From an uncultured Methylomonas sp. (GTDB lineage Bacteria > Pseudomonadota > Gammaproteobacteria > Methylococcales > Methylomonadaceae): a stretch of DNA of 64,000 bases. How positions within the stretch are numbered: the stretch's first letter is position 1; every line of letters starts with the position of its first letter. Of the stretch, positions 1 through 64,000 are shown in pieces. The stretch covers positions 124,001 to 188,000 of the forward strand of contig CAKZJE010000031.1 of assembly GCA_936941155.1 (NCBI GenBank), given 5' to 3'. The notes under the pieces are model-generated. The model did not search any database. It was not told the DNA's origin and saw nothing but the letters and a program-made list of their open reading frames with translations. Made by a program: the position numbers and the translations under genes.

Positions 1-817
1 TTTTGCCTAAATAGCGGTCATAACTGGCTTGCAATAAATAGAGTGGTTGCTGTGCTTTCACGCGAAAAACGATTTTATCGGATAATTTCATCTCGCCTAA
101 ATCGCCAATCGAAGTTTGTGTTTTAAAAGGATCGGCTTCCCAATTTCCTAACCATTCCAAAGAGTTATATTCAATAATATTTTGCAAACGCCGTAAGCCT
201 TGTTGACCAAAATGCCCGCTGACAATCGCCAGCGTTATCAGAAAAAACCATGCGGATTTTGAGGCGTGTTTCGGGCGCGAACTCCATAACACGGCAATAA
301 ACAGCGCAATCGCGACGGCAAAATAATTTAAATTTTGCACATTTGCCGCGCCCGCGCTGAGAATCGTTAAAGCGGCGTAGGGGAGTTGAAAATCAATTTC
401 AGGAGCTGAAGTGAGACCTTCCAAGTTTTTAAAACCTGGAAGGTCTAAGCGATGTTTTTTTTGCGAGAATTGCCGGCGACGATAGGAATAAAACAGTGTG
501 CCTAGCGGTAATTTTTGTTCGCTGCTGAATAATTGCGCAAACAGTACAGGGCAAAATAATAGCGGCAACCATTTCAACACGATAAAAATCGGGCGTTCAT
601 CCACTTGCGTCACATACACATACATCAACAGCAGCATCGTTAACAGCGACGCTAAATCACCCCAGCGATAAAATTGTTGCAAGGTAATCTGCCAACGCCA
701 AGTGATTGATTTATTAATAGTAATAATCAGAAGTAGTCCAGCCGCTGCTATCCATGTTTGCAACAGCCACGCCCACGCCACCAAACTGAAAATTAAAAAA
801 AACAATGCGCGATTCAT
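1..817 (-). CDS. Transglutaminase-like membrane protein, TgpA family, N-terminal part (runs off left edge)
   Basis: The minus-strand frame opens with ATG at 817-815, overlapping the TGA of the upstream DUF58 gene (ATGA), and stays open to the window edge, giving about 272 residues. The visible part is hydrophobic, with several membrane helices (the first at about residues 4-20), matching the membrane N-terminus of TgpA/DUF3488 proteins, whose periplasmic transglutaminase domain would lie outside the window. The pair DUF58-TgpA is a common operon in Gammaproteobacteria. Residues about 124-135 (LDLPGFKNLEGL) are encoded by a 33-bp palindrome. The family call rests on gene order and topology rather than on catalytic residues, which are not visible. 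Confidence 0.75.
   Translation of the reverse strand, partial: MNRALFFLIFSLVAWAWLLQTWIAAAGLLLIITINKSITWRWQITLQQFYRWGDLASLLTMLLLMYVYVTQVDERPIFIVLKWLPLLFCPVLFAQLFSSEQKLPLGTLFYSYRRRQFSQKKHRLDLPGFKNLEGLTSAPEIDFQLPYAALTILSAGAANVQNLNYFAVAIALFIAVLWSSRPKHASKSAWFFLITLAIVSGHFGQQGLRRLQNIIEYNSLEWLGNWEADPFKTQTSIGDLGEMKLSDKIVFRVKAQQPLYLLQASYDRYLGK
414..446. repeat. 33-bp palindromic repeat, type A copy 1 (inside a gene)
   Basis: Arms AGACCTTCCA and TGGAAGGTCT flank a near-palindromic centre with one mismatch. It lies inside the TgpA-like gene and is read as L-P-G-F-K-N-L-E-G-L. It is exactly 33 bp, so it keeps the frame. Confidence 0.9.
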
Positions 818-2145
818 AAAGCCGCCAATTCGTTTTCCAGATGTTGATAATTGAGCAAATAAAAATGCTGCGGTTTATTGGCGCATTGCGCTGTGCTGAG
901 CGAGCCGTCATGGACTAAAAACACTGCTACCGGCAAACCTTGTGCCGCGAGCGTTTTCAGCAATTGTTGCCGCAGATCATCCCAGTGCATGAGCACACAC
1001 ACAAAGCTGCTGCATTGACCAGCGCGACTTAACACCGCTTGTTGCAATGGCAAAAAATTATCGGTATCGCTGCTTTGCACAGAGGCTAAAATTTCTTGCA
1101 AATGAGGCAAATGATCGACACCGCGTCCGGTAGTGAAACAATAGGTTTCTTGCCCGACAAACATTAAATCCAGCAAAGATTCCGTTTGTCGCTCCATCAT
1201 GGCGACAGACGCTGCAATGGAAACGGCGGCTTCAAAAACATCGGGTTCTGTATTGCCGATAAAGGTATCGAGCAACAAGGCGCGGCGCACAAAATATTCA
1301 TCTTGATAATCTTTCACAATCAATTTGCCGTGCTTGGCAAAACTTTTCCAATGAATTTTATTCAAAGGGTCGCCGTGTTGATAATCACGCAACCCCATAA
1401 ATTCTGAAGAATTGCCGACCGAATTTGCTAATGACACGCCGCCGGCTTGATATTTATGTTTGCCGGTGAGTGCTAACGGTTTCAGCGGATAACGTTTCGG
1501 CAAAATCAAACAGCTTTGTGATTCGTTAATGGGAATTAAGCGGCGAAATAAACCGAGCACATCCGGTTTTGCAAGAAAGCTGCTGGCAAAGTGGATTTTT
1601 CCGCGCCGTAACGGTGTGAAATTGATGTTGATTGTTGTCGATTTTTGCTTCAGTTCAGGAATTGGCGTTTCAGGAATAATGCCGCCGCGTTGATAGATTA
1701 AATAACGTCGCCATTGATTGAAACTGATGCCGCGTTTGCGTCGTGTTTTTTTGTTACGCGAATAGAAATGTTGCAATTGCGCATAAGAAGGAAAGTTGTC
1801 TGCCAATTGTTCAATTAAGGCTAAATCAGAATAGTTTTTCGCGCCTAAATTTGTGAGTGTGACCGTGTAAGAAAACGATTCACCCACTGTGCCATAACGC
1901 GGCAGTTGGCGTTTGATGGAAACTTTTAAGCGATTGAATAGATTATTCAGTACCGCAAAAATCAAAATAATCAGCAAAAATACAAACAATTGATAAGTGT
2001 TGCTGTGTTTTGTATCCACGCCGAACACGGCGGCTGCCACCATGACAATCAAAATTAAATGCCCGCTCACGGTAAAATGATGACGCATCCAGTTGTCATA
2101 ACGATAAACTTTTCGGTATTGGCGCAGCAGAAAACGTTTAAACAT
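814..2145 (-). CDS. DUF58 domain protein
   Basis: A protein of 443 residues with two membrane helices (about 29-43 and 50-69), an immunoglobulin-like middle part and the DUF58 signature at residues 251-270 (GLRDYQHGDPLNKIHWKSFA). DUF58 proteins accompany MoxR ATPases and are thought to help mature or assemble envelope or redox proteins. Here the gene is coupled by a 4-nt overlap to the TgpA-like gene downstream, but no moxR lies next to it; the 500 bp upstream are noncoding and full of repeats. The window holds a second, shorter DUF58 gene at 18083-19039, which has a moxR partner. Confidence 0.88.
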   Translation of the reverse strand: MFKRFLLRQYRKVYRYDNWMRHHFTVSGHLILIVMVAAAVFGVDTKHSNTYQLFVFLLIILIFAVLNNLFNRLKVSIKRQLPRYGTVGESFSYTVTLTNLGAKNYSDLALIEQLADNFPSYAQLQHFYSRNKKTRRKRGISFNQWRRYLIYQRGGIIPETPIPELKQKSTTININFTPLRRGKIHFASSFLAKPDVLGLFRRLIPINESQSCLILPKRYPLKPLALTGKHKYQAGGVSLANSVGNSSEFMGLRDYQHGDPLNKIHWKSFAKHGKLIVKDYQDEYFVRRALLLDTFIGNTEPDVFEAAVSIAASVAMMERQTESLLDLMFVGQETYCFTTGRGVDHLPHLQEILASVQSSDTDNFLPLQQAVLSRAGQCSSFVCVLMHWDDLRQQLLKTLAAQGLPVAVFLVHDGSLSTAQCANKPQHFYLLNYQHLENELAAL

Positions 2146-2250
2146 GATGTTTGTTGGCGGCTTTAAAATCGTGGAAAACAGTGTACAAGATTTGCGGATG
2201 TTGAGTGAAAAATCTTAACTGCTGATTTTTGCCATTATTTCAATCATCAA

Positions 2251-2286
2251 AAATTTACAAAACGACCAGTCGTCTTGAAAATTTTT
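2251..2286. repeat. 38-bp palindrome family (type C), copy 1, degenerate left arm
   Basis: The core ACGACCAGTCGTCTT with flanking A and T tracts matches the other type C copies at 10220, 14828, 23248, 30379, 50220 and 60056. It lies in the spacer between DUF58 (minus) and the small gene at 2648 (plus). Confidence 0.8.
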
Positions 2287-2374
2287 TGTGTAACTTTTTT
2301 GCTGAAATTTTTTGTAGATTAAGCAATGTGCACAAAAAAATTTCTTCAAGTGGATTACTCAATCGTTGGATGTT

Positions 2375-2407
2375 ACGACTGGCAGTCCTTGAAGGACTGC
2401 CAGTCGT
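2375..2407. repeat. 33-bp palindromic repeat, type D copy 1
   Basis: Perfect 14-bp arms (ACGACTGGCAGTCC / GGACTGCCAGTCGT) around a 5-nt loop. The same length and design as types A and B, but a different sequence. It is intergenic here. Confidence 0.9.
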
Positions 2408-2535
2408 TATGCTGCCGCTGTAGACGCAACTCTTGCGACTTTATTGGTGTAAATTTAAACACGCACTAAAAAAAATCTAAAAAAAATGGCGGTTTTGTAT
2501 GCGTTTTTCGTCTTATACATAGAGAGCTATGAGCA

Positions 2536-2612
2536 TTTTTTAAATCCCCCTGTGTTTATCTTCATCAAAGCCCCCTCACTTGAATAGAAGCGGACTAGGG
2601 GGATTTAAAAAA
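2536..2612. repeat. 77-bp element with 16-bp terminal inverted repeats (MITE-like)
   Basis: Perfect 16-bp arms at 2536-2551 and 2597-2612 (core AAATCCCCCT / AGGGGGATTT) enclose about 45 bp without an ORF. The shape fits a miniature inverted-repeat element or a long stem-loop. It ends about 35 bp before the start of the next gene. Together with the two palindromes upstream it fills the 2146-2647 spacer, where I see no gene. Confidence 0.65.
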
Positions 2613-2647
2613 AACTAACTTTTCAAACTTGCGAGGCGACATTGCAA

Positions 2648-2914
2648 ATGGAAGCACTCAAACTGACAGCAAAATCTTCAAATAATATTACTTCCCTTAA
2701 TCCTAAAACCAACAAAACTGAATATACGCAGCTGAATGAAGCGGAGTTGCTTAAATTATTTCCGCAGTCGCGCTATTTTCAAATTCATTTTCAACACCTG
2801 CACGACAATGCTGATGAAATAAAAGCCGAGTTGGCAGAATGCAAACAAATCTCCTCGCAACTGAATGCAAAGCTTGATGTGCTGATGCAGTTATTCACTC
2901 AGGCGCGTTTTTAA
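2648..2914 (+). CDS. Small hypothetical protein ahead of RND efflux genes
   Basis: Encodes about 88 residues from ATG 2648; an in-frame TTG at 2642 is an alternative. A GAGG stretch at 2633-2636 lies 11 nt from the ATG and 5 nt from the TTG. The protein is soluble; its C-terminal half is helical and probably coiled-coil (HDNADEIKAELAECKQ region). I do not recognise a family. It ends 6 bp before the adaptor gene, so it is probably the first gene of the efflux operon. Confidence 0.6.
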   Translation: MEALKLTAKSSNNITSLNPKTNKTEYTQLNEAELLKLFPQSRYFQIHFQHLHDNADEIKAELAECKQISSQLNAKLDVLMQLFTQARF

Positions 2915-2920
2915 TTCTTG

Positions 2921-4114
2921 ATGTTTACAATTTCTCAATGGCGATATATTGCCCCTGTTTTGGTGTTAGTAGGCGGTGTGTTTGCCGCGTATTATTTGCT
3001 CACAACGCGACCTGTTCTTGCTCCTGAAAAGCCAGTGACTGTGATTCCTACGGTTAGCGTGATTCAGATGAAACCGCAAACGGTAAAACTCACTATTGCG
3101 TCGCAAGGCTTGGTGAAAGCGCGTGATGAAATGGATTTAATGAGCGAAGTGGCGGGCAAAATTGTGTATTTGCATCCTGATTTTGTCGCGGGAGGTTTTT
3201 TCAGCAAAGATGAGGTGTTAGTGAAAATTGACTCGCGTGATTACGATGTGGCGATTGTGCAAGCGCAAGCCCAAATTGCGGAGGCGCAACGACTGTTAGC
3301 AACCGAGCAAGCGCAAGCGATTCAATCGAAAAAAGAATGGGAGGTGTTAGGAAACGGCACGCCTAGCCGTTTAGCCATGCGTGAGCCGCAATTGGCGGAA
3401 GCGCACGCCAAGCTTAAGTTTGCCGAGGCGACTTTGCTCCGTGCCAAGATTCAACGCAGCCGTTGTGAACTTCGTGCGCCGTTTTCGGGACGTTTTCAAA
3501 CTAAAGCGGTCAGTGTCGGACAAATTATTCAGGCAGCCGACAAATTGGCGCATCTTTACGCCAGCGATTGGGCGGAAATTCGCTTGCCAATCAGCATTGA
3601 ACAATTAGCTTTTTTAAATTTGCCTGATAAAACATTGCCTTATGAGCAAGGCATTAAAGTGATTCTAACTGCGCAACTTGCTGGAAAAAACCAATCATGG
3701 CAAGGACGAATTGTGCGCACAGAAGGAATTGTGGATGAAAGCAGCGGTGTTATTTATGCGGTGGTGCAGGTGAAAAACCCCTATCGTAGCCAAGAAAAAT
3801 CGCCCGGATTGCTGAATGGTTTATTTGTGCAAGCGGAGATTGAAGGCAAAGAATTAAGCAATGTTTTTGCTTTGCCTGCTACCGCCGTGAATTCTGCGCA
3901 GCAAGTTTTGATTGTGGATAAAAATTCGCGTTTGCATACTCGTTCTTTAAACGTATTGCGCAATGAAAAAAATCGCGTGTTAGTCAATAAAGGTTTAAAT
4001 GCGGGCGAGCAGGTGGTGGTTTCAGAAATGGATATTCCGATTGAAAACATGCAGGTTAAAGTAAACCTTCCAGGTTTTAAAAACCTGGAAGGTTTGAGCA
4101 CGGTTAAGCAATGA
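2921..4114 (+). CDS. RND efflux periplasmic adaptor (HlyD/MFP family)
   Basis: A protein of 397 residues with an N-terminal membrane anchor (about 8-28), a lipoyl-like half motif, an alpha-helical hairpin (about 105-165) rich in Ala, Gln and Glu, the second lipoyl half (ELRAPFSGR) and beta-barrel and membrane-proximal domains. Such adaptors link an inner-membrane RND pump to an outer-membrane channel. ATG 2921 is preferred to the TTG at 2918. The stop overlaps the pump gene start (ATGA). Residues 381-391 near the C-terminus are encoded by a 33-bp palindrome (NLPGFKNLEGL), so the natural C-terminus has apparently been altered or extended by a repeat. No TolC-like gene is in the window; the substrate is unknown. 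Confidence 0.9.
   Translation: MFTISQWRYIAPVLVLVGGVFAAYYLLTTRPVLAPEKPVTVIPTVSVIQMKPQTVKLTIASQGLVKARDEMDLMSEVAGKIVYLHPDFVAGGFFSKDEVLVKIDSRDYDVAIVQAQAQIAEAQRLLATEQAQAIQSKKEWEVLGNGTPSRLAMREPQLAEAHAKLKFAEATLLRAKIQRSRCELRAPFSGRFQTKAVSVGQIIQAADKLAHLYASDWAEIRLPISIEQLAFLNLPDKTLPYEQGIKVILTAQLAGKNQSWQGRIVRTEGIVDESSGVIYAVVQVKNPYRSQEKSPGLLNGLFVQAEIEGKELSNVFALPATAVNSAQQVLIVDKNSRLHTRSLNVLRNEKNRVLVNKGLNAGEQVVVSEMDIPIENMQVKVNLPGFKNLEGLSTVKQ
4063..4095. repeat. 33-bp palindromic repeat, type A copy 2 (inside a gene)
   Basis: A perfect palindrome with arms AAACCTTCCAGGTTTT / AAAACCTGGAAGGTTT around one central base. It encodes N-L-P-G-F-K-N-L-E-G-L at the end of the adaptor, just before its last five or six residues. 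Confidence 0.95.
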
Positions 4115-7100
4115 GTCCACACAAAGGCTTAATCGCTTGGTTTGCTGGTAATGCTGTCGCCGCTAATTTATTAATGCTGCTGATTATTATCGGCGGCGTG
4201 GTAGGTTTTAACTTCATAGACAAAGAAGTTTTCCCGCATTTCAATTTGCAAAAAATTGATATTACCGCTGTTTACCCAAACGCCAGCGTGTTGGAAATTG
4301 AAGAGTCGGTCTGTGCGCGGATTGAAGATGCGGTTTTTGACATAGCAGGTGTGAAACAACTCAACACCACTATCACCGATAGCACTTGTAAAATCACGGT
4401 TTCAGTTCATCCTGATTTCAATCAAGAACAAGTAATAAGCGACTTGCGTAGCAAAGTGCAAAGCATTCCGCGCCTACCCAAAAATCTGGAAGTCATCACT
4501 GTGCAAGCCGCACTGCACGACAGTGATGACGGGGTAATTTGGGTAGCTTTACACGGTGAAACCAACGCATTGACTTTGCAACGTTATGGCGAACAGATTC
4601 GCAGTGAGTTAGAGCAAATTCCCGATGTTTATTTGGTAAGAAATTATGGCGAAATCGCGTATCAAATTGCGATTGAAATTTCACCCGCAACCCTGAAACA
4701 TTATCAATTATCCCTGCATGAAATTAGCCTTGCCATTCAACAAAGCTCGTTAAATCAAAGCAATGGCGTTATCAAAACGGCGGCTGGCGAATTGCAAATC
4801 AACATTCAAAGCCGCGCCAACAATGCTAAAAGTTTGCAAAATCTGGTGTTGCGCACAAATTCGGATGGTTCGCAATTACGTTTAGGGCAAATCGCCCAAA
4901 TCCATGATGGCTTTGAAGAGCGACTTTCCGAATGGCATCACAACGGCGAAACCGCGCAAGGCTGGGAAGTCCACACCCGCAAAAATGCGGTGGAAGTGGC
5001 GCGGCGTGTGAAAGAATACGTTGCAACAAAACAAGTGCAATTGCCGTCTGGCTTGCAGATGATAATCTGGTGGGATGACTCGCAAAGTTACGAAGAGCGC
5101 GTCACGGCGTTGGTAGAAGATGGCATCGGCGGTTTTTTGTTGGTGTGTCTGGTTTTGACCTTATTTTTGCAATTGCGTGTCGCGGTTTGGGCAGGCGTGG
5201 GGATTTTTACCTCAGTGCTAGGCGCGTTGTTTTGTATGGCGGTATTCGATATATCGTTGAATATGCTGTCCTTATTTGGTTTTTTATTGGCAATGGGGAT
5301 TTTGGTTGACGATGCAATTATCATTGGCGAAAGCGTTTATTCACAACAGCAAGCGCAATCGCAACTCAATTCTAAAACCAGTTTAATCGCCGCGATAAAA
5401 GGTACACACGCGGTGGCGTTGCCAGTGATTTTATCGGTGTTGATTTCGTTGGTGGCTTTTCTGCCCGGCTTGTTTTTACCCGGCTGGGCAGGGCAAATGA
5501 TGAAACCGATTTGTCTGGTGATGATCCTCACTTTGGTGTTTTCGCTGATTGAAGCTTTGTTGATTTTACCTGCGCATTTGGCTCATCCACAGGACGATAA
5601 GCCCTCAAAAGAACTGGTATTTCTAAAGTTAGGGCGCATCCAAACTTACTTGAATAACGGTTTAATCTGGTTTGTAGATAAGATTTATCGCCCCGTTTTG
5701 CAATGGGCTTTAGCATGGCGATATTTAACCCTCGCGTGTTTTCTGGTGTTGTTATTGTTATGCGGAACATGGGTAGAAAGCGGACGGATTCGCTTATCGC
5801 TGCAAGCTGATGTGGTGAAAGATAATTTTTGGGTACTCATCACTTTGCCGAAAGATTTGCCTTACAGCGAAACGCAACGCCGCACTAAGCAAGTGGAACA
5901 GGCGTTTTTCGCGGTGCGTGATGAATTAGATAAAAAAATGTGCGCAACGATTGCCAGTCCTCAAAAGGACTGGCAATCGTGTTCCTCCGTTGTTGGTTTG
6001 GAAACCATGATCTGGGAACACGGCGCGGGTTTTTGGACGGAGTTTTCACCTTTAGGGCGACAACGGGTGAACGTTGAAGATTTTATTAATCGTTGGCGGA
6101 AAAAAACGGGTGATTTGGGGTTGGCAAAAATTGATTTTCTCTACAAAGAAGGCGATGAACCTTACGACATTAGTTTTAGTTTAAGCGCGGCAACGCCGGA
6201 AGTGCTGAATAAAGCCGCCGCAGAATTTAAAGAAACGCTCAGTCATTACACCGGAGTTTATGATGTGATTGATTCTGCCGAAGTCGGCAAACCTGAAATT
6301 CGGTTAAATCTGAAACCCGTTGCACAACAACTCGGTTTGCAACTTGAGGATTTATCGCAACAAGTCAGCGAAGCTTATTACGGCAGCGAAGTGCAACGAT
6401 TACAGCGCGGACGCAGTGAAGTTAAAGTGTTAGTGCGCTATCCGCTGTCCGAAAGACAATCGCTGGATAATTTGCGTACATTACCGATTCGGTTGAAAAA
6501 TGGCGACTTTGCGCCGTTAAGCAGTTTAGCTGAAATCAACTTTGTACCGAGTCCGAGCGGCATTGTGCGGCAAAATCGGCATCGTGTTTTAAACATACAA
6601 GCGCGGGTTGATAAGCAAAAAATGGATGTGAACGCTTTATCCGACAAACTGGAAAGCAGCGAATTTAAAACTTTGCAGCAACGTTATCCGAGTTTAACTA
6701 TCAGTTTAGGCGAAGAATATCAGGAGCAGCGGCTGACGCTGACCCGCTTAAAACAAACCACGTTGATGGCTTTGTTGGTGATTTATGTGCTGATTGCCGT
6801 GCCGTTTCAATCGTATTTAAAACCGCTGATTTTTTTGCTGGCGGCTCCGGTCGCGTGGTGTGGCGCGGTGATTGTACATAGTTTGGTGGGATTGCCGTTA
6901 TCAATGGAATCGTTGGTTGGAATGATTGCTGCGAGTGGCGTAGTGGTAAATGATAGTTTGGTGTTGCTGGATTATTTGGAAGAAAATCAAAATACAACAA
7001 AAAGCACACTTGAATTGATATACGAAGCGTGTAGCTCACGGTTTCGCCCGATTTTTCTAGCATTTTTAACCAACTTTGCGGGATTTTTACCTGCATTATT

Positions 7101-7224
7101 GGAAACCAGCCCGCAAGCACAATTTTTAATTCCGATGACTTTATCGCTGTCCGCTGGATTGCTGGTCGGAATGGTTGCAAGTTTGATTTTAACGCCGGTG
7201 TGTTATGCAGTGTTGCAGCGATAA
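4111..7224 (+). CDS. RND efflux pump, AcrB-like inner-membrane permease
   Basis: A protein of 1037 residues, the normal RND length, with the repeated layout of one N-terminal membrane helix, a large periplasmic loop, a block of helices, a second loop and a final block. The TM4 motif GILVDDAIIIGE near residue 400 carries the paired aspartates of the proton relay. It should export amphiphilic compounds by proton antiport together with the adaptor encoded upstream, with which it shares an ATGA overlap. Residues about 613-623 are encoded by a 34-bp palindrome of type D (TIASPQKDWQS) in the second periplasmic loop. The substrate cannot be told from sequence. Confidence 0.93.
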   Translation: MSPHKGLIAWFAGNAVAANLLMLLIIIGGVVGFNFIDKEVFPHFNLQKIDITAVYPNASVLEIEESVCARIEDAVFDIAGVKQLNTTITDSTCKITVSVHPDFNQEQVISDLRSKVQSIPRLPKNLEVITVQAALHDSDDGVIWVALHGETNALTLQRYGEQIRSELEQIPDVYLVRNYGEIAYQIAIEISPATLKHYQLSLHEISLAIQQSSLNQSNGVIKTAAGELQINIQSRANNAKSLQNLVLRTNSDGSQLRLGQIAQIHDGFEERLSEWHHNGETAQGWEVHTRKNAVEVARRVKEYVATKQVQLPSGLQMIIWWDDSQSYEERVTALVEDGIGGFLLVCLVLTLFLQLRVAVWAGVGIFTSVLGALFCMAVFDISLNMLSLFGFLLAMGILVDDAIIIGESVYSQQQAQSQLNSKTSLIAAIKGTHAVALPVILSVLISLVAFLPGLFLPGWAGQMMKPICLVMILTLVFSLIEALLILPAHLAHPQDDKPSKELVFLKLGRIQTYLNNGLIWFVDKIYRPVLQWALAWRYLTLACFLVLLLLCGTWVESGRIRLSLQADVVKDNFWVLITLPKDLPYSETQRRTKQVEQAFFAVRDELDKKMCATIASPQKDWQSCSSVVGLETMIWEHGAGFWTEFSPLGRQRVNVEDFINRWRKKTGDLGLAKIDFLYKEGDEPYDISFSLSAATPEVLNKAAAEFKETLSHYTGVYDVIDSAEVGKPEIRLNLKPVAQQLGLQLEDLSQQVSEAYYGSEVQRLQRGRSEVKVLVRYPLSERQSLDNLRTLPIRLKNGDFAPLSSLAEINFVPSPSGIVRQNRHRVLNIQARVDKQKMDVNALSDKLESSEFKTLQQRYPSLTISLGEEYQEQRLTLTRLKQTTLMALLVIYVLIAVPFQSYLKPLIFLLAAPVAWCGAVIVHSLVGLPLSMESLVGMIAASGVVVNDSLVLLDYLEENQNTTKSTLELIYEACSSRFRPIFLAFLTNFAGFLPALLETSPQAQFLIPMTLSLSAGLLVGMVASLILTPVCYAVLQR
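5947..5980. repeat. 33/34-bp palindromic repeat, type D copy 2 (inside RND gene)
   Basis: Perfect 14-bp arms (ACGATTGCCAGTCC / GGACTGGCAATCGT) with a 6-nt loop, one base longer than the intergenic type D copies. It is translated within the RND pump without breaking the frame. Confidence 0.9.
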
Positions 7225-7285
7225 ATAAGTTTTTTCCGGCAAACTATTGTGGTTATCGCTTATAAAACCCTCATTTGCTAGTTAA

Positions 7286-7311
7286 TGGGGATTGGCAGAA
7301 ATCAATCCCCA
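7286..7311. terminator. Hairpin between convergent RND pump and hemL genes
   Basis: Arms TGGGGATT (7286-7293) and AATCCCCA (7304-7311) with a 10-nt loop sit between two converging genes. There is no clear T-run on either strand, so it may be a weak terminator or an mRNA-stabilising stem. Confidence 0.4.
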
Positions 7312-7317
7312 ACAAAA

Positions 7318-8598
7318 TTACAACGACTTAAACACCCGACTCGCCGCCTCCAAGGTTTGCGCCAAATCTTCCTCCGTATGCGCCGCCGACACAAAACCCG
7401 CCTCAAACGCAGACGGAGCTAAATAAACGCCTTCCTCTAACATGGCATGGAAAAACCGCTTAAACAATTCTGTATCACACTGCATGACTTGAGAAAAGCG
7501 ACTGATTTTTGCCTCAGAACTGAAAAACAAGCCAAACATGCCGCCGACATAATTCACGCTCAACGCAATTCCCGCTTCTTTTGCCCGTTCCTGCATTGCC
7601 AAAGCAAACTTTTCAGTTTTTGCAGTTAAATTTTCATAAAAATCAGGTGCGCTAATTAATTCCAATGTTTTTAAACCCGCCGCCATTGCCACTGGATTGC
7701 CTGACAACGTTCCGGCTTGATACACAGAACCAAGCGGCGCAATACATTCCATAATTTTGCGGCTGCCCCCAAACGCACCGACGGGCATCCCGCCACCAAT
7801 AACTTTACCTAGAGTGGTTAAATCGGGTTTCACATGAAACAGGGCTTGTGCGCCACCAAGTGCAACGCGAAAACCGGTCATCACTTCATCAAAAATCAAC
7901 ACACTGCCGTATTGGTCACAAACTTCGCGTAAAGTTTCTAAAAATCCAGCTTCCGGTGGCACACAATTCATATTCCCTGCCACAGGCTCAACAATAATAC
8001 AGGCGATTTTTTCGCCAATTTCGGCAAACGTTTGTTTCACCATCTCACTATCGTTATAAGCTAACGTCACGGTTTGTGCTGCTAAAGAAGCTGGCACACC
8101 CGCAGAACTTGGCACACCCTGAGTTAATGCGCCAGAACCTGCTTTCACCAATAACGAATCAGAATGACCGTGATAACAACCTTCAAATTTCACAATAATG
8201 TCGCGTCCGGTATAGCCTCGCGCTAAGCGAATCGCACTCATCGTGGCTTCAGTGCCCGAACTCACCATCCTCACCAATTCAATGGAAGGCATCAGTTCAC
8301 ACACTATTTGCGCCATCAGGGTTTCTAATTCGGTCGGCGCACCAAAACTTAAGCCTTTTTCCGCAGTCGTTTTCACCGCCTCAATCACTTGCGGATGCGC
8401 ATGACCTAACACCATTGGCCCCCACGAACCCACATAATCAATATAGCGTTTGCCTTCGCTGTCGAAAATGTACGCGCCGCTAGCGTGGTCAATATAAACC
8501 GGAGTACCGCCTACGCCATTAAACGCCCGAACTGGCGAATTCACGCCGCCCGGAATCACTTTTTTTGCATTGCTGAATAACTCTGTTGCCTGTGTCAT
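7318..8598 (-). CDS. hemL: Glutamate-1-semialdehyde 2,1-aminomutase
   Basis: Converts glutamate-1-semialdehyde to 5-aminolevulinate in the C5 route to haem; a cytoplasmic PLP enzyme. The 426-residue product starts [18 protein letters not shown] and shows the class III aminotransferase features [16 protein letters not shown], the PLP-contacting [10 protein letters not shown] and the Schiff-base lysine in [16 protein letters not shown] near residue 265. The start at 8598 is chosen because family members begin here; the open frame extends upstream without similarity. It stands alone and converges on the RND pump gene. Confidence 0.96.
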
Positions 8599-8763
8599 GT
8601 TTTTATCTCTTAAAAGTTTATGGATGCACGAAAGGATAACGACCAGAACCACGAGTATCAAGTTAAGCTTTGTTTTTCAACTAAATTACAGCGATTAAGT
8701 AGAATGGCTGCACATAAAATGATAAAGTTTCAAGTATTTTTGATCGTTTTAACCTTGATAAAC

Positions 8764-9180
8764 ATGATGATGATATTAAACACCTTAAGAAAATCGTTTC
8801 TAACCGCACTGATTTGCGCAACATTTGGCGTTGCAATGGTTGGCTGTTCTGATGATAAATCCGATTTTGACCCTATGGATCAAACGAAAATTGAACCTGT
8901 TCCAGACAAAGAGAAAATCGAGTTTGAACATGCGTTTGCAGAACAATGTGTTACGCGCGAATTGAAAAATTCTAAAAATCCTGAAGCGGATAAAGCCGGT
9001 TTGGAAAGCACTTGCCTGTGTGTTTCTAAATATTTGATGAAAAATTTAACTGAGCAAGAAGCGGAAAAATTCTTAGATGATGGTGAAAATCCTAAATCGT
9101 TAGTGATTAAATACGATGCAGCGGCGTATCACTGTTTGCAAGAAAATGCAGTAAAAGGCCCTGATTTTTCTAAAAAATAA
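8764..9180 (+). CDS. Small cysteine-containing lipoprotein
   Basis: About 138 residues from the first of three consecutive ATG codons (8764, 8767, 8770); no strong ribosome site decides between them. The N-terminus is a lipoprotein signal ending in VAMVGC, so the mature protein should be lipid-anchored. The mature part has four further cysteines (EQCV, STCLCV, YHCL), a spacing that suggests one or two disulfides. I do not know its function; similar small CxC lipoproteins are widespread and uncharacterised. It is divergent from hemL. Confidence 0.7.
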   Translation: MMMILNTLRKSFLTALICATFGVAMVGCSDDKSDFDPMDQTKIEPVPDKEKIEFEHAFAEQCVTRELKNSKNPEADKAGLESTCLCVSKYLMKNLTEQEAEKFLDDGENPKSLVIKYDAAAYHCLQENAVKGPDFSKK

Positions 9181-9214
9181 TCTTCTTTAAGTTTAAAAAA
9201 GTCTTTTTCGCGCA

Positions 9215-9258
9215 AAACCTTCTAAGTGTTTAAAGCTTATTTAAAACTTAGAAGGTTT
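9215..9258. repeat. Palindrome related to type A, long loop
   Basis: Arms AAACCTTCTAAGT (9215-9227) and ACTTAGAAGGTTT (9246-9258) around an 18-nt loop. It lies between the lipoprotein gene and trpC and could also act as a terminator for the former. Confidence 0.6.
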
Positions 9259-9296
9259 AAACACCCGTCAAATTTAACTCCACCATTGCATAAACC

Positions 9297-10097
9297 ATGA
9301 GTAATACCCCCGATATTTTACAAAAAATTCTTGCCACCAAAGTTGAAGAGGTTGCACGTCGCAGTGTGCGCACTCCTGTGAGCATGTTGCAGGACATTGC
9401 TAGCGGCGTAGAAACACCACGCGGATTTTCTCAAGCGTTGCAAGCGCGTGCGTTAGCGAAAAAACCTGCGATTATTGCAGAAATCAAAAAAGCCTCGCCC
9501 AGCAAAGGCGTGATTCGCGAAAACTTTCAGCCAGTTTATATTGCGCAAGATTATGCAATGAATGGCGCAACCTGTTTGTCTGTGTTGACGGATAAAGAAT
9601 ACTTTCAAGGCTCTGAGGCGTATTTGCAAATGGTGCGCGAAAAATGCCCGCTGCCTGTGTTGCGCAAAGATTTTATGATTGATGAATATCAAGTGTATGA
9701 AGCGCGCGCCTTAGGTGCGGATTGTATTTTGTTAATTGTTGCGGCGTTAGACGATAGCAAAATGCAAGATTTAGCGGCGTTGGCAAAAACATTAGGCATG
9801 GATGTGTTGGTAGAAGTGCATGATGCTGAAGAATTGCAACGGGCTTTGTGTTTGGAAACCAAGCTGATTGGCATCAACAATCGCAATTTGCGCACGTTTG
9901 AAACGGCGTTGCAAACCACATTAGACTTAAAACAAAATATTCCAGCCGATCGTTTGATTATCACTGAGAGCGGCATCCACACCCAAGAGGATGTGAAATT
10001 GATGCTGGATAATGAAATTTATACGTTTTTAGTCGGTGAAGTGTTTATGCGGGCGGAGCGTCCTGGGCAAAAAATGCGCGAGTTATTCTCGTTATAA
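9297..10097 (+). CDS. trpC: Indole-3-glycerol phosphate synthase
   Basis: Catalyses ring closure of carboxyphenylamino-deoxyribulose phosphate to indole-3-glycerol phosphate in tryptophan synthesis. A single-domain TIM barrel of 266 residues (no TrpF fusion) with the family motifs [15 protein letters not shown] near residue 60, LRKDFMID near 120, VEVHD, GINNRNL and ITESGI. It stands alone here, not with trpG or trpD. A terminator-like hairpin follows directly. Confidence 0.96.
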
Positions 10098-10105
10098 ATC
10101 ATTGC

Positions 10106-10140
10106 AAACCTGTCATTATTATATTTGGCAGGTTTTTTTT
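10106..10140 (+). terminator. Rho-independent terminator after trpC
   Basis: Stem AAACCTG / CAGGTTT with an A/T-rich loop followed by eight T residues, nine bases after the trpC stop codon. Confidence 0.75.
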
Positions 10141-10219
10141 AAGTGCGAATCTCACGCACGCTACACAACTAAACTAAATCACGCCGACAAAAAACAGTTT
10201 CAACTATTCATTTGCTGCG

Positions 10220-10255
10220 AAATTTTCTAAGACGACTGGTCGTCTTAAAAAATTT
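10220..10255. repeat. 38-bp palindrome family (type C), copy 2
   Basis: The core AAGACGACTGGTCGTCTT is flanked by AAATTTTCT and AAAAAATTT. It lies in the 10141-10467 spacer, where I see no gene. Confidence 0.85.
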
Positions 10256-10433
10256 CAGCGTCATTTTGGAGTGCAAGCTTTGCTTGCTAGCAAAGTTTCC
10301 ATTCGATTGCTTTAAAAAACTGTGTGAAATCACCTGTTTGATTGCGCTGAATAACATAGTTTAATAATAAATCGGCAAAACAAATTTCTAAGATTTTGAT
10401 TTATAAAGCTTATAAGTCTGGCATTTAATCTGC

Positions 10434-10463
10434 TTATCCCTTAAGTCTATAAACAAGGGATAA
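10434..10463 (+). promoter_or_regulatory. Hairpin covering the ribosome site of a mini-ORF
   Basis: Perfect 9-bp arms TTATCCCTT (10434-10442) and AAGGGATAA (10455-10463) with a 12-nt loop. The right arm contains the AAGGGA ribosome site of the mini-ORF starting at 10468, so folding would hide it. Regulation by this fold is inference. Confidence 0.5.
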
Positions 10464-10467
10464 ATCC

Positions 10468-10533
10468 ATGAAAACAATCGTTAAAAAAATGTCGCTGTCA
10501 CTCTTGTTAGTGATGCCATGTCTGTTGCCATAA
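10468..10533 (+). CDS. 21-residue mini-ORF (leader peptide or truncated signal peptide)
   Basis: ATG at 10468 with AAGGGA just upstream reads MKTIVKKMSLSLLLVMPCLL then Pro and stop. The peptide looks like a bare signal sequence. It ends just upstream of the FecI-like sigma gene. It may be a leader peptide for that gene or the surviving start of a lost exported protein; the good ribosome site is the main argument that it is translated. Confidence 0.4.
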   Translation: MKTIVKKMSLSLLLVMPCLLP

Positions 10534-10551
10534 ATTGTGCGGATAACAAAA

Positions 10552-11088
10552 ATGCACAATGCAAAACGGCAGTTTTTTAACGAAATCTACGCAAAATATC
10601 TCCCTGAGCTCAAACGCTTTATTGGTCTGCGCTGGCCAAAAGAACAAGACGTTGACGACCTTGCGCATGAGGCTTTTTTGCGTTTGGCTCAATATCCTGA
10701 TTTGGAACTCATTCAAAATCCCCGCGCGTTTTTATTTCAAACCGCATCTAATCTGGCGATTGATAACTACCGGCAAAAACAAACTCGCAAATGCTATTTT
10801 GAAACAGAAATAGAGATACAAGACATCAGCGAGCGCGAAAGTTTATCGCCGGATAATGTCTGCGAAAATCAACACACTTTAAGCCATTTTACCGACTTGC
10901 TAAATCAACTGCCTGAGCTGCAACGCCATGCTTTTGTGTTGTATCGTTTGGAAGATTTGTCTCATGCAGAAATCGCGCTCAGGCTAGGAATTTCTGTGCG
11001 CAGTTCTGAACGCTATGTGATGCAGGCAACTCAGCATTTACTCAGCCGCAAAAAAATGAAAAATAAAAACAATGGCGGTCAAGCTTAG
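10552..11088 (+). CDS. FecI-type ECF sigma factor
   Basis: About 178 residues from ATG 10552 (an in-frame GTG at 10537 is possible). It has sigma region 2 (LPELKRFIGLRWP through AFLFQTASNLAIDNYR) and region 4 (LPELQRHAFVLYRLEDLSHAEIALRLGISVRSSERYV), with the FecI-like helix-turn-helix. It should direct RNA polymerase to the TonB receptor gene downstream when released by the adjacent FecR-like anti-sigma factor. The order fecI-fecR-receptor is the classic cell-surface signalling unit for ferric siderophores. Confidence 0.93.
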   Translation: MHNAKRQFFNEIYAKYLPELKRFIGLRWPKEQDVDDLAHEAFLRLAQYPDLELIQNPRAFLFQTASNLAIDNYRQKQTRKCYFETEIEIQDISERESLSPDNVCENQHTLSHFTDLLNQLPELQRHAFVLYRLEDLSHAEIALRLGISVRSSERYVMQATQHLLSRKKMKNKNNGGQA

Positions 11089-11153
11089 TTTTTACGTCAA
11101 TCTTATAATGACGGTAAACTAAACTTCTTCCACGACCTTTATTTTTAAATCAA

Positions 11154-12128
11154 ATGAAACCGCGCGACTCTTCTCAAAATCCACCTCCAAATGCCGACCT
11201 CGATGAAGCGGTGGCTTATTGGATTATGCGGTTGTCTGCAAAAGATTGCACGGATACAGAACGGCGTGTATTTGAAAATTGGCTTGCGCAACATCCACTG
11301 CATCAACAACGTTACGACCAAGCCCAAGCCCAATGGCAAGCAATGGAGGCTTTTAAAACCATGCGTTTTCCAGAGCGGGAGGCGGCGTTGCGCTATCGTG
11401 CAACGAAAAAAACGCGCTATTTTCCTCTGGCTACTGCGGCGACAGTTGTGTTGGCTTTAGGGTTGACAGCCTTTGATGCGGATGGCTGGTTAGGAAGCTG
11501 GGAAACCTATCAAACTGAAAAAGGGGGACATTCTTCGGTTTTATTGGCGGATGGTTCGCGGGTTGAGCTGAATACCGAGAGTGAAATACAAGTGCATTTT
11601 AATCATTGGCAACGCCATGTTGAGTTGATTCGCGGCGAGGCTTTTTTCAGCGTGGCGCACAATGCCGCACGACCTTTTAAAGTGCAGGCGGGCGTGGGAA
11701 TAATTGAAGATATTGGCACGCAATTTGAAGTTTTTCTCAAAGAAAATCAACAGGTTTTAGTGGCAGTTGAAGAGGGAAGCGTTTCTGTGACAACCTCACA
11801 AACACAGGAATTGGTCGCAGGACAACAATTGCTCTACGCCGACAGTGGCGAATTTAGCAAGCCCACGCCTGAAGAAATCAGCGCGTTGACGGCGTGGCGG
11901 CAAGGGCAATTGCGTTTTAATAATCGCAAATTAGCCGATGTGTTAGAAGAAATCGGGCGTTATCACGACATTCGCATTCATGTTTCAGATCCAAAATTGG
12001 CAAAACTTGCAGTGAGCGGCGTTTTTAAAACCCATAATTTACAAGGCATGATGAATGCAATTACGTTGACGTTGCCGGTTGCTGGGCGTTATGAAAATGC
12101 CAATACAATTGTGTTAGAGCCGCGCTAG
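11154..12128 (+). CDS. FecR-type transmembrane anti-sigma regulator
   Basis: A protein of 324 residues: an N-terminal cytoplasmic DUF4880-like domain (EAVAYWIMRLSAKDCTDTE, FENWLAQHPLHQQRYDQ), one membrane helix at about residues 84-102, a FecR domain (TEKGGHSSVLLADGSRVELN through GVGIIEDIGTQFEVF) and a C-terminal STN-like domain that would touch the receptor. It transmits receptor occupancy to the sigma factor encoded 65 bp upstream. Confidence 0.92.
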   Translation: MKPRDSSQNPPPNADLDEAVAYWIMRLSAKDCTDTERRVFENWLAQHPLHQQRYDQAQAQWQAMEAFKTMRFPEREAALRYRATKKTRYFPLATAATVVLALGLTAFDADGWLGSWETYQTEKGGHSSVLLADGSRVELNTESEIQVHFNHWQRHVELIRGEAFFSVAHNAARPFKVQAGVGIIEDIGTQFEVFLKENQQVLVAVEEGSVSVTTSQTQELVAGQQLLYADSGEFSKPTPEEISALTAWRQGQLRFNNRKLADVLEEIGRYHDIRIHVSDPKLAKLAVSGVFKTHNLQGMMNAITLTLPVAGRYENANTIVLEPR

Positions 12129-12270
12129 AATTGACTGCTCGTTATTTCAAGGACTGACAGTTGTAAAAACCAAATCGTGTGAAGACTTGAAAAAAATAAA
12201 TACGGTTGGCGGTTTTCATTTTTTGGGTCGTCTAGTTTAAATGAACAATAATTTTTTTTAAGGAAATTCA

Positions 12271-14730
12271 ATGTCATTTTCACTAAAACCTCTTTACGCA
12301 GCAATTGTATTAAGCATTGCAGCTCCTGCTTTTGCCGCAGATGCTAAACATCATTTTGATATTCCAGCGCAACCTTTAGATTCCGCCATTCAACAACTAG
12401 CGACACAAGCGGGAATGTCGGCATTTTTTACGCAACAAGTCACAAATGGCAAACAAACGGCTGGGTTAAAAGGCACTTACAGCACGCAAGAAGCGGCGGC
12501 GTTGTTATTGGTACAAAATGATCTTGCGCCCGTGATTGCTGATGGCACTATTTCAGTAAAGCCCGCTAAAGCGAAGTCTAGCAATAAAACTGATGTGGAA
12601 AACAGCAGCGACAATCCAACTGTTTTAGAAACCGTGAATGTGACAGATAAAGCCAAACGTAATGTCAACAACCCGCGCAATCCTGACTACCGGCGTGTCA
12701 ACGCCAGCACAGCGACCAAAACCGATACCCCCATCATGGAAACACCGTATTCGGTGACGGTTGTGCCGCAACAGGTGTTAAAAGATAAGCAAGTGATTCG
12801 CGTGGAAGATGCCATCACCAGCGTGGCAGGTGTGCAATCAAGCTGGACAAACGGCGGACAAAGTGACGTATTTATGATGCGCGGTTTTCAAAATACCAAT
12901 CTTTATCGGGATGGCTTTTTAATGCCATCCGCCTTAGGTGGCGGCACAACTAAACGGCAAGTGGCTAATTTAGAGCAAATTGAAGTGTTAAAAGGTGCAG
13001 GTTCTATTCTGTTTGGACGCAGTGAACCCGGTGGCGTTATCAATATGGTAACGAAAAGACCGCAAGCCGAATCTTATCACTCCATTCAACAACAGTTTGG
13101 TTCTTATGGATTTTTCCGCACTACAGCCGATTCCACAGGCGCGATTACAGCGGATAACAAATTGCTGTATCGGATTAATTTGTCTTATGAAAATGCAGAC
13201 TCGTACCGTGATTTTTCCTCAACGGATAGTTTTTTTATTGCGCCGAGCCTCACTTGGAATATCTCCGATCAAACGCAAGTTAATTTAGATTTGGAATATC
13301 AACATTTTGATGATCACAGTGATTCAGGCACTGTGCCGATGGGTAATCGTCCTGCACCTTTGCCAATTAACCGGCAACTCGGCGATCCTTTAAACAATAA
13401 AAACGTCGGCGATAGAACTTATATCGGTTTAAATTGGTCGCACAAATTTAACGATAATTGGAAAATTGACCACCGTTTTGGCGCAGAGTTTTTAGATAAA
13501 AAAGTTGATTTCACGTTCTTTTTTGGACAACCAGACGCAGCCGGAAACCTAGTTAATGTTGATGCCACTTGGTCGCAAGGAAATCGCGGTTTTAATAATG
13601 GCATTACCCATCAACAAAACTATTACACCACTTTGAATTTAACTGGCAAGTTCAATACGGCAATGATTGAACACACAACCTTATGGGGTTTTGATTATTT
13701 TAATATTCAAAATCAAGATGATGGAGCGTGCGACTTTGTGAATACCTTTTGTCAAGCCGATTTTGCCAGCAGCAACTTCAACATTTTCAACCCAACCTAT
13801 CAAACCAGTGTAAATCCTATTTCGCATCAATTTAGTCCTGCGACTAATATCAGCCAAAATTGGTATGGCGTGTATTTTCAAGACCAAATCAAATTGCCGT
13901 TTAATCTTTACGGTAACTTCGGCATTCGTTATGACAACGCTACCACAAAAAATAATTTGAATGACGTAGCTTCCACAGACCATCACATCAGTCCACGCGG
14001 CGGTTTATTATGGCGACCTGTGCAATGGCTATCTTTATATGGCAGTTATAGCGAAAACTTTGGTGTTTCTAACAGTCTTTGGAATACACCAGGACAAAAA
14101 ATCTTACCCGCACAAACCGCAGAGCAATGGGAAGTGGGCGCGAAAACCGAATTTTGGGGCGGGCGTTTCTCAGGCAGTTTTGCCTATTTTGAGCTGACGA
14201 AAAAGAATATGGCAGTTGCTGACCCAATAAATCCACTTATACAGATCACTAGCGGAGAACAGCAAAGCAAAGGTTATGAGTTTGAAGTCGCGGGGGAAAT
14301 TTTACCCGGCTGGCGCACCGTTGTGGCTTACACCAATTTAGCTTATGCGAAAATTAATGTCGGTTGGAATGGTGGTCAAGGCGATGACAGTGGCAATCGT
14401 TTATACAATACGCCGCGTAATTATGGTAGCTTTTGGAATACCTATCAATTTCAAGAAGATAGTCTGCTGAAAGGTTTAAAAGTGGGCGGCGGGATTGTTG
14501 GCTCAACCCAAAGTCAAGGCTCAAATGCTAATGACTTCCAGTTGCCCGGCTATGTCACCATGAATCTGATGAGTAGTTATGCCATGAAAGTTGGCAAGTC
14601 AAAAGTCAGTTTGCAATTAAACGCTAACAACTTGCTGAATAAAACCTATTACAGCGGTACAAATACTGGCAGCATGATTGGTGTGGGAACGCCGCGCAAC
14701 TTTATGGGCTCAGTGAAAGTCGAGTTTTAA
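12271..14730 (+). CDS. TonB-dependent siderophore receptor with STN signalling domain
   Basis: A protein of 819 residues with a signal peptide (cut near AFAADAKHH), an STN secretin/TonB N-terminal domain at about 28-80 (FDIPAQPLDSAIQQLATQAG), a TonB-box region, a plug domain with LKGAGSILFGRSEPGGVINM and a beta-barrel ending in Phe. The STN domain and the fecI-fecR genes upstream show that it is a transducer that induces its own expression on binding its ligand. It resembles ferric-siderophore receptors of the FpvA/FhuE class; the exact ligand is unknown. AAGGA precedes the ATG. Confidence 0.95.
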   Translation: MSFSLKPLYAAIVLSIAAPAFAADAKHHFDIPAQPLDSAIQQLATQAGMSAFFTQQVTNGKQTAGLKGTYSTQEAAALLLVQNDLAPVIADGTISVKPAKAKSSNKTDVENSSDNPTVLETVNVTDKAKRNVNNPRNPDYRRVNASTATKTDTPIMETPYSVTVVPQQVLKDKQVIRVEDAITSVAGVQSSWTNGGQSDVFMMRGFQNTNLYRDGFLMPSALGGGTTKRQVANLEQIEVLKGAGSILFGRSEPGGVINMVTKRPQAESYHSIQQQFGSYGFFRTTADSTGAITADNKLLYRINLSYENADSYRDFSSTDSFFIAPSLTWNISDQTQVNLDLEYQHFDDHSDSGTVPMGNRPAPLPINRQLGDPLNNKNVGDRTYIGLNWSHKFNDNWKIDHRFGAEFLDKKVDFTFFFGQPDAAGNLVNVDATWSQGNRGFNNGITHQQNYYTTLNLTGKFNTAMIEHTTLWGFDYFNIQNQDDGACDFVNTFCQADFASSNFNIFNPTYQTSVNPISHQFSPATNISQNWYGVYFQDQIKLPFNLYGNFGIRYDNATTKNNLNDVASTDHHISPRGGLLWRPVQWLSLYGSYSENFGVSNSLWNTPGQKILPAQTAEQWEVGAKTEFWGGRFSGSFAYFELTKKNMAVADPINPLIQITSGEQQSKGYEFEVAGEILPGWRTVVAYTNLAYAKINVGWNGGQGDDSGNRLYNTPRNYGSFWNTYQFQEDSLLKGLKVGGGIVGSTQSQGSNANDFQLPGYVTMNLMSSYAMKVGKSKVSLQLNANNLLNKTYYSGTNTGSMIGVGTPRNFMGSVKVEF

Positions 14731-14735
14731 AACTA

Positions 14736-14768
14736 AAACCTGACAGGTTTTTGAAACCTGTCAGGTTT
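14736..14768. repeat. 33-bp palindromic repeat, type B copy 1
   Basis: Perfect arms AAACCTGACAGGTT / AACCTGTCAGGTTT with a 5-nt loop, 5 bp after the receptor gene stop. Together with its position it could serve as a terminator. An identical copy is at 50153. Confidence 0.9.
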
Positions 14769-14827
14769 GATTTGATAAGAAATTAATTTGTGACTATGAA
14801 TTTGCTCTGTTAATTGTTTTTTACTCG

Positions 14828-14866
14828 AAAATTTTTCAAGACGACCAGTCGTCTTAGAAATTTTTT
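14828..14866. repeat. 38-bp palindrome family (type C), copy 3
   Basis: AAAATTTTTCAAGACGACC begins the element and GTCGTCTTAGAAATTTTTT ends it. A/T tracts flank the GACGA/TCGTC stem. It lies in the 14731-15174 spacer, which has no gene I can see. Confidence 0.9.
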
Positions 14867-14909
14867 GCGCAACTTTCATAACGTAATATTTCAGTAATTT
14901 TCTTAAACG

Positions 14910-14953
14910 GTAGGTGGAATTCATTCGCACTCTGTGGATAAATCCGCACCTAC
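14910..14953. repeat. Decayed REP-like inverted repeat
   Basis: GTAGGTG (14910-14916) and CACCTAC (14947-14953) bound a 44-bp segment whose inner part is only partly symmetrical. A further 9-bp inverted pair (CGCACTCTG at 14926, CAGAGTGCG at 15015) overlaps it. It looks like an eroded REP or MITE end. Confidence 0.4.
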
Positions 14954-15174
14954 ATTCAATCCTTCCATAATTTCTTTCGTACTCATTCCTTCGCTACGAT
15001 TAGCATTTTCCATGCAGAGTGCGTAACATCGGTTATTAAGTTTGTTTTAACAGCATAAAAACTTACAATATCTGCCATTCAATTTAAGTTTGCGGCATTT
15101 TTTTTGACTTTAAGACGCGCAACTATTAGAAAACTTATCTTTATATCCATTTTCAAATTTCTTTTTTAAAACCC

Positions 15175-15969
15175 ATGACACACACAGCCCGCAAACGTTT
15201 TGGTCAAAATTTTCTCCACGACCACAACATTATTTACAGCATTATTTCTCACATTCAAGCGGAAGCAAATCAACATTGGGTTGAAATAGGGCCGGGACAA
15301 GGCGCGTTGACCGCTCCATTATTAGCGCAAAACGTGCAACTGGATGTGGTGGAATTAGACCGCGACTTAGTGTCGTTATTGCAACGAAAATTCAGCACGC
15401 AAACCAATTTAACCATTCACAGTGCAGACGCGCTGAATTTTGATTTTGCCGGATTAGCGCAACAGGGAGAAAAACTGCACGTTATTGGCAATTTGCCCTA
15501 TAACATTTCTACGCCGCTGCTGTTTCACCTGTTAAGTTCTAGCAATTGCATTGAGGATATGCACTTTATGCTGCAAAAAGAAGTGGTGGATAGAATTTGT
15601 GCCGCGCCTGGCAGCAAGCAATACGGGCGATTGAGTGTGATGATGCAATATTATTGCGAAGGCGAGTTGTTATTTGATGTGCCGCCGGAAAGTTTTGATC
15701 CAATTCCGAAGGTGATGTCGGCGATTATTCGCTTAGTGCCACATGCACAACCGCCGGTTGTGGTCACGAATATGGAAACTTTTGCACAAATAGTTTCTCA
15801 TGCGTTTTCGCAACGTCGTAAAACCATTCGCAATTCATTAAAAAACTTACTCACAGAAGAAGATATTGCAGGATTGGGGATTAATCCTAGTGCCAGAGCT
15901 GAAACTTTAGGCTTGGAAGCGTTTGCGCAATTGAGTAATTTAGCGGCACAAAAGCCTGCGACAATTTGA
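15175..15969 (+). CDS. rsmA: 16S rRNA (adenine(1518)-N(6)/adenine(1519)-N(6))-dimethyltransferase
   Basis: Dimethylates two adjacent adenines near the 3' end of 16S rRNA during 30S assembly. The 264-residue product opens with the family signature RKRFGQNFLHD, then EIGPGQGALT (SAM-binding motif I), VELDRDL, and the catalytic NLPYNISTPLLFHLL motif. It stands alone; pdxA or surA, often its neighbours in Gammaproteobacteria, are absent here. A good terminator follows at 16101. Confidence 0.97.
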   Translation: MTHTARKRFGQNFLHDHNIIYSIISHIQAEANQHWVEIGPGQGALTAPLLAQNVQLDVVELDRDLVSLLQRKFSTQTNLTIHSADALNFDFAGLAQQGEKLHVIGNLPYNISTPLLFHLLSSSNCIEDMHFMLQKEVVDRICAAPGSKQYGRLSVMMQYYCEGELLFDVPPESFDPIPKVMSAIIRLVPHAQPPVVVTNMETFAQIVSHAFSQRRKTIRNSLKNLLTEEDIAGLGINPSARAETLGLEAFAQLSNLAAQKPATI

Positions 15970-16100
15970 CTCAGTGACAATTTGCCACATTCCCAAAGGC
16001 TTATGAACTGGTTAAACTAGACACAACTTAAAAACAAACAGCAACTCCTCCTAAAGAAGCTTTAGTTTTATGTTTTGTATCTCCCTAAAATATCCCCTTT

Positions 16101-16128
16101 ATGCGGTCTAATCAGCCGCATTTTTTTT
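16101..16128 (+). terminator. Rho-independent terminator downstream of rsmA
   Basis: Stem ATGCGG / CCGCAT with a 9-nt loop and eight T residues. Confidence 0.8.
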
Positions 16129-16206
16129 GCCTATCAAAAAGTGAATTTTTTGTTTTCAAGTTCTATTTAAATCATAGAAAGTAAAAACAAACAGAATTTA
16201 TCTCTT

Positions 16207-16803
16207 CTAAGTTAACGCAGCCAAACTAATCACAAACCATTTATTTTGATGCGCTTTATCATTTCCCCAGCCTAAAGGCTCAAAAGTTTCAAAAAAATCA
16301 TCCGAACTTTCAATGTGTTGTAATTTTTTATCGACTGAATTTTTATCGAAAAAATAAACAAAATAATTATTTTGAAAAGCTTGCGAAATACGAACTTCCC
16401 AAAAACGTTTACCGTCAACCGTTTGTAATTCATCCGTAATCATTACAATATATTTTTCTAAAAAATGATTAAATATTTTTGCTGCAAATCCAATCAATAC
16501 TTCTTCATTTAAAGGTCGTTTCCAAACCAAAATTTGCGTACACGATTTTTGATTAATCTTTTCATCGGTTAATTCAATATCCACTGCATAAGCAATTTGT
16601 GGATTTTCTCTATCCGTTCTATCCAATAAGCGAATCACCGTTTGTTTTTTATTTGATTTAAGTTGAAAGTTTTCAGGTAAATCAATTCCATCAACAACAT
16701 AATCACGAGGATAATCCGCTAAAAATTTTTTAGCTTCATTTCTATTAAAACTTGGTCTTTTTAAAGTGTTTGAAAAATCAGCAAAATCAAGATATTTGGG
16801 CAT
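16207..16803 (-). CDS. Hypothetical protein, last gene of the MoxR operon
   Basis: A protein of 198 residues starting MPKYLDFADFSNTL. The start at 16803 has a GGAGAAAC ribosome site and overlaps the stop of the DUF4381 gene (TAATG), so the two are translationally coupled. It is soluble with no signal peptide, mixed alpha/beta, with aromatic-rich segments near the C-terminus. I do not recognise a family. Its operon position suggests a role with the MoxR/DUF58/DUF4381 proteins, but it could also have been acquired with the insertion next door. Confidence 0.75.
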   Translation of the reverse strand: MPKYLDFADFSNTLKRPSFNRNEAKKFLADYPRDYVVDGIDLPENFQLKSNKKQTVIRLLDRTDRENPQIAYAVDIELTDEKINQKSCTQILVWKRPLNEEVLIGFAAKIFNHFLEKYIVMITDELQTVDGKRFWEVRISQAFQNNYFVYFFDKNSVDKKLQHIESSDDFFETFEPLGWGNDKAHQNKWFVISLAALT

Positions 16804-17297
16804 TATTGTTTCTCCTTCACTTTTCGTATTTTCTGCGCCTTCAACCAACGTTCCGTTAAATTAATTAATTCTGGTAAATTAATATTTTCACTGTTTTTAC
16901 GATAATTTATATCCGCCAAACATTGCCCAACACCTTGCGAAAAATCCGGTGTTTTTAACGATTTATCCAGATATTGCAACCACGCATTCCCAGTTAAACT
17001 CGCGCATTCCTCACGCGGCGCAACACTCATTGCCACACGCCGAATCAGTGCAGAAATGTCTAGCAATTTTTCGGTTTCAGTTTTCGTTTCATCCTGTTTT
17101 AATGCACTTAATAATTTTTTTGCAGACTTCACCGCAGTTTTTTGCGTTAAGCGTTTGTAAATTAAAAAACTTATCCACAGCAAGATGGGGATAAGTGCCA
17201 GAGTTATCCACCAACCAATCGCCAGAGGCCACCAGTTAATTTCGTCGGGAAGATGAATATCGCGTAAGGGTAATTCAAAGGGTTTGGTAGTTGTCAT
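16803..17297 (-). CDS. DUF4381 membrane protein of a MoxR/Bat-type cluster
   Basis: A protein of 164 residues with one membrane helix at about 28-46 after the typical LPLRDIHLPDEINWWPLA opening, then a cytoplasmic helical domain. DUF4381 proteins are found between DUF58 and the VWA protein genes in MoxR operons. Here it is cut off from DUF58 by the plus-strand BRO-N gene, and the VWA genes sit 17 kb away (34903 onward). Confidence 0.85.
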   Translation of the reverse strand: MTTTKPFELPLRDIHLPDEINWWPLAIGWWITLALIPILLWISFLIYKRLTQKTAVKSAKKLLSALKQDETKTETEKLLDISALIRRVAMSVAPREECASLTGNAWLQYLDKSLKTPDFSQGVGQCLADINYRKNSENINLPELINLTERWLKAQKIRKVKEKQ

Positions 17298-17427
17298 AAA
17301 ACTTATCTGAATAAATATTTAGATTTTATAGCCTGTCGTTTGACAAAAAACAATCTTTTCGATTATTTTATCCGCACCGTTACCACATTGTAGCGGTCGG
17401 GTTTTGCAGCCTGAAAACACAAGACGC

Positions 17428-17453
17428 AAGCGCGTTTCCAATGCGCTTTTTTT
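17428..17453 (+). terminator. Terminator in the leader of the BRO-N gene
   Basis: Stem AAGCGC / GCGCTT with a 9-nt loop and a run of seven T residues. It lies about 150 nt upstream of the BRO-N start codon on the same strand. Phage P4-type leaders have a terminator at this position, giving immunity by early termination. Confidence 0.6.
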
Positions 17454-17599
17454 ATACCTATCGTTCTATGGTGGGTGTAATTTGGGGAGCTTCGGCTCGC
17501 TGTGTCCTTGTGTGCAGTCTGCAAACCCAAATTACATCCACCGCCCAATGTTTTGCAGTGTTGTCCGGTGGAATTATCGCCTTTCACAAGGAGACAATC
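17454..17599 (+). promoter_or_regulatory. Structured leader resembling phage P4 ash/Icd leaders
   Basis: The leader contains a 17-bp stem, GGTGGGTGTAATTTGGG (17470-17486) with CCCAAATTACATCCACC (17526-17542), 16 of 17 pairing as Watson-Crick and one as G-U. The loop holds a small GAGC-TTCG-GCTC hairpin. The layout of terminator, ATGGTGGG, long stem, GTCCGGTGG and ribosome site matches what I know of the P4 ash/Icd-like leaders upstream of phage regulators. A reading frame from 17441 is open and runs in frame into the BRO-N gene, as in ash-type ORFs; whether it is translated is unknown. Confidence 0.6.
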
Positions 17600-18091
17600 A
17601 TGTCAGAATTAAAAATATTCAACTTCAAAGCATTCCCTATTCGCACCATAGAAGCAAATGGTGAAGTTCTATTCGTTGCTAAAGATGTTGCCACAGCACT
17701 TGGTTATGCGGATGCGGCGCAAGCAGTTAAAGACCACTGTAAAAAAGCTGTTAATTACACGAACGGCGATAAAACGGTCGTTAATGAAATCAAAGAGTTG
17801 CACCGAACAAAGGCTTTGGTTATCCCAGAGTCTGATGTTTACCGTTTAACTATGCGCTCAAATCTTGAGCAAGCAGAAGAGTTTCAAGACTGGGTTTGTG
17901 AAGATGTTTTACCCAGCATCCGCAAAACTGGCGGTTACGGTGTTCCTGAATTTTTAAAACCTATCACCGAACCGATTACACTTGAAGATTTCAACTGGCG
18001 TAGAGATGTGATTCGTCAAGCAATTGAAAATCTGGAACAAGCTCGCGTGTTAATGTCCATTACCGTTTCAGGTAAAGAGCTATTAGCGTAA
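17600..18091 (+). CDS. BRO-N domain phage antirepressor-like protein
   Basis: A protein of 163 residues starting MSELKIFNFKAFPIRTI with AAGGAGA 6 bp upstream of the ATG. The N-terminal 110 residues are a BRO-N domain (VLFVAKDVATALGYADAAQAV, then EFQDWVCEDVLPSIRKTGGYG). BRO-N proteins bind DNA and act as antirepressors in prophages. The C-terminal 45 residues are short and helical, without a recognisable ANT domain. No other phage genes are nearby. Its 3' end overlaps the 3' end of the convergent DUF58 gene by 9 bp, so the insertion is tight inside the moxR operon. Confidence 0.88.
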   Translation: MSELKIFNFKAFPIRTIEANGEVLFVAKDVATALGYADAAQAVKDHCKKAVNYTNGDKTVVNEIKELHRTKALVIPESDVYRLTMRSNLEQAEEFQDWVCEDVLPSIRKTGGYGVPEFLKPITEPITLEDFNWRRDVIRQAIENLEQARVLMSITVSGKELLA

Positions 18092-19039
18092 ACGTTGCAG
18101 AGGGTCATCGGTTGTATCGCACTGTATCAGCCTGAGACGGTTTTTCTGTGCCACTGCCAGCAAGTGCTGCTGAAGCACGGCAAAACGCTGCTGATAAGCG
18201 TTGAAACGCGCTTTATCGCTACTATCCATCACTACTTCGCGTTGCGTGTCGGTAAAACGATACCGCCCGTGTTCGGGCAAGGCTTTTTCCAGCGGATCAT
18301 AAACAAAAATCAACACAACTTGGCAATGCCGCGCCAATTTGCTGAGGTAATTTTCAACTTGTGGATTAAAACCGCGAAAATCGCTAATCAAATAAATCAA
18401 ACTGCCGGGTTTTGCATGTTGATTTAATCGCGCTAACACATTTTCAAACGAAATCTCGGTTTTCGCGATTGCCGGCGCATTGACCAAACTGTTGAAAAAT
18501 CGCAAAACCCCATGTTTGCCGTGCTGCGGTTTTATTTCATAGCAAAACTGGTCGGTAAAAACCTGCCCGCCAATCCGATCACCATTGCGCTGTGCTGCCC
18601 ATGCAATTAACGCCGCTATTTTTGCCGCTTGCACCGATTTAAACACGCCGCGCGTGGCAAAGTGCATGGTTGGTCGGTTATCCACAGAAATAAACACAGG
18701 ACGCTCGCGCTCTTCGCGGAAAATTTTGGTATGCGGTTTATCGGTGCGTGCCGTGACTTTCCAGTCAATACTGCGCACGTCATCACCCGGTTGATAAAGT
18801 CGCACTTCGTCAAACTCCATGCCACGCCCACGAAACCGCGACAAATAACCACCGCTGTGCAAGGCGCGAATCCCTGAGTGATGCAAATTTAAACTCGCGG
18901 CTTGCGGAGCTAAATTCACCAAGGTTTTCAGATTAATTAAAACCCGCTCTTCCGCTGCTTGCTCTACAGGGCGAATAAAAGTGACTCGTCCTGCTGTAGA
19001 TAACGTCTTAAATTCTGAAGAATTTTGTTTAGGAATCAT
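18083..19039 (-). CDS. DUF58 domain protein of the MoxR operon
   Basis: A protein of 318 residues with the DUF58 core FRGRGMEFDEVRLYQPGDDV, then SIDWKVTARTDKPHTKIFRE, followed by a VWA-like fold. It has no membrane helix, unlike the DUF58 protein at 814-2145. The start codon overlaps the moxR stop (TAATG). In methylotrophs homologues (MxaS) help mature methanol dehydrogenase, while in other bacteria they belong to Bat systems; which applies here is open. Confidence 0.92.
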   Translation of the reverse strand: MIPKQNSSEFKTLSTAGRVTFIRPVEQAAEERVLINLKTLVNLAPQAASLNLHHSGIRALHSGGYLSRFRGRGMEFDEVRLYQPGDDVRSIDWKVTARTDKPHTKIFREERERPVFISVDNRPTMHFATRGVFKSVQAAKIAALIAWAAQRNGDRIGGQVFTDQFCYEIKPQHGKHGVLRFFNSLVNAPAIAKTEISFENVLARLNQHAKPGSLIYLISDFRGFNPQVENYLSKLARHCQVVLIFVYDPLEKALPEHGRYRFTDTQREVVMDSSDKARFNAYQQRFAVLQQHLLAVAQKNRLRLIQCDTTDDPLQRLR

Positions 19040-20031
19040 TACGGTACAGCGATTCTAGCGATAAGTTGTTGGATAAAATAATCCGGTGTAATCCCTTCGG
19101 CTTCCGCTTCGTAGGATAGGATTAATCTATGGCGCAAAACGTCAAAAGCAAGGTCTTGAATATCTTCTGGGGAAACAAAATCACGTTGTTGCAACCACGC
19201 TTTCGCACGAGCGCAACGGTCTAACGCAATGCTAGCGCGTGGACTTGCGCCATATTGCAACCAACTGGCTAAATCGTCACCGTAAACTTTCGGGTTGCGG
19301 GTCGCCAAAATGATTTGCAACAAGTAATCTTGCAAATTATCCGCCATATACAGCTCTAAAACTTCGCTACGCGCCTGAAAAATACTGTCCTGTGCGATAC
19401 GGTCAAAAAAGCCATAATCGCTTTTTAAGCTGCTTTTAGCTTCATTTCGCGCCAACTGCAAAATCGCTTTTTCATGTTCCGGCTGTGGATAATCAATTTT
19501 AACGTGCAGCAAAAAGCGGTCGAGCTGCGCTTCTGGCAGTGGATAAGTGCCTTCCTGCTCAATAGGATTTTGCGTTGCCATCACCATAAACAGCGGAGGC
19601 AGTGGATAAGTCGTTGATCCGACGGTAATTTGTCGCTCCGCCATTGCTTCCAGCAACGCCGCTTGCACTTTAGCAGGAGAACGATTGATTTCATCCGCCA
19701 AAATCAAATTATGAAACAGCGGGCCTTTTTGAAATTCAAATGCAGATTGCTGTGGACGATAAATTTCTGTGCCGGTTAAATCGGCGGGTAACAAATCGGG
19801 GGTAAATTGCACCCTGTGGAAATCTGCTTCAATTCCTTTGCTTAACACATTGATAGCACGGGTTTTTGCCAATCCTGGCGCACCTTCGACCAAAATATGC
19901 CCATCGGCTAACAATGCAATCAGCATTCGTTCAACTAAAACTTCTTGTCCTATAATCTGCTCGCTGATGTAAGCTTTAAGTTGTTGTAAATCCAAAAGAA
20001 CTTGGCTTTTAGTAAGAGAAATATCGCTCAT
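19039..20031 (-). CDS. MoxR-family AAA+ ATPase
   Basis: A protein of 330 residues with Walker A GAPGLAKT near residue 55, Walker B LILADEINRSP near 115, sensor MATQNPIEQEGTYPLPEAQLDRF and the MoxR C-terminal lid. MoxR ATPases act as chaperones for cofactor insertion or complex assembly with VWA-domain partners. First gene of the minus-strand operon moxR-DUF58-(BRO-N)-DUF4381-hypothetical. The region upstream carries DnaA boxes. Confidence 0.95.
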   Translation of the reverse strand: MSDISLTKSQVLLDLQQLKAYISEQIIGQEVLVERMLIALLADGHILVEGAPGLAKTRAINVLSKGIEADFHRVQFTPDLLPADLTGTEIYRPQQSAFEFQKGPLFHNLILADEINRSPAKVQAALLEAMAERQITVGSTTYPLPPLFMVMATQNPIEQEGTYPLPEAQLDRFLLHVKIDYPQPEHEKAILQLARNEAKSSLKSDYGFFDRIAQDSIFQARSEVLELYMADNLQDYLLQIILATRNPKVYGDDLASWLQYGASPRASIALDRCARAKAWLQQRDFVSPEDIQDLAFDVLRHRLILSYEAEAEGITPDYFIQQLIARIAVP

Positions 20032-20138
20032 TTGTTAGAAAAATCTCAGGTTGGTTTAATTTAGACTGAAAACTGCAATTAGTACATCATGGAAACGGAT
20101 TATTGTATAGAAATTGTGCTGTAGAATGAAGTTATGCC

Positions 20139-20295
20139 TGTGGATAACTCTGTGGATAAGGCATAGGATAACTTTGTGTATAACTTTCACCCAAAAGATA
20201 CGCACAGATTATCCACAAGATACACACAGGCTTATCCACAGGAAAATAACACTCTATCTCTTTAATAAATAAAAATTTTACCAAAGTTATCCACA
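20139..20295. other. DnaA-box cluster (candidate replication origin or DnaA-titration site)
   Basis: Five perfect DnaA boxes TTATCCACA (either strand) at 20139-20147, 20151-20159, 20209-20217, 20232-20240 and 20287-20295, plus TTATACACA at 20175-20183. The boxes at 20139, 20151 and 20175 face one way and the other three the opposite way. Two of them sit in a direct repeat of about 22 bp (AGATACNCACAG followed by a box). An AT-rich stretch follows at once. dnaA, dnaN and mnmG are not in the window. Confidence 0.8.
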
Positions 20296-20304
20296 GAAAA
20301 CAGC

Positions 20305-20347
20305 GTTACTAATAATAATAAAGATATAATATTTATTTATTATTAAC
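20305..20347. other. AT-rich stretch beside the DnaA boxes (possible unwinding element)
   Basis: Almost pure A/T with repeated TAA trinucleotides (CTAATAATAATAAAG) and ATTTATTTATTATTA, directly next to the last DnaA box. The arrangement is that of a DNA-unwinding element, but it could equally be the promoter region of the SDR gene. Confidence 0.45.
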
Positions 20348-20374
20348 TTCACTTGTTTTATCTGGATTTATAAC

Positions 20375-21208
20375 ATGACAAACAAAATCAACACGATTTT
20401 AATCACAGGTTGCTCCACAGGAATTGGGTACAGCACTGCTAAGTTTTTACAACAACGCGGTTTTCGTGTGATCGCTTCAGCGCGAAAAGCAGAAGATGTG
20501 GTTCGCTTAAGTGATGAAGGTTTTGAAGCTGTGCAACTTGATTTGGCAAACAGTGCAAGTATTCAACAAGCTGTCACACAGGTTTTGCAAATGACAGAAG
20601 GCAAGCTCGATGCGTTATTCAACAATGGAGCGTTTGGTCAACCGGGCGCAGTTGAGGATTTATCGCGTGATGTTTTGCGTGAACAGTTTGAAACGAATTT
20701 GTTTGGCACGCACGAATTAACTAATTTAATTATTCCAGTGATGCGCAAACAAGGGTATGGGCGGATTATTTACAATAGTTCGGTGCTTGGTTTTGTGGCA
20801 ATGAAATATCGCGGGGCTTATAACGCGAGTAAATTTGCTTTAGAAGGATTAGTCGATACTTTGAGATTAGAGTTAAAAAATACCAATATTCATTTATCGC
20901 TGGTTGAACCGGGGCCAATTGCGAGTCAATTTAGGAAAAACTCTTTTGCTTTATATCAAAAAAATATAAATTCGCAGCAAAGTTTTCATAAAGAAACTTA
21001 TCAAAATATGGAGGCGCGATTACAAAAAGAAGGTGCGGCTGTGCCATTTACCTTACCTGCGGAAGCTGTTGCAGAAAAGGTTTTACATGCTTTACAAAGT
21101 CATCGTCCAAAGCTACGTTATTATGTGACTTTGCCAACCTATGTATTTGGATTTTTAAAGCGAATTTTACCTGCGCGTTGGTTGGATTTTATTGCTGGAC
21201 AAGTTTAA
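20375..21208 (+). CDS. Short-chain dehydrogenase/reductase
   Basis: A classical SDR of 277 residues: the nucleotide-binding motif TGCSTGIG at 12-19, NNGA near 87, and the catalytic Ser with the YNASK pair near residue 155. It is a cytoplasmic oxidoreductase using NAD(P)(H), close to the retinol/sphingosine dehydrogenase-like subgroup with a longer C-terminus. The substrate cannot be told. It lies alone between the DnaA-box region and a type A palindrome. Confidence 0.9.
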   Translation: MTNKINTILITGCSTGIGYSTAKFLQQRGFRVIASARKAEDVVRLSDEGFEAVQLDLANSASIQQAVTQVLQMTEGKLDALFNNGAFGQPGAVEDLSRDVLREQFETNLFGTHELTNLIIPVMRKQGYGRIIYNSSVLGFVAMKYRGAYNASKFALEGLVDTLRLELKNTNIHLSLVEPGPIASQFRKNSFALYQKNINSQQSFHKETYQNMEARLQKEGAAVPFTLPAEAVAEKVLHALQSHRPKLRYYVTLPTYVFGFLKRILPARWLDFIAGQV

Positions 21209-21236
21209 ATAATTGAGCTGAAAATTTCAGGTGTAA

Positions 21237-21269
21237 AAACCTTCCAGGTCTTAGAGACCTGGAAGGTTT
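21237..21269. repeat. 33-bp palindromic repeat, type A copy 3 (intergenic)
   Basis: Perfect arms AAACCTTCCAGGTCT / AGACCTGGAAGGTTT with a short centre, downstream of the SDR gene. It could act as a terminator in this place. Confidence 0.95.
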
Positions 21270-21460
21270 GGGGGATAAGACTTTTGTTTGGCGAATTAAG
21301 AATTCGCGATTTGTTCTATATAAAGAATAACGAATTTACATTTCTCAATTGTGACAAAACAATTACAAGATTTTCTTTAATTGAAATATCATCAAATTGC
21401 GTTATTTGGCATAAAAATGGAGTACAAAATTAAATTTGTACTCCATTAATATAGAGGTGA

Positions 21461-23095
21461 TTAACTAATATAAAACTGCCGCATCATTCCTAAATCTTCA
21501 TGTTCTAAATTGTGGCAATGATATAAAAATAAGCCCGCATAATCTTCAAACGGTTTAATAATTTCCACTTCTTCACCCGGCACAACTAACACGGTATCTT
21601 TCCAGCCTTTATCTAAAAATCCTTCACTCACCGTTGCATAATCTTCAGGGTTTACATGCGTGGTTTTTCGTGAAACCACTTGATATTGCTGCCCATGCAA
21701 ATGAATGGGATGCGCCATGTGCATTCCGCCCATCATTCCCATCCCCATGCCACCTTCGGCATGTTCATGAAAAATTCTAATTTTTTTGTGCGAACCTAAC
21801 GCCACTTTTTCGCTGGTTTCCACTCTATCCATTGCAAACGAACGCCCATTAATCGTAGGCTGCATGTGTCCCATTGCCAATCCAATTGGAATCGGATTGT
21901 TTGCATTATCAACACTGGCATCTGTAAAGCGTTTAATGGTTGATAAATGCTGCGGCAGTTTTGGCGAATCGCTCACTTTTTCAGTGACTTTAAAACGTGC
22001 AATTGGGAACTTTGCTCCTTGCTCCAAACCGCCTGAAGACATCATTCCCATTGCACCCATGCCCATGCCACCACGCATTCCCATTCTGCCGCGTCCGCGC
22101 CCTTGCTGCATTTTCATCATCGCAGGCATCAATCCTTGATATGGCAAACTGTACATCACCAAGGTAGAACCGACTTTGCGACCACTAAAATCCAGCCACA
22201 AATCCACGCGCTCACCCGGAGCTAACATAATGTAAGGTTTGGTTTCCGGCGTTTCCAACAAATGCCCATCCGTGCCAATCGCCACCAACGGTGTGCCGTC
22301 ATCCCACGCTAATTTATAAATCCGTGAGTTAGAGCCATTCAACGTCCGAAATCGATACGCGCGACTTTTTACTTCAAATTCTTTGTTTGGCTTGCCATTG
22401 ACTAGAATCGTTGTTCCCAAAAATCCCAGCATCCGCTCGTGCATATTATGGACATAGACCAGTTGATTATTTTCATCAAAAGAACGATCTTGAATGACTA
22501 ACGGCAAATCATATTCACCGTGTGGCAAATCCAATTTTTTCTCGTTGGCATCGGTGACAGTAATCATCCCCGCCAAACCTTTGTAAACATGCCGCGCGGT
22601 AAAACTATGCGTATGCGAATGATAAAAACTGGTGCCGGCAGGATTAACCACCTCAAATTCATAAACATAAGTTTCACCTGAATCAATCGCGTACATCGGA
22701 TGCCCATCACTGCTTTGCGGCACATGCAACCCATGCCAATGCAAAATATTCGGCTCGCCTAATTGATTATGCAAAAAAACGCGCACTTTTTGCCCTTGCT
22801 GCAAATTTAAGCGCGAACCTAAATAGTTATCCCCAAGCGATTGCAAAGTCTCAGGCAAACCTTTCAGTAATTTTGACTCATATTTATACACATTAGTTTT
22901 TTCACCGCTGAGTATCGACACTGCGGTTTTAATCGCATTAATTTCAATTTCCACATCGGGTTTAAAACTCGGCGTTGCCACACTTTTTGCCGCGCCCATT
23001 CCCATATTTGCCAATAACGCTTTAGGAAAAGCCGCCGCCGCTAACGCGAGGGCTGAAGTTTGTAAAAATTGCCGTCTATTATAATTATTATTCAT
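21461..23095 (-). CDS. Multicopper oxidase, Tat-exported, Met-rich
   Basis: A protein of 544 residues with a Tat signal (NRRQFLQTSALALAAAAF) and all four copper-binding motifs: HWHGLH near 120, HSHTH near 160, HPIHLHGQQ near 470 and HCHNLEHEDLGMM at the C-terminus. Two methionine/glycine-rich stretches (about 320-350 and 450-465) resemble the Met-rich segments of CueO-type cuprous oxidases, so copper detoxification is the likeliest role. It has a strong ribosome site (GGAAGGAC). No copper-exporting ATPase lies nearby. Confidence 0.93.
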   Translation of the reverse strand: MNNNYNRRQFLQTSALALAAAAFPKALLANMGMGAAKSVATPSFKPDVEIEINAIKTAVSILSGEKTNVYKYESKLLKGLPETLQSLGDNYLGSRLNLQQGQKVRVFLHNQLGEPNILHWHGLHVPQSSDGHPMYAIDSGETYVYEFEVVNPAGTSFYHSHTHSFTARHVYKGLAGMITVTDANEKKLDLPHGEYDLPLVIQDRSFDENNQLVYVHNMHERMLGFLGTTILVNGKPNKEFEVKSRAYRFRTLNGSNSRIYKLAWDDGTPLVAIGTDGHLLETPETKPYIMLAPGERVDLWLDFSGRKVGSTLVMYSLPYQGLMPAMMKMQQGRGRGRMGMRGGMGMGAMGMMSSGGLEQGAKFPIARFKVTEKVSDSPKLPQHLSTIKRFTDASVDNANNPIPIGLAMGHMQPTINGRSFAMDRVETSEKVALGSHKKIRIFHEHAEGGMGMGMMGGMHMAHPIHLHGQQYQVVSRKTTHVNPEDYATVSEGFLDKGWKDTVLVVPGEEVEIIKPFEDYAGLFLYHCHNLEHEDLGMMRQFYIS

Positions 23096-23247
23096 TGTCG
23101 TCCTTCCTCTTGAGTTGTGCTTAAATAAACTTACGTTTTCAACAAGTTGCTAAAATTTTTCAGGTAAGCTTGTGGTAAATAAGCAAATTCTAAAATACTA
23201 GACAATACGCTTTTTCTAGTAAGGATTCAACAGACGTTTTTTCTATG

Positions 23248-23284
23248 AAATTTATAAATACGACCAGTCGTCTTGAAAATTTTT
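23248..23284. repeat. 38-bp palindrome family (type C), copy 4
   Basis: The core ACGACCAGTCGTCTT has an imperfect left arm AAATTTATAAAT and the right arm GAAAATTTTT. It lies between the rnfE stop and the multicopper oxidase start. Confidence 0.8.
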
Positions 23285-23328
23285 GTAGTTTTTTGAATGA
23301 AAAATTGAAAACAGTAAGCGACATCTAT

Positions 23329-23973
23329 TTATGATTTAAATTTTTCATTCAGCACATTTTGCAACGCAATTAATAAGCCTAAACCAATAAACGCGCCGGG
23401 CGGCAAAATCGCTAATAACATGCCGGAATAGTTTTTAAAAACAGTGATTTGCCAATTTTTCGCCATTTCGCCAAACATTAAATCCGCATGAGAAAACAAC
23501 ATGCCCGTGCCCAGAATTTCGCGCATTCCACCGAGCAGCAGCAACGCAGCCGTAAACCCTAAACCCATTGCAAAACCATCTTGCCACGCTTTTTCGGGTG
23601 GATTTTTGGAGGCAAACATTTCCGCGCGACCTAAAATCACGCAGTTGGTGACGATTAAGGGAATAAAAATGCCCAATATTTTATACAGCTCATAAAACCA
23701 CGCTTTCATCAGCAATTCTACAATCGTTACGATGCAGGCGATAATCAGCACAAATAGAGGCAATCTAATTTCGTTGGGAATAAGATTCCGCAAGACGGAA
23801 ATAATTAAATTGGAGGCAATCAAGGTGAATGTAGTGGCAATGCCTAACCCTAAGCTGTTGATAACTGTGTTGCTAACGGCTAATAGTGGACATAATCCAA
23901 GCAGCGCGACAAAGGCTTGATTATTATCATAAAGTCCATTTTTGAGAATTTGTGGGTCAAGTTTTAGCTTCAT
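23329..23973 (-). CDS. rnfE: Electron transport complex subunit RnfE/RsxE
   Basis: A hydrophobic protein of 214 residues with about six membrane helices and the family hallmark [20 protein letters not shown] near the N-terminus and [13 protein letters not shown] at the end. RnfE is a core membrane subunit of the ferredoxin:NAD oxidoreductase (Rnf/Rsx) complex. It is normally the last gene of rnfABCDGE; here no other rnf gene is in the 64 kb. Its start lies inside the 3' end of the nuclease-like gene upstream (17-bp overlap). Confidence 0.95.
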
Positions 23974-24547
23974 TTTCCAAAATCTTTATGTCTAAACTGG
24001 CTGGTAATGTTAATGAATTGACGACAGTAACGTGAATATTGCCTAAAAAACTTAATTTTTGCTCAATGGCTAAACCTAGGTTTAATGCTAATGGTTTGAA
24101 ACGGTCAGGATGATTTAATTCCTTGCTGCGTTCTAAAAAAATAAATACCAGAATAGGCTTATCAGAATTGCAAAATAAGGAACGACTGTACTTTATTAAC
24201 TCTGCATTATTGTTGCGATAAGCCGAAAATAATCCCAATAAAGTATCTTTTACTTTTTTTTCAATTTCATCACATAAATAAGGACGAGTATCATTTTCTT
24301 GTGTAGTTTCAGCAAGTCGGAGGCGACTATTTTCATTTGACGCAGTTACATATTTAAGTTCCATTAATAAAATGCTTTTTTTAGAAATAGCTATAAAATC
24401 GACACCTTTAAATCCAACACCTTTTATTCCAAGATTGTTTAGTCGCTTATAAAAAGTCAATTCATCATATTTACACACTTGCCATTTATCAGAGAATTCA
24501 AAAACAAGTTTTCCGGTTATAGTTTCTTCAGTAAGAATCGTCGGCAT
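23957..24547 (-). CDS. PD-(D/E)XK nuclease-like protein paired with AAA ATPase
   Basis: A protein of 196 residues with a plausible PD-(D/E)XK active site: D50 in GVGFKGVDF, then E63 and K65 in LLMELKYV. The rest is mixed alpha/beta and fits a small endonuclease of the Holliday-junction-resolvase/restriction fold. AAGGA lies 7 bp before the ATG. It follows the ATPase gene by 9 bp and overlaps rnfE by 17 bp. The nuclease assignment is from motif spacing only. I infer a two-gene ATPase-nuclease effector, possibly anti-phage. Confidence 0.7.
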
Positions 24548-24556
24548 TTTTATTCC

Positions 24557-25594
24557 TTAAAAGTTGGCATAAAAAGCTTCTTGTTCTTTATCATAAAGCT
24601 CTAGCTCTTCTTCTAAAGCCACAATCGTATTTAATTGATTCAGGTTTTCCCCTTGCTCAACACAAACACCATTTTCAGTGCGAGTCAAATTGAAAAAAGC
24701 CGCTGGAACGTCTGTTTTCGATTGCTTAAGTAAAAAATCAAAATATTTCATTAAAAAAAGGCTGTGAGTTGAAATAATTATTTGTACTTTATGCTGACTT
24801 AATTCAATTAAAAAAGCGGCTAATTTTTTGATTAAACGTGGATTAAGATTCGCCTCAGGTTCATCCCAAAATAAAATACTATTTTCTTTTAAAGAATCAT
24901 TGGCAATTAAATAAGAAAGCATTCCTAATTTACGCAACCCCTCTGCTACCATAAAAATGTTTCTTTCGCCTTGTGGTGTTTGCAGATAAAAATTATTATT
25001 TCTTAAAATAATTTTTCCCTCCATAACCTGTTCAATTTTCTCAATTAATTGTTGATTAGGCTGTTTTAATAAGGGGCTGTCTATTGCTTTACATAAATCA
25101 TAATAGGTTTCATCAAAAGATAAAGCATATTTTTCATATAATGCTGTGAAATTAGGATAAATAGATAACGCTTCTTTCGCAGGAAAAAACAAAGGTGTAT
25201 TTTTAATAGGTGCGTTAGGAATTTTTCCTTCAAATGTTATTTTATCTCGACTTGTTGGCACTAAATTAAAGCTTAAAGTTTGCATATCCTCTTTTTTGTG
25301 ATTAACAAAAAAATCCAAACTAACATTATATTTTTCAGCCGCCAATAAACTGTTGGTGTTTTTAAGTTGTTGCAATTCTTCAATTTTAAAAACATTGTGT
25401 AACTTTTTAATTAAAATATCTTTCCAATCTCCTTTGCCGCACTGTTCCCAAACACAGGCAACACTATAAGCAAATTTTAAAACATGGCTTTTGCCACTGG
25501 AGTTTTCACCAATAATAATATTAATACCCGATGAAAAGTTAAATTCGGCATTTTCAAAGGTGGTAATATTTTTTAGCGTTAGTTTTTTTAACAT
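24557..25594 (-). CDS. ABC/SMC-like AAA ATPase (AAA_15/AAA_21 type)
   Basis: A protein of 345 residues with Walker A GENSSGKS at 29-36, a degenerate signature region (VAEGLRKLGMLSYL), Walker B ILFWDEPEANLNP near 240 and the switch histidine in IIISTHSLFLM. This is the ATPase half seen in OLD, RloC and Gabija-like proteins, but the chain is too short to carry a TOPRIM or HNH domain; the nuclease is likely supplied by the next gene. Encoded 26 bp upstream is folA. Codon and base use look slightly richer in A/T than neighbouring housekeeping genes. Confidence 0.85.
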   Translation of the reverse strand: MLKKLTLKNITTFENAEFNFSSGINIIIGENSSGKSHVLKFAYSVACVWEQCGKGDWKDILIKKLHNVFKIEELQQLKNTNSLLAAEKYNVSLDFFVNHKKEDMQTLSFNLVPTSRDKITFEGKIPNAPIKNTPLFFPAKEALSIYPNFTALYEKYALSFDETYYDLCKAIDSPLLKQPNQQLIEKIEQVMEGKIILRNNNFYLQTPQGERNIFMVAEGLRKLGMLSYLIANDSLKENSILFWDEPEANLNPRLIKKLAAFLIELSQHKVQIIISTHSLFLMKYFDFLLKQSKTDVPAAFFNLTRTENGVCVEQGENLNQLNTIVALEEELELYDKEQEAFYANF

Positions 25595-25620
25595 AATATT
25601 TAAGTGTCATTAATCAAAAA

Positions 25621-26109
25621 TCAAATGATTCTTTGTAGTTTTAAAAAGCTATAACAAAAATCAACGCTCGTATCGTCATTAATATCTAAGCGTTCTATTT
25701 CTTGCCATTCCTGATAATTAATTTTAGGAAAATAAGTATCCCCCACAAATTCTTTTTTAATCTCAGTTAAATACAGAAAATCTGCTTTTGGCAACATCGT
25801 TTCATAAAATGCCGCGCCGCCAATCACAAATAATTCTTCCGATTCCTGACAACTATTTATCGCGTTTTCAATATCATTAAAAACATCGCAGCCATCAATT
25901 TGATAATTTTGATTGCGACTAATCACAATATTGCGTCGTCCGGGTAAAGGTCTGCCTATAGATTCATAAGTTTTACGCCCCATTAAAATAGGATGCCCCG
26001 TCGTGATTTGCCGAAATTTTTTTAAATCCGCTGATAAATGCCAAGGCATTTGCCCGTTAATGCCAATCACGCGATTGTTTGCCATTGCCACGATTAAAGA
26101 TATTTTCAT
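25621..26109 (-). CDS. folA: Dihydrofolate reductase
   Basis: Reduces dihydrofolate to tetrahydrofolate with NADPH. The 162-residue product begins MKISLIVAMANNRVIGINGQ and has MPWHL, the folate-binding region with LMGRKTYESIGRPLPGRRNI and VIGGAAFYE. The start at 26109 gives the family length; the frame is open 44 codons further. It is divergent from the asparaginase gene and is followed on the same strand by the ATPase/nuclease pair and rnfE. Confidence 0.96.
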   Translation of the reverse strand: MKISLIVAMANNRVIGINGQMPWHLSADLKKFRQITTGHPILMGRKTYESIGRPLPGRRNIVISRNQNYQIDGCDVFNDIENAINSCQESEELFVIGGAAFYETMLPKADFLYLTEIKKEFVGDTYFPKINYQEWQEIERLDINDDTSVDFCYSFLKLQRII

Positions 26110-26167
26110 TTTATTGCGAGAATCTGTTTTGTTATGCTGAGTGTTATTTATCATCATACCTTGTCTT

Positions 26168-27193
26168 ATGAAAAAAATTCTTGTGGTTTTTACTGGCGGC
26201 ACAATTGGCTCAACTGCGTGCGACGGCGTGATTAACACCACGCAACAAGCCGGATTTAAATTGATTCAATTGTTTCAAGCATTGCCACAACCTGAGCCGA
26301 TTCATTTTGATTGCATTCAGCCGTTGCAATTATTAAGTGAAAATCTTCACCCAAGCGTCTGGACTACGTTGATTCAAGCGATTGAAAATCAACCACTCGC
26401 AAGTTATGACGGGATTATTGTTTCACATGGAACGGATACGTTGGCGTTTACCGCTGCCGCGTTGAGTTTTTATTTTCATGCCTTAGAAAAACCACTTTTG
26501 CTAGTTTCCAGCAATTATCCACTCGATCATCCACAGGCGAATGGATTGCAAAATTTTTCCTGCGCGGTGGAGTTTATTCGCCAACAAAAGCAAAACGGCG
26601 TGTTTGTGCCTTATACAAATCCCAATCAAATCACCCAAGTCCATATCGGCAGCCGTTTAGCATCCTCATTGCAATTAAGCGGCGATTTTATCAGTGTGCA
26701 ATCCAAAAGTTATCTGACGTTTCAAGATGGAGAATTTAAGGACTTGCAAGACCTTTCAGGTTTTAAAAACCTGAAAGGTCTAAGATTGAAAGCGGATTTT
26801 TCCAAACGTATTTTGTTGATAAAGCCGTATCCGGGCTTGGATTATTCGGTTTTTGATTTAAGCAATGTGGATGCTGTTTTACATGATTTATATCATTCGG
26901 GTACAGCTTGCACTTCAAAAGAGTGGGGCGAAAATCATCATTTAATTAGTTTTCTTGAGCGTTGTAAAACTCTTGGAATTCATTGCTATTTAGCTCCGGC
27001 ATTAAAAACGCAGGATTTATACGCCAGTCGTTGTGAATTGGAAAACCAAGGCGCAATCACGCTTTGGAATATGTCGCTGGAAGCGGCTTACGTTAAATTG
27101 CTATTGGCTCATGGTAATTTTAAACAGCTTGAAAAAATCATTGAATTTATGAGCGCGGACATTGCGTTAGAACATTTGGAAAATAACAGATAA
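26168..27193 (+). CDS. L-asparaginase, type I-like (cytoplasmic)
   Basis: A protein of 341 residues with both asparaginase threonine motifs, TGGTIGS at residues 10-16 and SHGTDTLAFTA near 88. No signal peptide, so a cytoplasmic AnsA-like enzyme hydrolysing Asn to Asp and ammonia is likely. Residues about 194-205 (DLSGFKNLKGL) are encoded by a 33-bp palindrome placed between the N-terminal catalytic domain and the C-terminal domain, probably in a surface loop. ATG 26168 is chosen because TGGTIGS then sits at the normal distance from the start. Confidence 0.92.
   Translation: MKKILVVFTGGTIGSTACDGVINTTQQAGFKLIQLFQALPQPEPIHFDCIQPLQLLSENLHPSVWTTLIQAIENQPLASYDGIIVSHGTDTLAFTAAALSFYFHALEKPLLLVSSNYPLDHPQANGLQNFSCAVEFIRQQKQNGVFVPYTNPNQITQVHIGSRLASSLQLSGDFISVQSKSYLTFQDGEFKDLQDLSGFKNLKGLRLKADFSKRILLIKPYPGLDYSVFDLSNVDAVLHDLYHSGTACTSKEWGENHHLISFLERCKTLGIHCYLAPALKTQDLYASRCELENQGAITLWNMSLEAAYVKLLLAHGNFKQLEKIIEFMSADIALEHLENNR
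26749..26781. repeat. 33-bp palindromic repeat, type A copy 4 (inside asparaginase gene)
   Basis: A perfect palindrome, arms AGACCTTTCAGGTTTT / AAAACCTGAAAGGTCT around one base, translated D-L-S-G-F-K-N-L-K-G-L in the same reading phase as copies 1 and 2. Confidence 0.95.
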
Positions 27194-27323
27194 AAGCCCT
27201 GATTTACCCATTCCTGCACTAACTGTGTGTGTTATACTGACAATGAGAATATGGTTTTCTAAAGAATCTCTTTTGCCGTATTCTCACTGTGAATATGCAC
27301 AGTTTATTGAGACAAAAAGCGTA

Positions 27324-27710
27324 ATGAAAATTTTACAACAAATCGTTTTATCTGCGGCTCTTGCAACTTCTATGGTTGCTTTTTCAACTAGCACTATCGC
27401 TGCTGAAAAAAAAGAAGCTGTCACTGTACAAACGATGATTGAAGAGACTATTTCTCATGTAGAAGCAGCACTTGCATCGGCTAACGCTAATGAGTCAAAA
27501 GAAATTATTTTGGCTCACATTAAAGAAGCACGTCAGACACAAAAAGATATTATTGTTGGTGCTTTAGATCAAGAACGTCAAAAAGCCAGTGCTAAATTAG
27601 TAATCGCTGGTCGCGATTTTAAAGAAGGCAAAACCAAAGAAGCAAAAGCTTCTTTAGAATTAGCATTAACTGCATATAAAGAGTTATTAGTATTGTCAAA
27701 CGCAAAGTAA
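27324..27710 (+). CDS. Small exported helical protein (paralogue group, member 1)
   Basis: A protein of 128 residues with a signal peptide (MKILQQIVLSAALATSMVAF, cut near STIAAEKK). The mature part is about 100 residues of Lys/Glu/Ala-rich helix with the pattern IEETISHVEAAL, ILAHIKEARQTQ, KASAKLVIAGRDFKEGKTKEA and LELALTAYKEL. This layout of paired helices recalls periplasmic helical proteins of the SmbP/DUF type, without the histidine clusters that would suggest metal binding. It is the most divergent of three tandem relatives. Function unknown. Confidence 0.7.
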   Translation: MKILQQIVLSAALATSMVAFSTSTIAAEKKEAVTVQTMIEETISHVEAALASANANESKEIILAHIKEARQTQKDIIVGALDQERQKASAKLVIAGRDFKEGKTKEAKASLELALTAYKELLVLSNAK

Positions 27711-27726
27711 AGCGTGTTTTAGTTTC

Positions 27727-27765
27727 AAATCAGGTTTGATTTTGCAATTGAACCTGATTTTTATA
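27727..27765 (+). terminator. Terminator after the first small helical protein
   Basis: Arms AAATCAGGTT and AACCTGATTT (27727-27736 and 27751-27760) followed by a short T-rich stretch. The rest of the spacer to 28011 shows no gene. Confidence 0.65.
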
Positions 27766-28011
27766 TTTTCCCTACTTGCTATTTTCTTAAAAAACAATTT
27801 TGCAGCCGCTTATTTTAGGATGTACTGACCGCTTTATAATCTAAAGTATTGATGGATGCTTTTCTACTAAATTGATTTTTAAGAAACTTTAAGTTTGTTA
27901 CCATTTTATGAATTATTAAACTTTTTTTTTGTGATAGAATAAATCCCGATACACTGCTGGTGCTTGTGTATTTCTCAAAACATTATTAAACAACACGAGG
28001 GTATTTAATCT

Positions 28012-28398
28012 ATGAAAGCTTTAAAAAATATCGTTTTATGTCTTTTTATGGCTGTTTCTGTAGCTGGCGTTTCTACTACTGCTGTTGCTGAATCTGATGC
28101 TGGACGTATTACATACAAACCAGCTGACGCTATTAACAACGTTATTGCTAAAATAAAAGAAGCGCAAGACGCTATTGCTGCTGGAAAAACTGATGCAGAA
28201 GTTTTAGCTTTAGTAAAAGCTGCAAAAGACTTAGGCAAAGAAATCAACGCAAACGATAAAGTTGACAGAGCGCGTGCAAAAGCAACTCAGCACATTTCAA
28301 AAGCGATTGGTTATTTGAAAGAAAAAGATCAAAAAGTAGCGAATGAGCATTTATCTGCTGCAATTCCTGATTTCGAAGCTCTGAAATCTTTAATTTAA
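28012..28398 (+). CDS. Small exported helical protein (paralogue group, member 2)
   Basis: A protein of 128 residues, signal peptide MKALKNIVLCLFMAVSVAGV (cleavage near AVAESD), then helical repeats AINNVIAKIKEAQDAIAAGK, ALVKAAKDLGKEINANDK, ATQHISKAIGYLKEKDQK and ANEHLSAAIPDFEALKSL. The next gene encodes a clear paralogue. The leader ATTAAACAACACGAGG, containing the ribosome site, is shared with the next gene. A strong terminator follows, so each gene is its own transcript or they are separated by attenuation. Function unknown. Confidence 0.8.
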   Translation: MKALKNIVLCLFMAVSVAGVSTTAVAESDAGRITYKPADAINNVIAKIKEAQDAIAAGKTDAEVLALVKAAKDLGKEINANDKVDRARAKATQHISKAIGYLKEKDQKVANEHLSAAIPDFEALKSLI

Positions 28399-28423
28399 TT
28401 TTTACAGAGTTCGGCTTAAATTT

Positions 28424-28453
28424 CAGGGCATCTTCGGATGCCCTGTTTTTTTT
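28424..28453 (+). terminator. Strong Rho-independent terminator
   Basis: Perfect stem CAGGGCATC / GATGCCCTG with a TTCG tetraloop and eight T residues, after member 2. Confidence 0.95.
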
Positions 28454-28536
28454 GTGTTAGACTGCGAGGCAATACGCAACAACTGTTTGCGTATTTGTAC
28501 AATAACTATAATTAAACAACACGAGGCTCTAATACA

Positions 28537-28890
28537 ATGAAAACTTTAAAAAATATTGCTGTATCTTTTGTTCTGGCTGTTTCTGTTGCAGGTTTTTCTG
28601 CTGTGGCGTTTGCTTATGAAAGCGCGGATGTTGTGGTGGCAAAAATTAACGAAGCTAAAGCTGCCATTACTGCTGGAAAATCGAATACAGATGTTGCTAC
28701 ATTGGTAAGCGAAGCGAAAGGCAAAAGCAAACAACTCGGTGCACGCGACAGCATGGCAGGTGAGGTTCAACGTGCAGCTCAGCATTTGTCTAAAGCACTT
28801 GGTGCTTTGAAAGAAAATGATCCAAAATTGGCAACTGAACATTTAAATCAAGGCGAAAAAGCTTTTCAAGAATTGAAAGCTAAACTGTAA
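28537..28890 (+). CDS. Small exported helical protein (paralogue group, member 3)
   Basis: A protein of 117 residues whose signal peptide MKTLKNIAVSFVLAVSVAGF and mature repeats (VVAKINEAKAAITAGKS, AAQHLSKALGALKENDPK, ATEHLNQGEKAFQELKAKL) align along their whole length with member 2. It has the same ribosome-site context (AACAACACGAGG) and the same terminator stem (CAGGGCATC), so the whole transcription unit was duplicated. A likely periplasmic helical protein of unknown role, perhaps stress-linked. Confidence 0.8.
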   Translation: MKTLKNIAVSFVLAVSVAGFSAVAFAYESADVVVAKINEAKAAITAGKSNTDVATLVSEAKGKSKQLGARDSMAGEVQRAAQHLSKALGALKENDPKLATEHLNQGEKAFQELKAKL

Positions 28891-28913
28891 TTTTTTATAT
28901 CGAGCTCGATTTT

Positions 28914-28950
28914 CAGGGCATCTTAATTTTTTAAGATGCCCTATTTTTTT
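28914..28950 (+). terminator. Rho-independent terminator, sister of the one at 28424
   Basis: Stem CAGGGCATCTTAA / TTAAGATGCCCT with a short loop and a run of seven T residues. Confidence 0.92.
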
Positions 28951-28956
28951 AACGTT

Positions 28957-29559
28957 TTAAAAATTTGCTAATAATTCGGTTAGTATTTTCAAAGCCTTAC
29001 CGCGATGGCTTAAACTGTTTTTCACGTCTGGCGGCAACTGTGCGGATGAACATTGATATTCATCCACCCAAAACACAGGATCATAACCAAAGCCATTTTC
29101 ACCGATTGGCTGAGTTAAAATTCGCCCTTCCCAAACACCTTGCGCAATCACTGGAAAGGGGTCATCTGCATGGCGCATAAAAACGAGCACACAAATAAAT
29201 CGCGCAGTGCGTTCTGTTTCAGGCACGCCTTCTAAAGCCAGCAATAATTTCTGCACATTTTCTTCATCACTCGCGCCAACGCCTGCATAACGCGCTGAAA
29301 TAACGCCCGGCGCACCGTTTAAAGCATCCACAATCAATCCTGAATCATCGGCAATCGCAGGAAGTTGACAATGCAAAGCTGCGTGTCGTGCTTTGATAAT
29401 GGCATTTTCTACAAATGTTGTTCCGGTTTCATCCGCTTCAGAGATATTCCATTGATTTTGCGGCAAAATCGGGTGATTTTTTAAAATCGCTTGGATTTCT
29501 TTAATCTTGCCTTGATTGCCGCTGGCAAGCACACACGTTGTGTTTTTTGTAAAAATCAT
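28957..29559 (-). CDS. rdgB: dITP/XTP pyrophosphatase (RdgB/HAM1)
   Basis: Hydrolyses non-canonical purine nucleoside triphosphates (XTP, dITP, ITP) to monophosphates, keeping them out of nucleic acids. The 200-residue product has the family motifs [49 protein letters not shown] and GFGYDPVF, plus SHRGKALK at the end. It overlaps rph by 4 bp (ATGA). The gene pair rph-rdgB is common in bacteria. Confidence 0.96.
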
Positions 29560-30278
29560 AATACGGTTTCTAAAGCAATTCGTTGTTTTTCCAATAATTG
29601 TTTAATGCCGACCGCGGCTAAATCCAACATGGCATTTAACTCCTCTTTTCTAAAAGCATGACCTTCTGCTGTGCCTTGAATTTCAATAAACGCATCCATG
29701 TCATTCATCACCACATTCATATCGGTTTCGGCATTGCTGTCTTCTGCATAATCTAAATCTAACACAGGCACACCATTAAAAATTCCCACCGAAACTGAAG
29801 CAATTTGCCCATGCAGAGGATTTTTTTTCAGCTGTTTTTTCTCCAGCATTTTATTGATGGCTAAAGATAACGCAACAAATCCACCGGTAATCGACGCGGT
29901 GCGTGTGCCACCATCGGCTTGCAACACATCGCAATCAATCGTAATTGTGTTTTCGCCTAAGGCTTTTAAATCAATTGCAGCCCGCAAAGAACGACCAATC
30001 AAGCGTTGAATTTCCAAAGTTCTGCCGCCTTGTTTGCCGCGACTAGCTTCTCTACCCATTCTTTCGTGCGTAGAGCGCGGCAACATGCCATATTCCGCTG
30101 TGATCCAGCCTTCGCCTTTGCCTTTTAAAAAACGTGGTACACCGGACTCAATACTTGCAGTACAAAGTACCCGTGTATCGCCAAATTCAACTAACACAGA
30201 CCCCTCGGCATGTTTAGTAAAACCACAGGTAAACTTAATTTCGCGCAGTTGTTCAGGATTGCGTCGGCTAGGTCTCAT
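29556..30278 (-). CDS. rph: Ribonuclease PH
   Basis: A phosphorolytic 3'-5' exoribonuclease that trims tRNA precursors. The 240-residue product begins [20 protein letters not shown] and shows [15 protein letters not shown], the ring residues in [32 protein letters not shown] and a C-terminal [13 protein letters not shown]. Full length for the family, so it should be active. First gene of the rph-rdgB operon. Confidence 0.97.
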
Positions 30279-30378
30279 TCGTTAATCTCTTTGCAATAAA
30301 AAAATACAGTATACCTGCTTTTGTGATTACATTCAGGGCTTCGTTTTTTCAGCAAATCGCATTGAGATAAGTTATCGA

Positions 30379-30416
30379 AAAATTTTATAAGACGACTGGT
30401 CGTCTTATAAAATTTT
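30379..30416. repeat. 38-bp palindrome family (type C), copy 5, perfect
   Basis: A perfect palindrome with 17-bp arms (AAAATTTTATAAGACGA / TCGTCTTATAAAATTTT) and the 4-nt loop CTGG. It lies in the divergent spacer between rph and the TerD gene (30279-30648), in which I see no gene. Confidence 0.95.
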
Positions 30417-30648
30417 ATGATTTAAGAATGATGTTTCAGTTCCGTAAACTCAATCACAACTGTTTTTCCGTTAGATTTTTTATCTGTATTTCAGTGGATT
30501 TTCATTAAGAATTCATCTGTTTTGCGTAACATCCGCGAATAACTTGCAAAAACCGTAGTTATTGATTGTAATCTTGTTTTAGTTAGGCGTTATAAGCTTA
30601 ATTTAGTGCCACATTGTGGCGTAATTTCAAGTAAATGAGGAAATGAGT

Positions 30649-31233
30649 ATGTCAGTATCGTTAAACAAAGGCGGCAGAGTTTCTCTGTCTAAAGAAAATC
30701 CCGGTTTAAAAAAAATCTTAGTAGGACTCGGTTGGGACGCAAGAGCAACCGACGGCGGTGATTATGACTTAGATGCGTCTGTTTTTATTTTAAATGCAGC
30801 CGAAAAAGTCAGAAGCGATCAGGATTTTATTTTTTACAACAATCTGAAAGGCGCGGATGGGGCAGTTGAACACACAGGCGACAATCGCACCGGTGCAGGC
30901 GATGGCGACGATGAGGCTGTTAAACTGGATTTAGTCAAACTAGACACCCATACAGACATTCAGAAAATTTCTATCGTCGTGACAATTCACGATGCCGATG
31001 CGAGACATCAAAATTTTGGGCAAATCCAAAATGCGTTTATTCGGGTTGTGAATGATGAAACTGGCGTTGAAATTGTGCGTTTTGATTTAACCGAAGATTA
31101 TTCGATTGAAACGGCAATGATTTTTGGTGAAATTTACAAAAAAGACGGTGAATGGCGTTTTTCAGCTGTCGGGCAAGGTTATGCGGGCGGTTTAGCTGCT
31201 GCATGTAATCGCTATGGGATTAATATTGGCTAA
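30649..31233 (+). CDS. TerD-family stress protein
   Basis: A protein of 194 residues from ATG 30649 ([20 protein letters not shown]), preferred over ATG 30643 because GAGGA at 30637-30641 is correctly spaced for it. It has the TerD motifs [20 protein letters not shown] and the acidic Ca-binding residues [15 protein letters not shown]. TerD proteins bind calcium and are linked to tellurite, stress and phage resistance. It stands alone without terC or other ter genes, as in many bacteria. Confidence 0.93.
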
Positions 31234-31254
31234 TTGATTGGCTGTTAAAGAAGT

Positions 31255-31287
31255 AGAGTCGCGGTTTATTGCGACTCTGCATTTTTT
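31255..31287 (+). terminator. Rho-independent terminator after the TerD gene
   Basis: Stem AGAGTCGC / GCGACTCT with an 8-nt loop and six T residues. Confidence 0.92.
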
Positions 31288-31302
31288 GATGAAGTAACTG
31301 AT

Positions 31303-32490
31303 TTATTTCATAAACGCAATAATATCGACTAACAAAATCCGCACTTCATCCAATCGAATCGACAAAGTTTTGCATAATTTATCGGTATCAAAATCGCGAT
31401 ACGCTTCCGAAGCAATCGGTTCTGCACAAGCTTGTTCAAAATCTAAAGCTAAAATTTGATAAAAATAAGCTCGCCACGACCAATTAAAATGGCGAGTTCT
31501 ATGATTTTCAATCCATTTTCCCTGTGAAAATTCAAAAGAAGAACTGATTTGTTCGCCATCGCTATTGCAAATATAAAATCCTAAAATGCCATTTTCTTCA
31601 AACGGCATTGCGGCTAATTCATTCAAATTAAAATCCGATTGCAAAGCATGTTGCAAGTCTTTTACTAACGATTTAATTTTAATTAACGCCTGATTTTTCT
31701 TTTTTTCCTGCGCGACTGTGTGTTGCAAAAACTTTTTCCGAAGCGAACTAATATGGCGTTGATAAGTCAGCGCGGGTTGAAATTCAGGCACGGCGGGGGA
31801 AAATAAATAGCCCTGCATCATGTGCGCACAGCAACTTAAGGCAAAAAAGAATTCGTTATCGGTTTCCACGCCTTCGCAGACAATTTGACAGCCGGTGCGT
31901 TGCGCAAGTCGCGTTAATGAATACACAACATCGCTGGCAATGCCGCCTTTTTTACTCGCCTGTTTAAACAAGCGCATGTCGAGTTTAATGATGTCGGGGT
32001 GCATGGCAATCACACGGTCGAGCTGCGAATAACCTGAGCCAAAATCATCTATCGCCACTTTTAAACCATGACTGCGATAGACTTTCACAATTTCAGCCAG
32101 CTTATTTAAATCGCCTTTGGTTTCGGTGATTTCAATAATAATGCGGCTTTTATCCAGCTCAAATTCATTGAGCATTTCTAATGTTGGCAGTTTTTTGGGA
32201 TTATCAATAATATCAATCCATGTAGGTGAGATATTTAAGGCTAAATAGCTGTTGCCAGGAAACTGCGTAAATTTTTCTAAAGCTTGATGACGCACCGAGC
32301 GATCTAAGTCGATTTTTTGGGTGGTGCTGATTTTTGAGGAAGAAAACCAATGTCCTGCGGAGAGAATTTTGCCATCGGCATGGCGTTGTCTGGCTAAGGC
32401 TTCGTAACCTACGATAGCACCACTGGCAACGCCGATAATCGGTTGAAAATAAGGGAATAAGTCTAGGGTTGGTGTAACAGATGTGTTCAT
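31303..32490 (-). CDS. Cyclic-di-GMP phosphodiesterase, EAL plus C-terminal sensor-like domain
   Basis: A protein of 395 residues. EAL domain at about 10-250 with intact metal and catalytic motifs: VGYEALARQ, NISPTWID, IEITE, IDDFGSGYS, KLDMRLF and CEGVET. It should therefore hydrolyse c-di-GMP. The C-terminal 110 residues (GFYICNSDGEQISSSF and following) resemble the Cache/YkuI-C-type domain often joined to EAL in this layout and may sense a small ligand. No membrane helix, so cytoplasmic. It converges on the TerD gene. Confidence 0.92.
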   Translation of the reverse strand: MNTSVTPTLDLFPYFQPIIGVASGAIVGYEALARQRHADGKILSAGHWFSSSKISTTQKIDLDRSVRHQALEKFTQFPGNSYLALNISPTWIDIIDNPKKLPTLEMLNEFELDKSRIIIEITETKGDLNKLAEIVKVYRSHGLKVAIDDFGSGYSQLDRVIAMHPDIIKLDMRLFKQASKKGGIASDVVYSLTRLAQRTGCQIVCEGVETDNEFFFALSCCAHMMQGYLFSPAVPEFQPALTYQRHISSLRKKFLQHTVAQEKKKNQALIKIKSLVKDLQHALQSDFNLNELAAMPFEENGILGFYICNSDGEQISSSFEFSQGKWIENHRTRHFNWSWRAYFYQILALDFEQACAEPIASEAYRDFDTDKLCKTLSIRLDEVRILLVDIIAFMK

Positions 32491-32744
32491 GAAGTCCGGT
32501 TATTAGGGGTGGCGGGTAAAGGAATTGGTTATGGTTCGCTCTACGGGGGACAAAATCGTGATGCGGATTTTGTAAGGTAATGCAGTTGGATTATTTTAAG
32601 CTTTTTTGTTTCGCCATGCTTGCCACAATCTGTGGTCAAGGTCATTGTTTTTTACTACAGAAACTTAAGAATAGCATTAGAATAGGCAAGATAGGTCTGT
32701 ACTTATCCTACCTCTTTTTTAACGTTATGCAGAGGAAAACCTTT

Positions 32745-33701
32745 ATGAGACAGATAATAAAAAATTTTACGCTGATGTTGTTGTGGATTATGTCAGCAAA
32801 TCATATCGTGATGGCTTTGCCTGCGAATGGCACTGCGGTAAAAGCTACGCAAATTACTCTGCAAGGCGGCAGCAATTCAGCAGCGCAATGGATTGCGCCG
32901 AGAGTTTCTACTTACAAGCTTTGGTTGCAAGTGCCGGCTAATAGCACGGCAACTGGTGCTTTGTATCGAATTTATCCTCGCGGTAATATGGTTGGTAATA
33001 CTGTTTGTTCAAGTAGCGATGTGACTTATCCCTGTTTTGAAATAAGCGTAAATCAGGCGATTAATCAAGGCAAATGGGTTTTATTATCCTTGAAAAATGG
33101 CAGTAAAATCACAAATCAATGGCAATTTGCCGCAGGTGGTTATGTGAGTGTGAATGCGGGCAATTTGAGTTCTGCCGAACAATTAAATATCGCCTCCGTG
33201 AGTTTTGAAAATATGACTCCTACATTGGCGATTGGCAAAACGTATCAAGGTGGAATTATTTTTTATATAGACAGCACCAAATCTCATGGTTTGATAGCCG
33301 CAGCACAAGATCAAGACACTGGTTTGCAATGGTCAAACGGCTCTTATGTGCTTACTGGAGCTGCGAATACTGCGCTAGGCTTTGGCAAAGCAAATACTGC
33401 CAGCATTTTAACTGCGCAAGGGGCAGGCAGTTATGCGGCGAAATTGTGTGATGAGTTAGTGATTGGCGCGTACAGTGATTGGTATTTGCCGTCAAAAGAT
33501 GAGTTGAATTTAATGTACACAAGAATAGGTCAGGGAGCTGCCGCACCGTTGACGAATATTGGTGGCTTTGCCTCAGGCAGCTATTGGAGCTCGTCTGAAA
33601 CCGCTACAAACGGCGCGTGGAGTCAAAACTTTATGGCAGGCTCGCAACTTGGCTATTATAAAAATGCGGCATTTTATGTGCGTGCTATCAGAACGTTTTA
33701 G
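32745..33701 (+). CDS. Exported protein with C-terminal DUF1566/Lcl domain
   Basis: A protein of 318 residues from ATG 32745 (ribosome site AGAGGA), with a signal peptide MRQIIKNFTLMLLWIMSANH, cut near VMALPANG. The middle part is a beta-rich carbohydrate-binding-like region (about 30-170). The C-terminal 130 residues match DUF1566/Lcl (GGIIFYID, DWYLPSKDELNLMY, YWSSSE and YVRAIRTF). Such domains occur in surface lectin-like or collagen-like proteins of Legionella and Bacteroidetes. Function unknown. Confidence 0.82.
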   Translation: MRQIIKNFTLMLLWIMSANHIVMALPANGTAVKATQITLQGGSNSAAQWIAPRVSTYKLWLQVPANSTATGALYRIYPRGNMVGNTVCSSSDVTYPCFEISVNQAINQGKWVLLSLKNGSKITNQWQFAAGGYVSVNAGNLSSAEQLNIASVSFENMTPTLAIGKTYQGGIIFYIDSTKSHGLIAAAQDQDTGLQWSNGSYVLTGAANTALGFGKANTASILTAQGAGSYAAKLCDELVIGAYSDWYLPSKDELNLMYTRIGQGAAAPLTNIGGFASGSYWSSSETATNGAWSQNFMAGSQLGYYKNAAFYVRAIRTF

Positions 33702-33770
33702 TGATTGCTAGTTTTTACATTTTTTTACGAATATCCAACTTCTTCAAATTTACTTTTGGAAAATATAAAC

Positions 33771-34742
33771 ATGAATAAACCTAAAGTTCTTGTCACTCGG
33801 CAGTGGCCAGCTTCGGTAGAGGCTAAGTTGAGTAACCTTTATGATGTCACTTTAAACGAATCAGATCGCCCTTTAACGGCTGAAGAGCTGAAGATTGCAT
33901 TGCAACAGTATGATGCTGTGTGTCCTAACGTGTGTGACGCATTGCCAGCGCAAGTGCTGAATGTGGAAAATAAACGCTGCAAAATTTTGGGCAATTTTGG
34001 CGTGGGTTATAACCATATTGATGTGGCTGCGGCAAAGCAACAAGGTTTGATTGTGACGAATACGCCGGGGGTTTTAACGCAAAGTACTGCTGATATTGCC
34101 ATGACGTTATTGCTGATGTCAGCGCGGCGCGGTGCGGAAGGCGATAGATTAGTGCGTTCAAAAAAATGGACGGGTTGGTGTCCTACGCAATTGATGAGCA
34201 GCGATGTGACGGGCGCAACGTTAGGTTTAATTGGTTTTGGCAGAATTGCCCAAGCGATGGCACGAAAAGCCCATCATGGATTTGGGATGAAAATTTTGTA
34301 TGTGAAACCGAGTCCAGCTGAACAAGCGATTGTTGATGAATTGCAAGCCGTGCGTTGTGATTCAATTGCAGAGTTATTAGCGCAATCGGATTATGTGTCA
34401 TTGCATTGTCCTGGTGGTGCGGAAACTAAGCATTTAATGAATGCGCAAAATTTGGCGTTAATGAAACCGACAGCGCATTTAATTAATACTGCGCGGGGTG
34501 ATGTGGTGGATAGTCTGGCATTGATTGAGGCGTTGAAAGCAGGAACAATCAGAGGCGCGGGCTTGGATGTGTATGAAAATGAACCGAATTTACATCCGGG
34601 CTTTTTAGAATTGGATAATGTGTCGTTGTTGCCGCATTTAGGCAGTGCCACGATTGCAACGCGCACCGCAATGGGCGAAAAAGTGTTGGCAAATTTAGCC
34701 GCTTTTTTCGCAGGAGAGGAATTGCCAGATCGTGTGGTTTAA
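33771..34742 (+). CDS. D-2-hydroxyacid dehydrogenase (glyoxylate/hydroxypyruvate reductase type)
   Basis: A protein of 323 residues with the NAD-binding motif GLIGFGRIAQAMARKA near residue 150 and the Arg/Glu/His catalytic set in INTARGDVVD, DVYENEP and LLPHLGSAT. The closest family is glyoxylate reductase (GyaR-like), reducing glyoxylate to glycolate or hydroxypyruvate to glycerate. In a methylotroph this could serve the serine cycle; that is inference. ATG 33771 is picked over in-frame upstream starts because it gives the family's N-terminus. Confidence 0.93.
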   Translation: MNKPKVLVTRQWPASVEAKLSNLYDVTLNESDRPLTAEELKIALQQYDAVCPNVCDALPAQVLNVENKRCKILGNFGVGYNHIDVAAAKQQGLIVTNTPGVLTQSTADIAMTLLLMSARRGAEGDRLVRSKKWTGWCPTQLMSSDVTGATLGLIGFGRIAQAMARKAHHGFGMKILYVKPSPAEQAIVDELQAVRCDSIAELLAQSDYVSLHCPGGAETKHLMNAQNLALMKPTAHLINTARGDVVDSLALIEALKAGTIRGAGLDVYENEPNLHPGFLELDNVSLLPHLGSATIATRTAMGEKVLANLAAFFAGEELPDRVV

Positions 34743-34902
34743 TGAGCTTTCCATATTATCTTCTCACCATGCGAGTGGCGAATGTTTTTGAGAACTTGCT
34801 ACCGAACAAAAATATTAAGAAGATTTTGGAGATTTTCATAGTATTTGATTTTAACGCAGTACACAGACAGTCATTTTTTTAAATGGAAAACGCAATATAC
34901 AA

Positions 34903-35886
34903 ATGATTCACTTCCACTGGCCTTGGCTATTTTTAATCTTACCTCTCCCTTTATTGATACGTTATTTTTTTGCCGCCAGCGCAACTCTCGACGAAGCTGC
35001 GTTAAAAGTCCCGTTTTTAGAGGATTTTCCTAGCGAAGAAACCCACACCATTGCCACAGAAAAACCTTGGCGATTATGGCTGGCAACGGCGGCATGGATT
35101 TTATTGGTGTTAGCAAGTTCGCGTCCACAATGGCTAGGTGAACCAATAGAGCAAGCAATTAGCGGACGCGATTTAATGCTGGCGGTGGATTTATCCGAAA
35201 GTATGACCACCCAAGACTTTGAATTAAAAGGACAAATGGTTGACAGATTGACTGCGATTAAATCAATTGCCGTTGATTTCATCAATCGCCGCGTCGGTGA
35301 CAGATTAGGTTTAGTTTTATTCGGCACGCAAGCTTATTTGCAAACGCCGCTCACATTTGACCGCAAAACCGTCGCCACTTTATTAGATGAATCTGTGATT
35401 GGTTTGGCTGGCGAAGCCACTGCAATTGGCGATGCGATTGGTTTGGCAGTGAAGCGTTTGCAAAAACAACAAGCCAATAGCCGCGTTTTGGTTTTACTCA
35501 CCGATGGCGCAAATACCGCAGGTGAGGTTTCCCCGATTAAGGCGGCAGAATTGGCGGCAAGTTACCAATTAAAAATTTACACCATTGGCGTGGGAGCGGA
35601 TGAAATGGAAGTGCGTAGCTTTTTCGGCTCGCAAAAAGTCAATCCGTCACAAGATTTAGACGAGAAAACCTTAACCGAAATTGCGCAAAAAACCGGTGGA
35701 AAATATTTTCGCGCTCGCAACACCGAAGAATTGAATAAAATTTATCAATTACTCGATCAATTAGAACCTGTGGAAAAAGATAAGCAATATTTTCGTCCAC
35801 GGGCAGAATTGTATTTTTACCCGTTAGCCTTGGCTTTAATAATTGTGGCTTTTATCGCTGTGCAGAGAATTAAGAGGCAAAGATAA
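34903..35886 (+). CDS. batA: BatA-like VWA domain membrane protein
   Basis: A protein of 327 residues: two membrane helices (about 7-23 and 58-72), a VWA domain with an intact MIDAS DLSES at 96-100, and a C-terminal helix (about 305-322). In Bacteroides, Leptospira and Francisella the Bat (aerotolerance) genes form a membrane complex next to moxR. Here batA heads a cluster far from the moxR operon at 16-20 kb. Its stop codon overlaps the brnT start (TAATG). Confidence 0.92.
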   Translation: MIHFHWPWLFLILPLPLLIRYFFAASATLDEAALKVPFLEDFPSEETHTIATEKPWRLWLATAAWILLVLASSRPQWLGEPIEQAISGRDLMLAVDLSESMTTQDFELKGQMVDRLTAIKSIAVDFINRRVGDRLGLVLFGTQAYLQTPLTFDRKTVATLLDESVIGLAGEATAIGDAIGLAVKRLQKQQANSRVLVLLTDGANTAGEVSPIKAAELAASYQLKIYTIGVGADEMEVRSFFGSQKVNPSQDLDEKTLTEIAQKTGGKYFRARNTEELNKIYQLLDQLEPVEKDKQYFRPRAELYFYPLALALIIVAFIAVQRIKRQR

Positions 35887-36167
35887 TGCGTTTTGAATGG
35901 GATGAAACAAAAAATCGAATTAACATCCAAAAGCATGGCATTGACTTTAACGATGCAGTTGATATGTTTAAACATCCTCTTTTGTCTAAATTAGATAACA
36001 CAGAAAATTACGGTGAAGAACGCTGGATAGGTATAGGTTGGATAAAAAACATCATTGCACTTGTCGTTTATACTGAACGAAAAAACGATGTGATTCGCAT
36101 TATCAGTGCAAGAAAAGCAACTAAACAAGAGGTGTATTACTATGAACAGTGTATTAACTCAAACTGA
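35886..36167 (+). CDS. brnT: BrnT-family toxin
   Basis: A protein of 93 residues matching BrnT: FEWDETKNRINIQKHGIDF at the N-terminus, then ERWIGIGWIKNIIALVVYTER and IRIISARKATKQEVYYYE. BrnT is a ribonuclease toxin with a RelE-like fold. The ATG overlaps the batA stop (TAATG), so the toxin is translated from the bat mRNA by coupling. The antitoxin gene begins inside its 3' end. The usual order brnT-brnA is kept. Confidence 0.93.
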   Translation: MRFEWDETKNRINIQKHGIDFNDAVDMFKHPLLSKLDNTENYGEERWIGIGWIKNIIALVVYTERKNDVIRIISARKATKQEVYYYEQCINSN

Positions 36168-36414
36168 TTGGAAACGACTGGAATCATTATCCGATGATGC
36201 AATTGATACCAGTGATATTCCTGAACTTGATGAAAGTTTTTTTGCACAAGCTCAGTTTCGGCAAATCGACCAGAAAACCGTAAAATTACAGCTTGATAGT
36301 GATGTTATTGACTGGTTTGTCGAGCAAGGGCAAGGCTATCAAGCAAAAATTAATCACTTGTTACGTTCTTATATGCAAACGCAGCAACATCAATTACAGA
36401 ATAAGAATCTATAA
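36142..36414 (+). CDS. brnA: BrnA-family antitoxin
   Basis: A protein of 90 residues from ATG 36142, with AAGAGGTG 8 nt upstream, overlapping brnT by 26 bp. It contains the acidic DIPELDESFFAQAQ segment and a C-terminal ribbon-helix-helix (KTVKLQLDSDVIDWFVEQGQ, then INHLLRSYM) typical of BrnA. It neutralises BrnT and should repress the TA promoter. Its stop lies 4 bp before the batB start. Confidence 0.92.
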   Translation: MNSVLTQTDWKRLESLSDDAIDTSDIPELDESFFAQAQFRQIDQKTVKLQLDSDVIDWFVEQGQGYQAKINHLLRSYMQTQQHQLQNKNL

Positions 36415-36418
36415 AAGT

Positions 36419-38260
36419 ATGAATTTAGCCTTGTTTCATTTCATTCGACCTTATTGGTTGCTTGCTTTTATTCCCCTTTTCATCATCACGGCTTTGATTC
36501 TTAAGCATAAACTGCAACGCGGCAACTGGGTCAACGTCTGTGATGCTGAATTATTGCCGTATATTTTGCAGGAAAAATCGGTAAAACAAAGCCGCTTTCC
36601 TATCATCAGCATTAATGTGATTGCCAGTGTTTTAACTATTTTAGCGTTAGCGGGCCCAACTTGGGAGCGTGTGCCATCGCCTGCGTTTCGCAATGATTCC
36701 GGCTTAGTGATTGCGCTGAATTTATCGCAAACGATGGAAGCGGGTGATATAAAACCGACGCGCTTGATTCGGGCGCGTTACAAAATTGCCGATATTTTAA
36801 AGCAGCGCAAAGATGGGCAAACCGCATTATTGGTGTATGCGGGCGATGCTTTTACCGTTACGCCGTTGACCAATGATAACGCCACGATTGCCAGCCAATT
36901 GGAAGCTCTAACGCCTGATATTATGCCGAGTGCGGGAAATAATACCTTGTTAGCGGTGGCAAAAGCGGTTGAATTGTTTAAGCAATCGGGTTTGCAAACA
37001 GGACAGATTTTGCTGATGACCGATGCCGTGAATCCTGATGAAATAGATAACGTGTTGAAATCATTAGGCGAGTATCAATTATCGGTATTAGCGGTTGGCA
37101 CAACACAAGGTGCGCCGATTAGTTTGCCGGATGGCGGCGGATTTTTAAAAGATGAGTCCGGCGCGATTGTGATTCCCAAATTATCCGCGCCAGAATTACA
37201 AAAACTCGCCAGTGACGGGCATGGCATTTATCAAACGATTAGCGATGACGACAGCGATATTAAGGCGTTAATTGCTGCTGTGGATAAATCTGTGCAAAAG
37301 GCTGGGGATGCTGGGGATAAAAACGCTAAAAATACCTTGTTGCTGGAAAAATGGGATGAAAAAGGTGTTTTGTTGTTGCTTTTGGTGTTGCCGTTAGCTG
37401 CATTGAGTTTTAGACGCGGCTTATTAATTTTCGCTTTTATTTTGATTTTGCCGTTGCCAAAAAATAGTTACGCCTTGGAATGGCAAGATTTATGGCAAAC
37501 CAAAGACCAGCAAGCGCAACAAGCTTATAAACAAGGACAGTTTGATAAAGCGGCGCAGTTATTTGCAGACCCAGCTTGGCAAGCGGCAGCAATGTATAAA
37601 TCGAAACAACCGGAAGTTAAGCAACTTAAAACACAAACGTCTGCGACAGGTTTTTATAATCAAGGCAATGTGTTGGCAAAAGCGGGTAAATATGAAGAAG
37701 CGATTAAAGCTTATGATGAATCATTAAAGCTGAACCCGAATGACGCGGATGCAAAATACAATAAAAAACTGGTTGAAGACGCGCTGAAAAAACAGCAACA
37801 AAAGCAGCAGCAAGATTCGCAGAATTCTCAAGATAAAAAACAGGATTCTGCTGAAAATAAAGACAAACAAGATCAGCAAAAACAAGAGAATAAAAACTCA
37901 AAAGAAAATAAAGATCATCAGGACAAGCAAGATAACAAACAGAGTCAAAATAATAACTCTGAAAGTCAGCAGCAACAATCACCACAAAGTGAAAATAAGC
38001 AGCAAAATCAACAAAATCAACAAAATCAACAACAGAAAGAGCAACAAAATCAGGACTTGAAAAACCAACAAAAAACCGCCGAGCAAGCGAAAAAAACACA
38101 ACCTGAAAAACCGCAACAACAAGCGCAGCAAGCAGCACAGCTAAAAGAAGATGAGAAAAAACAAGCAGATGAACAATGGCTCAATAGAATTCCAGACGAT
38201 CCGGCGGGTTTGTTGCGGCGCAAATTTAAATATCAATATGGACAACGGCAGCGACAATAA
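36419..38260 (+). CDS. batB: BatB/BatC-like VWA and TPR protein with Gln/Lys-rich tail
   Basis: A protein of 613 residues from ATG 36419. Two N-terminal membrane helices, a VWA domain (about 95-280) whose MIDAS reads NLSQT instead of DxSxS, a further helix pair (about 315-355), TPR units (about 365-455, FYNQGNVLAKAGKYEEAIKA) and a long Gln/Asn/Lys low-complexity region (about 455-590). The combination is a BatB-BatC fusion, common in Gammaproteobacteria. The first Asp of the MIDAS is Asn, so metal binding may be weak. Confidence 0.9.
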   Translation: MNLALFHFIRPYWLLAFIPLFIITALILKHKLQRGNWVNVCDAELLPYILQEKSVKQSRFPIISINVIASVLTILALAGPTWERVPSPAFRNDSGLVIALNLSQTMEAGDIKPTRLIRARYKIADILKQRKDGQTALLVYAGDAFTVTPLTNDNATIASQLEALTPDIMPSAGNNTLLAVAKAVELFKQSGLQTGQILLMTDAVNPDEIDNVLKSLGEYQLSVLAVGTTQGAPISLPDGGGFLKDESGAIVIPKLSAPELQKLASDGHGIYQTISDDDSDIKALIAAVDKSVQKAGDAGDKNAKNTLLLEKWDEKGVLLLLLVLPLAALSFRRGLLIFAFILILPLPKNSYALEWQDLWQTKDQQAQQAYKQGQFDKAAQLFADPAWQAAAMYKSKQPEVKQLKTQTSATGFYNQGNVLAKAGKYEEAIKAYDESLKLNPNDADAKYNKKLVEDALKKQQQKQQQDSQNSQDKKQDSAENKDKQDQQKQENKNSKENKDHQDKQDNKQSQNNNSESQQQQSPQSENKQQNQQNQQNQQQKEQQNQDLKNQQKTAEQAKKTQPEKPQQQAQQAAQLKEDEKKQADEQWLNRIPDDPAGLLRRKFKYQYGQRQRQ

Positions 38261-38326
38261 TCATCGGCGCACAGTTGATAAAGTTTCAGATGAAACTCGG
38301 CATTCTATTTTCTGGAGGTTTTAAAG

Positions 38327-40039
38327 ATGAAGTTTACGTTTTCTCGGCAGGTTTTGTTTTTACTGGTATGGCAAACAGCAGCGATTGCCGTGCCGATTAA
38401 AGTGGATGTGGATCGGCAAAAAGTTAGTTTAAATGAATCGTTTCAGATTGTTTTTTCCACATCCGAAGACCCTGATGGCAATCCTGATTTTAAGCCGTTG
38501 GAAAAAGATTTTGAAATTATCAATAAAAATCAAAGTAGTACTTCATCTTGGGTGAATGGCGCGGCAAGCAGCACGATTCAATGGACATTTGATGTGATGG
38601 CGAAACACGCGGGGAGCGTGACGATTCCCGCGCTGCATTTTGGCAGTGAAACCAGCCCTGCGAAAACAATTGAGGTGACAGAAGGTAAAAACGTGCAGCC
38701 TGATGTGACAACCAATGATGCGGAATTATTTTTGGAAGTAGAAACGCCCACGCCAGCAAAAGAACGCTATGTGCAATCGCAAGTGTTGTATACCTTGCGC
38801 TTTTTCAGGCGCGTGAATATTGCGGAAGCGAGTTTAAAAGACCCCGAAATTGCTGATGCGGTGGTGACAAAATTAGGTGAGGATAAAAATTATCGCACGC
38901 AATTAAAAGGCGTTGAATATGCGGTGACGGAACGCAATTATGCGATTTTTCCGCAAAAAAGTGGACAAATCACCATTCCGGCTCTGACTTTGACGGCGGC
39001 TGTTTTGGAAAGCGGCGATCAATCGGGTTTCGGTGGATTTTTTGGCGCACAAGCCACTCGCAGAGAGCGCGTTTCTTCTCAACCTGTGGTGTTAAATGTT
39101 TTGCCAGCACCTGCAACATTTAAAGAACATTGGTTAGCAGCGCAGAAAATGGAGTTAAAACAACAATGGTCGGGTGATGTGCTGAATATGAAGGTGGGCG
39201 AGCCATTAACACGCACGTTAACGTTGACCGCACAAGGCACGCCGATTGGACAATTGCCGACTTTGCATCAAGCGACAAGCAATGAGGATTTGAAAAGTTA
39301 TCCAGATCAACCGCGATTGGAAGAGCAAAAAAGTCCACAAGGTGTGGTGGCTGTCAGAGAAGAAAAAATAGCATTTATTCCAGCAAAAGCAGGCACTTAT
39401 ATGTTACCAGCCTTGCAGATTACTTGGTTCAATGTAAAAACTGGACAAATTGAAACAGCGAAATTGCCTAGCGTTACGGTGATAGTGACGGGTTCTGCAC
39501 AAACTGCAAACGCGAATGCAGCGACACCTGTGGATAAAACAGTTGAAAACTCTGTGGATAAACAAGCAGTTATTAACAATGTACCTTTAGCAAATAACAA
39601 CTCTGCTGCTGCAAATAATTATCTATGGCAAGGATTGGCGGCGTTTTTTGCCATCGGTTGGTTTGCAACGATTATCTTTATGGTTAAGACTCGCAAAAAA
39701 GAGTCAAGTTTGGATGTTTCTAAAACTATTGATAATTCAACGGCTTCAATCAATTCTGATTTGAAAAAAGCGTGTGTTAATAATGATGCGAATGCGGCGA
39801 AACAACTTTTGATTGCTTGGGGAACAGGAAAATATAATGCGAATACGCTAGGAACGATTGCGCAGTTTTGCGATGCTCGCTTAAGCAATGAAATTCTCAT
39901 TCTGAATCAATCGTTATATGGAAAAAGTGCGCAAAACTGGGATGGAAAAAAGTTATTTCAAGCTTTTAGCGAGCATAAAGCCATGGAAAAAGCTAAACCA
40001 AAACAACAGGATAAATTAGAGCCATTGCATCGTTTATAA
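38327..40039 (+). CDS. batD: BatD-like protein
   Basis: A protein of 570 residues with a signal peptide (QVLFLLVWQTAAIAVPIKV), several Ig-like BatD repeats (VDRQKVSLNESFQIVFSTS; ERYVQSQVLYTLRFFRRVNI), and a C-terminal membrane helix (about 427-445) followed by a cytoplasmic helical domain of about 110 residues. It is the periplasmic partner of the BatA and BatB VWA proteins. CTGGAGG precedes the ATG. Last gene of the bat cluster. Confidence 0.92.
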   Translation: MKFTFSRQVLFLLVWQTAAIAVPIKVDVDRQKVSLNESFQIVFSTSEDPDGNPDFKPLEKDFEIINKNQSSTSSWVNGAASSTIQWTFDVMAKHAGSVTIPALHFGSETSPAKTIEVTEGKNVQPDVTTNDAELFLEVETPTPAKERYVQSQVLYTLRFFRRVNIAEASLKDPEIADAVVTKLGEDKNYRTQLKGVEYAVTERNYAIFPQKSGQITIPALTLTAAVLESGDQSGFGGFFGAQATRRERVSSQPVVLNVLPAPATFKEHWLAAQKMELKQQWSGDVLNMKVGEPLTRTLTLTAQGTPIGQLPTLHQATSNEDLKSYPDQPRLEEQKSPQGVVAVREEKIAFIPAKAGTYMLPALQITWFNVKTGQIETAKLPSVTVIVTGSAQTANANAATPVDKTVENSVDKQAVINNVPLANNNSAAANNYLWQGLAAFFAIGWFATIIFMVKTRKKESSLDVSKTIDNSTASINSDLKKACVNNDANAAKQLLIAWGTGKYNANTLGTIAQFCDARLSNEILILNQSLYGKSAQNWDGKKLFQAFSEHKAMEKAKPKQQDKLEPLHRL

Positions 40040-40357
40040 GTGTTTTGCTTGATGAGAAAACAGCTAATTATTTGAATAGATTCAGAAAAGAAATCCTTCT
40101 TACAAACAAAATATTTTCGCTGCGAAGAGGTTTTGTTAATCCATTTTAGGAAAGCGCGAATTTCCCTCATTTTTGCAAAATGTTCTTTGCTATCTTTCGA
40201 CTAACTAAGCTATTATTCTGCTCGGATTCTTTACTTGCACTGAGGATTTAAACGCGGTGCATTGTTATGACATCGTTAGGTTTGGGGATGATTTTTTTAT
40301 CAACAGCGTAACGTAAATGATGTATTAAGCCACGATTTTATTTGGAGATTAGCCGAC
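40040..40357. other. Spacer between batD and the HD protein gene
   Basis: 318 bp in which I find no gene, RNA or clear repeat. It presumably carries the promoter of the HD gene. Confidence 0.4.
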
Positions 40358-41215
40358 ATGTTCAACCCCACTCAAATTGTAATAGACGAATTCGTCGAAC
40401 ACATCAGAAATTCCTATCACAAAACTTATGGGCAGCTTGATAGCGGCTATCCTGATATTGTGGCTTTCGTAGGTCGTCTTGCTTTGGAAAATATTGCTAA
40501 CTCCGATGCTGCTTATCACGATGTGATTCACACGATGATGGTGACAGATGTAGGGCTGGAAATTTTACGCGGAAAACATATTTCACACGGTGGCGTAACC
40601 ACTAAAGATTGGCTGCATTTTATGATTTCACTGCTGTGCCATGACATCGGCTATGTGCGCGGCGTGTGCAGAGGCGATAAAGATGGGCGTTATGTGAAAG
40701 ATATGGAAGGTAATTTAATTACCCTTGAGCCGGGCGCGACTGATGCTGCTTTAACACCTTATCATGTTGCACGCGGAAAATTATTTATCCGTGAACGGTT
40801 TGGACATGTAAAAATTTTGGATGCCAGCGTAATTGAAGCGAATATTGAACACACGCGCTTTCCTGTGCCGCAAGATGAAATTCACAATACCACGTCAGAT
40901 TACCCCGGTTTATTACGCGCCGCAGATTTGATTGGGCAACTTGCGGATATTAACTATATGCGCAAAATTGCCTCATTATTCAATGAGTTCCGTGAAACAG
41001 GTGCAAATGAAAAATTAGGTTATAAAACTGCCGCAGATTTACGCGCAGGTTATCCGGGCTTTTTCTGGAATATGGTTGCACCTTATATTCAAGATACGAT
41101 TCGGTTGTTGAATGTAACCCAAGAAGGAAAACAATGGGTCTCAAATTTGTATGCACATGTGTTTGCTGAAGAACATAATGTGCATTCATTAGGTGTTGAG
41201 AGAGTGACTGATTAA
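40358..41215 (+). CDS. HD-domain metal-dependent phosphohydrolase-like protein
   Basis: A protein of 285 residues, soluble, with the HD metal ligands H54 and H58 in YHDVIHT, H95-D96 in LCHDIG and a late Asp in RAADLIGQ. HD enzymes hydrolyse phosphate esters, including cyclic nucleotides. It converges on an adenylate cyclase gene just 54 bp away, so a role as the cyclic-nucleotide hydrolase opposing that cyclase is attractive but only inference from position. The family is uncharacterised as far as I know. Confidence 0.82.
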   Translation: MFNPTQIVIDEFVEHIRNSYHKTYGQLDSGYPDIVAFVGRLALENIANSDAAYHDVIHTMMVTDVGLEILRGKHISHGGVTTKDWLHFMISLLCHDIGYVRGVCRGDKDGRYVKDMEGNLITLEPGATDAALTPYHVARGKLFIRERFGHVKILDASVIEANIEHTRFPVPQDEIHNTTSDYPGLLRAADLIGQLADINYMRKIASLFNEFRETGANEKLGYKTAADLRAGYPGFFWNMVAPYIQDTIRLLNVTQEGKQWVSNLYAHVFAEEHNVHSLGVERVTD

Positions 41216-41230
41216 CAGCTCGGCAATATT

Positions 41231-41263
41231 ACGACTGGCAGTTTTTCAACAACTGCCAGTCGT
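41231..41263. repeat. 33-bp palindromic repeat, type D copy 3
   Basis: Perfect 13-bp arms (ACGACTGGCAGTT / AACTGCCAGTCGT) between the convergent HD and cyclase genes, where it could terminate both. Confidence 0.9.
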
Positions 41264-41268
41264 GATGA

Positions 41269-43569
41269 TTATTTTGACTCCATCACCCACACACCATCCC
41301 AACTATCATCAAGATTGGCGTTTTCAAGTTGATGACATCTCTCTAAATACATTTTGCAGATTTTATCGTCTGGATTTAAAGCCAGCGCATCATTAAACAA
41401 GGTAATTGCTTGTTGCCAATCACGTTTGCGATATTTGCTTAAGCCATTTTTAAACAGCGTTAATACTTCCACGATATGTGGAAACGTTTGTTCCGTGTGA
41501 TAATCCAAAACTTCATAAATCGCCACAGGTTTGGTTTTTCCTTTCACTACCACATAGTCCACTTCGCGAGTTCGGTAAGTGTCTTTCAGTTTTGCGTAAG
41601 TAAATTCACTGATTAAAATATGTGCGCCGTATTGTTTGCAAGCCGATTCTAGTCGCGCTGCTAAATTCACGCCGTCACCGATAATGGTGAAGTCCATCCG
41701 TTTTTGTGAGCCAATATTTCCTGAAACCACCACATCGGTATTTAAGCCGATACCAATATCTAAAGGTAATTTACCTTCGTCAGCGCGTTTGGTGTTCCAG
41801 ATTTGCAATTCACGAATCATCGCAATCGCAGTACGCATGGCGCGGTCTTCATCATCATTATGTGTGACCGGAATGCCGAATACCGCCATAATCGCGTCAC
41901 CGATAAATTTGTCTAACATGCCTTCTTCTTTTTGAATGCAATCCACCATGATTGTGAAATATTCATTCAACAAAGAAACTGTGCCTTGCGCACCGAGTTG
42001 TTCTGTTAGTGTTGTGAAGCCGCGTACATCGGAAAATAATGTTGTACAAACTACGCTACGTCCGCCTAAAATTTCTGAACCACTGGCAACCAATTGATCT
42101 GCAATTGACGGATCCATATAGCGCGACATAGTTGATTTTAAACGCTTTTCATTACTAATATCTTCAATCACCAACATAAAACCGATGCGTTTTTTATCTG
42201 CTCCTAGCAAAGGTTGCACGGTTAAATTGACTGACAAATTCTGATCTTTCACTTCCAACTGTGCATCCATCATAATTTGTTGCTGCTGATGCTCTTCTAC
42301 AGTGCGGATTTTGTCCATAATCCACGCATTTGCGCCGGCGAAGAAGTTTTGAGCCGGTTGGTCTAAGATTTGTTCGGCAGTGACTTGTAAAATTCTTAAT
42401 CCTGCCGCGTTACAAGTGACGATTTTTTCCGCGCCGTCTAGGGTAATCAAACCATTCGACATGCTCTCTAGCATTGCCTCGTTATAGTTTTTCATGTTCT
42501 GTACGTCGGCGAACAGCTTGGCGTTTTCAAGGGCAATGGAAACTTGAGCAGTAAACGCGCGTAGCCGAGCTTCATCTTCATTACTGAAAGGGCCGCCGCG
42601 TTTGTTTAACACTTGCGTTACGCCAATGGTTTTCCCCTGTTTATTGATAACAGGCACGCACAGAATCGAGCGGGTGAAAAAGCCGGTTTTTTTATCGAAA
42701 GCGGGATTAAAGCGTAAATCCGCATAGGCGTAAGGAATATTAATACTTTTTTCGGTGGTAAATACCGCACCGGCAATGCCTAAATGATTCGGCAGGCGAA
42801 TTTGCATGGCTTCTAAACCTTGCCCGACTTCTGACCACAAATCGTTGGTTTTTTCATCATTTAAAAACAAGGTAGAACGCTCTGCATTCAATAAGCGTGT
42901 GGCTTCGCCCATAACTTTTTGCAGCAACGAACCGAGTTTAATATCGGCGGTGACTTCCGAAACTACATTGATAAATTCCATTTCTTGCTGACGACTTGCC
43001 TGCATTCGCTCAATTAATTGCGCACTTTCTAACGCTAAAGCTGCTTGGCTGGTCATCGCCTCAAACAAAGAGCGGTCGTCATCATTAAATTCGCCTTCGA
43101 TTTTATTCAGAACTTGCGCAACCCCAATAATATTGCCTTTGCCGGTGCGCACTGGCACGCACAGAATGCTTTTAGTAATAAAATTGGTTTGTTCATCCAC
43201 ATTGCGATTGAAATACGGATTGTTGTAAGGGTCATGGCTGATAATGCTTTCGCCACTGTTGTACACAAAGCCTGCGATGCCGGTTTTGTTCAGAATCCGA
43301 ATCGCACGATGTGCTGTGCCTTGTGCAAAACGTGAGTAAAGTTCGTTGGTTTCAAAATCATTCAAAAACAATGAGCCGCGTTCTGCATGAAGTTCTGTGG
43401 TGCACATTTCCATTAGCACAATCAGTACATCATCCAATGTATCTTGCGTGGAAATACGCTTAGAAATTTTTAATAAAATGTCAGCTTCACGCATCCATTT
43501 TTTTTGTTTAGCAGTTTCGGCAGCACTATTGCGTTTGACCGGAGTTCGGATTTCTGTTTTTTCAGTCAT
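41269..43569 (-). CDS. Adenylate cyclase, class III, with two GAF and a PAS domain
   Basis: A protein of 766 residues: GAF 1 (about 30-185), GAF 2 (about 205-350), a PAS domain (about 360-480), a class III cyclase domain (about 510-690) and a C-terminal TPR-like pair. The two metal aspartates are in LFSDVRGFT and FIGDAIMAVFG, and the specificity pair is Lys (in LDKFIGD) and Asp (in MDFTIIGD), so ATP is the expected substrate. No membrane segment. It overlaps the coiled-coil gene upstream by 8 bp. Confidence 0.94.
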   Translation of the reverse strand: MTEKTEIRTPVKRNSAAETAKQKKWMREADILLKISKRISTQDTLDDVLIVLMEMCTTELHAERGSLFLNDFETNELYSRFAQGTAHRAIRILNKTGIAGFVYNSGESIISHDPYNNPYFNRNVDEQTNFITKSILCVPVRTGKGNIIGVAQVLNKIEGEFNDDDRSLFEAMTSQAALALESAQLIERMQASRQQEMEFINVVSEVTADIKLGSLLQKVMGEATRLLNAERSTLFLNDEKTNDLWSEVGQGLEAMQIRLPNHLGIAGAVFTTEKSINIPYAYADLRFNPAFDKKTGFFTRSILCVPVINKQGKTIGVTQVLNKRGGPFSNEDEARLRAFTAQVSIALENAKLFADVQNMKNYNEAMLESMSNGLITLDGAEKIVTCNAAGLRILQVTAEQILDQPAQNFFAGANAWIMDKIRTVEEHQQQQIMMDAQLEVKDQNLSVNLTVQPLLGADKKRIGFMLVIEDISNEKRLKSTMSRYMDPSIADQLVASGSEILGGRSVVCTTLFSDVRGFTTLTEQLGAQGTVSLLNEYFTIMVDCIQKEEGMLDKFIGDAIMAVFGIPVTHNDDEDRAMRTAIAMIRELQIWNTKRADEGKLPLDIGIGLNTDVVVSGNIGSQKRMDFTIIGDGVNLAARLESACKQYGAHILISEFTYAKLKDTYRTREVDYVVVKGKTKPVAIYEVLDYHTEQTFPHIVEVLTLFKNGLSKYRKRDWQQAITLFNDALALNPDDKICKMYLERCHQLENANLDDSWDGVWVMESK

Positions 43570-43999
43570 GGCTTAACAAAGAGTTTTCTAGTTGCTCACG
43601 GGTCGCTTGGATAATTGCTTGTAATTGCGCAATTTCTACGTTGGCGGATTGTTGGAGTTGTTGTACAGCGTTTTCTTTTTCGATTTTGGCGGTTTCTAGC
43701 TGTTCGCGTAACTTTGCGACAGTGTCTTTTAACAGTCTAATTTCAGCAGAAGACGTGGAAATGGTTTGTTGTATTTGACTTTGCTGTTCTCTAAAAGCAT
43801 TTTCTAACGTGTCGCGCAATGTCGCAATGGTGACTTTTAAAAGACCGATTTCTTGGTTTGCAGCGACAGCTGCGGCTTGAACAGCTTTATCTTTATGGCT
43901 TTGGGCTAATTCTAATTCGTCACGCAAGACCTGAATAATGTTTTTCAGTTCGCGCACTTCGGTTTCAGATTGTGTGTGTTCGGTGGATGTTAAGTGCAT
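43562..43999 (-). CDS. Coiled-coil protein with 36-residue repeats, coupled to the cyclase
   Basis: A protein of 145 residues made almost wholly of a coiled coil. It contains four units of about 36 residues beginning EVRELKNIIQVLRDELE, EIGLLKVTIATLRDTLE, EIRLLKDTVAKLREQLE and EIAQLQAIIQATREQLE. No signal peptide or membrane helix. The gene overlaps the cyclase start by 8 bp, so the two are made together; a scaffold or dimerisation partner of the cyclase is plausible. I know no characterised homologue. Confidence 0.8.
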   Translation of the reverse strand: MHLTSTEHTQSETEVRELKNIIQVLRDELELAQSHKDKAVQAAAVAANQEIGLLKVTIATLRDTLENAFREQQSQIQQTISTSSAEIRLLKDTVAKLREQLETAKIEKENAVQQLQQSANVEIAQLQAIIQATREQLENSLLSHD

Positions 44000-44268
44000 G
44001 TTGATAACGGTTACCTTTTGACACGGGAGCTAAGAGATAGCAGATGATTTATTCTATCGCATTGTGAATATAACGATAACAAAAACACGCTAATTTTTAA
44101 GAAAATATTTTTGTTATTTAAAACTGCTATTATTTAGCATAACTGCATGTAATTCTAGTAGATAAATGTTAGAACATCGCAGTTTTTTAATCATTGTTAA
44201 GCTGTGCACTCGTTTTTATCAGCACATTAATTTTCGATTGGATGTAGCAGAATTAAGATAAAGATATT

Positions 44269-44496
44269 ATGGAAAACTTTATAACTCTCAAAAACAAAAT
44301 CAGTTTGTCAAACATGACAAGTTTGAAAAAAATAATCGGTTTTGTGCGTGAAATCAGTGGTGACGATGCTTATGAGCGTTATTTAGTGCATTGGCAACAG
44401 CATCATGCGCAACAAGGAGCTGAGCCTTTATCTCGGCAAGATTTTTTTAAAGCAGAGCAAGAACGCAAATGGAATGGCGTGAAGCGTTGTTGTTAG
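44269..44496 (+). CDS. YbdD/YjiX-family small protein (DUF466)
   Basis: The product of 75 residues from ATG 44269 (or 60 from ATG 44314, closer to the family length) matches the YbdD family by DDAYERYLVHWQQHH, PLSRQDFFKAEQERKW and the terminal RCC. In E. coli ybdD follows the peptide/pyruvate transporter gene cstA; no cstA-like gene is here. The 44000-44268 spacer before it shows nothing else. Confidence 0.78.
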   Translation: MENFITLKNKISLSNMTSLKKIIGFVREISGDDAYERYLVHWQQHHAQQGAEPLSRQDFFKAEQERKWNGVKRCC

Positions 44497-44502
44497 TGAA
44501 TC

Positions 44503-44535
44503 ACGACTGCCAGTTCTCAAAGGACTGGCAGTCGT
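44503..44535. repeat. 33-bp palindromic repeat, type D copy 4
   Basis: Arms ACGACTGCCAGTTC and GGACTGGCAGTCGT with one mismatched pair, between the convergent YbdD-like and DUF502 genes; possible bidirectional terminator. Confidence 0.88.
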
Positions 44536-44550
44536 TTTATAGCGTGAAAT

Positions 44551-45129
44551 TTATTGTGGTAAGTTGCCGATTTCATTGATTTTATTAAAATCAACGCCTA
44601 CGCTAATAATAAAGCTGGCGGCTTCTTCCACATCCATTTTGGATTTAATAACTTTCGACTCATGCACAATCACAGTAAAGCCAGATGTGGGGTTGGGGGA
44701 AGTGGGAATAAATAAAATATACATTTCTCCTTCTTTATTAGTGACATAAGCAGGTACCCAAATCCCTTGCTTAGGGTATTCAACATACACCACTTCTTTT
44801 GGTTCTTTTCTTTCGTGTCCTGAAAGCATGTTGACTACTTTTTTGGTCACGCGATAAATGCTATTTAAGACCGGAATTTTGTGAATAATTGCATCAATAC
44901 TGGCAATAATCAATGAGCGTCCCATGCTAACGCGGTATCCGACATACGCAAACATGGCAAAACTGATTAAAAATAACGTGAAAGTCATTATGTAATTGTC
45001 AGAATAGTTGTAAACCATTTTGAACAATTCGGAAACCAAGTCTTTTACAAAAGACACGATTTTCAAAATGACAACGATAGGGATAAATGCCAGCACCCCA
45101 ATTAAAAAGAAATTAAAGATTTTTTTCAT
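44551..45129 (-). CDS. DUF502 membrane protein
   Basis: A protein of 192 residues with two membrane helices (about 6-28 and 47-68), then the DUF502 soluble domain with IPVLNSIYRVTKKVVNML and the hallmark FIPTSPNPTSGF. These proteins are widespread and uncharacterised. It is divergent from the L,D-transpeptidase gene. Confidence 0.9.
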   Translation of the reverse strand: MKKIFNFFLIGVLAFIPIVVILKIVSFVKDLVSELFKMVYNYSDNYIMTFTLFLISFAMFAYVGYRVSMGRSLIIASIDAIIHKIPVLNSIYRVTKKVVNMLSGHERKEPKEVVYVEYPKQGIWVPAYVTNKEGEMYILFIPTSPNPTSGFTVIVHESKVIKSKMDVEEAASFIISVGVDFNKINEIGNLPQ

Positions 45130-45315
45130 CTGTAAACCCTCTGCTTAAATAAATATTGTTATTGTTGTCTTAACGCATCGAGACAAGTTTGCAGGATAAC
45201 TAAGCAAACTGTCTCGTTTTCAGGTGATTTTTTGCACTACTCTTTGTGTTGTTTTATGTTATTCTTTCGTGAAGATTATATCGCATCAAAAATGTCGCTG
45301 TGCAGCAAAAATATT

Positions 45316-46716
45316 ATGTTTCTAACTTCTTCCAAACACAAAATTTTATTTCTGGCGAGTTCGCTATCGTGGCTATTAACAGGCTGCCAGCACTTGCCTA
45401 GTTCATATTCATCCACCAATCTTACGCAAACGACTTCTTCAGTTGAAGCGCATCATTTTTCAGTTGATTACGAACAAAACTTAATCGGTGCGCTGTCCGC
45501 TATTAGAACACAAAGCAATGATACCCTGCCGGATATAGCAAGGCACTTTGGTTTAGGTCATAACGATATTATTGCTGCCAACCCTACAATTGATCCTTGG
45601 GTGCCTGCGCCTAACTCTGTTGTGTTGTTGCCTTTATTATTTACGCTGCCGGATGCACCGCATCAAGGTATTGTGCTTAATTTAGCGAATATGCGTTTGT
45701 TTCATTATCCCTCACAACAATCGCAGCGGGTTGCAACCTATCCTGTGGGAATAGGGCGTGACGGTTGGAGTACCCCCGTAGGATTAACCAGCGTTGTTAG
45801 CAAAACACGCTATCCAACCTGGAATGTGCCTGAGTCTATTCAACGTGAACATGCGCAAAAAGGCGATCCATTGCCCAGCAGCATACCGCCCGGAGCGAAT
45901 AATCCTTTAGGGGAATATGCCATGCGTTTGGGAGTATCGCAATATTTGATTCATGGCACGAACAAACCATACGGGGTGGGAATGCAAATGAGTCATGGCT
46001 GCGTCAATTTATATCCTGAAGATATTCGCACCTTGTTTGACAGCACGGAGGTGGGCACGCCCGTGATGATAGTTGATCAACCTTATTTACTGGGTTGGCA
46101 TCAAGATATGTTGTTTTTAGAAGCACATAAACCGCTCAACGAATATCAAAACTTTAAAGATCCACTGCTGACTCGAATCAATGAATTTGCCCAACAACAA
46201 CGGTTAAATATTGATTGGGCGAAAGTTGAACAAGTCTTGCAACAAGCCAATGGCATCCCCACTCCTATTTTAGTGAATAGTATGAGTTTGCAAGCACTCA
46301 CGGCTAATGTCATGGTGTTACCGCATCCTGCGTCCTTTTTTGGGCAACCTGTGGTGGGTGGCATCACTGCAAATGATTGGACAGTCAGCGTGGCAACACT
46401 CAATGATGCCAAAACCGCACAAAAGCTAACGGCTATCATTAATCATCAAGGGCCCGTTATCCCAACGCGCACGTTTCAAGAAGGCAGTTTATTTCAGGTG
46501 GTTTCAGGCCCTTTTGCAACAGAGCAAGAAGCAAACAAGGTGTTAAAGCGCATTCATAATGAATTTGAGCTGGATGGTAGAATTAATCCACCACAAGCAT
46601 ATTCAGGGTATGGTTATGCACCTCAAAATCTTAGCAACCAACCGAGTCTTTACAATTACCGCCGCGAACCGAATTTTTTTGAAAAGTTGTTTAATTCAAT
46701 CGGCAACACTTTCTAA
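45316..46716 (+). CDS. L,D-transpeptidase lipoprotein (YkuD) with LysM-like and SPOR-like domains
   Basis: About 466 residues from ATG 45316, which gives a clean lipoprotein signal ending LLTGC; ATG 45292 is possible. An N-terminal LysM-like segment (TLPDIARHFGLGHNDIIAAN), a YkuD domain with the active-site motif HGTNKPYGVGMQMSHGCVNL, including the catalytic Cys, and a C-terminal SPOR-like repeat (SLFQVVSGPFATEQEANKVL). It should form 3-3 cross-links in peptidoglycan or attach proteins to it from the outer or inner membrane. Confidence 0.9.
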   Translation: MFLTSSKHKILFLASSLSWLLTGCQHLPSSYSSTNLTQTTSSVEAHHFSVDYEQNLIGALSAIRTQSNDTLPDIARHFGLGHNDIIAANPTIDPWVPAPNSVVLLPLLFTLPDAPHQGIVLNLANMRLFHYPSQQSQRVATYPVGIGRDGWSTPVGLTSVVSKTRYPTWNVPESIQREHAQKGDPLPSSIPPGANNPLGEYAMRLGVSQYLIHGTNKPYGVGMQMSHGCVNLYPEDIRTLFDSTEVGTPVMIVDQPYLLGWHQDMLFLEAHKPLNEYQNFKDPLLTRINEFAQQQRLNIDWAKVEQVLQQANGIPTPILVNSMSLQALTANVMVLPHPASFFGQPVVGGITANDWTVSVATLNDAKTAQKLTAIINHQGPVIPTRTFQEGSLFQVVSGPFATEQEANKVLKRIHNEFELDGRINPPQAYSGYGYAPQNLSNQPSLYNYRREPNFFEKLFNSIGNTF

Positions 46717-46874
46717 AATCGTGTTTTTGCGCACTAAGAAATCACCCTAATTTGCACAACAACCTGTTGTTTCTTGCACAAATTTAGCTAATTAGCTTTG
46801 CCAATCTTGTCATTAAGCTGTCATATTTTGTGACTACCATAAAGACAATCCTAAATTTGTTGTGCAAATTATTC

Positions 46875-48962
46875 ATGATTGAGAAACAAAAAAAGCACCG
46901 TTTTGCGGAGTCTGTAGGCTTTTCAGTACCTTATGTACGCGAATTAGTGCTACCAGTACAGTCTATCACCTTGGATATGGCTGTTCTTGATGTTCTGCAA
47001 TTGTTTCAAGACAATCCAAATCTTCCTGCCTTTCCAATTATTGATGCCGATAACAACTATTTTGGCATCGCCTCGCGTCGTAATTATCTCAATATTATGA
47101 CAAAAGCTTTCGCACGAGAGCTGTTTGCCCGCAAAGATGTTGTTTCCCTGCTGAAAATCAATCCAACTATTTTTCTTTCGCCAATGATTGCTCATGCAGA
47201 TGATCGCATTGACCAAGTGATTATGGACTTTTTAAGCAACGACCCTGAAATCATGTTTGAAGCTTTGCCGGTGATGGCGGGTGATGAAATTTTAGGCATT
47301 GTCAAAATTGCCGACATGATGTTGAAGCTGTCTGAGTCGCAAAGCTCCTTGATTGGCACAATGGAAAAACTGAGCACGCGCTTGAAAGAAGAAGTGGCAA
47401 GTGCCGCGACCTTGCAGCGTAACTTATTGCGCCCTGAACAAATTCATTTACCCGGCGTGCGTGGCTTATCAACACTGCTCACTTCCAGTGAAGTTGGTGG
47501 TGATTTTTATGATTACTACTGCATTGATGACCGCTGGGTGGTGATGCTAGTCGGTGATGTGAGTGGACACGGTGTCGCAGCGGGCACAATGGTGGGCGCG
47601 GCAAAAGCCGGTGTTAATCTGCTGGAAACTGAAAAAGAACGTGAGCCTCATAAAATTCTGGCGCGGCTAAGCGACACCATTTTAAAAACAGCGCGGCAAT
47701 CATTGTTGATGACCATGTTTGCAGTCTGTTTAGACACGCAAACTGGCGAACTTAAATATGCCAACGCTGGACATCAATTTGCGTATCTGTATCGCCCTAT
47801 CACCGGTACTTTAGAAGTTTTAGAACTTGGCGGAATGCCGTTAGGTCGAAATGAAGGGATTATCTATGAGCAAGGCGTGACAGAAATGGACGTTGGCGAC
47901 CGCTTATTTTTATACACCGACGGCATTGTAGAAGAAGAAAATTCCGAAGGTGAATGTTTTGGCTATGACAGATTAGAAGAGCTGTTAGCCATTCATGCAG
48001 AAGGTGATGCAGAAAACTTAAGAGATCGTTTGCTAGAAGGTTTAATTTCGCACATAGGACATACTGATTTTGGCGATGACGTGACCATTTTTTATATTGA
48101 ACACCACGAGAGAAACCAGAAAAAAGCCGCACATGTAAATTCTGATGCCGATGATTTTGAATTGGTACGGATTGTAGACAGAATGTATCGCAGTAACCCT
48201 GAACAGGCGATTTCCTCGCATATTGTTCGGCAAAACTTGGTGTTTTTGGCTGAAAAAAACTTCTCCGATTTAATTCCCTCTCTTGCGGCTCAAGGTGTGC
48301 GCCGAGTGCTGTTGCGTCATTTGCCTATTCACAATCAATTAGGTTGGAATAATCTACTGCGCCAACATCAAAAAGTCTGTAGTGATGATTTAGCAATGTA
48401 TCTGAATCGTCCCAGTCAACACCGCGAATTCCATTTTGCGCATAGCGATGATAAAGCTTTTATTCTTGCAGAAGTGGACGCGTGGTTACAAGAAACCACG
48501 TTTCCTAATCCAGACCGCCTAGATGCGGTGATTCTGATTTTAGATGAGCTGATTGAAAACGGTTTATTTGCCGCACCGCGCGATGGCAAAGGCAATGCAC
48601 TGTATAAAAAAGGCAGTGTCCGTGCTTTGCAAAACAGCGAAATGCTACGCCTTACGCTGTCTTATCAAGACGGCTTGCTCGGCGTTTCATTAATAGATAA
48701 CTGGGGCACGTTAACCCCAACGATTTTTCTCAACAGACTCTCACGCAATGTGCGCGGAATTGGCTTAGATTCTGGCGTAGGCGGTGGTGGTCTGTATTTG
48801 ATTTGGCGACTTTCCGACTATCTGCAAGTGCGTGTTTTGCCTTATCGACAAACGCAAGTCTGCGCCTTTTTAGACTTAAATAATCCTTTTGATCCAGAAA
48901 TTGAAAATGGCTTTCAGTTTTTGTATCACACCGAGGTTCATGAAACTGTTAATTCATTGTAA
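46875..48962 (+). CDS. SpoIIE-type PP2C phosphatase with CBS pair and ATPase-like C-terminus
   Basis: About 695 residues from ATG 46875 (a GTG at 46830 is possible). CBS pair (about 20-165, LDVLQLFQDNPNLPAFPIID), then a SpoIIE phosphatase (about 180-415) with GGDFYDYY, GDVSGHGVAAG, AGHQFAYLY, LYTDGIVEE and DDVTIFYI. The C-terminal third resembles a HATPase (anti-sigma kinase-like) fold with LDAVILILDELIENGL and GIGLDSGVGGGGLYLI. It is a partner-switching regulator whose target is probably the STAS protein encoded 11 bp downstream. Confidence 0.9.
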   Translation: MIEKQKKHRFAESVGFSVPYVRELVLPVQSITLDMAVLDVLQLFQDNPNLPAFPIIDADNNYFGIASRRNYLNIMTKAFARELFARKDVVSLLKINPTIFLSPMIAHADDRIDQVIMDFLSNDPEIMFEALPVMAGDEILGIVKIADMMLKLSESQSSLIGTMEKLSTRLKEEVASAATLQRNLLRPEQIHLPGVRGLSTLLTSSEVGGDFYDYYCIDDRWVVMLVGDVSGHGVAAGTMVGAAKAGVNLLETEKEREPHKILARLSDTILKTARQSLLMTMFAVCLDTQTGELKYANAGHQFAYLYRPITGTLEVLELGGMPLGRNEGIIYEQGVTEMDVGDRLFLYTDGIVEEENSEGECFGYDRLEELLAIHAEGDAENLRDRLLEGLISHIGHTDFGDDVTIFYIEHHERNQKKAAHVNSDADDFELVRIVDRMYRSNPEQAISSHIVRQNLVFLAEKNFSDLIPSLAAQGVRRVLLRHLPIHNQLGWNNLLRQHQKVCSDDLAMYLNRPSQHREFHFAHSDDKAFILAEVDAWLQETTFPNPDRLDAVILILDELIENGLFAAPRDGKGNALYKKGSVRALQNSEMLRLTLSYQDGLLGVSLIDNWGTLTPTIFLNRLSRNVRGIGLDSGVGGGGLYLIWRLSDYLQVRVLPYRQTQVCAFLDLNNPFDPEIENGFQFLYHTEVHETVNSL

Positions 48963-48973
48963 GGATTCCTATC

Positions 48974-50128
48974 ATGTTACAAATTCTACCTGCTCCTTCG
49001 ACGACCGCATTGCAACAATCATTTAATCTTGATGGCACGATTGATATTGAATCTATTTCTGCACTTGAAACTTTGTATGTTTTGCCAGAAAAATGCGTCG
49101 CGGAACTGGATTTTTCCTTAGTACAACGTGTCAATTCAATGGGTTTGGCGCAATTGCTGAAATTGTTTGAACATTGGCAAAAACGCGATATTCAAATTCA
49201 TGTTAGCAACACAAATCGCATGATTGGCGTGTTGTTTAAAATGACTGGACTCACGCGCTTTCTTGCCGCCGATGCCGCCCCATCGCCTGTTGCGACAGCA
49301 CCTGCGTATCAAATGGATCAAGGGGCTTACACTGGCACTGCCAAAAGTGACGGCAAATTGAAAATGTGGGTAAATGCGCAAAGCAGTCATCAAATGAATG
49401 GCTGGTATTTTTTCAATACTTATTTGCAACGCCACTTAAACCGTGAAATTCAATTGGAATTAGTACACGGCGCAATCAATGAACAAGACAAACATATTCA
49501 TGAAATGGATATTGTGTTCACCAAACCGTTTGAAGCCACGCGCTTATTATTGGAGCATCGTTTTCGCCCTTTATTGCGCCCAATAGATCAAACCGATGAA
49601 GTCACTTTGCTGGTGCGTGCGAACGATACGCGCCAAAGTTTGGCAGAATTTCAAGGCAGCAAAGTGGTAACAGCTTCTTCTGATAACTTTGTGTATTTGC
49701 TGGGGCGTTTCTTATTGGAAGAAGAAAAAGAAAATTCATCTGCTGCAAATTTAGATTATTTGTTTTCAGGGCATGATATTAAAGCCTTGCAGATGTTGCT
49801 GAAAAGCTCGGCTGATATTATGTGCATGTTAAGCGAGACTTATGAGAGTTTGTCTGGATTGACAAAAAAAATGCTGCGCCAAATTGACCAAAGCGAAACG
49901 GCATTTGCGTTCCATTTATTTTGTGTTGCGCCACATTGTGCGGAAATTGGCGAGGCAATGACAGAGGTGTTATTGAATATGAGCCAAGATAGTCAAGGGC
50001 GGCAAGTATTGGCGGATTTGAATATTTCGGGGTGGAGTAAGCCGAAACAAGATGAAATTAATATGCTGGTGATGTTGTTTAATCGCTATACCGGGCAGGA
50101 AGAAATACCTTTGAAAATAGCTGTGTAG
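48974..50128 (+). CDS. STAS domain fused to a PhnD-like binding domain
   Basis: A protein of 384 residues without signal peptide. Residues about 1-100 form a STAS domain (VAELDFSLVQRVNSMGLAQL, with the phosphorylatable Ser in VNSMGL), the anti-sigma-antagonist fold. After a linker, residues about 125-375 resemble a type 2 periplasmic binding (PhnD-like) domain (YFFNTYLQRHLNREIQLELV, MDIVFTKPFEATRLLLE) but in the cytoplasm. It follows the SpoIIE-type phosphatase gene by 11 bp. Serine phosphorylation by a cognate kinase and ligand control are inference. Confidence 0.78.
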   Translation: MLQILPAPSTTALQQSFNLDGTIDIESISALETLYVLPEKCVAELDFSLVQRVNSMGLAQLLKLFEHWQKRDIQIHVSNTNRMIGVLFKMTGLTRFLAADAAPSPVATAPAYQMDQGAYTGTAKSDGKLKMWVNAQSSHQMNGWYFFNTYLQRHLNREIQLELVHGAINEQDKHIHEMDIVFTKPFEATRLLLEHRFRPLLRPIDQTDEVTLLVRANDTRQSLAEFQGSKVVTASSDNFVYLLGRFLLEEEKENSSAANLDYLFSGHDIKALQMLLKSSADIMCMLSETYESLSGLTKKMLRQIDQSETAFAFHLFCVAPHCAEIGEAMTEVLLNMSQDSQGRQVLADLNISGWSKPKQDEINMLVMLFNRYTGQEEIPLKIAV

Positions 50129-50152
50129 TTTTTTTGTAGTTGCGTTGGCGTT

Positions 50153-50185
50153 AAACCTGACAGGTTTTTGAAACCTGTCAGGTTT
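50153..50185. repeat. 33-bp palindromic repeat, type B copy 2
   Basis: Identical to the copy at 14736; followed by more T residues, so it makes a good terminator for the STAS-fusion gene. Confidence 0.95.
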
Positions 50186-50219
50186 TTTTTTGCTTAAGTT
50201 GTAGCGATAATTTGCACAG

Positions 50220-50255
50220 ATTTTTTCAACACGACTGGTCATCTTGAAAAATTTT
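50220..50255. repeat. 38-bp palindrome family (type C), copy 6, degenerate
   Basis: The core ACGACTGGTCATCTT has one change from the consensus, with TTTTTTCAAC on the left and GAAAAATTTT on the right. It lies just beyond the type B repeat. Confidence 0.8.
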
Positions 50256-50396
50256 AGATACAAAATATAAAAATGGTAAAAAACGAGCTTACTTTTTGAG
50301 TTAGGGTAATGAATTATTCAGCTATTTATTTTTAAAACTATCTATAAACTAAACCTGTATCATTACATTAACAATAGCAGAAAACAGGAAATATCA

Positions 50397-51089
50397 ATGA
50401 GGTTCACACTCAACAAAGTCGTACCTTGGGGACGCTCCTATCAGGAATATCTCGCCATGTTCGCCCTCAGCGATGCCGATTTGCAGTTGCGCATTCTCGG
50501 TTGCGGCGATGGCCCAGCCAGTTTCAACGCCGAACACACTCAACGCGGCGGCAACATCATCTCAATTGACCCCATTTATCAATTTGATACCGCGCAAATA
50601 AACAACCGCATTGCTGAAACCTACGAAATCGTGCTGGAACAACTGCGCCAAAATCAGCAAGATTACTTGTGGGACACCATTCCATCCGTTGAAAAACTCG
50701 GAGAAATTCGGATGACAGCCATGCAGCTGTTTTTGCAAGATTACGAAACCGGAAAAAATAGCGGTCGTTATCTTGCCGGAGAATTGCCCGAGCTACCTTT
50801 TGCCAACGTGCAATTTGACCTCGCGCTGTCTTCACATTTTTTGTTTTTATACAGCGAACATTTATCCGCTGAATTTCATCTGCAAGCTTTGCAAGAAATG
50901 CTGCGCGTGGCAAACGAAGTGCGAGTATTTCCATTAGTAACCTTGACTGGAAAAACCTCACCGTATTTAGAGTTCATTTTGAAAGCACTGAAAAATCAAG
51001 GATTTTCGACACAAATTCAACAGGTTACTTATCAATTCCAACGCGGCGCAAATGAAATGCTGATTATCAAAGCTGAGGCACTATGTTAA
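50397..51089 (+). CDS. SAM-dependent methyltransferase-like protein
   Basis: A protein of 230 residues with a Rossmann methyltransferase core: motif I LGCGDGPASFNAE near 36, the acidic residue in IISIDPIYQ, and FDLALSSHFLFLY near 140. It is the kind of small conserved family often next to mutY or other housekeeping genes; its substrate is unknown. CAGGAA lies upstream of the ATG. The stop overlaps the mutY start by 7 bp. Confidence 0.75.
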   Translation: MRFTLNKVVPWGRSYQEYLAMFALSDADLQLRILGCGDGPASFNAEHTQRGGNIISIDPIYQFDTAQINNRIAETYEIVLEQLRQNQQDYLWDTIPSVEKLGEIRMTAMQLFLQDYETGKNSGRYLAGELPELPFANVQFDLALSSHFLFLYSEHLSAEFHLQALQEMLRVANEVRVFPLVTLTGKTSPYLEFILKALKNQGFSTQIQQVTYQFQRGANEMLIIKAEALC

Positions 51090-52129
51090 ACGCTGAAATT
51101 TTTCAAACGCAGGTTTTAGCGTGGTTTGACCAACACGGCCGCAAAGATTTGCCTTGGCAACAACCGATTACGCCCTATCGGGTTTGGGTATCGGAAGTGA
51201 TGTTGCAACAAACGCAAGTCACAACCGTGATTCCTTATTTCAATCGCTTTATGCAAAGTTTTCCCGATGTAGAAAGCCTTAGCAATGCGCCGCTCGATGA
51301 GGTTTTGCAACATTGGGCGGGCTTAGGTTATTACGCGCGGGGTAGAAATCTACATAAAGCCGCTGGATTGATTGTTGCGCAAGGCGGTTTTCCGCAAACT
51401 ATTGACACCTTAACCGCTTTACCCGGTATTGGTTTATCCACCGCCGGAGCGATTTTAAGCATTGCTTTTCAACACTCGGCACCGATTTTAGACGGCAATG
51501 TGCGACGAGTTTTAGCGCGGTTTTGCGGTATTGATGGTTGGACGGGCGATACAAAAATTAACCAAAAGTTATGGGAAATCAGCGCGTTTTATACCCCCAT
51601 CGAGCGGGTAGCCGATTACACGCAAGCCATGATGGATTTGGGTGCAACACTGTGTACACGCAGTAAACCTTTGTGTCTCGCTTGTCCGATTGCAGAATTT
51701 TGTGTAGCAAAACGCGAAGGAAAAACCGCAATTTTACCCACACCGAAACCCAGCAAAAAAACACCGGTAAAAACTTGCGTATTTTTATTACTGCAAAATA
51801 ATCAACAGCAGATTTTATTAGAAAAACGCCCACCGTTAGGAATTTGGGGCGGCTTGTGGAGTTTACCGGAATTTAGCGATGTAGCTGAGGCGCGTGTTTG
51901 GTGTGTGGAAAATAACTTTCAGTTAAGCAAAGAACAAACGTTTCCAACGCAACGCCATACTTTTTCACATTATCATTTGGATTTCACGCCGTTATTGATT
52001 CAGTGTGAAAACCCTGAAAATCGTGTGATGGAATCAGCCTCTAAAGTCTGGTATAAACTGAATGAGTTGAATACTTTGGCTTTGCCTGCACCGATCACCC
52101 GATTATTGCAGGATTTACATAACGAATGA
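51083..52129 (+). CDS. mutY: A/G-specific adenine DNA glycosylase
   Basis: Removes adenine mispaired with 8-oxoguanine. The 348-residue product has PYRVWVSEVMLQQTQVTTVI, the helix-hairpin-helix LPGIGLSTAGAILS, the catalytic Asp in DGNVRRVLAR, the 4Fe-4S ligands CTRSKPLCLACPIAEFC and a C-terminal NUDIX-like 8-oxoG recognition domain. Followed directly by yggX, as in many Gammaproteobacteria. Confidence 0.97.
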   Translation: MLNAEIFQTQVLAWFDQHGRKDLPWQQPITPYRVWVSEVMLQQTQVTTVIPYFNRFMQSFPDVESLSNAPLDEVLQHWAGLGYYARGRNLHKAAGLIVAQGGFPQTIDTLTALPGIGLSTAGAILSIAFQHSAPILDGNVRRVLARFCGIDGWTGDTKINQKLWEISAFYTPIERVADYTQAMMDLGATLCTRSKPLCLACPIAEFCVAKREGKTAILPTPKPSKKTPVKTCVFLLLQNNQQQILLEKRPPLGIWGGLWSLPEFSDVAEARVWCVENNFQLSKEQTFPTQRHTFSHYHLDFTPLLIQCENPENRVMESASKVWYKLNELNTLALPAPITRLLQDLHNE

Positions 52130-52138
52130 GGAATACAA

Positions 52139-52411
52139 ATGACACGAATGGTGAATTGCGTAAAATTAGGCACAGAAGCAGAAGGTTTGGACGCGCCGCC
52201 GTTTCCAGGCGCAAAAGGACAGCAAATTTTTGAATCTGTCTCCAAACAAGCGTGGCAAGATTGGCTAAAAATGCAAACTATGTTAATCAATGAGCAAAAA
52301 CTGGCGAGTTTTGATCCAAAAGCGAGAAAGTTTTTGGAAGAAGAGCGGACAAAATTTTTGTTTGCAGGTGGTTTTGAAATGCCAGAAGGTTATGTTCCAC
52401 CTAAAAACTGA
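52139..52411 (+). CDS. yggX: Fe(2+)-trafficking protein YggX
   Basis: A protein of 90 residues with MVNCVKLGTEAEGLDAPPFP, the single cysteine, WLKMQTMLINEQKL and LFAGGFEMPEGYVPP, all matching YggX, which protects iron-sulfur proteins from oxidants. GAGGA lies 6 bp from the ATG. It is coupled in order with mutY. Confidence 0.95.
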   Translation: MTRMVNCVKLGTEAEGLDAPPFPGAKGQQIFESVSKQAWQDWLKMQTMLINEQKLASFDPKARKFLEEERTKFLFAGGFEMPEGYVPPKN

Positions 52412-52707
52412 TCTTAATGACTAGCGTTTTTTGAAAAAGAACATTATGAAAAACTTTCAGATAATAATGTAGTAATTAAGGTCATTCTAGGTGAGAGAGC
52501 TAAGCGCAAATAAAACCATAAAGCATTGATTTTAATTTGAAATTTGCTAGATTTGCTTTCGGAAAGACATTTTATTTTCTGAAAAATAAAGCCCTTTATG
52601 CTATACTTCAAGCACTTACATAATATTCAGTTTGTAAGGATTTTTTAGTTGAAAAACTAAGTTGTAATGCTTTGGAGCTCTCCGAAGCTGTATTTTAAAT
52701 TATCCAG

Positions 52708-53097
52708 ATGACTATCATGACAAAAATCAACAAATCTTCTTTAGCGATTGCAATCAGTGCTTTATTAATGTCTTCAGCTGTGTTGGCAGAAGAAGCAGCT
52801 CCAGCAGCAGCGGCTGCTCCAGCAGCAGTAGCAGCACCAGCAGCAGCTCCAGAAGCAGCTCCAGAAGCAGCAGCTCCAGCGGCAGCAGCAACAGATGCAG
52901 CAGCTCCAGCAGCAACTGATGCAGCAGCTCCTGCTAAAAAACACCACGTTAAAAAACACAAAAAACACAAAGCTAAAAAACACCACAAAGCGAAAAAAGC
53001 AGCAGCTCCAGCTGACGCAGCAGCGGCTCCAGCTCCAGCAGCTGACGCAGTAGCTCCAGCAGCTCCAGCTCCAGAAGCGGCTCCAGCAGCAAAATAA
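52708..53097 (+). CDS. Exported Ala/Pro-rich protein with a central His/Lys-rich region
   Basis: A protein of 129 residues: a signal peptide (about 1-27, SSLAIAISALLMSSAVLAEE), then an Ala/Pro-rich stretch (AAPAAAAAPAAVAAPAAAPE and more), a central basic region (about 75-97, KKHHVKKHKKHKAKKHH) and another Ala/Pro-rich stretch. The DNA is a run of GCA/GCT/CCA codons. It could be a nucleic-acid- or heparin-binding envelope protein or a metal-binding protein; unknown. The spacer 52412-52707 shows no gene. Confidence 0.8.
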   Translation: MTIMTKINKSSLAIAISALLMSSAVLAEEAAPAAAAAPAAVAAPAAAPEAAPEAAAPAAAATDAAAPAATDAAAPAKKHHVKKHKKHKAKKHHKAKKAAAPADAAAAPAPAADAVAPAAPAPEAAPAAK

Positions 53098-53137
53098 TTA
53101 ACGCAACGTTAATTTGTTTTTCGCACAGCTTGTATTT

Positions 53138-53179
53138 CCTGGTTTTCGTTTAGTTTTTAAATTGAAAACCAGGATTTTT
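53138..53179 (+). terminator. Terminator after the Ala-rich protein gene
   Basis: Arms CCTGGTTTTC (53138-53147) and GAAAACCAGG (53164-53173) followed by a short T-run. Confidence 0.8.
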
Positions 53180-53229
53180 CAAAGATAAAATCCAGCATCC
53201 CTGCTTTAAATCTTCCCTGTTACTTCATA

Positions 53230-53781
53230 TTACCACTGAGACTCACCAGTTTCAGGGTCATACATTTCATGCACAATTGTGTGACGATTCGCAATTAACT
53301 CATCAATCGTTGGCGAACCAGTCATAGCGCGTTGAATCGCTAATTTCATGCCATCGTAGTTAGTGCGATACAACTCTTTTCTGTTCAAATCAGGATTATT
53401 CGCACATTCAGGTGCAATCCAAATCATTGCAACAATACAAATATCATCCACAATTTCTTTTGGAATAATTCCTTCGCTGACACAATCCACAACCGCATCA
53501 GCAACAGCGGATTGCACAGGCCCACCCAGCAAATTAACATAAGCATTGTTTTTGATGGTTGATTTTGACACCATCATGGTTGCAGGACGCACCATTTGAT
53601 TACACGCACGAATTGCAAACATCCGCGTGTGACCTGCGGTTTGTCCCATCATATTCGCAAACGCATGTCCCGCTGGGCCTTTTGTGCTGCCGATTAAAAT
53701 TTCTGGCATTGCATCAGACATATCACCTGTTGTACAAAAAATCGTCGCTTCGCCGGTTTTAAACCAAATATCATCAGACAT
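53230..53781 (-). CDS. Formaldehyde-activating enzyme (Fae) homologue
   Basis: A protein of 183 residues starting MSDDIWFKTGEATIF with GGAG upstream. It aligns with Fae by IGSTKGPAGHAFANMM, PATMMVSKSTI, DAVVDCVSEGIIPKEIVDD and YDGMKLAIQRAMTGSPT. True Fae condenses formaldehyde with tetrahydromethanopterin. The histidine that precedes the first conserved strand in characterised Fae (AHIDLIIG, from memory) is Met here (AMPEILIG), so this may be a Fae2/Fae3-like paralogue with another role. It hints at C1 metabolism in the organism. Confidence 0.85.
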   Translation of the reverse strand: MSDDIWFKTGEATIFCTTGDMSDAMPEILIGSTKGPAGHAFANMMGQTAGHTRMFAIRACNQMVRPATMMVSKSTIKNNAYVNLLGGPVQSAVADAVVDCVSEGIIPKEIVDDICIVAMIWIAPECANNPDLNRKELYRTNYDGMKLAIQRAMTGSPTIDELIANRHTIVHEMYDPETGESQW

Positions 53782-53936
53782 TTTTATCTCCAAAAGTAAA
53801 ATTCAAAAGGGAAGCATTCTATGACGGATAAATAGGCAGGGCAACAGAATTAAAATCATTTTTTGCAGGAGTTATTAATGATGCTGTTAAAATACCCTCT
53901 TTATTTTCAGCCATTTTTTTCGTCTCAGCATTTACA

Positions 53937-55019
53937 ATGACTTCTTTTTTAAACACACCACCCACACGCATTTTAGTGGTCACTCTGCGTTTTTTAGGGG
54001 ATACATTATTAGTTACGCCTTTGCTGAGTTCACTCAAACAAGCTTATCCTTCAGCAAAAATTGATGTGCTATTACCAAAAAATACTGCGGCAATGTTAGA
54101 AGGCAATCCGGCGGTTGCACAGTTAATTACGATTTCTGCCAAACCGACAAAGAAAGAAAATCTCAGTGTGTTTAAAAAAATTTTTCACCAATATGATTTA
54201 GCGATTTGCACGCAAGCCGGCGATCGACCGACTTTATACAGTTTTTTAGCATCATCGAAACGCATTGGTTTTGTGCCACAAAAAACGCAAACAGGCTGGT
54301 TTAAACGCTATCTTTTTCAAAAATGGCTCGAATTTGACACGCAAAAAACGCATACGGTTTTAGAAGTTTTAAAGCTTTGCCAATTATTAAAAATTGCGCC
54401 GGTTTATCAATTGACTGCGCCGCAACCAGACCTGTCAGTTTTTGAAATCATAAAAAGTCTTAATTTACCGGATAACTACGTTGTACTACACCCCATGCCA
54501 CAATGGCGTTACAAACAATGGACTCTTGAAGGCTGGGCTGCGATTGCGGATTATTGTCAGCAGCAAGGTTTAAAGGTGTTGATTTCAGGCAGTTCTATCG
54601 CAGTGGAATTGGATTACATTGCAAAATTGCAACTGCCAACCGATACATTGAATTTAGCGGGAAAGTTATCATTAGCCCAATTAGCGCAAGTGATTAGCGG
54701 TGCGAAACTTTTTATTGGTTGCGATACTGGCATTACCCACTTAGCCGCCGCGACAGGCGTAGCAACGATTGCTTTATTTGGCCCCAGCGATCCAGTGAAA
54801 TGGACTCCTTGGCCAATTGACTATCACAGTGAGAAACCCCCTTTTGTCACGCACGGCAGCCAACACGTTAATAATGTGTATCTGATTCAAGGGCAAAAAG
54901 ATTGTGTACCGTGTTATCTGGAAGGCTGTGATAAGCATCAACAAAGCTACAGCGCGTGTCTTGATGCCATTACACCTGAGCAAGTCCAGGCGGTGATTGC
55001 CGATATACTCAAAGTTTAG
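53937..55019 (+). CDS. Glycosyltransferase family 9, heptosyltransferase-like
   Basis: A protein of 360 residues with the GT9 features ILVVTLRFLGDTLLVTPLL at the start and LFIGCDTGITHLAAATGVAT, then FGPSDP near the C-terminus. It resembles ADP-heptose:LPS heptosyltransferase III (RfaQ-like), adding a heptose to the inner core on the cytoplasmic face. First gene of the plus-strand LPS/surface glycan cluster, 155 bp from the divergent Fae gene. Confidence 0.9.
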   Translation: MTSFLNTPPTRILVVTLRFLGDTLLVTPLLSSLKQAYPSAKIDVLLPKNTAAMLEGNPAVAQLITISAKPTKKENLSVFKKIFHQYDLAICTQAGDRPTLYSFLASSKRIGFVPQKTQTGWFKRYLFQKWLEFDTQKTHTVLEVLKLCQLLKIAPVYQLTAPQPDLSVFEIIKSLNLPDNYVVLHPMPQWRYKQWTLEGWAAIADYCQQQGLKVLISGSSIAVELDYIAKLQLPTDTLNLAGKLSLAQLAQVISGAKLFIGCDTGITHLAAATGVATIALFGPSDPVKWTPWPIDYHSEKPPFVTHGSQHVNNVYLIQGQKDCVPCYLEGCDKHQQSYSACLDAITPEQVQAVIADILKV

Positions 55020-55084
55020 AAAAAAATCATCCCCATAAATTTACGATTCTAATGGCGATAGCTCACCACATTGAAGATAAAAAC

Positions 55085-55807
55085 ATGAAACTACACCATA
55101 AAATTGCTCATTTTTTTGGATATGAATTAACCAATATCAAAAAACATCACCCAACTTTAGAGTCGAATTTGCAGGCTTTAATTACGTTGTTAAAAATTGA
55201 TGCCGTCTTTGATGTAGGCGCAAATAAGGGGCAATATGGAAAAATGCTTCGTCAACTAGGCTATCAAGGGCTAATTTATTCTTTTGAACCGGTGAAAAGC
55301 TGTTTTCAAGAATTAGAAATGGCAAGTAAAGCGGATAATAATTGGCATGTTTTTAATTACGCTTTGGGTTCAGAAACAGCTGATATGGAAATTAATGTGA
55401 CAGCAGCCTCTGAATTTTCCTCTTTGCTATCTCCCACGCTTGATGCAAAAGACTTATACGCTGAAAAAATCCCGATTAAACATACTGAAACGATTGCTGT
55501 TAAACGTCTTGATGATGTTTTTTCAACGCTTGTTGATAATGCTGGGAAAAAGTGTTTTTTAAAAATGGATACGCAAGGCTATGATTTAAAAGTATTATCG
55601 GGAGCTTCGCAAACACTAAAAAGCTTTCTCGCTTTGCAATCTGAAATCTCTGTTACGCCTTTATATGATGGAATGCCAAACTATATAGAATCACTAAAAA
55701 CGTTTCGCGATCTCAATTTTGAACTCACCGGATTGTACCCAGTGAGTCGCAACCCAAGCAGTTTGCAGCTAATTGAACTCGATTGTGTCATGCGCCGAAC
55801 TCATTAA
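55085..55807 (+). CDS. FkbM-family methyltransferase
   Basis: A protein of 240 residues from ATG 55085. The FkbM core is seen in VFDVGANKGQYGKMLRQLGY, SFEPVKSCF, and KCFLKMDTQGYDLKVLSGA. Such enzymes O-methylate sugars or other groups in surface glycans, using SAM. It lies between GT9 and GT25 genes, so LPS modification is likely. Confidence 0.9.
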   Translation: MKLHHKIAHFFGYELTNIKKHHPTLESNLQALITLLKIDAVFDVGANKGQYGKMLRQLGYQGLIYSFEPVKSCFQELEMASKADNNWHVFNYALGSETADMEINVTAASEFSSLLSPTLDAKDLYAEKIPIKHTETIAVKRLDDVFSTLVDNAGKKCFLKMDTQGYDLKVLSGASQTLKSFLALQSEISVTPLYDGMPNYIESLKTFRDLNFELTGLYPVSRNPSSLQLIELDCVMRRTH

Positions 55808-55869
55808 ATTCTGAAGTAACAAGCAAATAAACCAGCCGAAACATCATTTTGACAAACTTATCTTTATCC

Positions 55870-56586
55870 ATGAAAAAACTCGACCATATTTACGTTCTCA
55901 ATGTAAAAAAATTTACCGACCGCCGCATTTTTATGGAAAAACAGCTGCGCAAAGAAAATTTGCAAGCTGAATTTATTTTTGACTGGGATGCGGATGAATT
56001 AACCGATGAAATAATCAATCGTTATTTTGCCGAAAACAACACATTATCCGCACCGCAAAAATCTTGCGCACTCAAACACATTTTTGCGTTAGAAAAAGTT
56101 GCAAAAAGTAATTCCGAGTTCAATCTGATTTTGGAAGACGATGCTTTGTTTGGCAAAGATTTTAGCTTAGGTGTGGAGCGAGCCTTGACGCAAAGCCATC
56201 AATTTTCAGGTGAAAAAGTGATTTATATCGGCTCAGGCGGCAATTTTTTCACCCCAAAAAGCCAACGTAAACCGGAACAATATTTATATCTCGGCGCACG
56301 CGGACGCTTTGGTGATTCTTATATTCTGGATAGTAAAACCGCGCAAAAACGCTTAGATTGGATTAAAACGCACAAAGTCAGCGAGCCGATTGACAATCAA
56401 TTTGAAAAAATCGACAAGCAATTAGGCATCCAAATCGTTTGGCTGGAAGATCCGGTGGTGGAGCAGGGTAGCAAAAATGGGTTATTTGACAGCGCGTTAG
56501 AACCTGCGCCACCGACTTGGCTGCAAAAACTGCGTTTTAACTTTGAAAAACTAAAGCGCAAATACATTTATCAATTATGGCGTTAA
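55870..56586 (+). CDS. Glycosyltransferase family 25
   Basis: A protein of 238 residues with the GT25 N-terminus LDHIYVLNVKKFTDRRIFME and the metal-site region FNLILEDDALFGK. GT25 enzymes add galactose or related sugars to LPS (LOS core). ATG 55870 is chosen over the upstream TTG because KKLDHIYVLN is the usual opening. Overlaps the O-antigen-ligase-like gene by 10 bp. Confidence 0.9.
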   Translation: MKKLDHIYVLNVKKFTDRRIFMEKQLRKENLQAEFIFDWDADELTDEIINRYFAENNTLSAPQKSCALKHIFALEKVAKSNSEFNLILEDDALFGKDFSLGVERALTQSHQFSGEKVIYIGSGGNFFTPKSQRKPEQYLYLGARGRFGDSYILDSKTAQKRLDWIKTHKVSEPIDNQFEKIDKQLGIQIVWLEDPVVEQGSKNGLFDSALEPAPPTWLQKLRFNFEKLKRKYIYQLWR

Positions 56587-57818
56587 ACAAAACTATGTTT
56601 TCTTATTCTGTATTTGCCGAAAAATCCCTTTCCGCCTCGCGCTATCTTGCCATTATTGCCGCCTGTGCCGCCCCCGCATCAACTGCTATCACTGGCGTGG
56701 CTTGCATTGCGATGTTAATTACTTGGCTGATGTCTGGATACGCATGGCAAAGTTTGAAAATCTCAGCAGCGCAACCTGCCGGAAAAATGTTATTACTGTT
56801 TTTCGGCTGGCTAATTATCGGCTGTTGTTATGCAGACACGGCATGGGCAGATAAAATCACTACGCTATTAAGTTGGAAAAAACTACTTTATACCTTTGTA
56901 TTATTTGGACTTTTTCAGCAAATAGAATGGAAAAAACGCTTTGTGGAGAGCTATTTAGCCGTGATGTCTGTCGCCGCTGTGGTGGCGTTTGTGCTGTGGA
57001 TATTCAATATTCAAGTGAAAGACGGCAATGCGGGCATTTTTATGACGAATTATTCTTCACAAAGTTTAGCGTTTGTGGCGGCGGCTTTGTGTTGTATTTT
57101 TATGCTAAAACAACCTGTGAGTTTGCAAAAAAAATATGTACTCAGCGGTTTAATTGCTTTGTTTTTATTGAATATTTTCTTTGTCAGTCCTTCGCGTAGT
57201 GGTTATTTAGCCTTGCCGATTTCAGCCGCGTTTGCTTTGGCGACAATGTTTGGCTATAAAAAACTGCCACATATTTTAGCTGTCACGCTGGTTACACTGA
57301 GCTTAGTCGTTTTCACTTCCAGCACCTTGCAACAACGCATTAAACTCGGATTAGCTGAAAAAACTCACGCGCAAACCAGCCAAAATATCACCTCAATTGG
57401 TGTGCGCGTTGTTTTTGCGCAAAATACTTGGGAATTAATTCAACAAAAACCGCTGTTAGGTTATGGCACTTCAGCGTTCAAAAGTGTTTATAGCGCACAC
57501 GTTGCGCCTAAGTATAAAGATTGGCGCAGCGAACCTGCAACCGATCCGCACAATCAATATTTGTTTGTTTGGCTGGAAAACGGCTTAGTTGGTTTGTTAG
57601 TTTTTTTGGCGTATATTGTGGTGGCGATTCGGCAAGGCGCGGTTCTGCAACCTTATGGCGCAATTGCCGCGAGCGTGTTGGTTGCCATTGCCGCTGCCAG
57701 TTTATTTAATTCCAATTTTAAAACTTTTCCTGAAGGACATTTGCTGGCATTTTTTGTCGGCTGTTTATTGGCGCAATCCTCTATTAACAAAGAAGAAAAT
57801 CATGGCACGACAAAATAA
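56577..57818 (+). CDS. O-antigen ligase/polymerase-like membrane protein
   Basis: A protein of 413 residues with about ten membrane helices and a large periplasmic loop (about 275-330) containing NTWELIQQKPLLGYGTSAF and PHNQYLFVWLENGLVGLL, the Wzy_C/WaaL signature with the conserved His. It should ligate or polymerise surface polysaccharide on the periplasmic face. The start at 56577 overlaps the GT25 gene; ATG 56595 is an alternative. Overlaps the next gene by 17 bp. Confidence 0.9.
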   Translation: MALNKTMFSYSVFAEKSLSASRYLAIIAACAAPASTAITGVACIAMLITWLMSGYAWQSLKISAAQPAGKMLLLFFGWLIIGCCYADTAWADKITTLLSWKKLLYTFVLFGLFQQIEWKKRFVESYLAVMSVAAVVAFVLWIFNIQVKDGNAGIFMTNYSSQSLAFVAAALCCIFMLKQPVSLQKKYVLSGLIALFLLNIFFVSPSRSGYLALPISAAFALATMFGYKKLPHILAVTLVTLSLVVFTSSTLQQRIKLGLAEKTHAQTSQNITSIGVRVVFAQNTWELIQQKPLLGYGTSAFKSVYSAHVAPKYKDWRSEPATDPHNQYLFVWLENGLVGLLVFLAYIVVAIRQGAVLQPYGAIAASVLVAIAAASLFNSNFKTFPEGHLLAFFVGCLLAQSSINKEENHGTTK

Positions 57819-58452
57819 AACTCGCATTTGGTCAGAAGCAGAATTAATAGATGTTTTTGATTTAAGAAAAACGAAAATACCAACGCCTTTAATGACTGAA
57901 TGGCTGGATGCAACAACTCAGTTGAGTGAGGTTGAACTGTTAATCATGCACAAGATTCATCACAACGCCGTTGAAAATATTGAGGCATGGGCAGAAGAAG
58001 ATTTAAAAATGAATTTTATCGCTTTTGTCATTGATTTAGCAGGTTTACAAGCGACAAGAACCATTCGTACTTTTTATGACAAAACCATTTTTGCAACCGT
58101 TGAGGGCATTTATTTAAAAACTAAAACGGATTTTATGATGGCAAAAGGTGTTTTAGATTTAATGAAAAATCCGTATTTTCATTTTCAAGAATACAAACGT
58201 GATAAAGACCCGCACGGCGATCCGATGGCGCAATTGGTTGAGGCTTTTTTGATTGCGCAACAAATTAATCAAAATGGCAAAGCTTTATTTGGCTGCTGTG
58301 TGGTTGGACGGTTTTGGTATTTTGTCACGATGGAAAATAAAAATTATTGTGTTTCAATGGCGCACGACTGCACAGATGAAAAAGAATTGCAGCAAATCAT
58401 TGCGATTTTGCGCAAATTTGAAACTTTTTTTCTGCCACAATTAATAGACTAA
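57802..58452 (+). CDS. PD-(D/E)XK nuclease-like protein inside LPS cluster
   Basis: A protein of 216 residues from ATG 57802. It has the layout of a family of stand-alone restriction-like proteins that I recall from filamentous sulfur bacteria, Bacteroidetes and cyanobacteria: TEWLDATTQLSEVELLIM, then AWAEEDLKMNFIAFVIDLAG, TKTDFMMAKGVLDLM and FHFQEYKRDKDPHGDPMAQL, with Asp and Glu-x-Lys placed as in PD-(D/E)XK enzymes. It overlaps both neighbours (17 bp and 1 bp), so it is a full operon member, not a recent loose insertion. Activity unproven. Confidence 0.7.
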   Translation: MARQNKTRIWSEAELIDVFDLRKTKIPTPLMTEWLDATTQLSEVELLIMHKIHHNAVENIEAWAEEDLKMNFIAFVIDLAGLQATRTIRTFYDKTIFATVEGIYLKTKTDFMMAKGVLDLMKNPYFHFQEYKRDKDPHGDPMAQLVEAFLIAQQINQNGKALFGCCVVGRFWYFVTMENKNYCVSMAHDCTDEKELQQIIAILRKFETFFLPQLID

Positions 58453-59198
58453 TGTTAAGCGTTATTATTATCACCAAAAACGAAGCGCAACATATCAGCC
58501 GCTGCTTAGATTCTGTGCGGTGGGCGGATGAAATTATCGTGTTGGATTCTGGCAGCAGCGATAACACAGTTGAACTTTGCAAAGCCTACACTGAAAACGT
58601 TTTTGTCACCGATTGGCCGGGATTTGGGATTCAAAAACAACGCGCCTTGGACAAAGCTACAGGCGATTGGGTTTTTTCAATTGATGCCGATGAACAGGTT
58701 AGTTTTGAACTTAAAGCGGAAATTCAACAAGCCATTCAAACTAATCGCGCTGATGGTTTTGAAATTCCACGCCTTTCCAGTTATTGCGGACGCGAAATGA
58801 AACACGGCGGCTGGTGGCCGGATTATGTGTTGCGTCTGTTTAAACGCGAGTTGGGACATTTCAGCCCTGAATTAGTTCACGAGCGGATTTATGTGACTGG
58901 AAAAATTGCGCAATTAACCCAGCCGTTGCTGCATGAGGCGTTCATTAATCCAGACGAAGTGCTGCATAAACTGAATAGTTATTCCAGTTTAGGCGCGAAA
59001 AGATTACATGCCGCTGGGAAAAAAACCTCGTTACCTGAAGCGATTTTGAAAGGTTTTTGGACATTTTTCCGCACTTATTTTTTAAAAGCCGCTTTTTTAG
59101 ATGGGCAACAAGGTTTGATGCTAGCGATTTCCAATGCGGAAGGCGCGTATTATAAATATTTGAAATTATTGATGTTAAATAACGCACAGGACAAATAG
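58452..59198 (+). CDS. Glycosyltransferase family 2, WaaE/KdtX-like
   Basis: A protein of 248 residues with the GT2 motifs SVIIITKNEAQHISRCLDSV, IIVLDSGSSDNT, WVFSIDADEQV (the DxD equivalent) and HGGWWPDYVLRLFKR, the hallmark of WaaE-type LPS-core beta-1,4-glucosyltransferases. Its ATG overlaps the stop of the nuclease-like gene (TAATG). Confidence 0.92.
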   Translation: MLSVIIITKNEAQHISRCLDSVRWADEIIVLDSGSSDNTVELCKAYTENVFVTDWPGFGIQKQRALDKATGDWVFSIDADEQVSFELKAEIQQAIQTNRADGFEIPRLSSYCGREMKHGGWWPDYVLRLFKRELGHFSPELVHERIYVTGKIAQLTQPLLHEAFINPDEVLHKLNSYSSLGAKRLHAAGKKTSLPEAILKGFWTFFRTYFLKAAFLDGQQGLMLAISNAEGAYYKYLKLLMLNNAQDK

Positions 59199-59199
59199 C

Positions 59200-60015
59200 A
59201 TGAGCTTGATTTCCGTCATCGTCACCACTTACAACTGGAAAGAAGCGTTAGCGGCGTGTTTGCAAAGTTTGTTTGCGCAAGCGGATTTACATTTTGAAAT
59301 TGTGATTGCTGATGATGGCTCGCGTCCTGATACCACAGCATTAATTCGGCAATTGGCGCAACAAAGTCCTGTGCCGCTGAAACATGCTTTCCATGAAGAC
59401 AAAGGTTTTCGCGCGGGTACAATTCGCAACAAAGCAGCGGCGATTAGCGCGGGTGAGTATTTAGTGTTTTTGGATGGAGATTGTGTGGTGTTGCCGCATT
59501 TTATTGCGCGGCATCGGCAGCTGGCTACACAAGGTTATTTTGTGCCGGGCAATCGGATTTTATTGAATCAATCATTTACGCAAACGACATTAAATGATGC
59601 CGTGCCGTTACATCAGCAATCGGTTTTGACTTTTATTAAGTGGCGATTGCAAGGCAAAATTAATCGGCTGTTACCGCTCATTTATTTGCCTTTTGATAGG
59701 CTGCGTTTGTTGCGCCCGCGTTATTGGCAACAAGCGATGACGTGCAATTTTGCTGTTTGGCGCGAAGATTTTGTGGCGGTGAATGGTTTTGACCACGTTT
59801 TTGAAGGCTGGGGTTATGAAGATTCGGATTTGGTGATTCGTTTGATTCATCAGGGCGTTAAGCGCAAAGAAGGGCGTTTTGCCGTGCCGGTTTTGCATTT
59901 GTGGCATAAACAAAATGATCGCAGTGAGCAGCAGGAAAATTATCAACGCTTAATGACGCGGCTGGCAGAAGCAGATTTTGTAAGAGCTGAAAAAGGTGTT
60001 TCGCAATATTTGTAA
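59200..60015 (+). CDS. Glycosyltransferase family 2 with galactosyltransferase-like C-terminus
   Basis: A protein of 271 residues: an N-terminal GT-A domain with SVIVTTYNWKEALAACLQSL, IADDGSRPDT and LDGDCV, and a C-terminal Glyco_transf_7C segment with FEGWGYEDSDLVIRLIHQG. Similar enzymes build LPS outer core or chondroitin-like chains. Last gene of the surface glycan cluster, 1 bp after waaE-like. Confidence 0.91.
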   Translation: MSLISVIVTTYNWKEALAACLQSLFAQADLHFEIVIADDGSRPDTTALIRQLAQQSPVPLKHAFHEDKGFRAGTIRNKAAAISAGEYLVFLDGDCVVLPHFIARHRQLATQGYFVPGNRILLNQSFTQTTLNDAVPLHQQSVLTFIKWRLQGKINRLLPLIYLPFDRLRLLRPRYWQQAMTCNFAVWREDFVAVNGFDHVFEGWGYEDSDLVIRLIHQGVKRKEGRFAVPVLHLWHKQNDRSEQQENYQRLMTRLAEADFVRAEKGVSQYL

Positions 60016-60055
60016 AGTGAGGCTGCTTTTTTGCTGATTTTCATTTTTTAGGCTG

Positions 60056-60093
60056 AAAATTTTTCAAGACGACTGGTCGTCTTAGAAAATTTT
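60056..60093. repeat. 38-bp palindrome family (type C), copy 7
   Basis: AAAATTTTTCAAGACGA / TCGTCTTAGAAAATTTT with loop CTGG, one mismatched pair, between the glycan cluster and the HigBA module. Confidence 0.93.
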
Positions 60094-60203
60094 GGTTTGA
60101 TTTTGATGGCTTGAACAGAGTTTGGAAACGAGAAATCTTGCAGATTGAGCGTGAGGATTATTTCAAGTACACTACTTCCCAAAACGGGATAACTTTGAAA
60201 ATT

Positions 60204-60512
60204 ATGCGCGTAATAGCAAAAAGCACATTAAAAAAATTCTGGGAACAAGCCGCTTATCAAGATGCACAAATCCCCTTAACAAGCTGGTATGAAGAGGCTC
60301 AAAAAGCCAATTGGAAAACACCGCAAGATATAAAAAAGCATTATAGTCATGCCAGTTTTTGTAAAAATAACCGCGTGGTTTTTAATATCGGTGGCAATAA
60401 ATATCGTCTTGTGGTTGAAATGCAATACCGCGCTGGTATTGTTTGGGTTAAATTTATTGGCACGCATGAACAATATGACAACATTAAAGTAGAGGCTATT
60501 GATGAACATTAA
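60204..60512 (+). CDS. higB: HigB-family toxin
   Basis: A protein of 102 residues from ATG 60204: MRVIAKSTLKKFWEQ, then WKTPQDIKKHYSHASF, RVVFNIGGNKYRLVVEMQYR and WVKFIGTHEQYDNI, matching the HigB-like mRNA interferase family. The frame is open further upstream but the family begins here. The antitoxin gene overlaps its 3' end by 11 bp (reverse order toxin-antitoxin, as usual for HigBA). Confidence 0.93.
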   Translation: MRVIAKSTLKKFWEQAAYQDAQIPLTSWYEEAQKANWKTPQDIKKHYSHASFCKNNRVVFNIGGNKYRLVVEMQYRAGIVWVKFIGTHEQYDNIKVEAIDEH

Positions 60513-60861
60513 ACCAATACGCAATGATGAGGATTTGCAATGGGCTTTTCAGCAGCTTGAGTTGGTTTTTCAAGCGCGGGAAAACACGCCAGAAGCAGAT
60601 GAGATGGAAATTTGGGTCACCTTGATAGAGGCTTATGAAAATAAGCATTATGCGATTGCGCCGCCAGATCCTATTGATGCTATTCGCTTTAGAATGGAAC
60701 AGCAGGCATTAACACCGCGTGATCTTGAGCCTTATATCGGTAGTTGCGGGCGGGTTTCTGAGGTTCTTAACCGCAAGCGTTCATTGAGTTTGAAGATGAT
60801 TAAACGGCTGCATGATGGTTTACATATTCCTTATGATAGTTTGTTGGCGGGAGTTGGGTAA
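60502..60861 (+). CDS. higA: HigA-family antitoxin
   Basis: A protein of 119 residues from ATG 60502: MNIKPIRNDEDLQWAF, the acidic linker TPEADEMEIWVTLIEAYE and a C-terminal XRE-type helix-turn-helix (LTPRDLEPYIGSCGRVSEVL, then KRSLSLKMIKRLH). It binds HigB and should repress the operon. Confidence 0.92.
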   Translation: MNIKPIRNDEDLQWAFQQLELVFQARENTPEADEMEIWVTLIEAYENKHYAIAPPDPIDAIRFRMEQQALTPRDLEPYIGSCGRVSEVLNRKRSLSLKMIKRLHDGLHIPYDSLLAGVG

Positions 60862-60862
60862 A

Positions 60863-60930
60863 GAAAAACGGATATAGCGTTGATTATGGAGTTTTCAGGC
60901 TTAACAAAAAGGATATTGAAAAATTGTCAG
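60863..60930 (+). pseudogene. Remnant of the 3' end of an Rpn nuclease gene
   Basis: This segment repeats about 66 bp of the end of the Rpn gene (61797-61865) at roughly 85 percent identity: GATATAGCGTTGATTATGGA here against GAGATAGTGTTGATTATGGA there. It reads TDIALIMEFSGLTK and then shifts frame. It is the leftover tail of a former adjacent Rpn copy. Confidence 0.8.
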
Positions 60931-60987
60931 TTTTCAAACAGCTTTTATAATTTGGTCGAGTTTTAATCTTCAAAAATAAAGGACAAA

Positions 60988-61866
60988 ATGATGGCTAAAA
61001 AAATACGAAAATTAATCAGTTTTGACTGGGCGATTAAAAAAATATTGCGCAGTAAAGCTAATTTTGAAGTTTTGGAAGGATTTTTAAGCGAGTTGCTTTT
61101 TGATGATATTACCATCAGAGAGATATTGGAGAGCGAGAGCAATAAAGAGAGCAAAGAAGATAAGCTTAACCGTTTGAATATTAAAGTTAAAAATTCAAAA
61201 GATGAAATTGTGTTGATTGAAATTCAATACAATGGCGAACTCGATTATTTGCAACGAATCTTATATGCCTCTGCAAAAACAATTGTTGAGCATATTAAAG
61301 AAAGAGAACCTTATGCAAAAATAGTGAAAGTGATTTCGATTAACATCGTTTATTTTGATTTGGGCGAGGGGGATGATTATATTTATCAAGGTACAACGTC
61401 TTTTAGGGGAATGCACAATCACAGCCTGTTAAAATTAACGGCTAATCAAGCAGAGCTTTATAAAACTGAAAAAATAGAAAATATCTATCCTGAGTATTAT
61501 TTGATTAAAGTGAATAATTTTAATGATGTTGCCAAAGATACGTTGGATGAATGGGTTTATTTTTTGAAAAATGAGGAAGTCAAAGAGAGTTTTAAAGCCA
61601 AAGGACTAAAAAAAGCGAAAGAAGTTTTGGATTATATGAAATGCTCTGAGGATGAGAGATTGGAGTACGAGCGATATAAAGAGTCTTTGCATTATCAGGC
61701 AAGTATGTATGAATCAACTTATGTTGTGGGACATCTGGATGGAGAAAAAAAGGGAAAACAAGCCGAAAAAATAGACATTGCGAAGAAAATGTTACAAAGA
61801 AAAACGGAGATAGTGTTGATTATGGAGTTTACAGGTTTAACAAAAGAGGAAATTGAAACGTTGTAA
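60988..61866 (+). CDS. Rpn-family (PD-(D/E)XK) recombination-promoting nuclease/putative transposase
   Basis: A protein of 292 residues with the PDDEXK_2 opening FDWAIKKILRSKANFEVLEG, the active-site strand DEIVLIEIQY and the C-terminal Lys-rich helices ending in KTEIVLIMEFTGLTKEEIET. AAAGGA precedes ATG 60988; ATG 60991 is possible. Rpn proteins are variable nucleases that promote recA-independent gene transfer and are often clustered and duplicated; the remnant upstream supports that here. Low G+C relative to neighbours. Confidence 0.9.
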   Translation: MMAKKIRKLISFDWAIKKILRSKANFEVLEGFLSELLFDDITIREILESESNKESKEDKLNRLNIKVKNSKDEIVLIEIQYNGELDYLQRILYASAKTIVEHIKEREPYAKIVKVISINIVYFDLGEGDDYIYQGTTSFRGMHNHSLLKLTANQAELYKTEKIENIYPEYYLIKVNNFNDVAKDTLDEWVYFLKNEEVKESFKAKGLKKAKEVLDYMKCSEDERLEYERYKESLHYQASMYESTYVVGHLDGEKKGKQAEKIDIAKKMLQRKTEIVLIMEFTGLTKEEIETL

Positions 61867-62004
61867 GTTTTTGTAATTATGACGGCTTGCGATGAGATGA
61901 AAACGCCAAGCAGAGCTTTTTGGATATGTGTTTCAAAACAGAGTTTGCAGATATAGAAAACCGCCTTTGGCTTACCATTGGCGGTTTTAAAATATCAGTT
62001 TCTA

Positions 62005-62511
62005 TTAATCATCTTTATGGTGTGGTTTAGCGGGATACACCCAAATCACGTCTTTTTTTGGAGAGGACACACCATATGATTTATTTGGGTCTCGTGGTGT
62101 TCCTTTGCACAAAGCAATTTGCTCATCTATTGTATTTAAAGCATTTGTTAATCTTTTTAATTCATCATTTGCTTTATTTAAATCACTACTTGCTTTGTTT
62201 AATGCCTGATTTGACTTGTCCAAATCAGATTTTAATTTTTTATTAGAATCTTTGAGTGCTGTCAATTCAGAAACTTTAATATCTTTTTTTAATTCAATAA
62301 TTTCTTCATTTGCTTTTAAAAGCTGATTTTTTAATTCTTCATTACGTTTTATTAACTCCTCATTACTGATTGTAGGAGTAGCTACGTTCGTAACTTGAGC
62401 TTGACCCAAGTTATTAGTGGAATTAAGTGCTGCGGGTTCATCTGCTTTTAAAATGCCACTCCAAAATAAAGCAAAGACAACGCATAAAGAGAAAAATTTA
62501 TTTTTTGACAT
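62005..62511 (-). CDS. Exported coiled-coil protein
   Basis: About 168 residues from the third of three ATG codons (62517, 62514 and 62511), with a signal peptide (KNKFFSLCVVFALFWSGILK, cut near ADEPA). Residues about 45-135 form a heptad coiled coil (EELIKRNEELKNQLLKANEE, then SNKKLKSDLDKSNQALNKAS). The C-terminus is short, with one cysteine and a basic-aromatic end. Its start overlaps the preceding lipoprotein gene by 14 to 20 bp. Function unknown. Confidence 0.75.
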   Translation of the reverse strand: MSKNKFFSLCVVFALFWSGILKADEPAALNSTNNLGQAQVTNVATPTISNEELIKRNEELKNQLLKANEEIIELKKDIKVSELTALKDSNKKLKSDLDKSNQALNKASSDLNKANDELKRLTNALNTIDEQIALCKGTPRDPNKSYGVSSPKKDVIWVYPAKPHHKDD

Positions 62512-63466
62512 CATCACTATCCTTTGGAATTTTTTTCATACAACTATCAATATCGGCAACATCGCCATAGGTGTTTTGAACTAACCATAACGCTGCCATA
62601 TCAATTAATGTTTGTTGCGCCCCTTGTTTACTATCGACAGAAAGATTATCAAAAGACGCATTTAATGAAGCATCGCCATAACCGGCATCCAATTTAATCG
62701 AATAACCTTTTTCATGGGTATTTAATGTCCACGATGCTGAGTTTTTTACTAAATTAAAAACTGGTTCTTCAATAAGAATGGATAAACTGACACTTTTAAT
62801 TTGATGGCTTCCATCGGCGTTAAGAGAAGCATTAGCAAAACCGTCAGCACTTGCCCCAAACTTTCCTTCCACCTTTCTGATGGGATTTTCATCATTGCGA
62901 GTAAATGCACCTTTTACAATAATGGCTTCCATCCTCTCATAAGGAACAATTTTTTCGCCGCGTACCATTGCTTTGCCTCGTGCATCATTATTTAAAAGTG
63001 TTAGTTTTTTTGAAAGTTCTTTGTACGGGAACGGATCAACTTCACCAAACTCATTTAATCCAAAGCTGCTTTTCTTTTCAGAAGAACCTGCAATTTCTGA
63101 AGGATTTTGTCTAAAAATGACAGGGAAATTAGATAATACATTTCCATGACCATTGAAAACCATTTTACTTAATCTATTGATTAACTCATATCGTAATGAA
63201 TCTGATAAATCTCCATTTCCACCTCCTATGGGAATTGTTCCGTCAATGATGTCATCAATGACAAAATAATAACCAAAATCCCTAGGTTTTTTTTGTAATT
63301 CCTTTTGTGGTTTGTTCATCTCATCATAAGCGCAATCCAAGACTTTTTTCATAATTGAAGTTGTTTCTTTAGGGATTTCAGATGACTTTTGAGTTTCAAC
63401 AGTCATAAAAGAGCATCCTGATAAAAGATAACTTCCTATTAACAAAAATATTTTATTTTTTATCAT
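62498..63466 (-). CDS. Lipoprotein of unknown function, CsgG/HfaB-like in layout
   Basis: A protein of 322 residues, lipoprotein signal ending LLSGC. The mature chain has a conserved-looking YYFVIDDIIDGTIPIGGG, a central MVRGEKIVPYERMEAIIVKG region and ends with LIDMAALWLVQNTYGDVADI then a Cys. The final pattern and the lipobox recall CsgG/HfaB secretion-pore lipoproteins, but the resemblance is weak and not shown by a clear motif. Starts 1 bp into the end of the gene at 63463 (overlap 4 bp). Confidence 0.72.
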   Translation of the reverse strand: MIKNKIFLLIGSYLLSGCSFMTVETQKSSEIPKETTSIMKKVLDCAYDEMNKPQKELQKKPRDFGYYFVIDDIIDGTIPIGGGNGDLSDSLRYELINRLSKMVFNGHGNVLSNFPVIFRQNPSEIAGSSEKKSSFGLNEFGEVDPFPYKELSKKLTLLNNDARGKAMVRGEKIVPYERMEAIIVKGAFTRNDENPIRKVEGKFGASADGFANASLNADGSHQIKSVSLSILIEEPVFNLVKNSASWTLNTHEKGYSIKLDAGYGDASLNASFDNLSVDSKQGAQQTLIDMAALWLVQNTYGDVADIDSCMKKIPKDSDDVKK

Positions 63467-63819
63467 TTATTCTCCCCATCTTTGCCAATTTCATTCCTTG
63501 AACCACCACATTGTAAGTTCAAATGTTCTATATTATTTATATTTTTAGATTCATTATCGGATTTAATACCCTCTTCTGTGAGGTTCATAACAACTGAGCA
63601 CTTTTGATTTTTACTAACATATCCAACCATTTCACCTTTTTTATTTACAACCTCATAACCTTTGAATACTTTTTTAGGTGACTTTTGTTTTTTATTATTT
63701 GACTGGCTAATAAAATCAGCGGCACTTCGTTTCTTACTTGCTTCTATATCATAAGCAATGCAAGTATAGGTAAATGAGGATAACACTAGCCCCATTACGA
63801 ATGGCTTAAAAATTTCCAT
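63463..63819 (-). CDS. Small exported protein, hypothetical
   Basis: A protein of 118 residues from ATG 63819 (a TTG at 63849 extends the frame). Signal peptide MEIFKPFVMGLVLSSFTYTC, then a Lys/Ser-rich, largely unstructured mature part with two cysteines (KCSVVMNL, LQCGGSRN). I do not recognise it. It lies in the minus-strand cluster of exported proteins and overlaps the lipoprotein gene by 4 bp. Confidence 0.6.
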   Translation of the reverse strand: MEIFKPFVMGLVLSSFTYTCIAYDIEASKKRSAADFISQSNNKKQKSPKKVFKGYEVVNKKGEMVGYVSKNQKCSVVMNLTEEGIKSDNESKNINNIEHLNLQCGGSRNEIGKDGENK

Positions 63820-63830
63820 AACTCTATTGC

Positions 63831-64000
63831 CTATTTTTTTAAAATGCAATTACCAGCCTGCGTATTTCCTGAGCCACCAGTTTGGATATAAGTGGCAGTT
63901 TTGGCATCAATACCTTGATAAACGCCACCTTTATTTTTTCCATCCGTGTAATAAGCATTAACACATTGGGTTGAATTAGTTGCTTTATTTTGCGTTAGTT
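63831..64000 (-). CDS. C-terminal part of an exported-looking protein (runs off right edge)
   Basis: An open frame of 55 codons ending at TAG 63831-63833. It reads TNSTQCVNAYYTDGKNKGGV, then YQGIDAKTATYIQTGGSGNT and NCILKK. Asn/Gly/Thr-rich with two cysteines, as in curli-like or minor adhesin subunits, but too short to assign. It precedes the gene at 63463 by 11 bp in the same direction. Confidence 0.6.
   Translation of the reverse strand, partial: LTQNKATNSTQCVNAYYTDGKNKGGVYQGIDAKTATYIQTGGSGNTQAGNCILKK

Follow-up and report, generated by a model that had tools for sequence, protein, structure and literature searches.

Proteins in which a STAS domain is joined to a sensor domain are known, such as RsbR and YtvA of the stressosome, in which the sensor is N-terminal and is globin-like or a LOV domain; the premise of the original prediction for the locus described here, that STAS domains normally stand alone or in transporters, was therefore too strict. 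Rv1364c of Mycobacterium tuberculosis carries a PP2C phosphatase and a GHKL kinase in one chain and has its own RsbV-like STAS domain, and SiaA of Pseudomonas aeruginosa works with a separate kinase. In the HsbR-HsbA system of P. aeruginosa, HsbR is both phosphatase and kinase, and phosphorylation of the STAS antagonist HsbA at Ser56 makes it switch partners (PMC5085249). The actinobacterial conservons, which are G protein systems, combine a roadblock protein and a small GTPase in one operon (PMC13343842). They also comprise the histidine-kinase-like CvnA and CvnC.

The gene pair described here lies in the window, a stretch of 64,000 nucleotides from an uncultured Methylomonas sp., and shares features with these systems. 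Like HsbR, a single protein with predicted phosphatase and kinase activities would act on a STAS antagonist, but HsbR is a response regulator whereas the input of the present family is a CBS or a PAS domain. HsbA is not known to have a PhnD domain, and counterparts of its partners FlgM and HsbD were not found for the window system. As in Rv1364c, one polypeptide combines the PP2C phosphatase with the GHKL kinase, but the STAS domain here belongs to another protein, which also carries a PhnD domain. The PP2C domain is related by sequence and structure to those of SiaA and RssB (P. aeruginosa), whereas the window protein reaches only 52 and 39 bits where the NCBIfam cut-offs are 700. As in RsbR and YtvA, the STAS domain is fused to a further domain, but this domain is C-terminal and has the PhnD fold. 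It shares that fold with AioX, ArrX, PtxB and PhnD (Z 16-21); unlike these periplasmic, anion-binding proteins, it is located behind a STAS domain and has lost most of the anion contacts. Finally, a related operon (see below) resembles the conservons in its roadblock and small GTPase genes and differs from them in its PAS and PhnD genes and in a protein D without Pfam match; no counterpart of the histidine-kinase-like CvnA was recognised by Pfam among its seven genes. In the openly licensed part of PubMed Central, we found no paper that couples PhnD with partner switching or with a roadblock GTPase, and no description of a GTPase-roadblock-PAS-PhnD operon.

The gene pair and its distribution

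A CBS-SpoIIE-HATPase protein followed by a STAS protein with a PhnD-like domain had been predicted, and both ORFs are found in this order on the plus strand, in agreement with Pfam (Table 1). The two are separated by 11 bases and flanked by an L,D-transpeptidase gene and a methyltransferase gene.

Table 1. Features of the gene pair, in window coordinates.
Feature	Coordinates	Strand	Basis
CBS-PP2C (SpoIIE)-GHKL kinase protein; start GTG 46830 (710 aa) or ATG 46875 (695 aa)	46830..48962	+	Pfam, conserved motifs, PDB match 3ke6
STAS-PhnD-fold fusion protein, 384 aa	48974..50128	+	ORF, Pfam, AlphaFold model, structure matches
STAS domain, residues 19-97, predicted phospho-acceptor Ser55 in RVNSMGL	49028..49264	+	Pfam, alignment with RsbV
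PhnD-fold domain, residues 134-360, cytoplasmic clade	49373..50053	+	Pfam, structure alignment, hhalign, tree

In the upstream protein, Pfam identifies CBS at residues 42-88 (2.2e-6) and SpoIIE/PP2C at residues 235-425 (7.3e-41); HATPase_c_2 (residues 545-668) reaches only 0.07, below the cut-off, and the GHKL boxes are kept in relatives. Among the partner proteins that reach the respective positions, the PP2C metal-binding residues Asp228 and Asp243 are each present in 76/76 and Asp364, Asp416 and Asp417 in 77/77. Likewise, among the residues of the GHKL N, G1 and G2 boxes, Glu573 and Asn577 are found in 78/78, Asp623 and Gly626 in 79/79 and Gly651, Gly652 and Gly654 in 80/80; exceptions among the motif residues are single ones, e.g. 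Gly649 (79/80). The model of the window protein (pLDDT 83.6, pTM 0.47) has the RsbU-RsbW domains of Rv1364c (3ke6) as its top PDB match, followed by RssB and SiaA. We predict that the protein is a bifunctional phosphatase/kinase.

Two types of partner are observed, of ~700 aa (with the CBS domain in the window protein) and of ~900 aa. The four longer proteins that were scanned all contain PAS, and the one at L113 also has a PilJ N-terminal domain. When partners of at least 690 aa were analysed in a hydropathy scan, a membrane-like segment preceded the phosphatase in 47 of the 48 longer proteins versus 1 of the 23 shorter ones.

For the downstream protein, Pfam places STAS (3.6e-6, above the cut-off) and Phosphonate-bd PF12974 (5.8e-27) over the residues given in Table 1. 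Ser55 aligns with the Ser of the MDSTGL loop in RsbV (6m36). Gly21, Asp24 and Asn54-Ser55-Met56-Gly57-Leu58 are invariant in all 15 sequences of alignment A1, which were found by BLAST or Pfam, without the STAS motif; its rows come from the 22 fusion places described below plus L005, provided that they had a locus and passed the GW(Y/F) pattern, with L018 and L021 dropped. The motif R(V/I)NSMGL is found in 101 of 110 STAS copies from 82 loci, most of which were themselves found by this or the PhnD motif, and the six printed among the nine deviating copies all keep N-S-M. That the pair forms a partner-switching module is well supported at the sequence level. In such a module the CBS-PP2C-GHKL protein would be both kinase and phosphatase for Ser55, and its N-terminal input would set the activity, through CBS in the window protein and, in the paralogous branch, through a PAS domain that follows a membrane-like segment.

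The host genome contains a second phosphatase/kinase and STAS-PhnD pair, on contig 75, and the two fusions are 42% identical. In 61 relatives examined, with rows read by hand, the fusion was found at 22 places in 16 genomes. A scan of named genomes with two motifs of the fusion family itself confirmed 91 fusion loci, of which 80 were kept (L039-L118), and the conservation of NSMGL and GW(Y/F)..NTY in these loci is partly due to this selection. These 80 additional named loci are by title mostly Methylococcales (Methylovulum, Crenothrix, Methylobacter, Methylomicrobium, Methylocaldum), with others in Acidithiobacillus, Leucothrix, Sphaerotilus and Leptothrix. Among 369 genomes of the class any match was present in 19, and the fusion is rare outside the order because a match covering both domains occurred in only two (the host and G231).

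With that of the window, 81 named fusions could be compared; these are loci rather than genomes, as several genomes have two. All have one PhnD domain, and by script thresholds 62 have one STAS copy, 10 have two and nine have three. A phosphatase/kinase is located directly upstream in 77/81 loci by script and in an overlapping frame upstream in L113 and L116, giving 79/81 paired; for the other two, L047 and L059, the sequence begins at the edge of a contig. Within the 191 genomes of the order introduced below, a partner match above 600 bits is found in 37. Together with G499, where the partner has diverged (its match is split into pieces scoring 362 and 160 bits) and no fusion lies beside it, these make 38 partner genomes, 36 of which fall within the 37 fusion genomes. 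G520 has a partner and a fusion cut by the contig end; the fusion genome G629 has no partner match, its fusion being near the contig start.

No third gene proved to be conserved next to the pair in the 81 loci, many of which are shortened by contig ends, and beyond the phosphatase/kinase no neighbour recurs in more than 13. The next commonest, identified by eye, are LpxD-like (13/81), GlnS-like (12/81), MoaE-like and MoaC-like (9/81 each) genes, nearly all in the branch of the window, and look like shared synteny. Similarly, no recurring neighbour in these 81 loci is a candidate for the STAS target, be it a sigma factor, an anti-sigma factor or another protein.

The cytoplasmic PhnD domain and the GTPase operon

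A C-terminal half without a binding-protein fold had been named as the result that would speak against the prediction; in the AlphaFold model of the STAS-PhnD protein, built on the 15 rows of A1 (mean pLDDT 80, pTM 0.65, residues 99-124 below pLDDT 50), residues ~122-377 show the fold. Foldseek matches of the model are ArrX, XAC2383, AioX, PhnD and PtxB, and the same residues superpose on XAC2383, PtxB and ArrX with Z 20.5-21.5 and rmsd 3.1-3.7. Since the STAS domain is N-terminal, the protein is expected to be cytoplasmic, consistent with the earlier proposal of a binding-protein fold inside the cytoplasm. A hydropathy scan detected no membrane segment in it, but was set aside as a test of export, having failed to recognise the signal peptide of E. 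coli PhnD.

By hhalign the fused domain is far closer to a clade of stand-alone PhnD proteins (4e-53) than to the canonical ones (3e-6). The stand-alone proteins are 248 aa long, with the first strand within ~5 residues of the start; in the alignment, residue 2 of their extracted domain pairs with residue 9 of mature PhnD. Neither the fused domain, behind its STAS domain, nor the stand-alone clade, with its direct strand start, is arranged for export to the periplasm, and both share the motifs GW...NT..Q and P(F/Y)(D/E)A. A tree was built from 26 fused PhnD domains (out of 80), together with 32 that stand alone and 21 canonical ones. In it the fused domains form one clade (99/100) and 29 stand-alone domains another (97/96). 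Three stand-alone domains (L121, L122 and L139) branch next to the fused domains at a weakly supported node (85/53), and L121 adjoins an SCP-2 gene. The tree lacks PtxB- or AioX-like rows, because E. coli PhnD was the sole query used to collect the canonical set.

The stand-alone PhnD is encoded by the last gene of a seven-gene operon, in the order A (~246 aa), B (~407), small GTPase (178), D (211), Roadblock/LC7 (120), PAS (160) and PhnD (248). Proteins A, B and D match no Pfam family above the cut-off. All seven genes were identified by script in L091, L141, L142, L143, L146 and L153, and the operon is also complete in the host (L162, 6378-11421). The remaining regions are partial by script; L156 has only PhnD and a TatD-like gene, and L157 and L158 have none of the genes. 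The pair is usually not adjacent to the operon, and the two are joined in two loci. In L091, which its sequence shows to be genome G019, the pair is inside the operon, between D and LC7. In L095, which is contig G038:C67, it directly precedes A-B-GTPase-D-LC7, after which neither PAS nor a stand-alone PhnD follows. At L080, an LC7 gene lies just upstream of the pair.

Co-occurrence was assessed in 191 genomes of the order with a completeness of at least 95, as raw counts that ignore kinship. The cytoplasmic PhnD domain (threshold E 1e-20) is present in 93 of these, the GTPase (E 1e-60) in 88, and neither in 98. The PhnD domain occurs in 88/88 GTPase genomes, two of which have the fused form only, and the GTPase in 0/98 genomes without the domain, kinship again being ignored. 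At E 1e-60, the domain is found without the GTPase in G010, G021 and G052, which have the stand-alone form (partial in G021), and in the fusion genomes G606 and G612, where no GTPase was found at E 1e-10 either. With kinship ignored and the fusion rows read by hand, the GTPase accompanies the fusion in 35/37 genomes versus 53/154 others. For the stand-alone PhnD the numbers are 33/37 versus 56/154, two of the 56 being partial (G005 and G021), and by genus 14/15 versus 13/28 (p 0.003). The co-occurrence of GTPase and PhnD is not only a matter of linkage, because in G028 the GTPase is far from both PAS and PhnD. The GTPase and the fusion occur with no stand-alone PhnD match in G011, G519, G037 and G038, of which G037 is 87% and G038 91% complete. 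The GTPase runs of G011, G519 and G037 contain no PAS or PhnD; several end at contig edges and some are without LC7.

On balance, and with slightly better than even confidence, we favour a two-gene partner switch whose PhnD arm docks on, or reports to, the GTPase module. We infer the contact with this module from gene content and the two joined loci; the action of the enzyme on Ser55, the direction of the switch and any ligand are likewise inferred. As the fusion is conserved in methanotrophs and a little-studied G-protein switch is nearly always carried with it, the pair probably serves an internal signal relay and not phosphonate uptake. The PhnD domain would most likely be the arm by which the phospho-controlled STAS domain reaches the G-protein module, acting beside or instead of the stand-alone PhnD. 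More tentatively, and with somewhat less than an even chance in our estimate, PhnD-fold proteins could have been recruited to the cytoplasm to form one core component of a proteobacterial switch of Ras-like GTPase and roadblock proteins, of which the fusion would be a phospho-controlled version that wires partner switching to the GTPase.

Ligand binding and other roles of the PhnD domain

The original prediction described an antagonist whose release depends on Ser dephosphorylation and on a small ligand, perhaps phosphonate- or nucleotide-like. The binding-protein fold agrees with this proposal, as does an acceptor Ser that is conserved next to a phosphatase/kinase; its weak point is the nature of the ligand. 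In a ligand-gated antagonist the PhnD domain would bind a small cytoplasmic anion, and its closure would alter the access of STAS to the kinase or target. The two-lobed fold is intact in the model, and the 5ub7 structure of XAC2383, one of the nearest matches, contains ATP. In AioX the oxyanion contacts Tyr88, Tyr131, Ser161, Ser163 and His192 are identical in PhnD, for which the source lists Gly65, Ser68, Thr128, Asn175, Glu177 and Asp205 as further positions (PMC5908839). In PhnD numbering the five contacts shared with AioX are residues 47, 93, 127, 129 and 157. E. coli PhnD has a fitting residue at all eleven of these positions.

The fused domains were compared with canonical PhnD by profile alignment, using the 80 of 82 loci with a PhnD domain of sufficient length. 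At 12% identity single pocket positions may be shifted, and with that proviso Tyr47 and Tyr93 have no counterpart (gaps), the Tyr93 gap adjoining Glu209 (Glu in 80/80); Thr128 is replaced by Phe in 76/80, Ser129 by Val in 74/80, His157 by Glu (47) or Asp (32) in 79/80, and Asp205 by Phe (44), Cys (17) or Tyr (11) in 72/80, and the Glu177 position has Lys in 43, Glu in 18 and Asp in 10. Of the five shared contacts only the Ser127 position stays polar, with Ser or Asn in 75/80 (Ser 55, Asn 20, Asp 4, Thr 1). Because four of the five anion contacts of PhnD and AioX are not conserved, little speaks for a phosphonate- or nucleotide-like ligand, which we regard as possible but do not favour. Canonical phosphonate binding is unlikely, and the domain may bind another ligand via Glu209, Asp/Glu268 and Lys270. 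Gating by a small anion is overall an unlikely account of the fusion, if the best placed of the rival readings.

Loss of the majority of the anion contacts would also fit a degenerate binding protein, now a mere scaffold for dimerisation or docking and unconnected with the GTPase module, as would the two genomes with a fusion and no GTPase. We consider this doubtful and rank it next, as the motifs in common with the stand-alone clade and the near-complete co-occurrence with the GTPase argue against it.

Sensing of a hydrophobic or lipid-like cytoplasmic molecule follows, and we give it little credence. The structure 7t1m, titled 'bacterial sterol transporter' and taken by us to be BstB, matches the model at Z 18.5, but is weak by sequence (E 0.26) and was dropped as a sequence relative. 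In the methanotroph M. capsulatus, the PhnD-family member BstB is reported to bind sterols (PMC10942540). Phe and Val at pocket positions would suit such a molecule, but conserved charged residues (Glu209, Asp/Glu268, Lys270) occupy pocket positions as well; a cytoplasmic PhnD gene adjoins a gene of the SCP-2 sterol-transfer family in G086, but this neighbour is found in one genome.

A STAS domain of the MlaB type that regulates an ABC transporter is highly improbable: MlaB is among the PDB sequence matches and NCBIfam mlaB_1 gives 24.8 bits (below its cut-off of 90), but the conserved Ser of the fusion family is missing from the corresponding RVDTGGL of MlaB, the adjacent gene encodes a phosphatase/kinase, and ABC permease or ATPase genes were absent from the flanks of the window pair, with no ABC gene set recognised by eye in the 40 commonest neighbour clusters of the 81 fusion loci.

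Under the preferred reading, of a partner switch with a PhnD arm directed at the GTPase module, a conserved STAS antagonist with a cytoplasmic binding-protein fold would provide partner switching with either a further input or an arm for docking. The co-occurrence with the GTPase-roadblock-PAS-PhnD genes offers a testable route into the G-protein signalling of methanotrophs and other Proteobacteria, and proteins labelled as phosphonate transport on the basis of PF12974 matches may be cytoplasmic regulators.

Tandem STAS copies

At one compared locus (L042, 4772-6865) and at 18 more named loci, the STAS domains ahead of the PhnD domain are doubled or tripled in tandem.

The GTPase operon and GTPase paralogues

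The positions of the seven-gene operon, of additional GTPase paralogues and of some window genes are listed in the table. In the copies scanned, the operon proteins A, B and D, named by their place, matched no Pfam family above the cut-off. Upstream of the host operon, inspection by eye suggests a membrane adenylate/guanylate cyclase-like gene (L162, 756-2945), whose product appears to combine a CHASE2-like part with the cyclase-like part. A candidate roadblock-like gene, also recognized by eye, is located at L197 4529-4933, and in genome G011 the GTPase gene is flanked on both sides by B-like genes (two; L191, 4627-7903).

Coordinates of the operon, paralogues and some window genes
Feature	Location	Coordinates	Strand	Remarks
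A-B-GTPase-D-LC7-PAS-PhnD operon, seven genes	L162	6378-11421		host contig 27; LC7, Roadblock/LC7
A-B-GTPase-D-LC7-PAS-PhnD operon, seven genes	L091	2043-10813		
GTPase paralogue, additional	L196	6338-6877		host genome
GTPase paralogue, additional	L197	5187-5819		host genome
GAF-GAF-PAS-nucleotide cyclase protein	window	41269-43569	-	weak TPR match
Coiled-coil-like protein	window	43562-43999		GAF-GAF-PAS-nucleotide cyclase gene behind it
Short protein, very rich in Ala/Pro/Lys	window	52708-53097		signal-peptide-like start

PhnD beside SCP-2

In genome G086, an SCP-2 sterol-transfer family gene is directly followed by a gene for a cytoplasmic PhnD protein (L156, 5906-7140).
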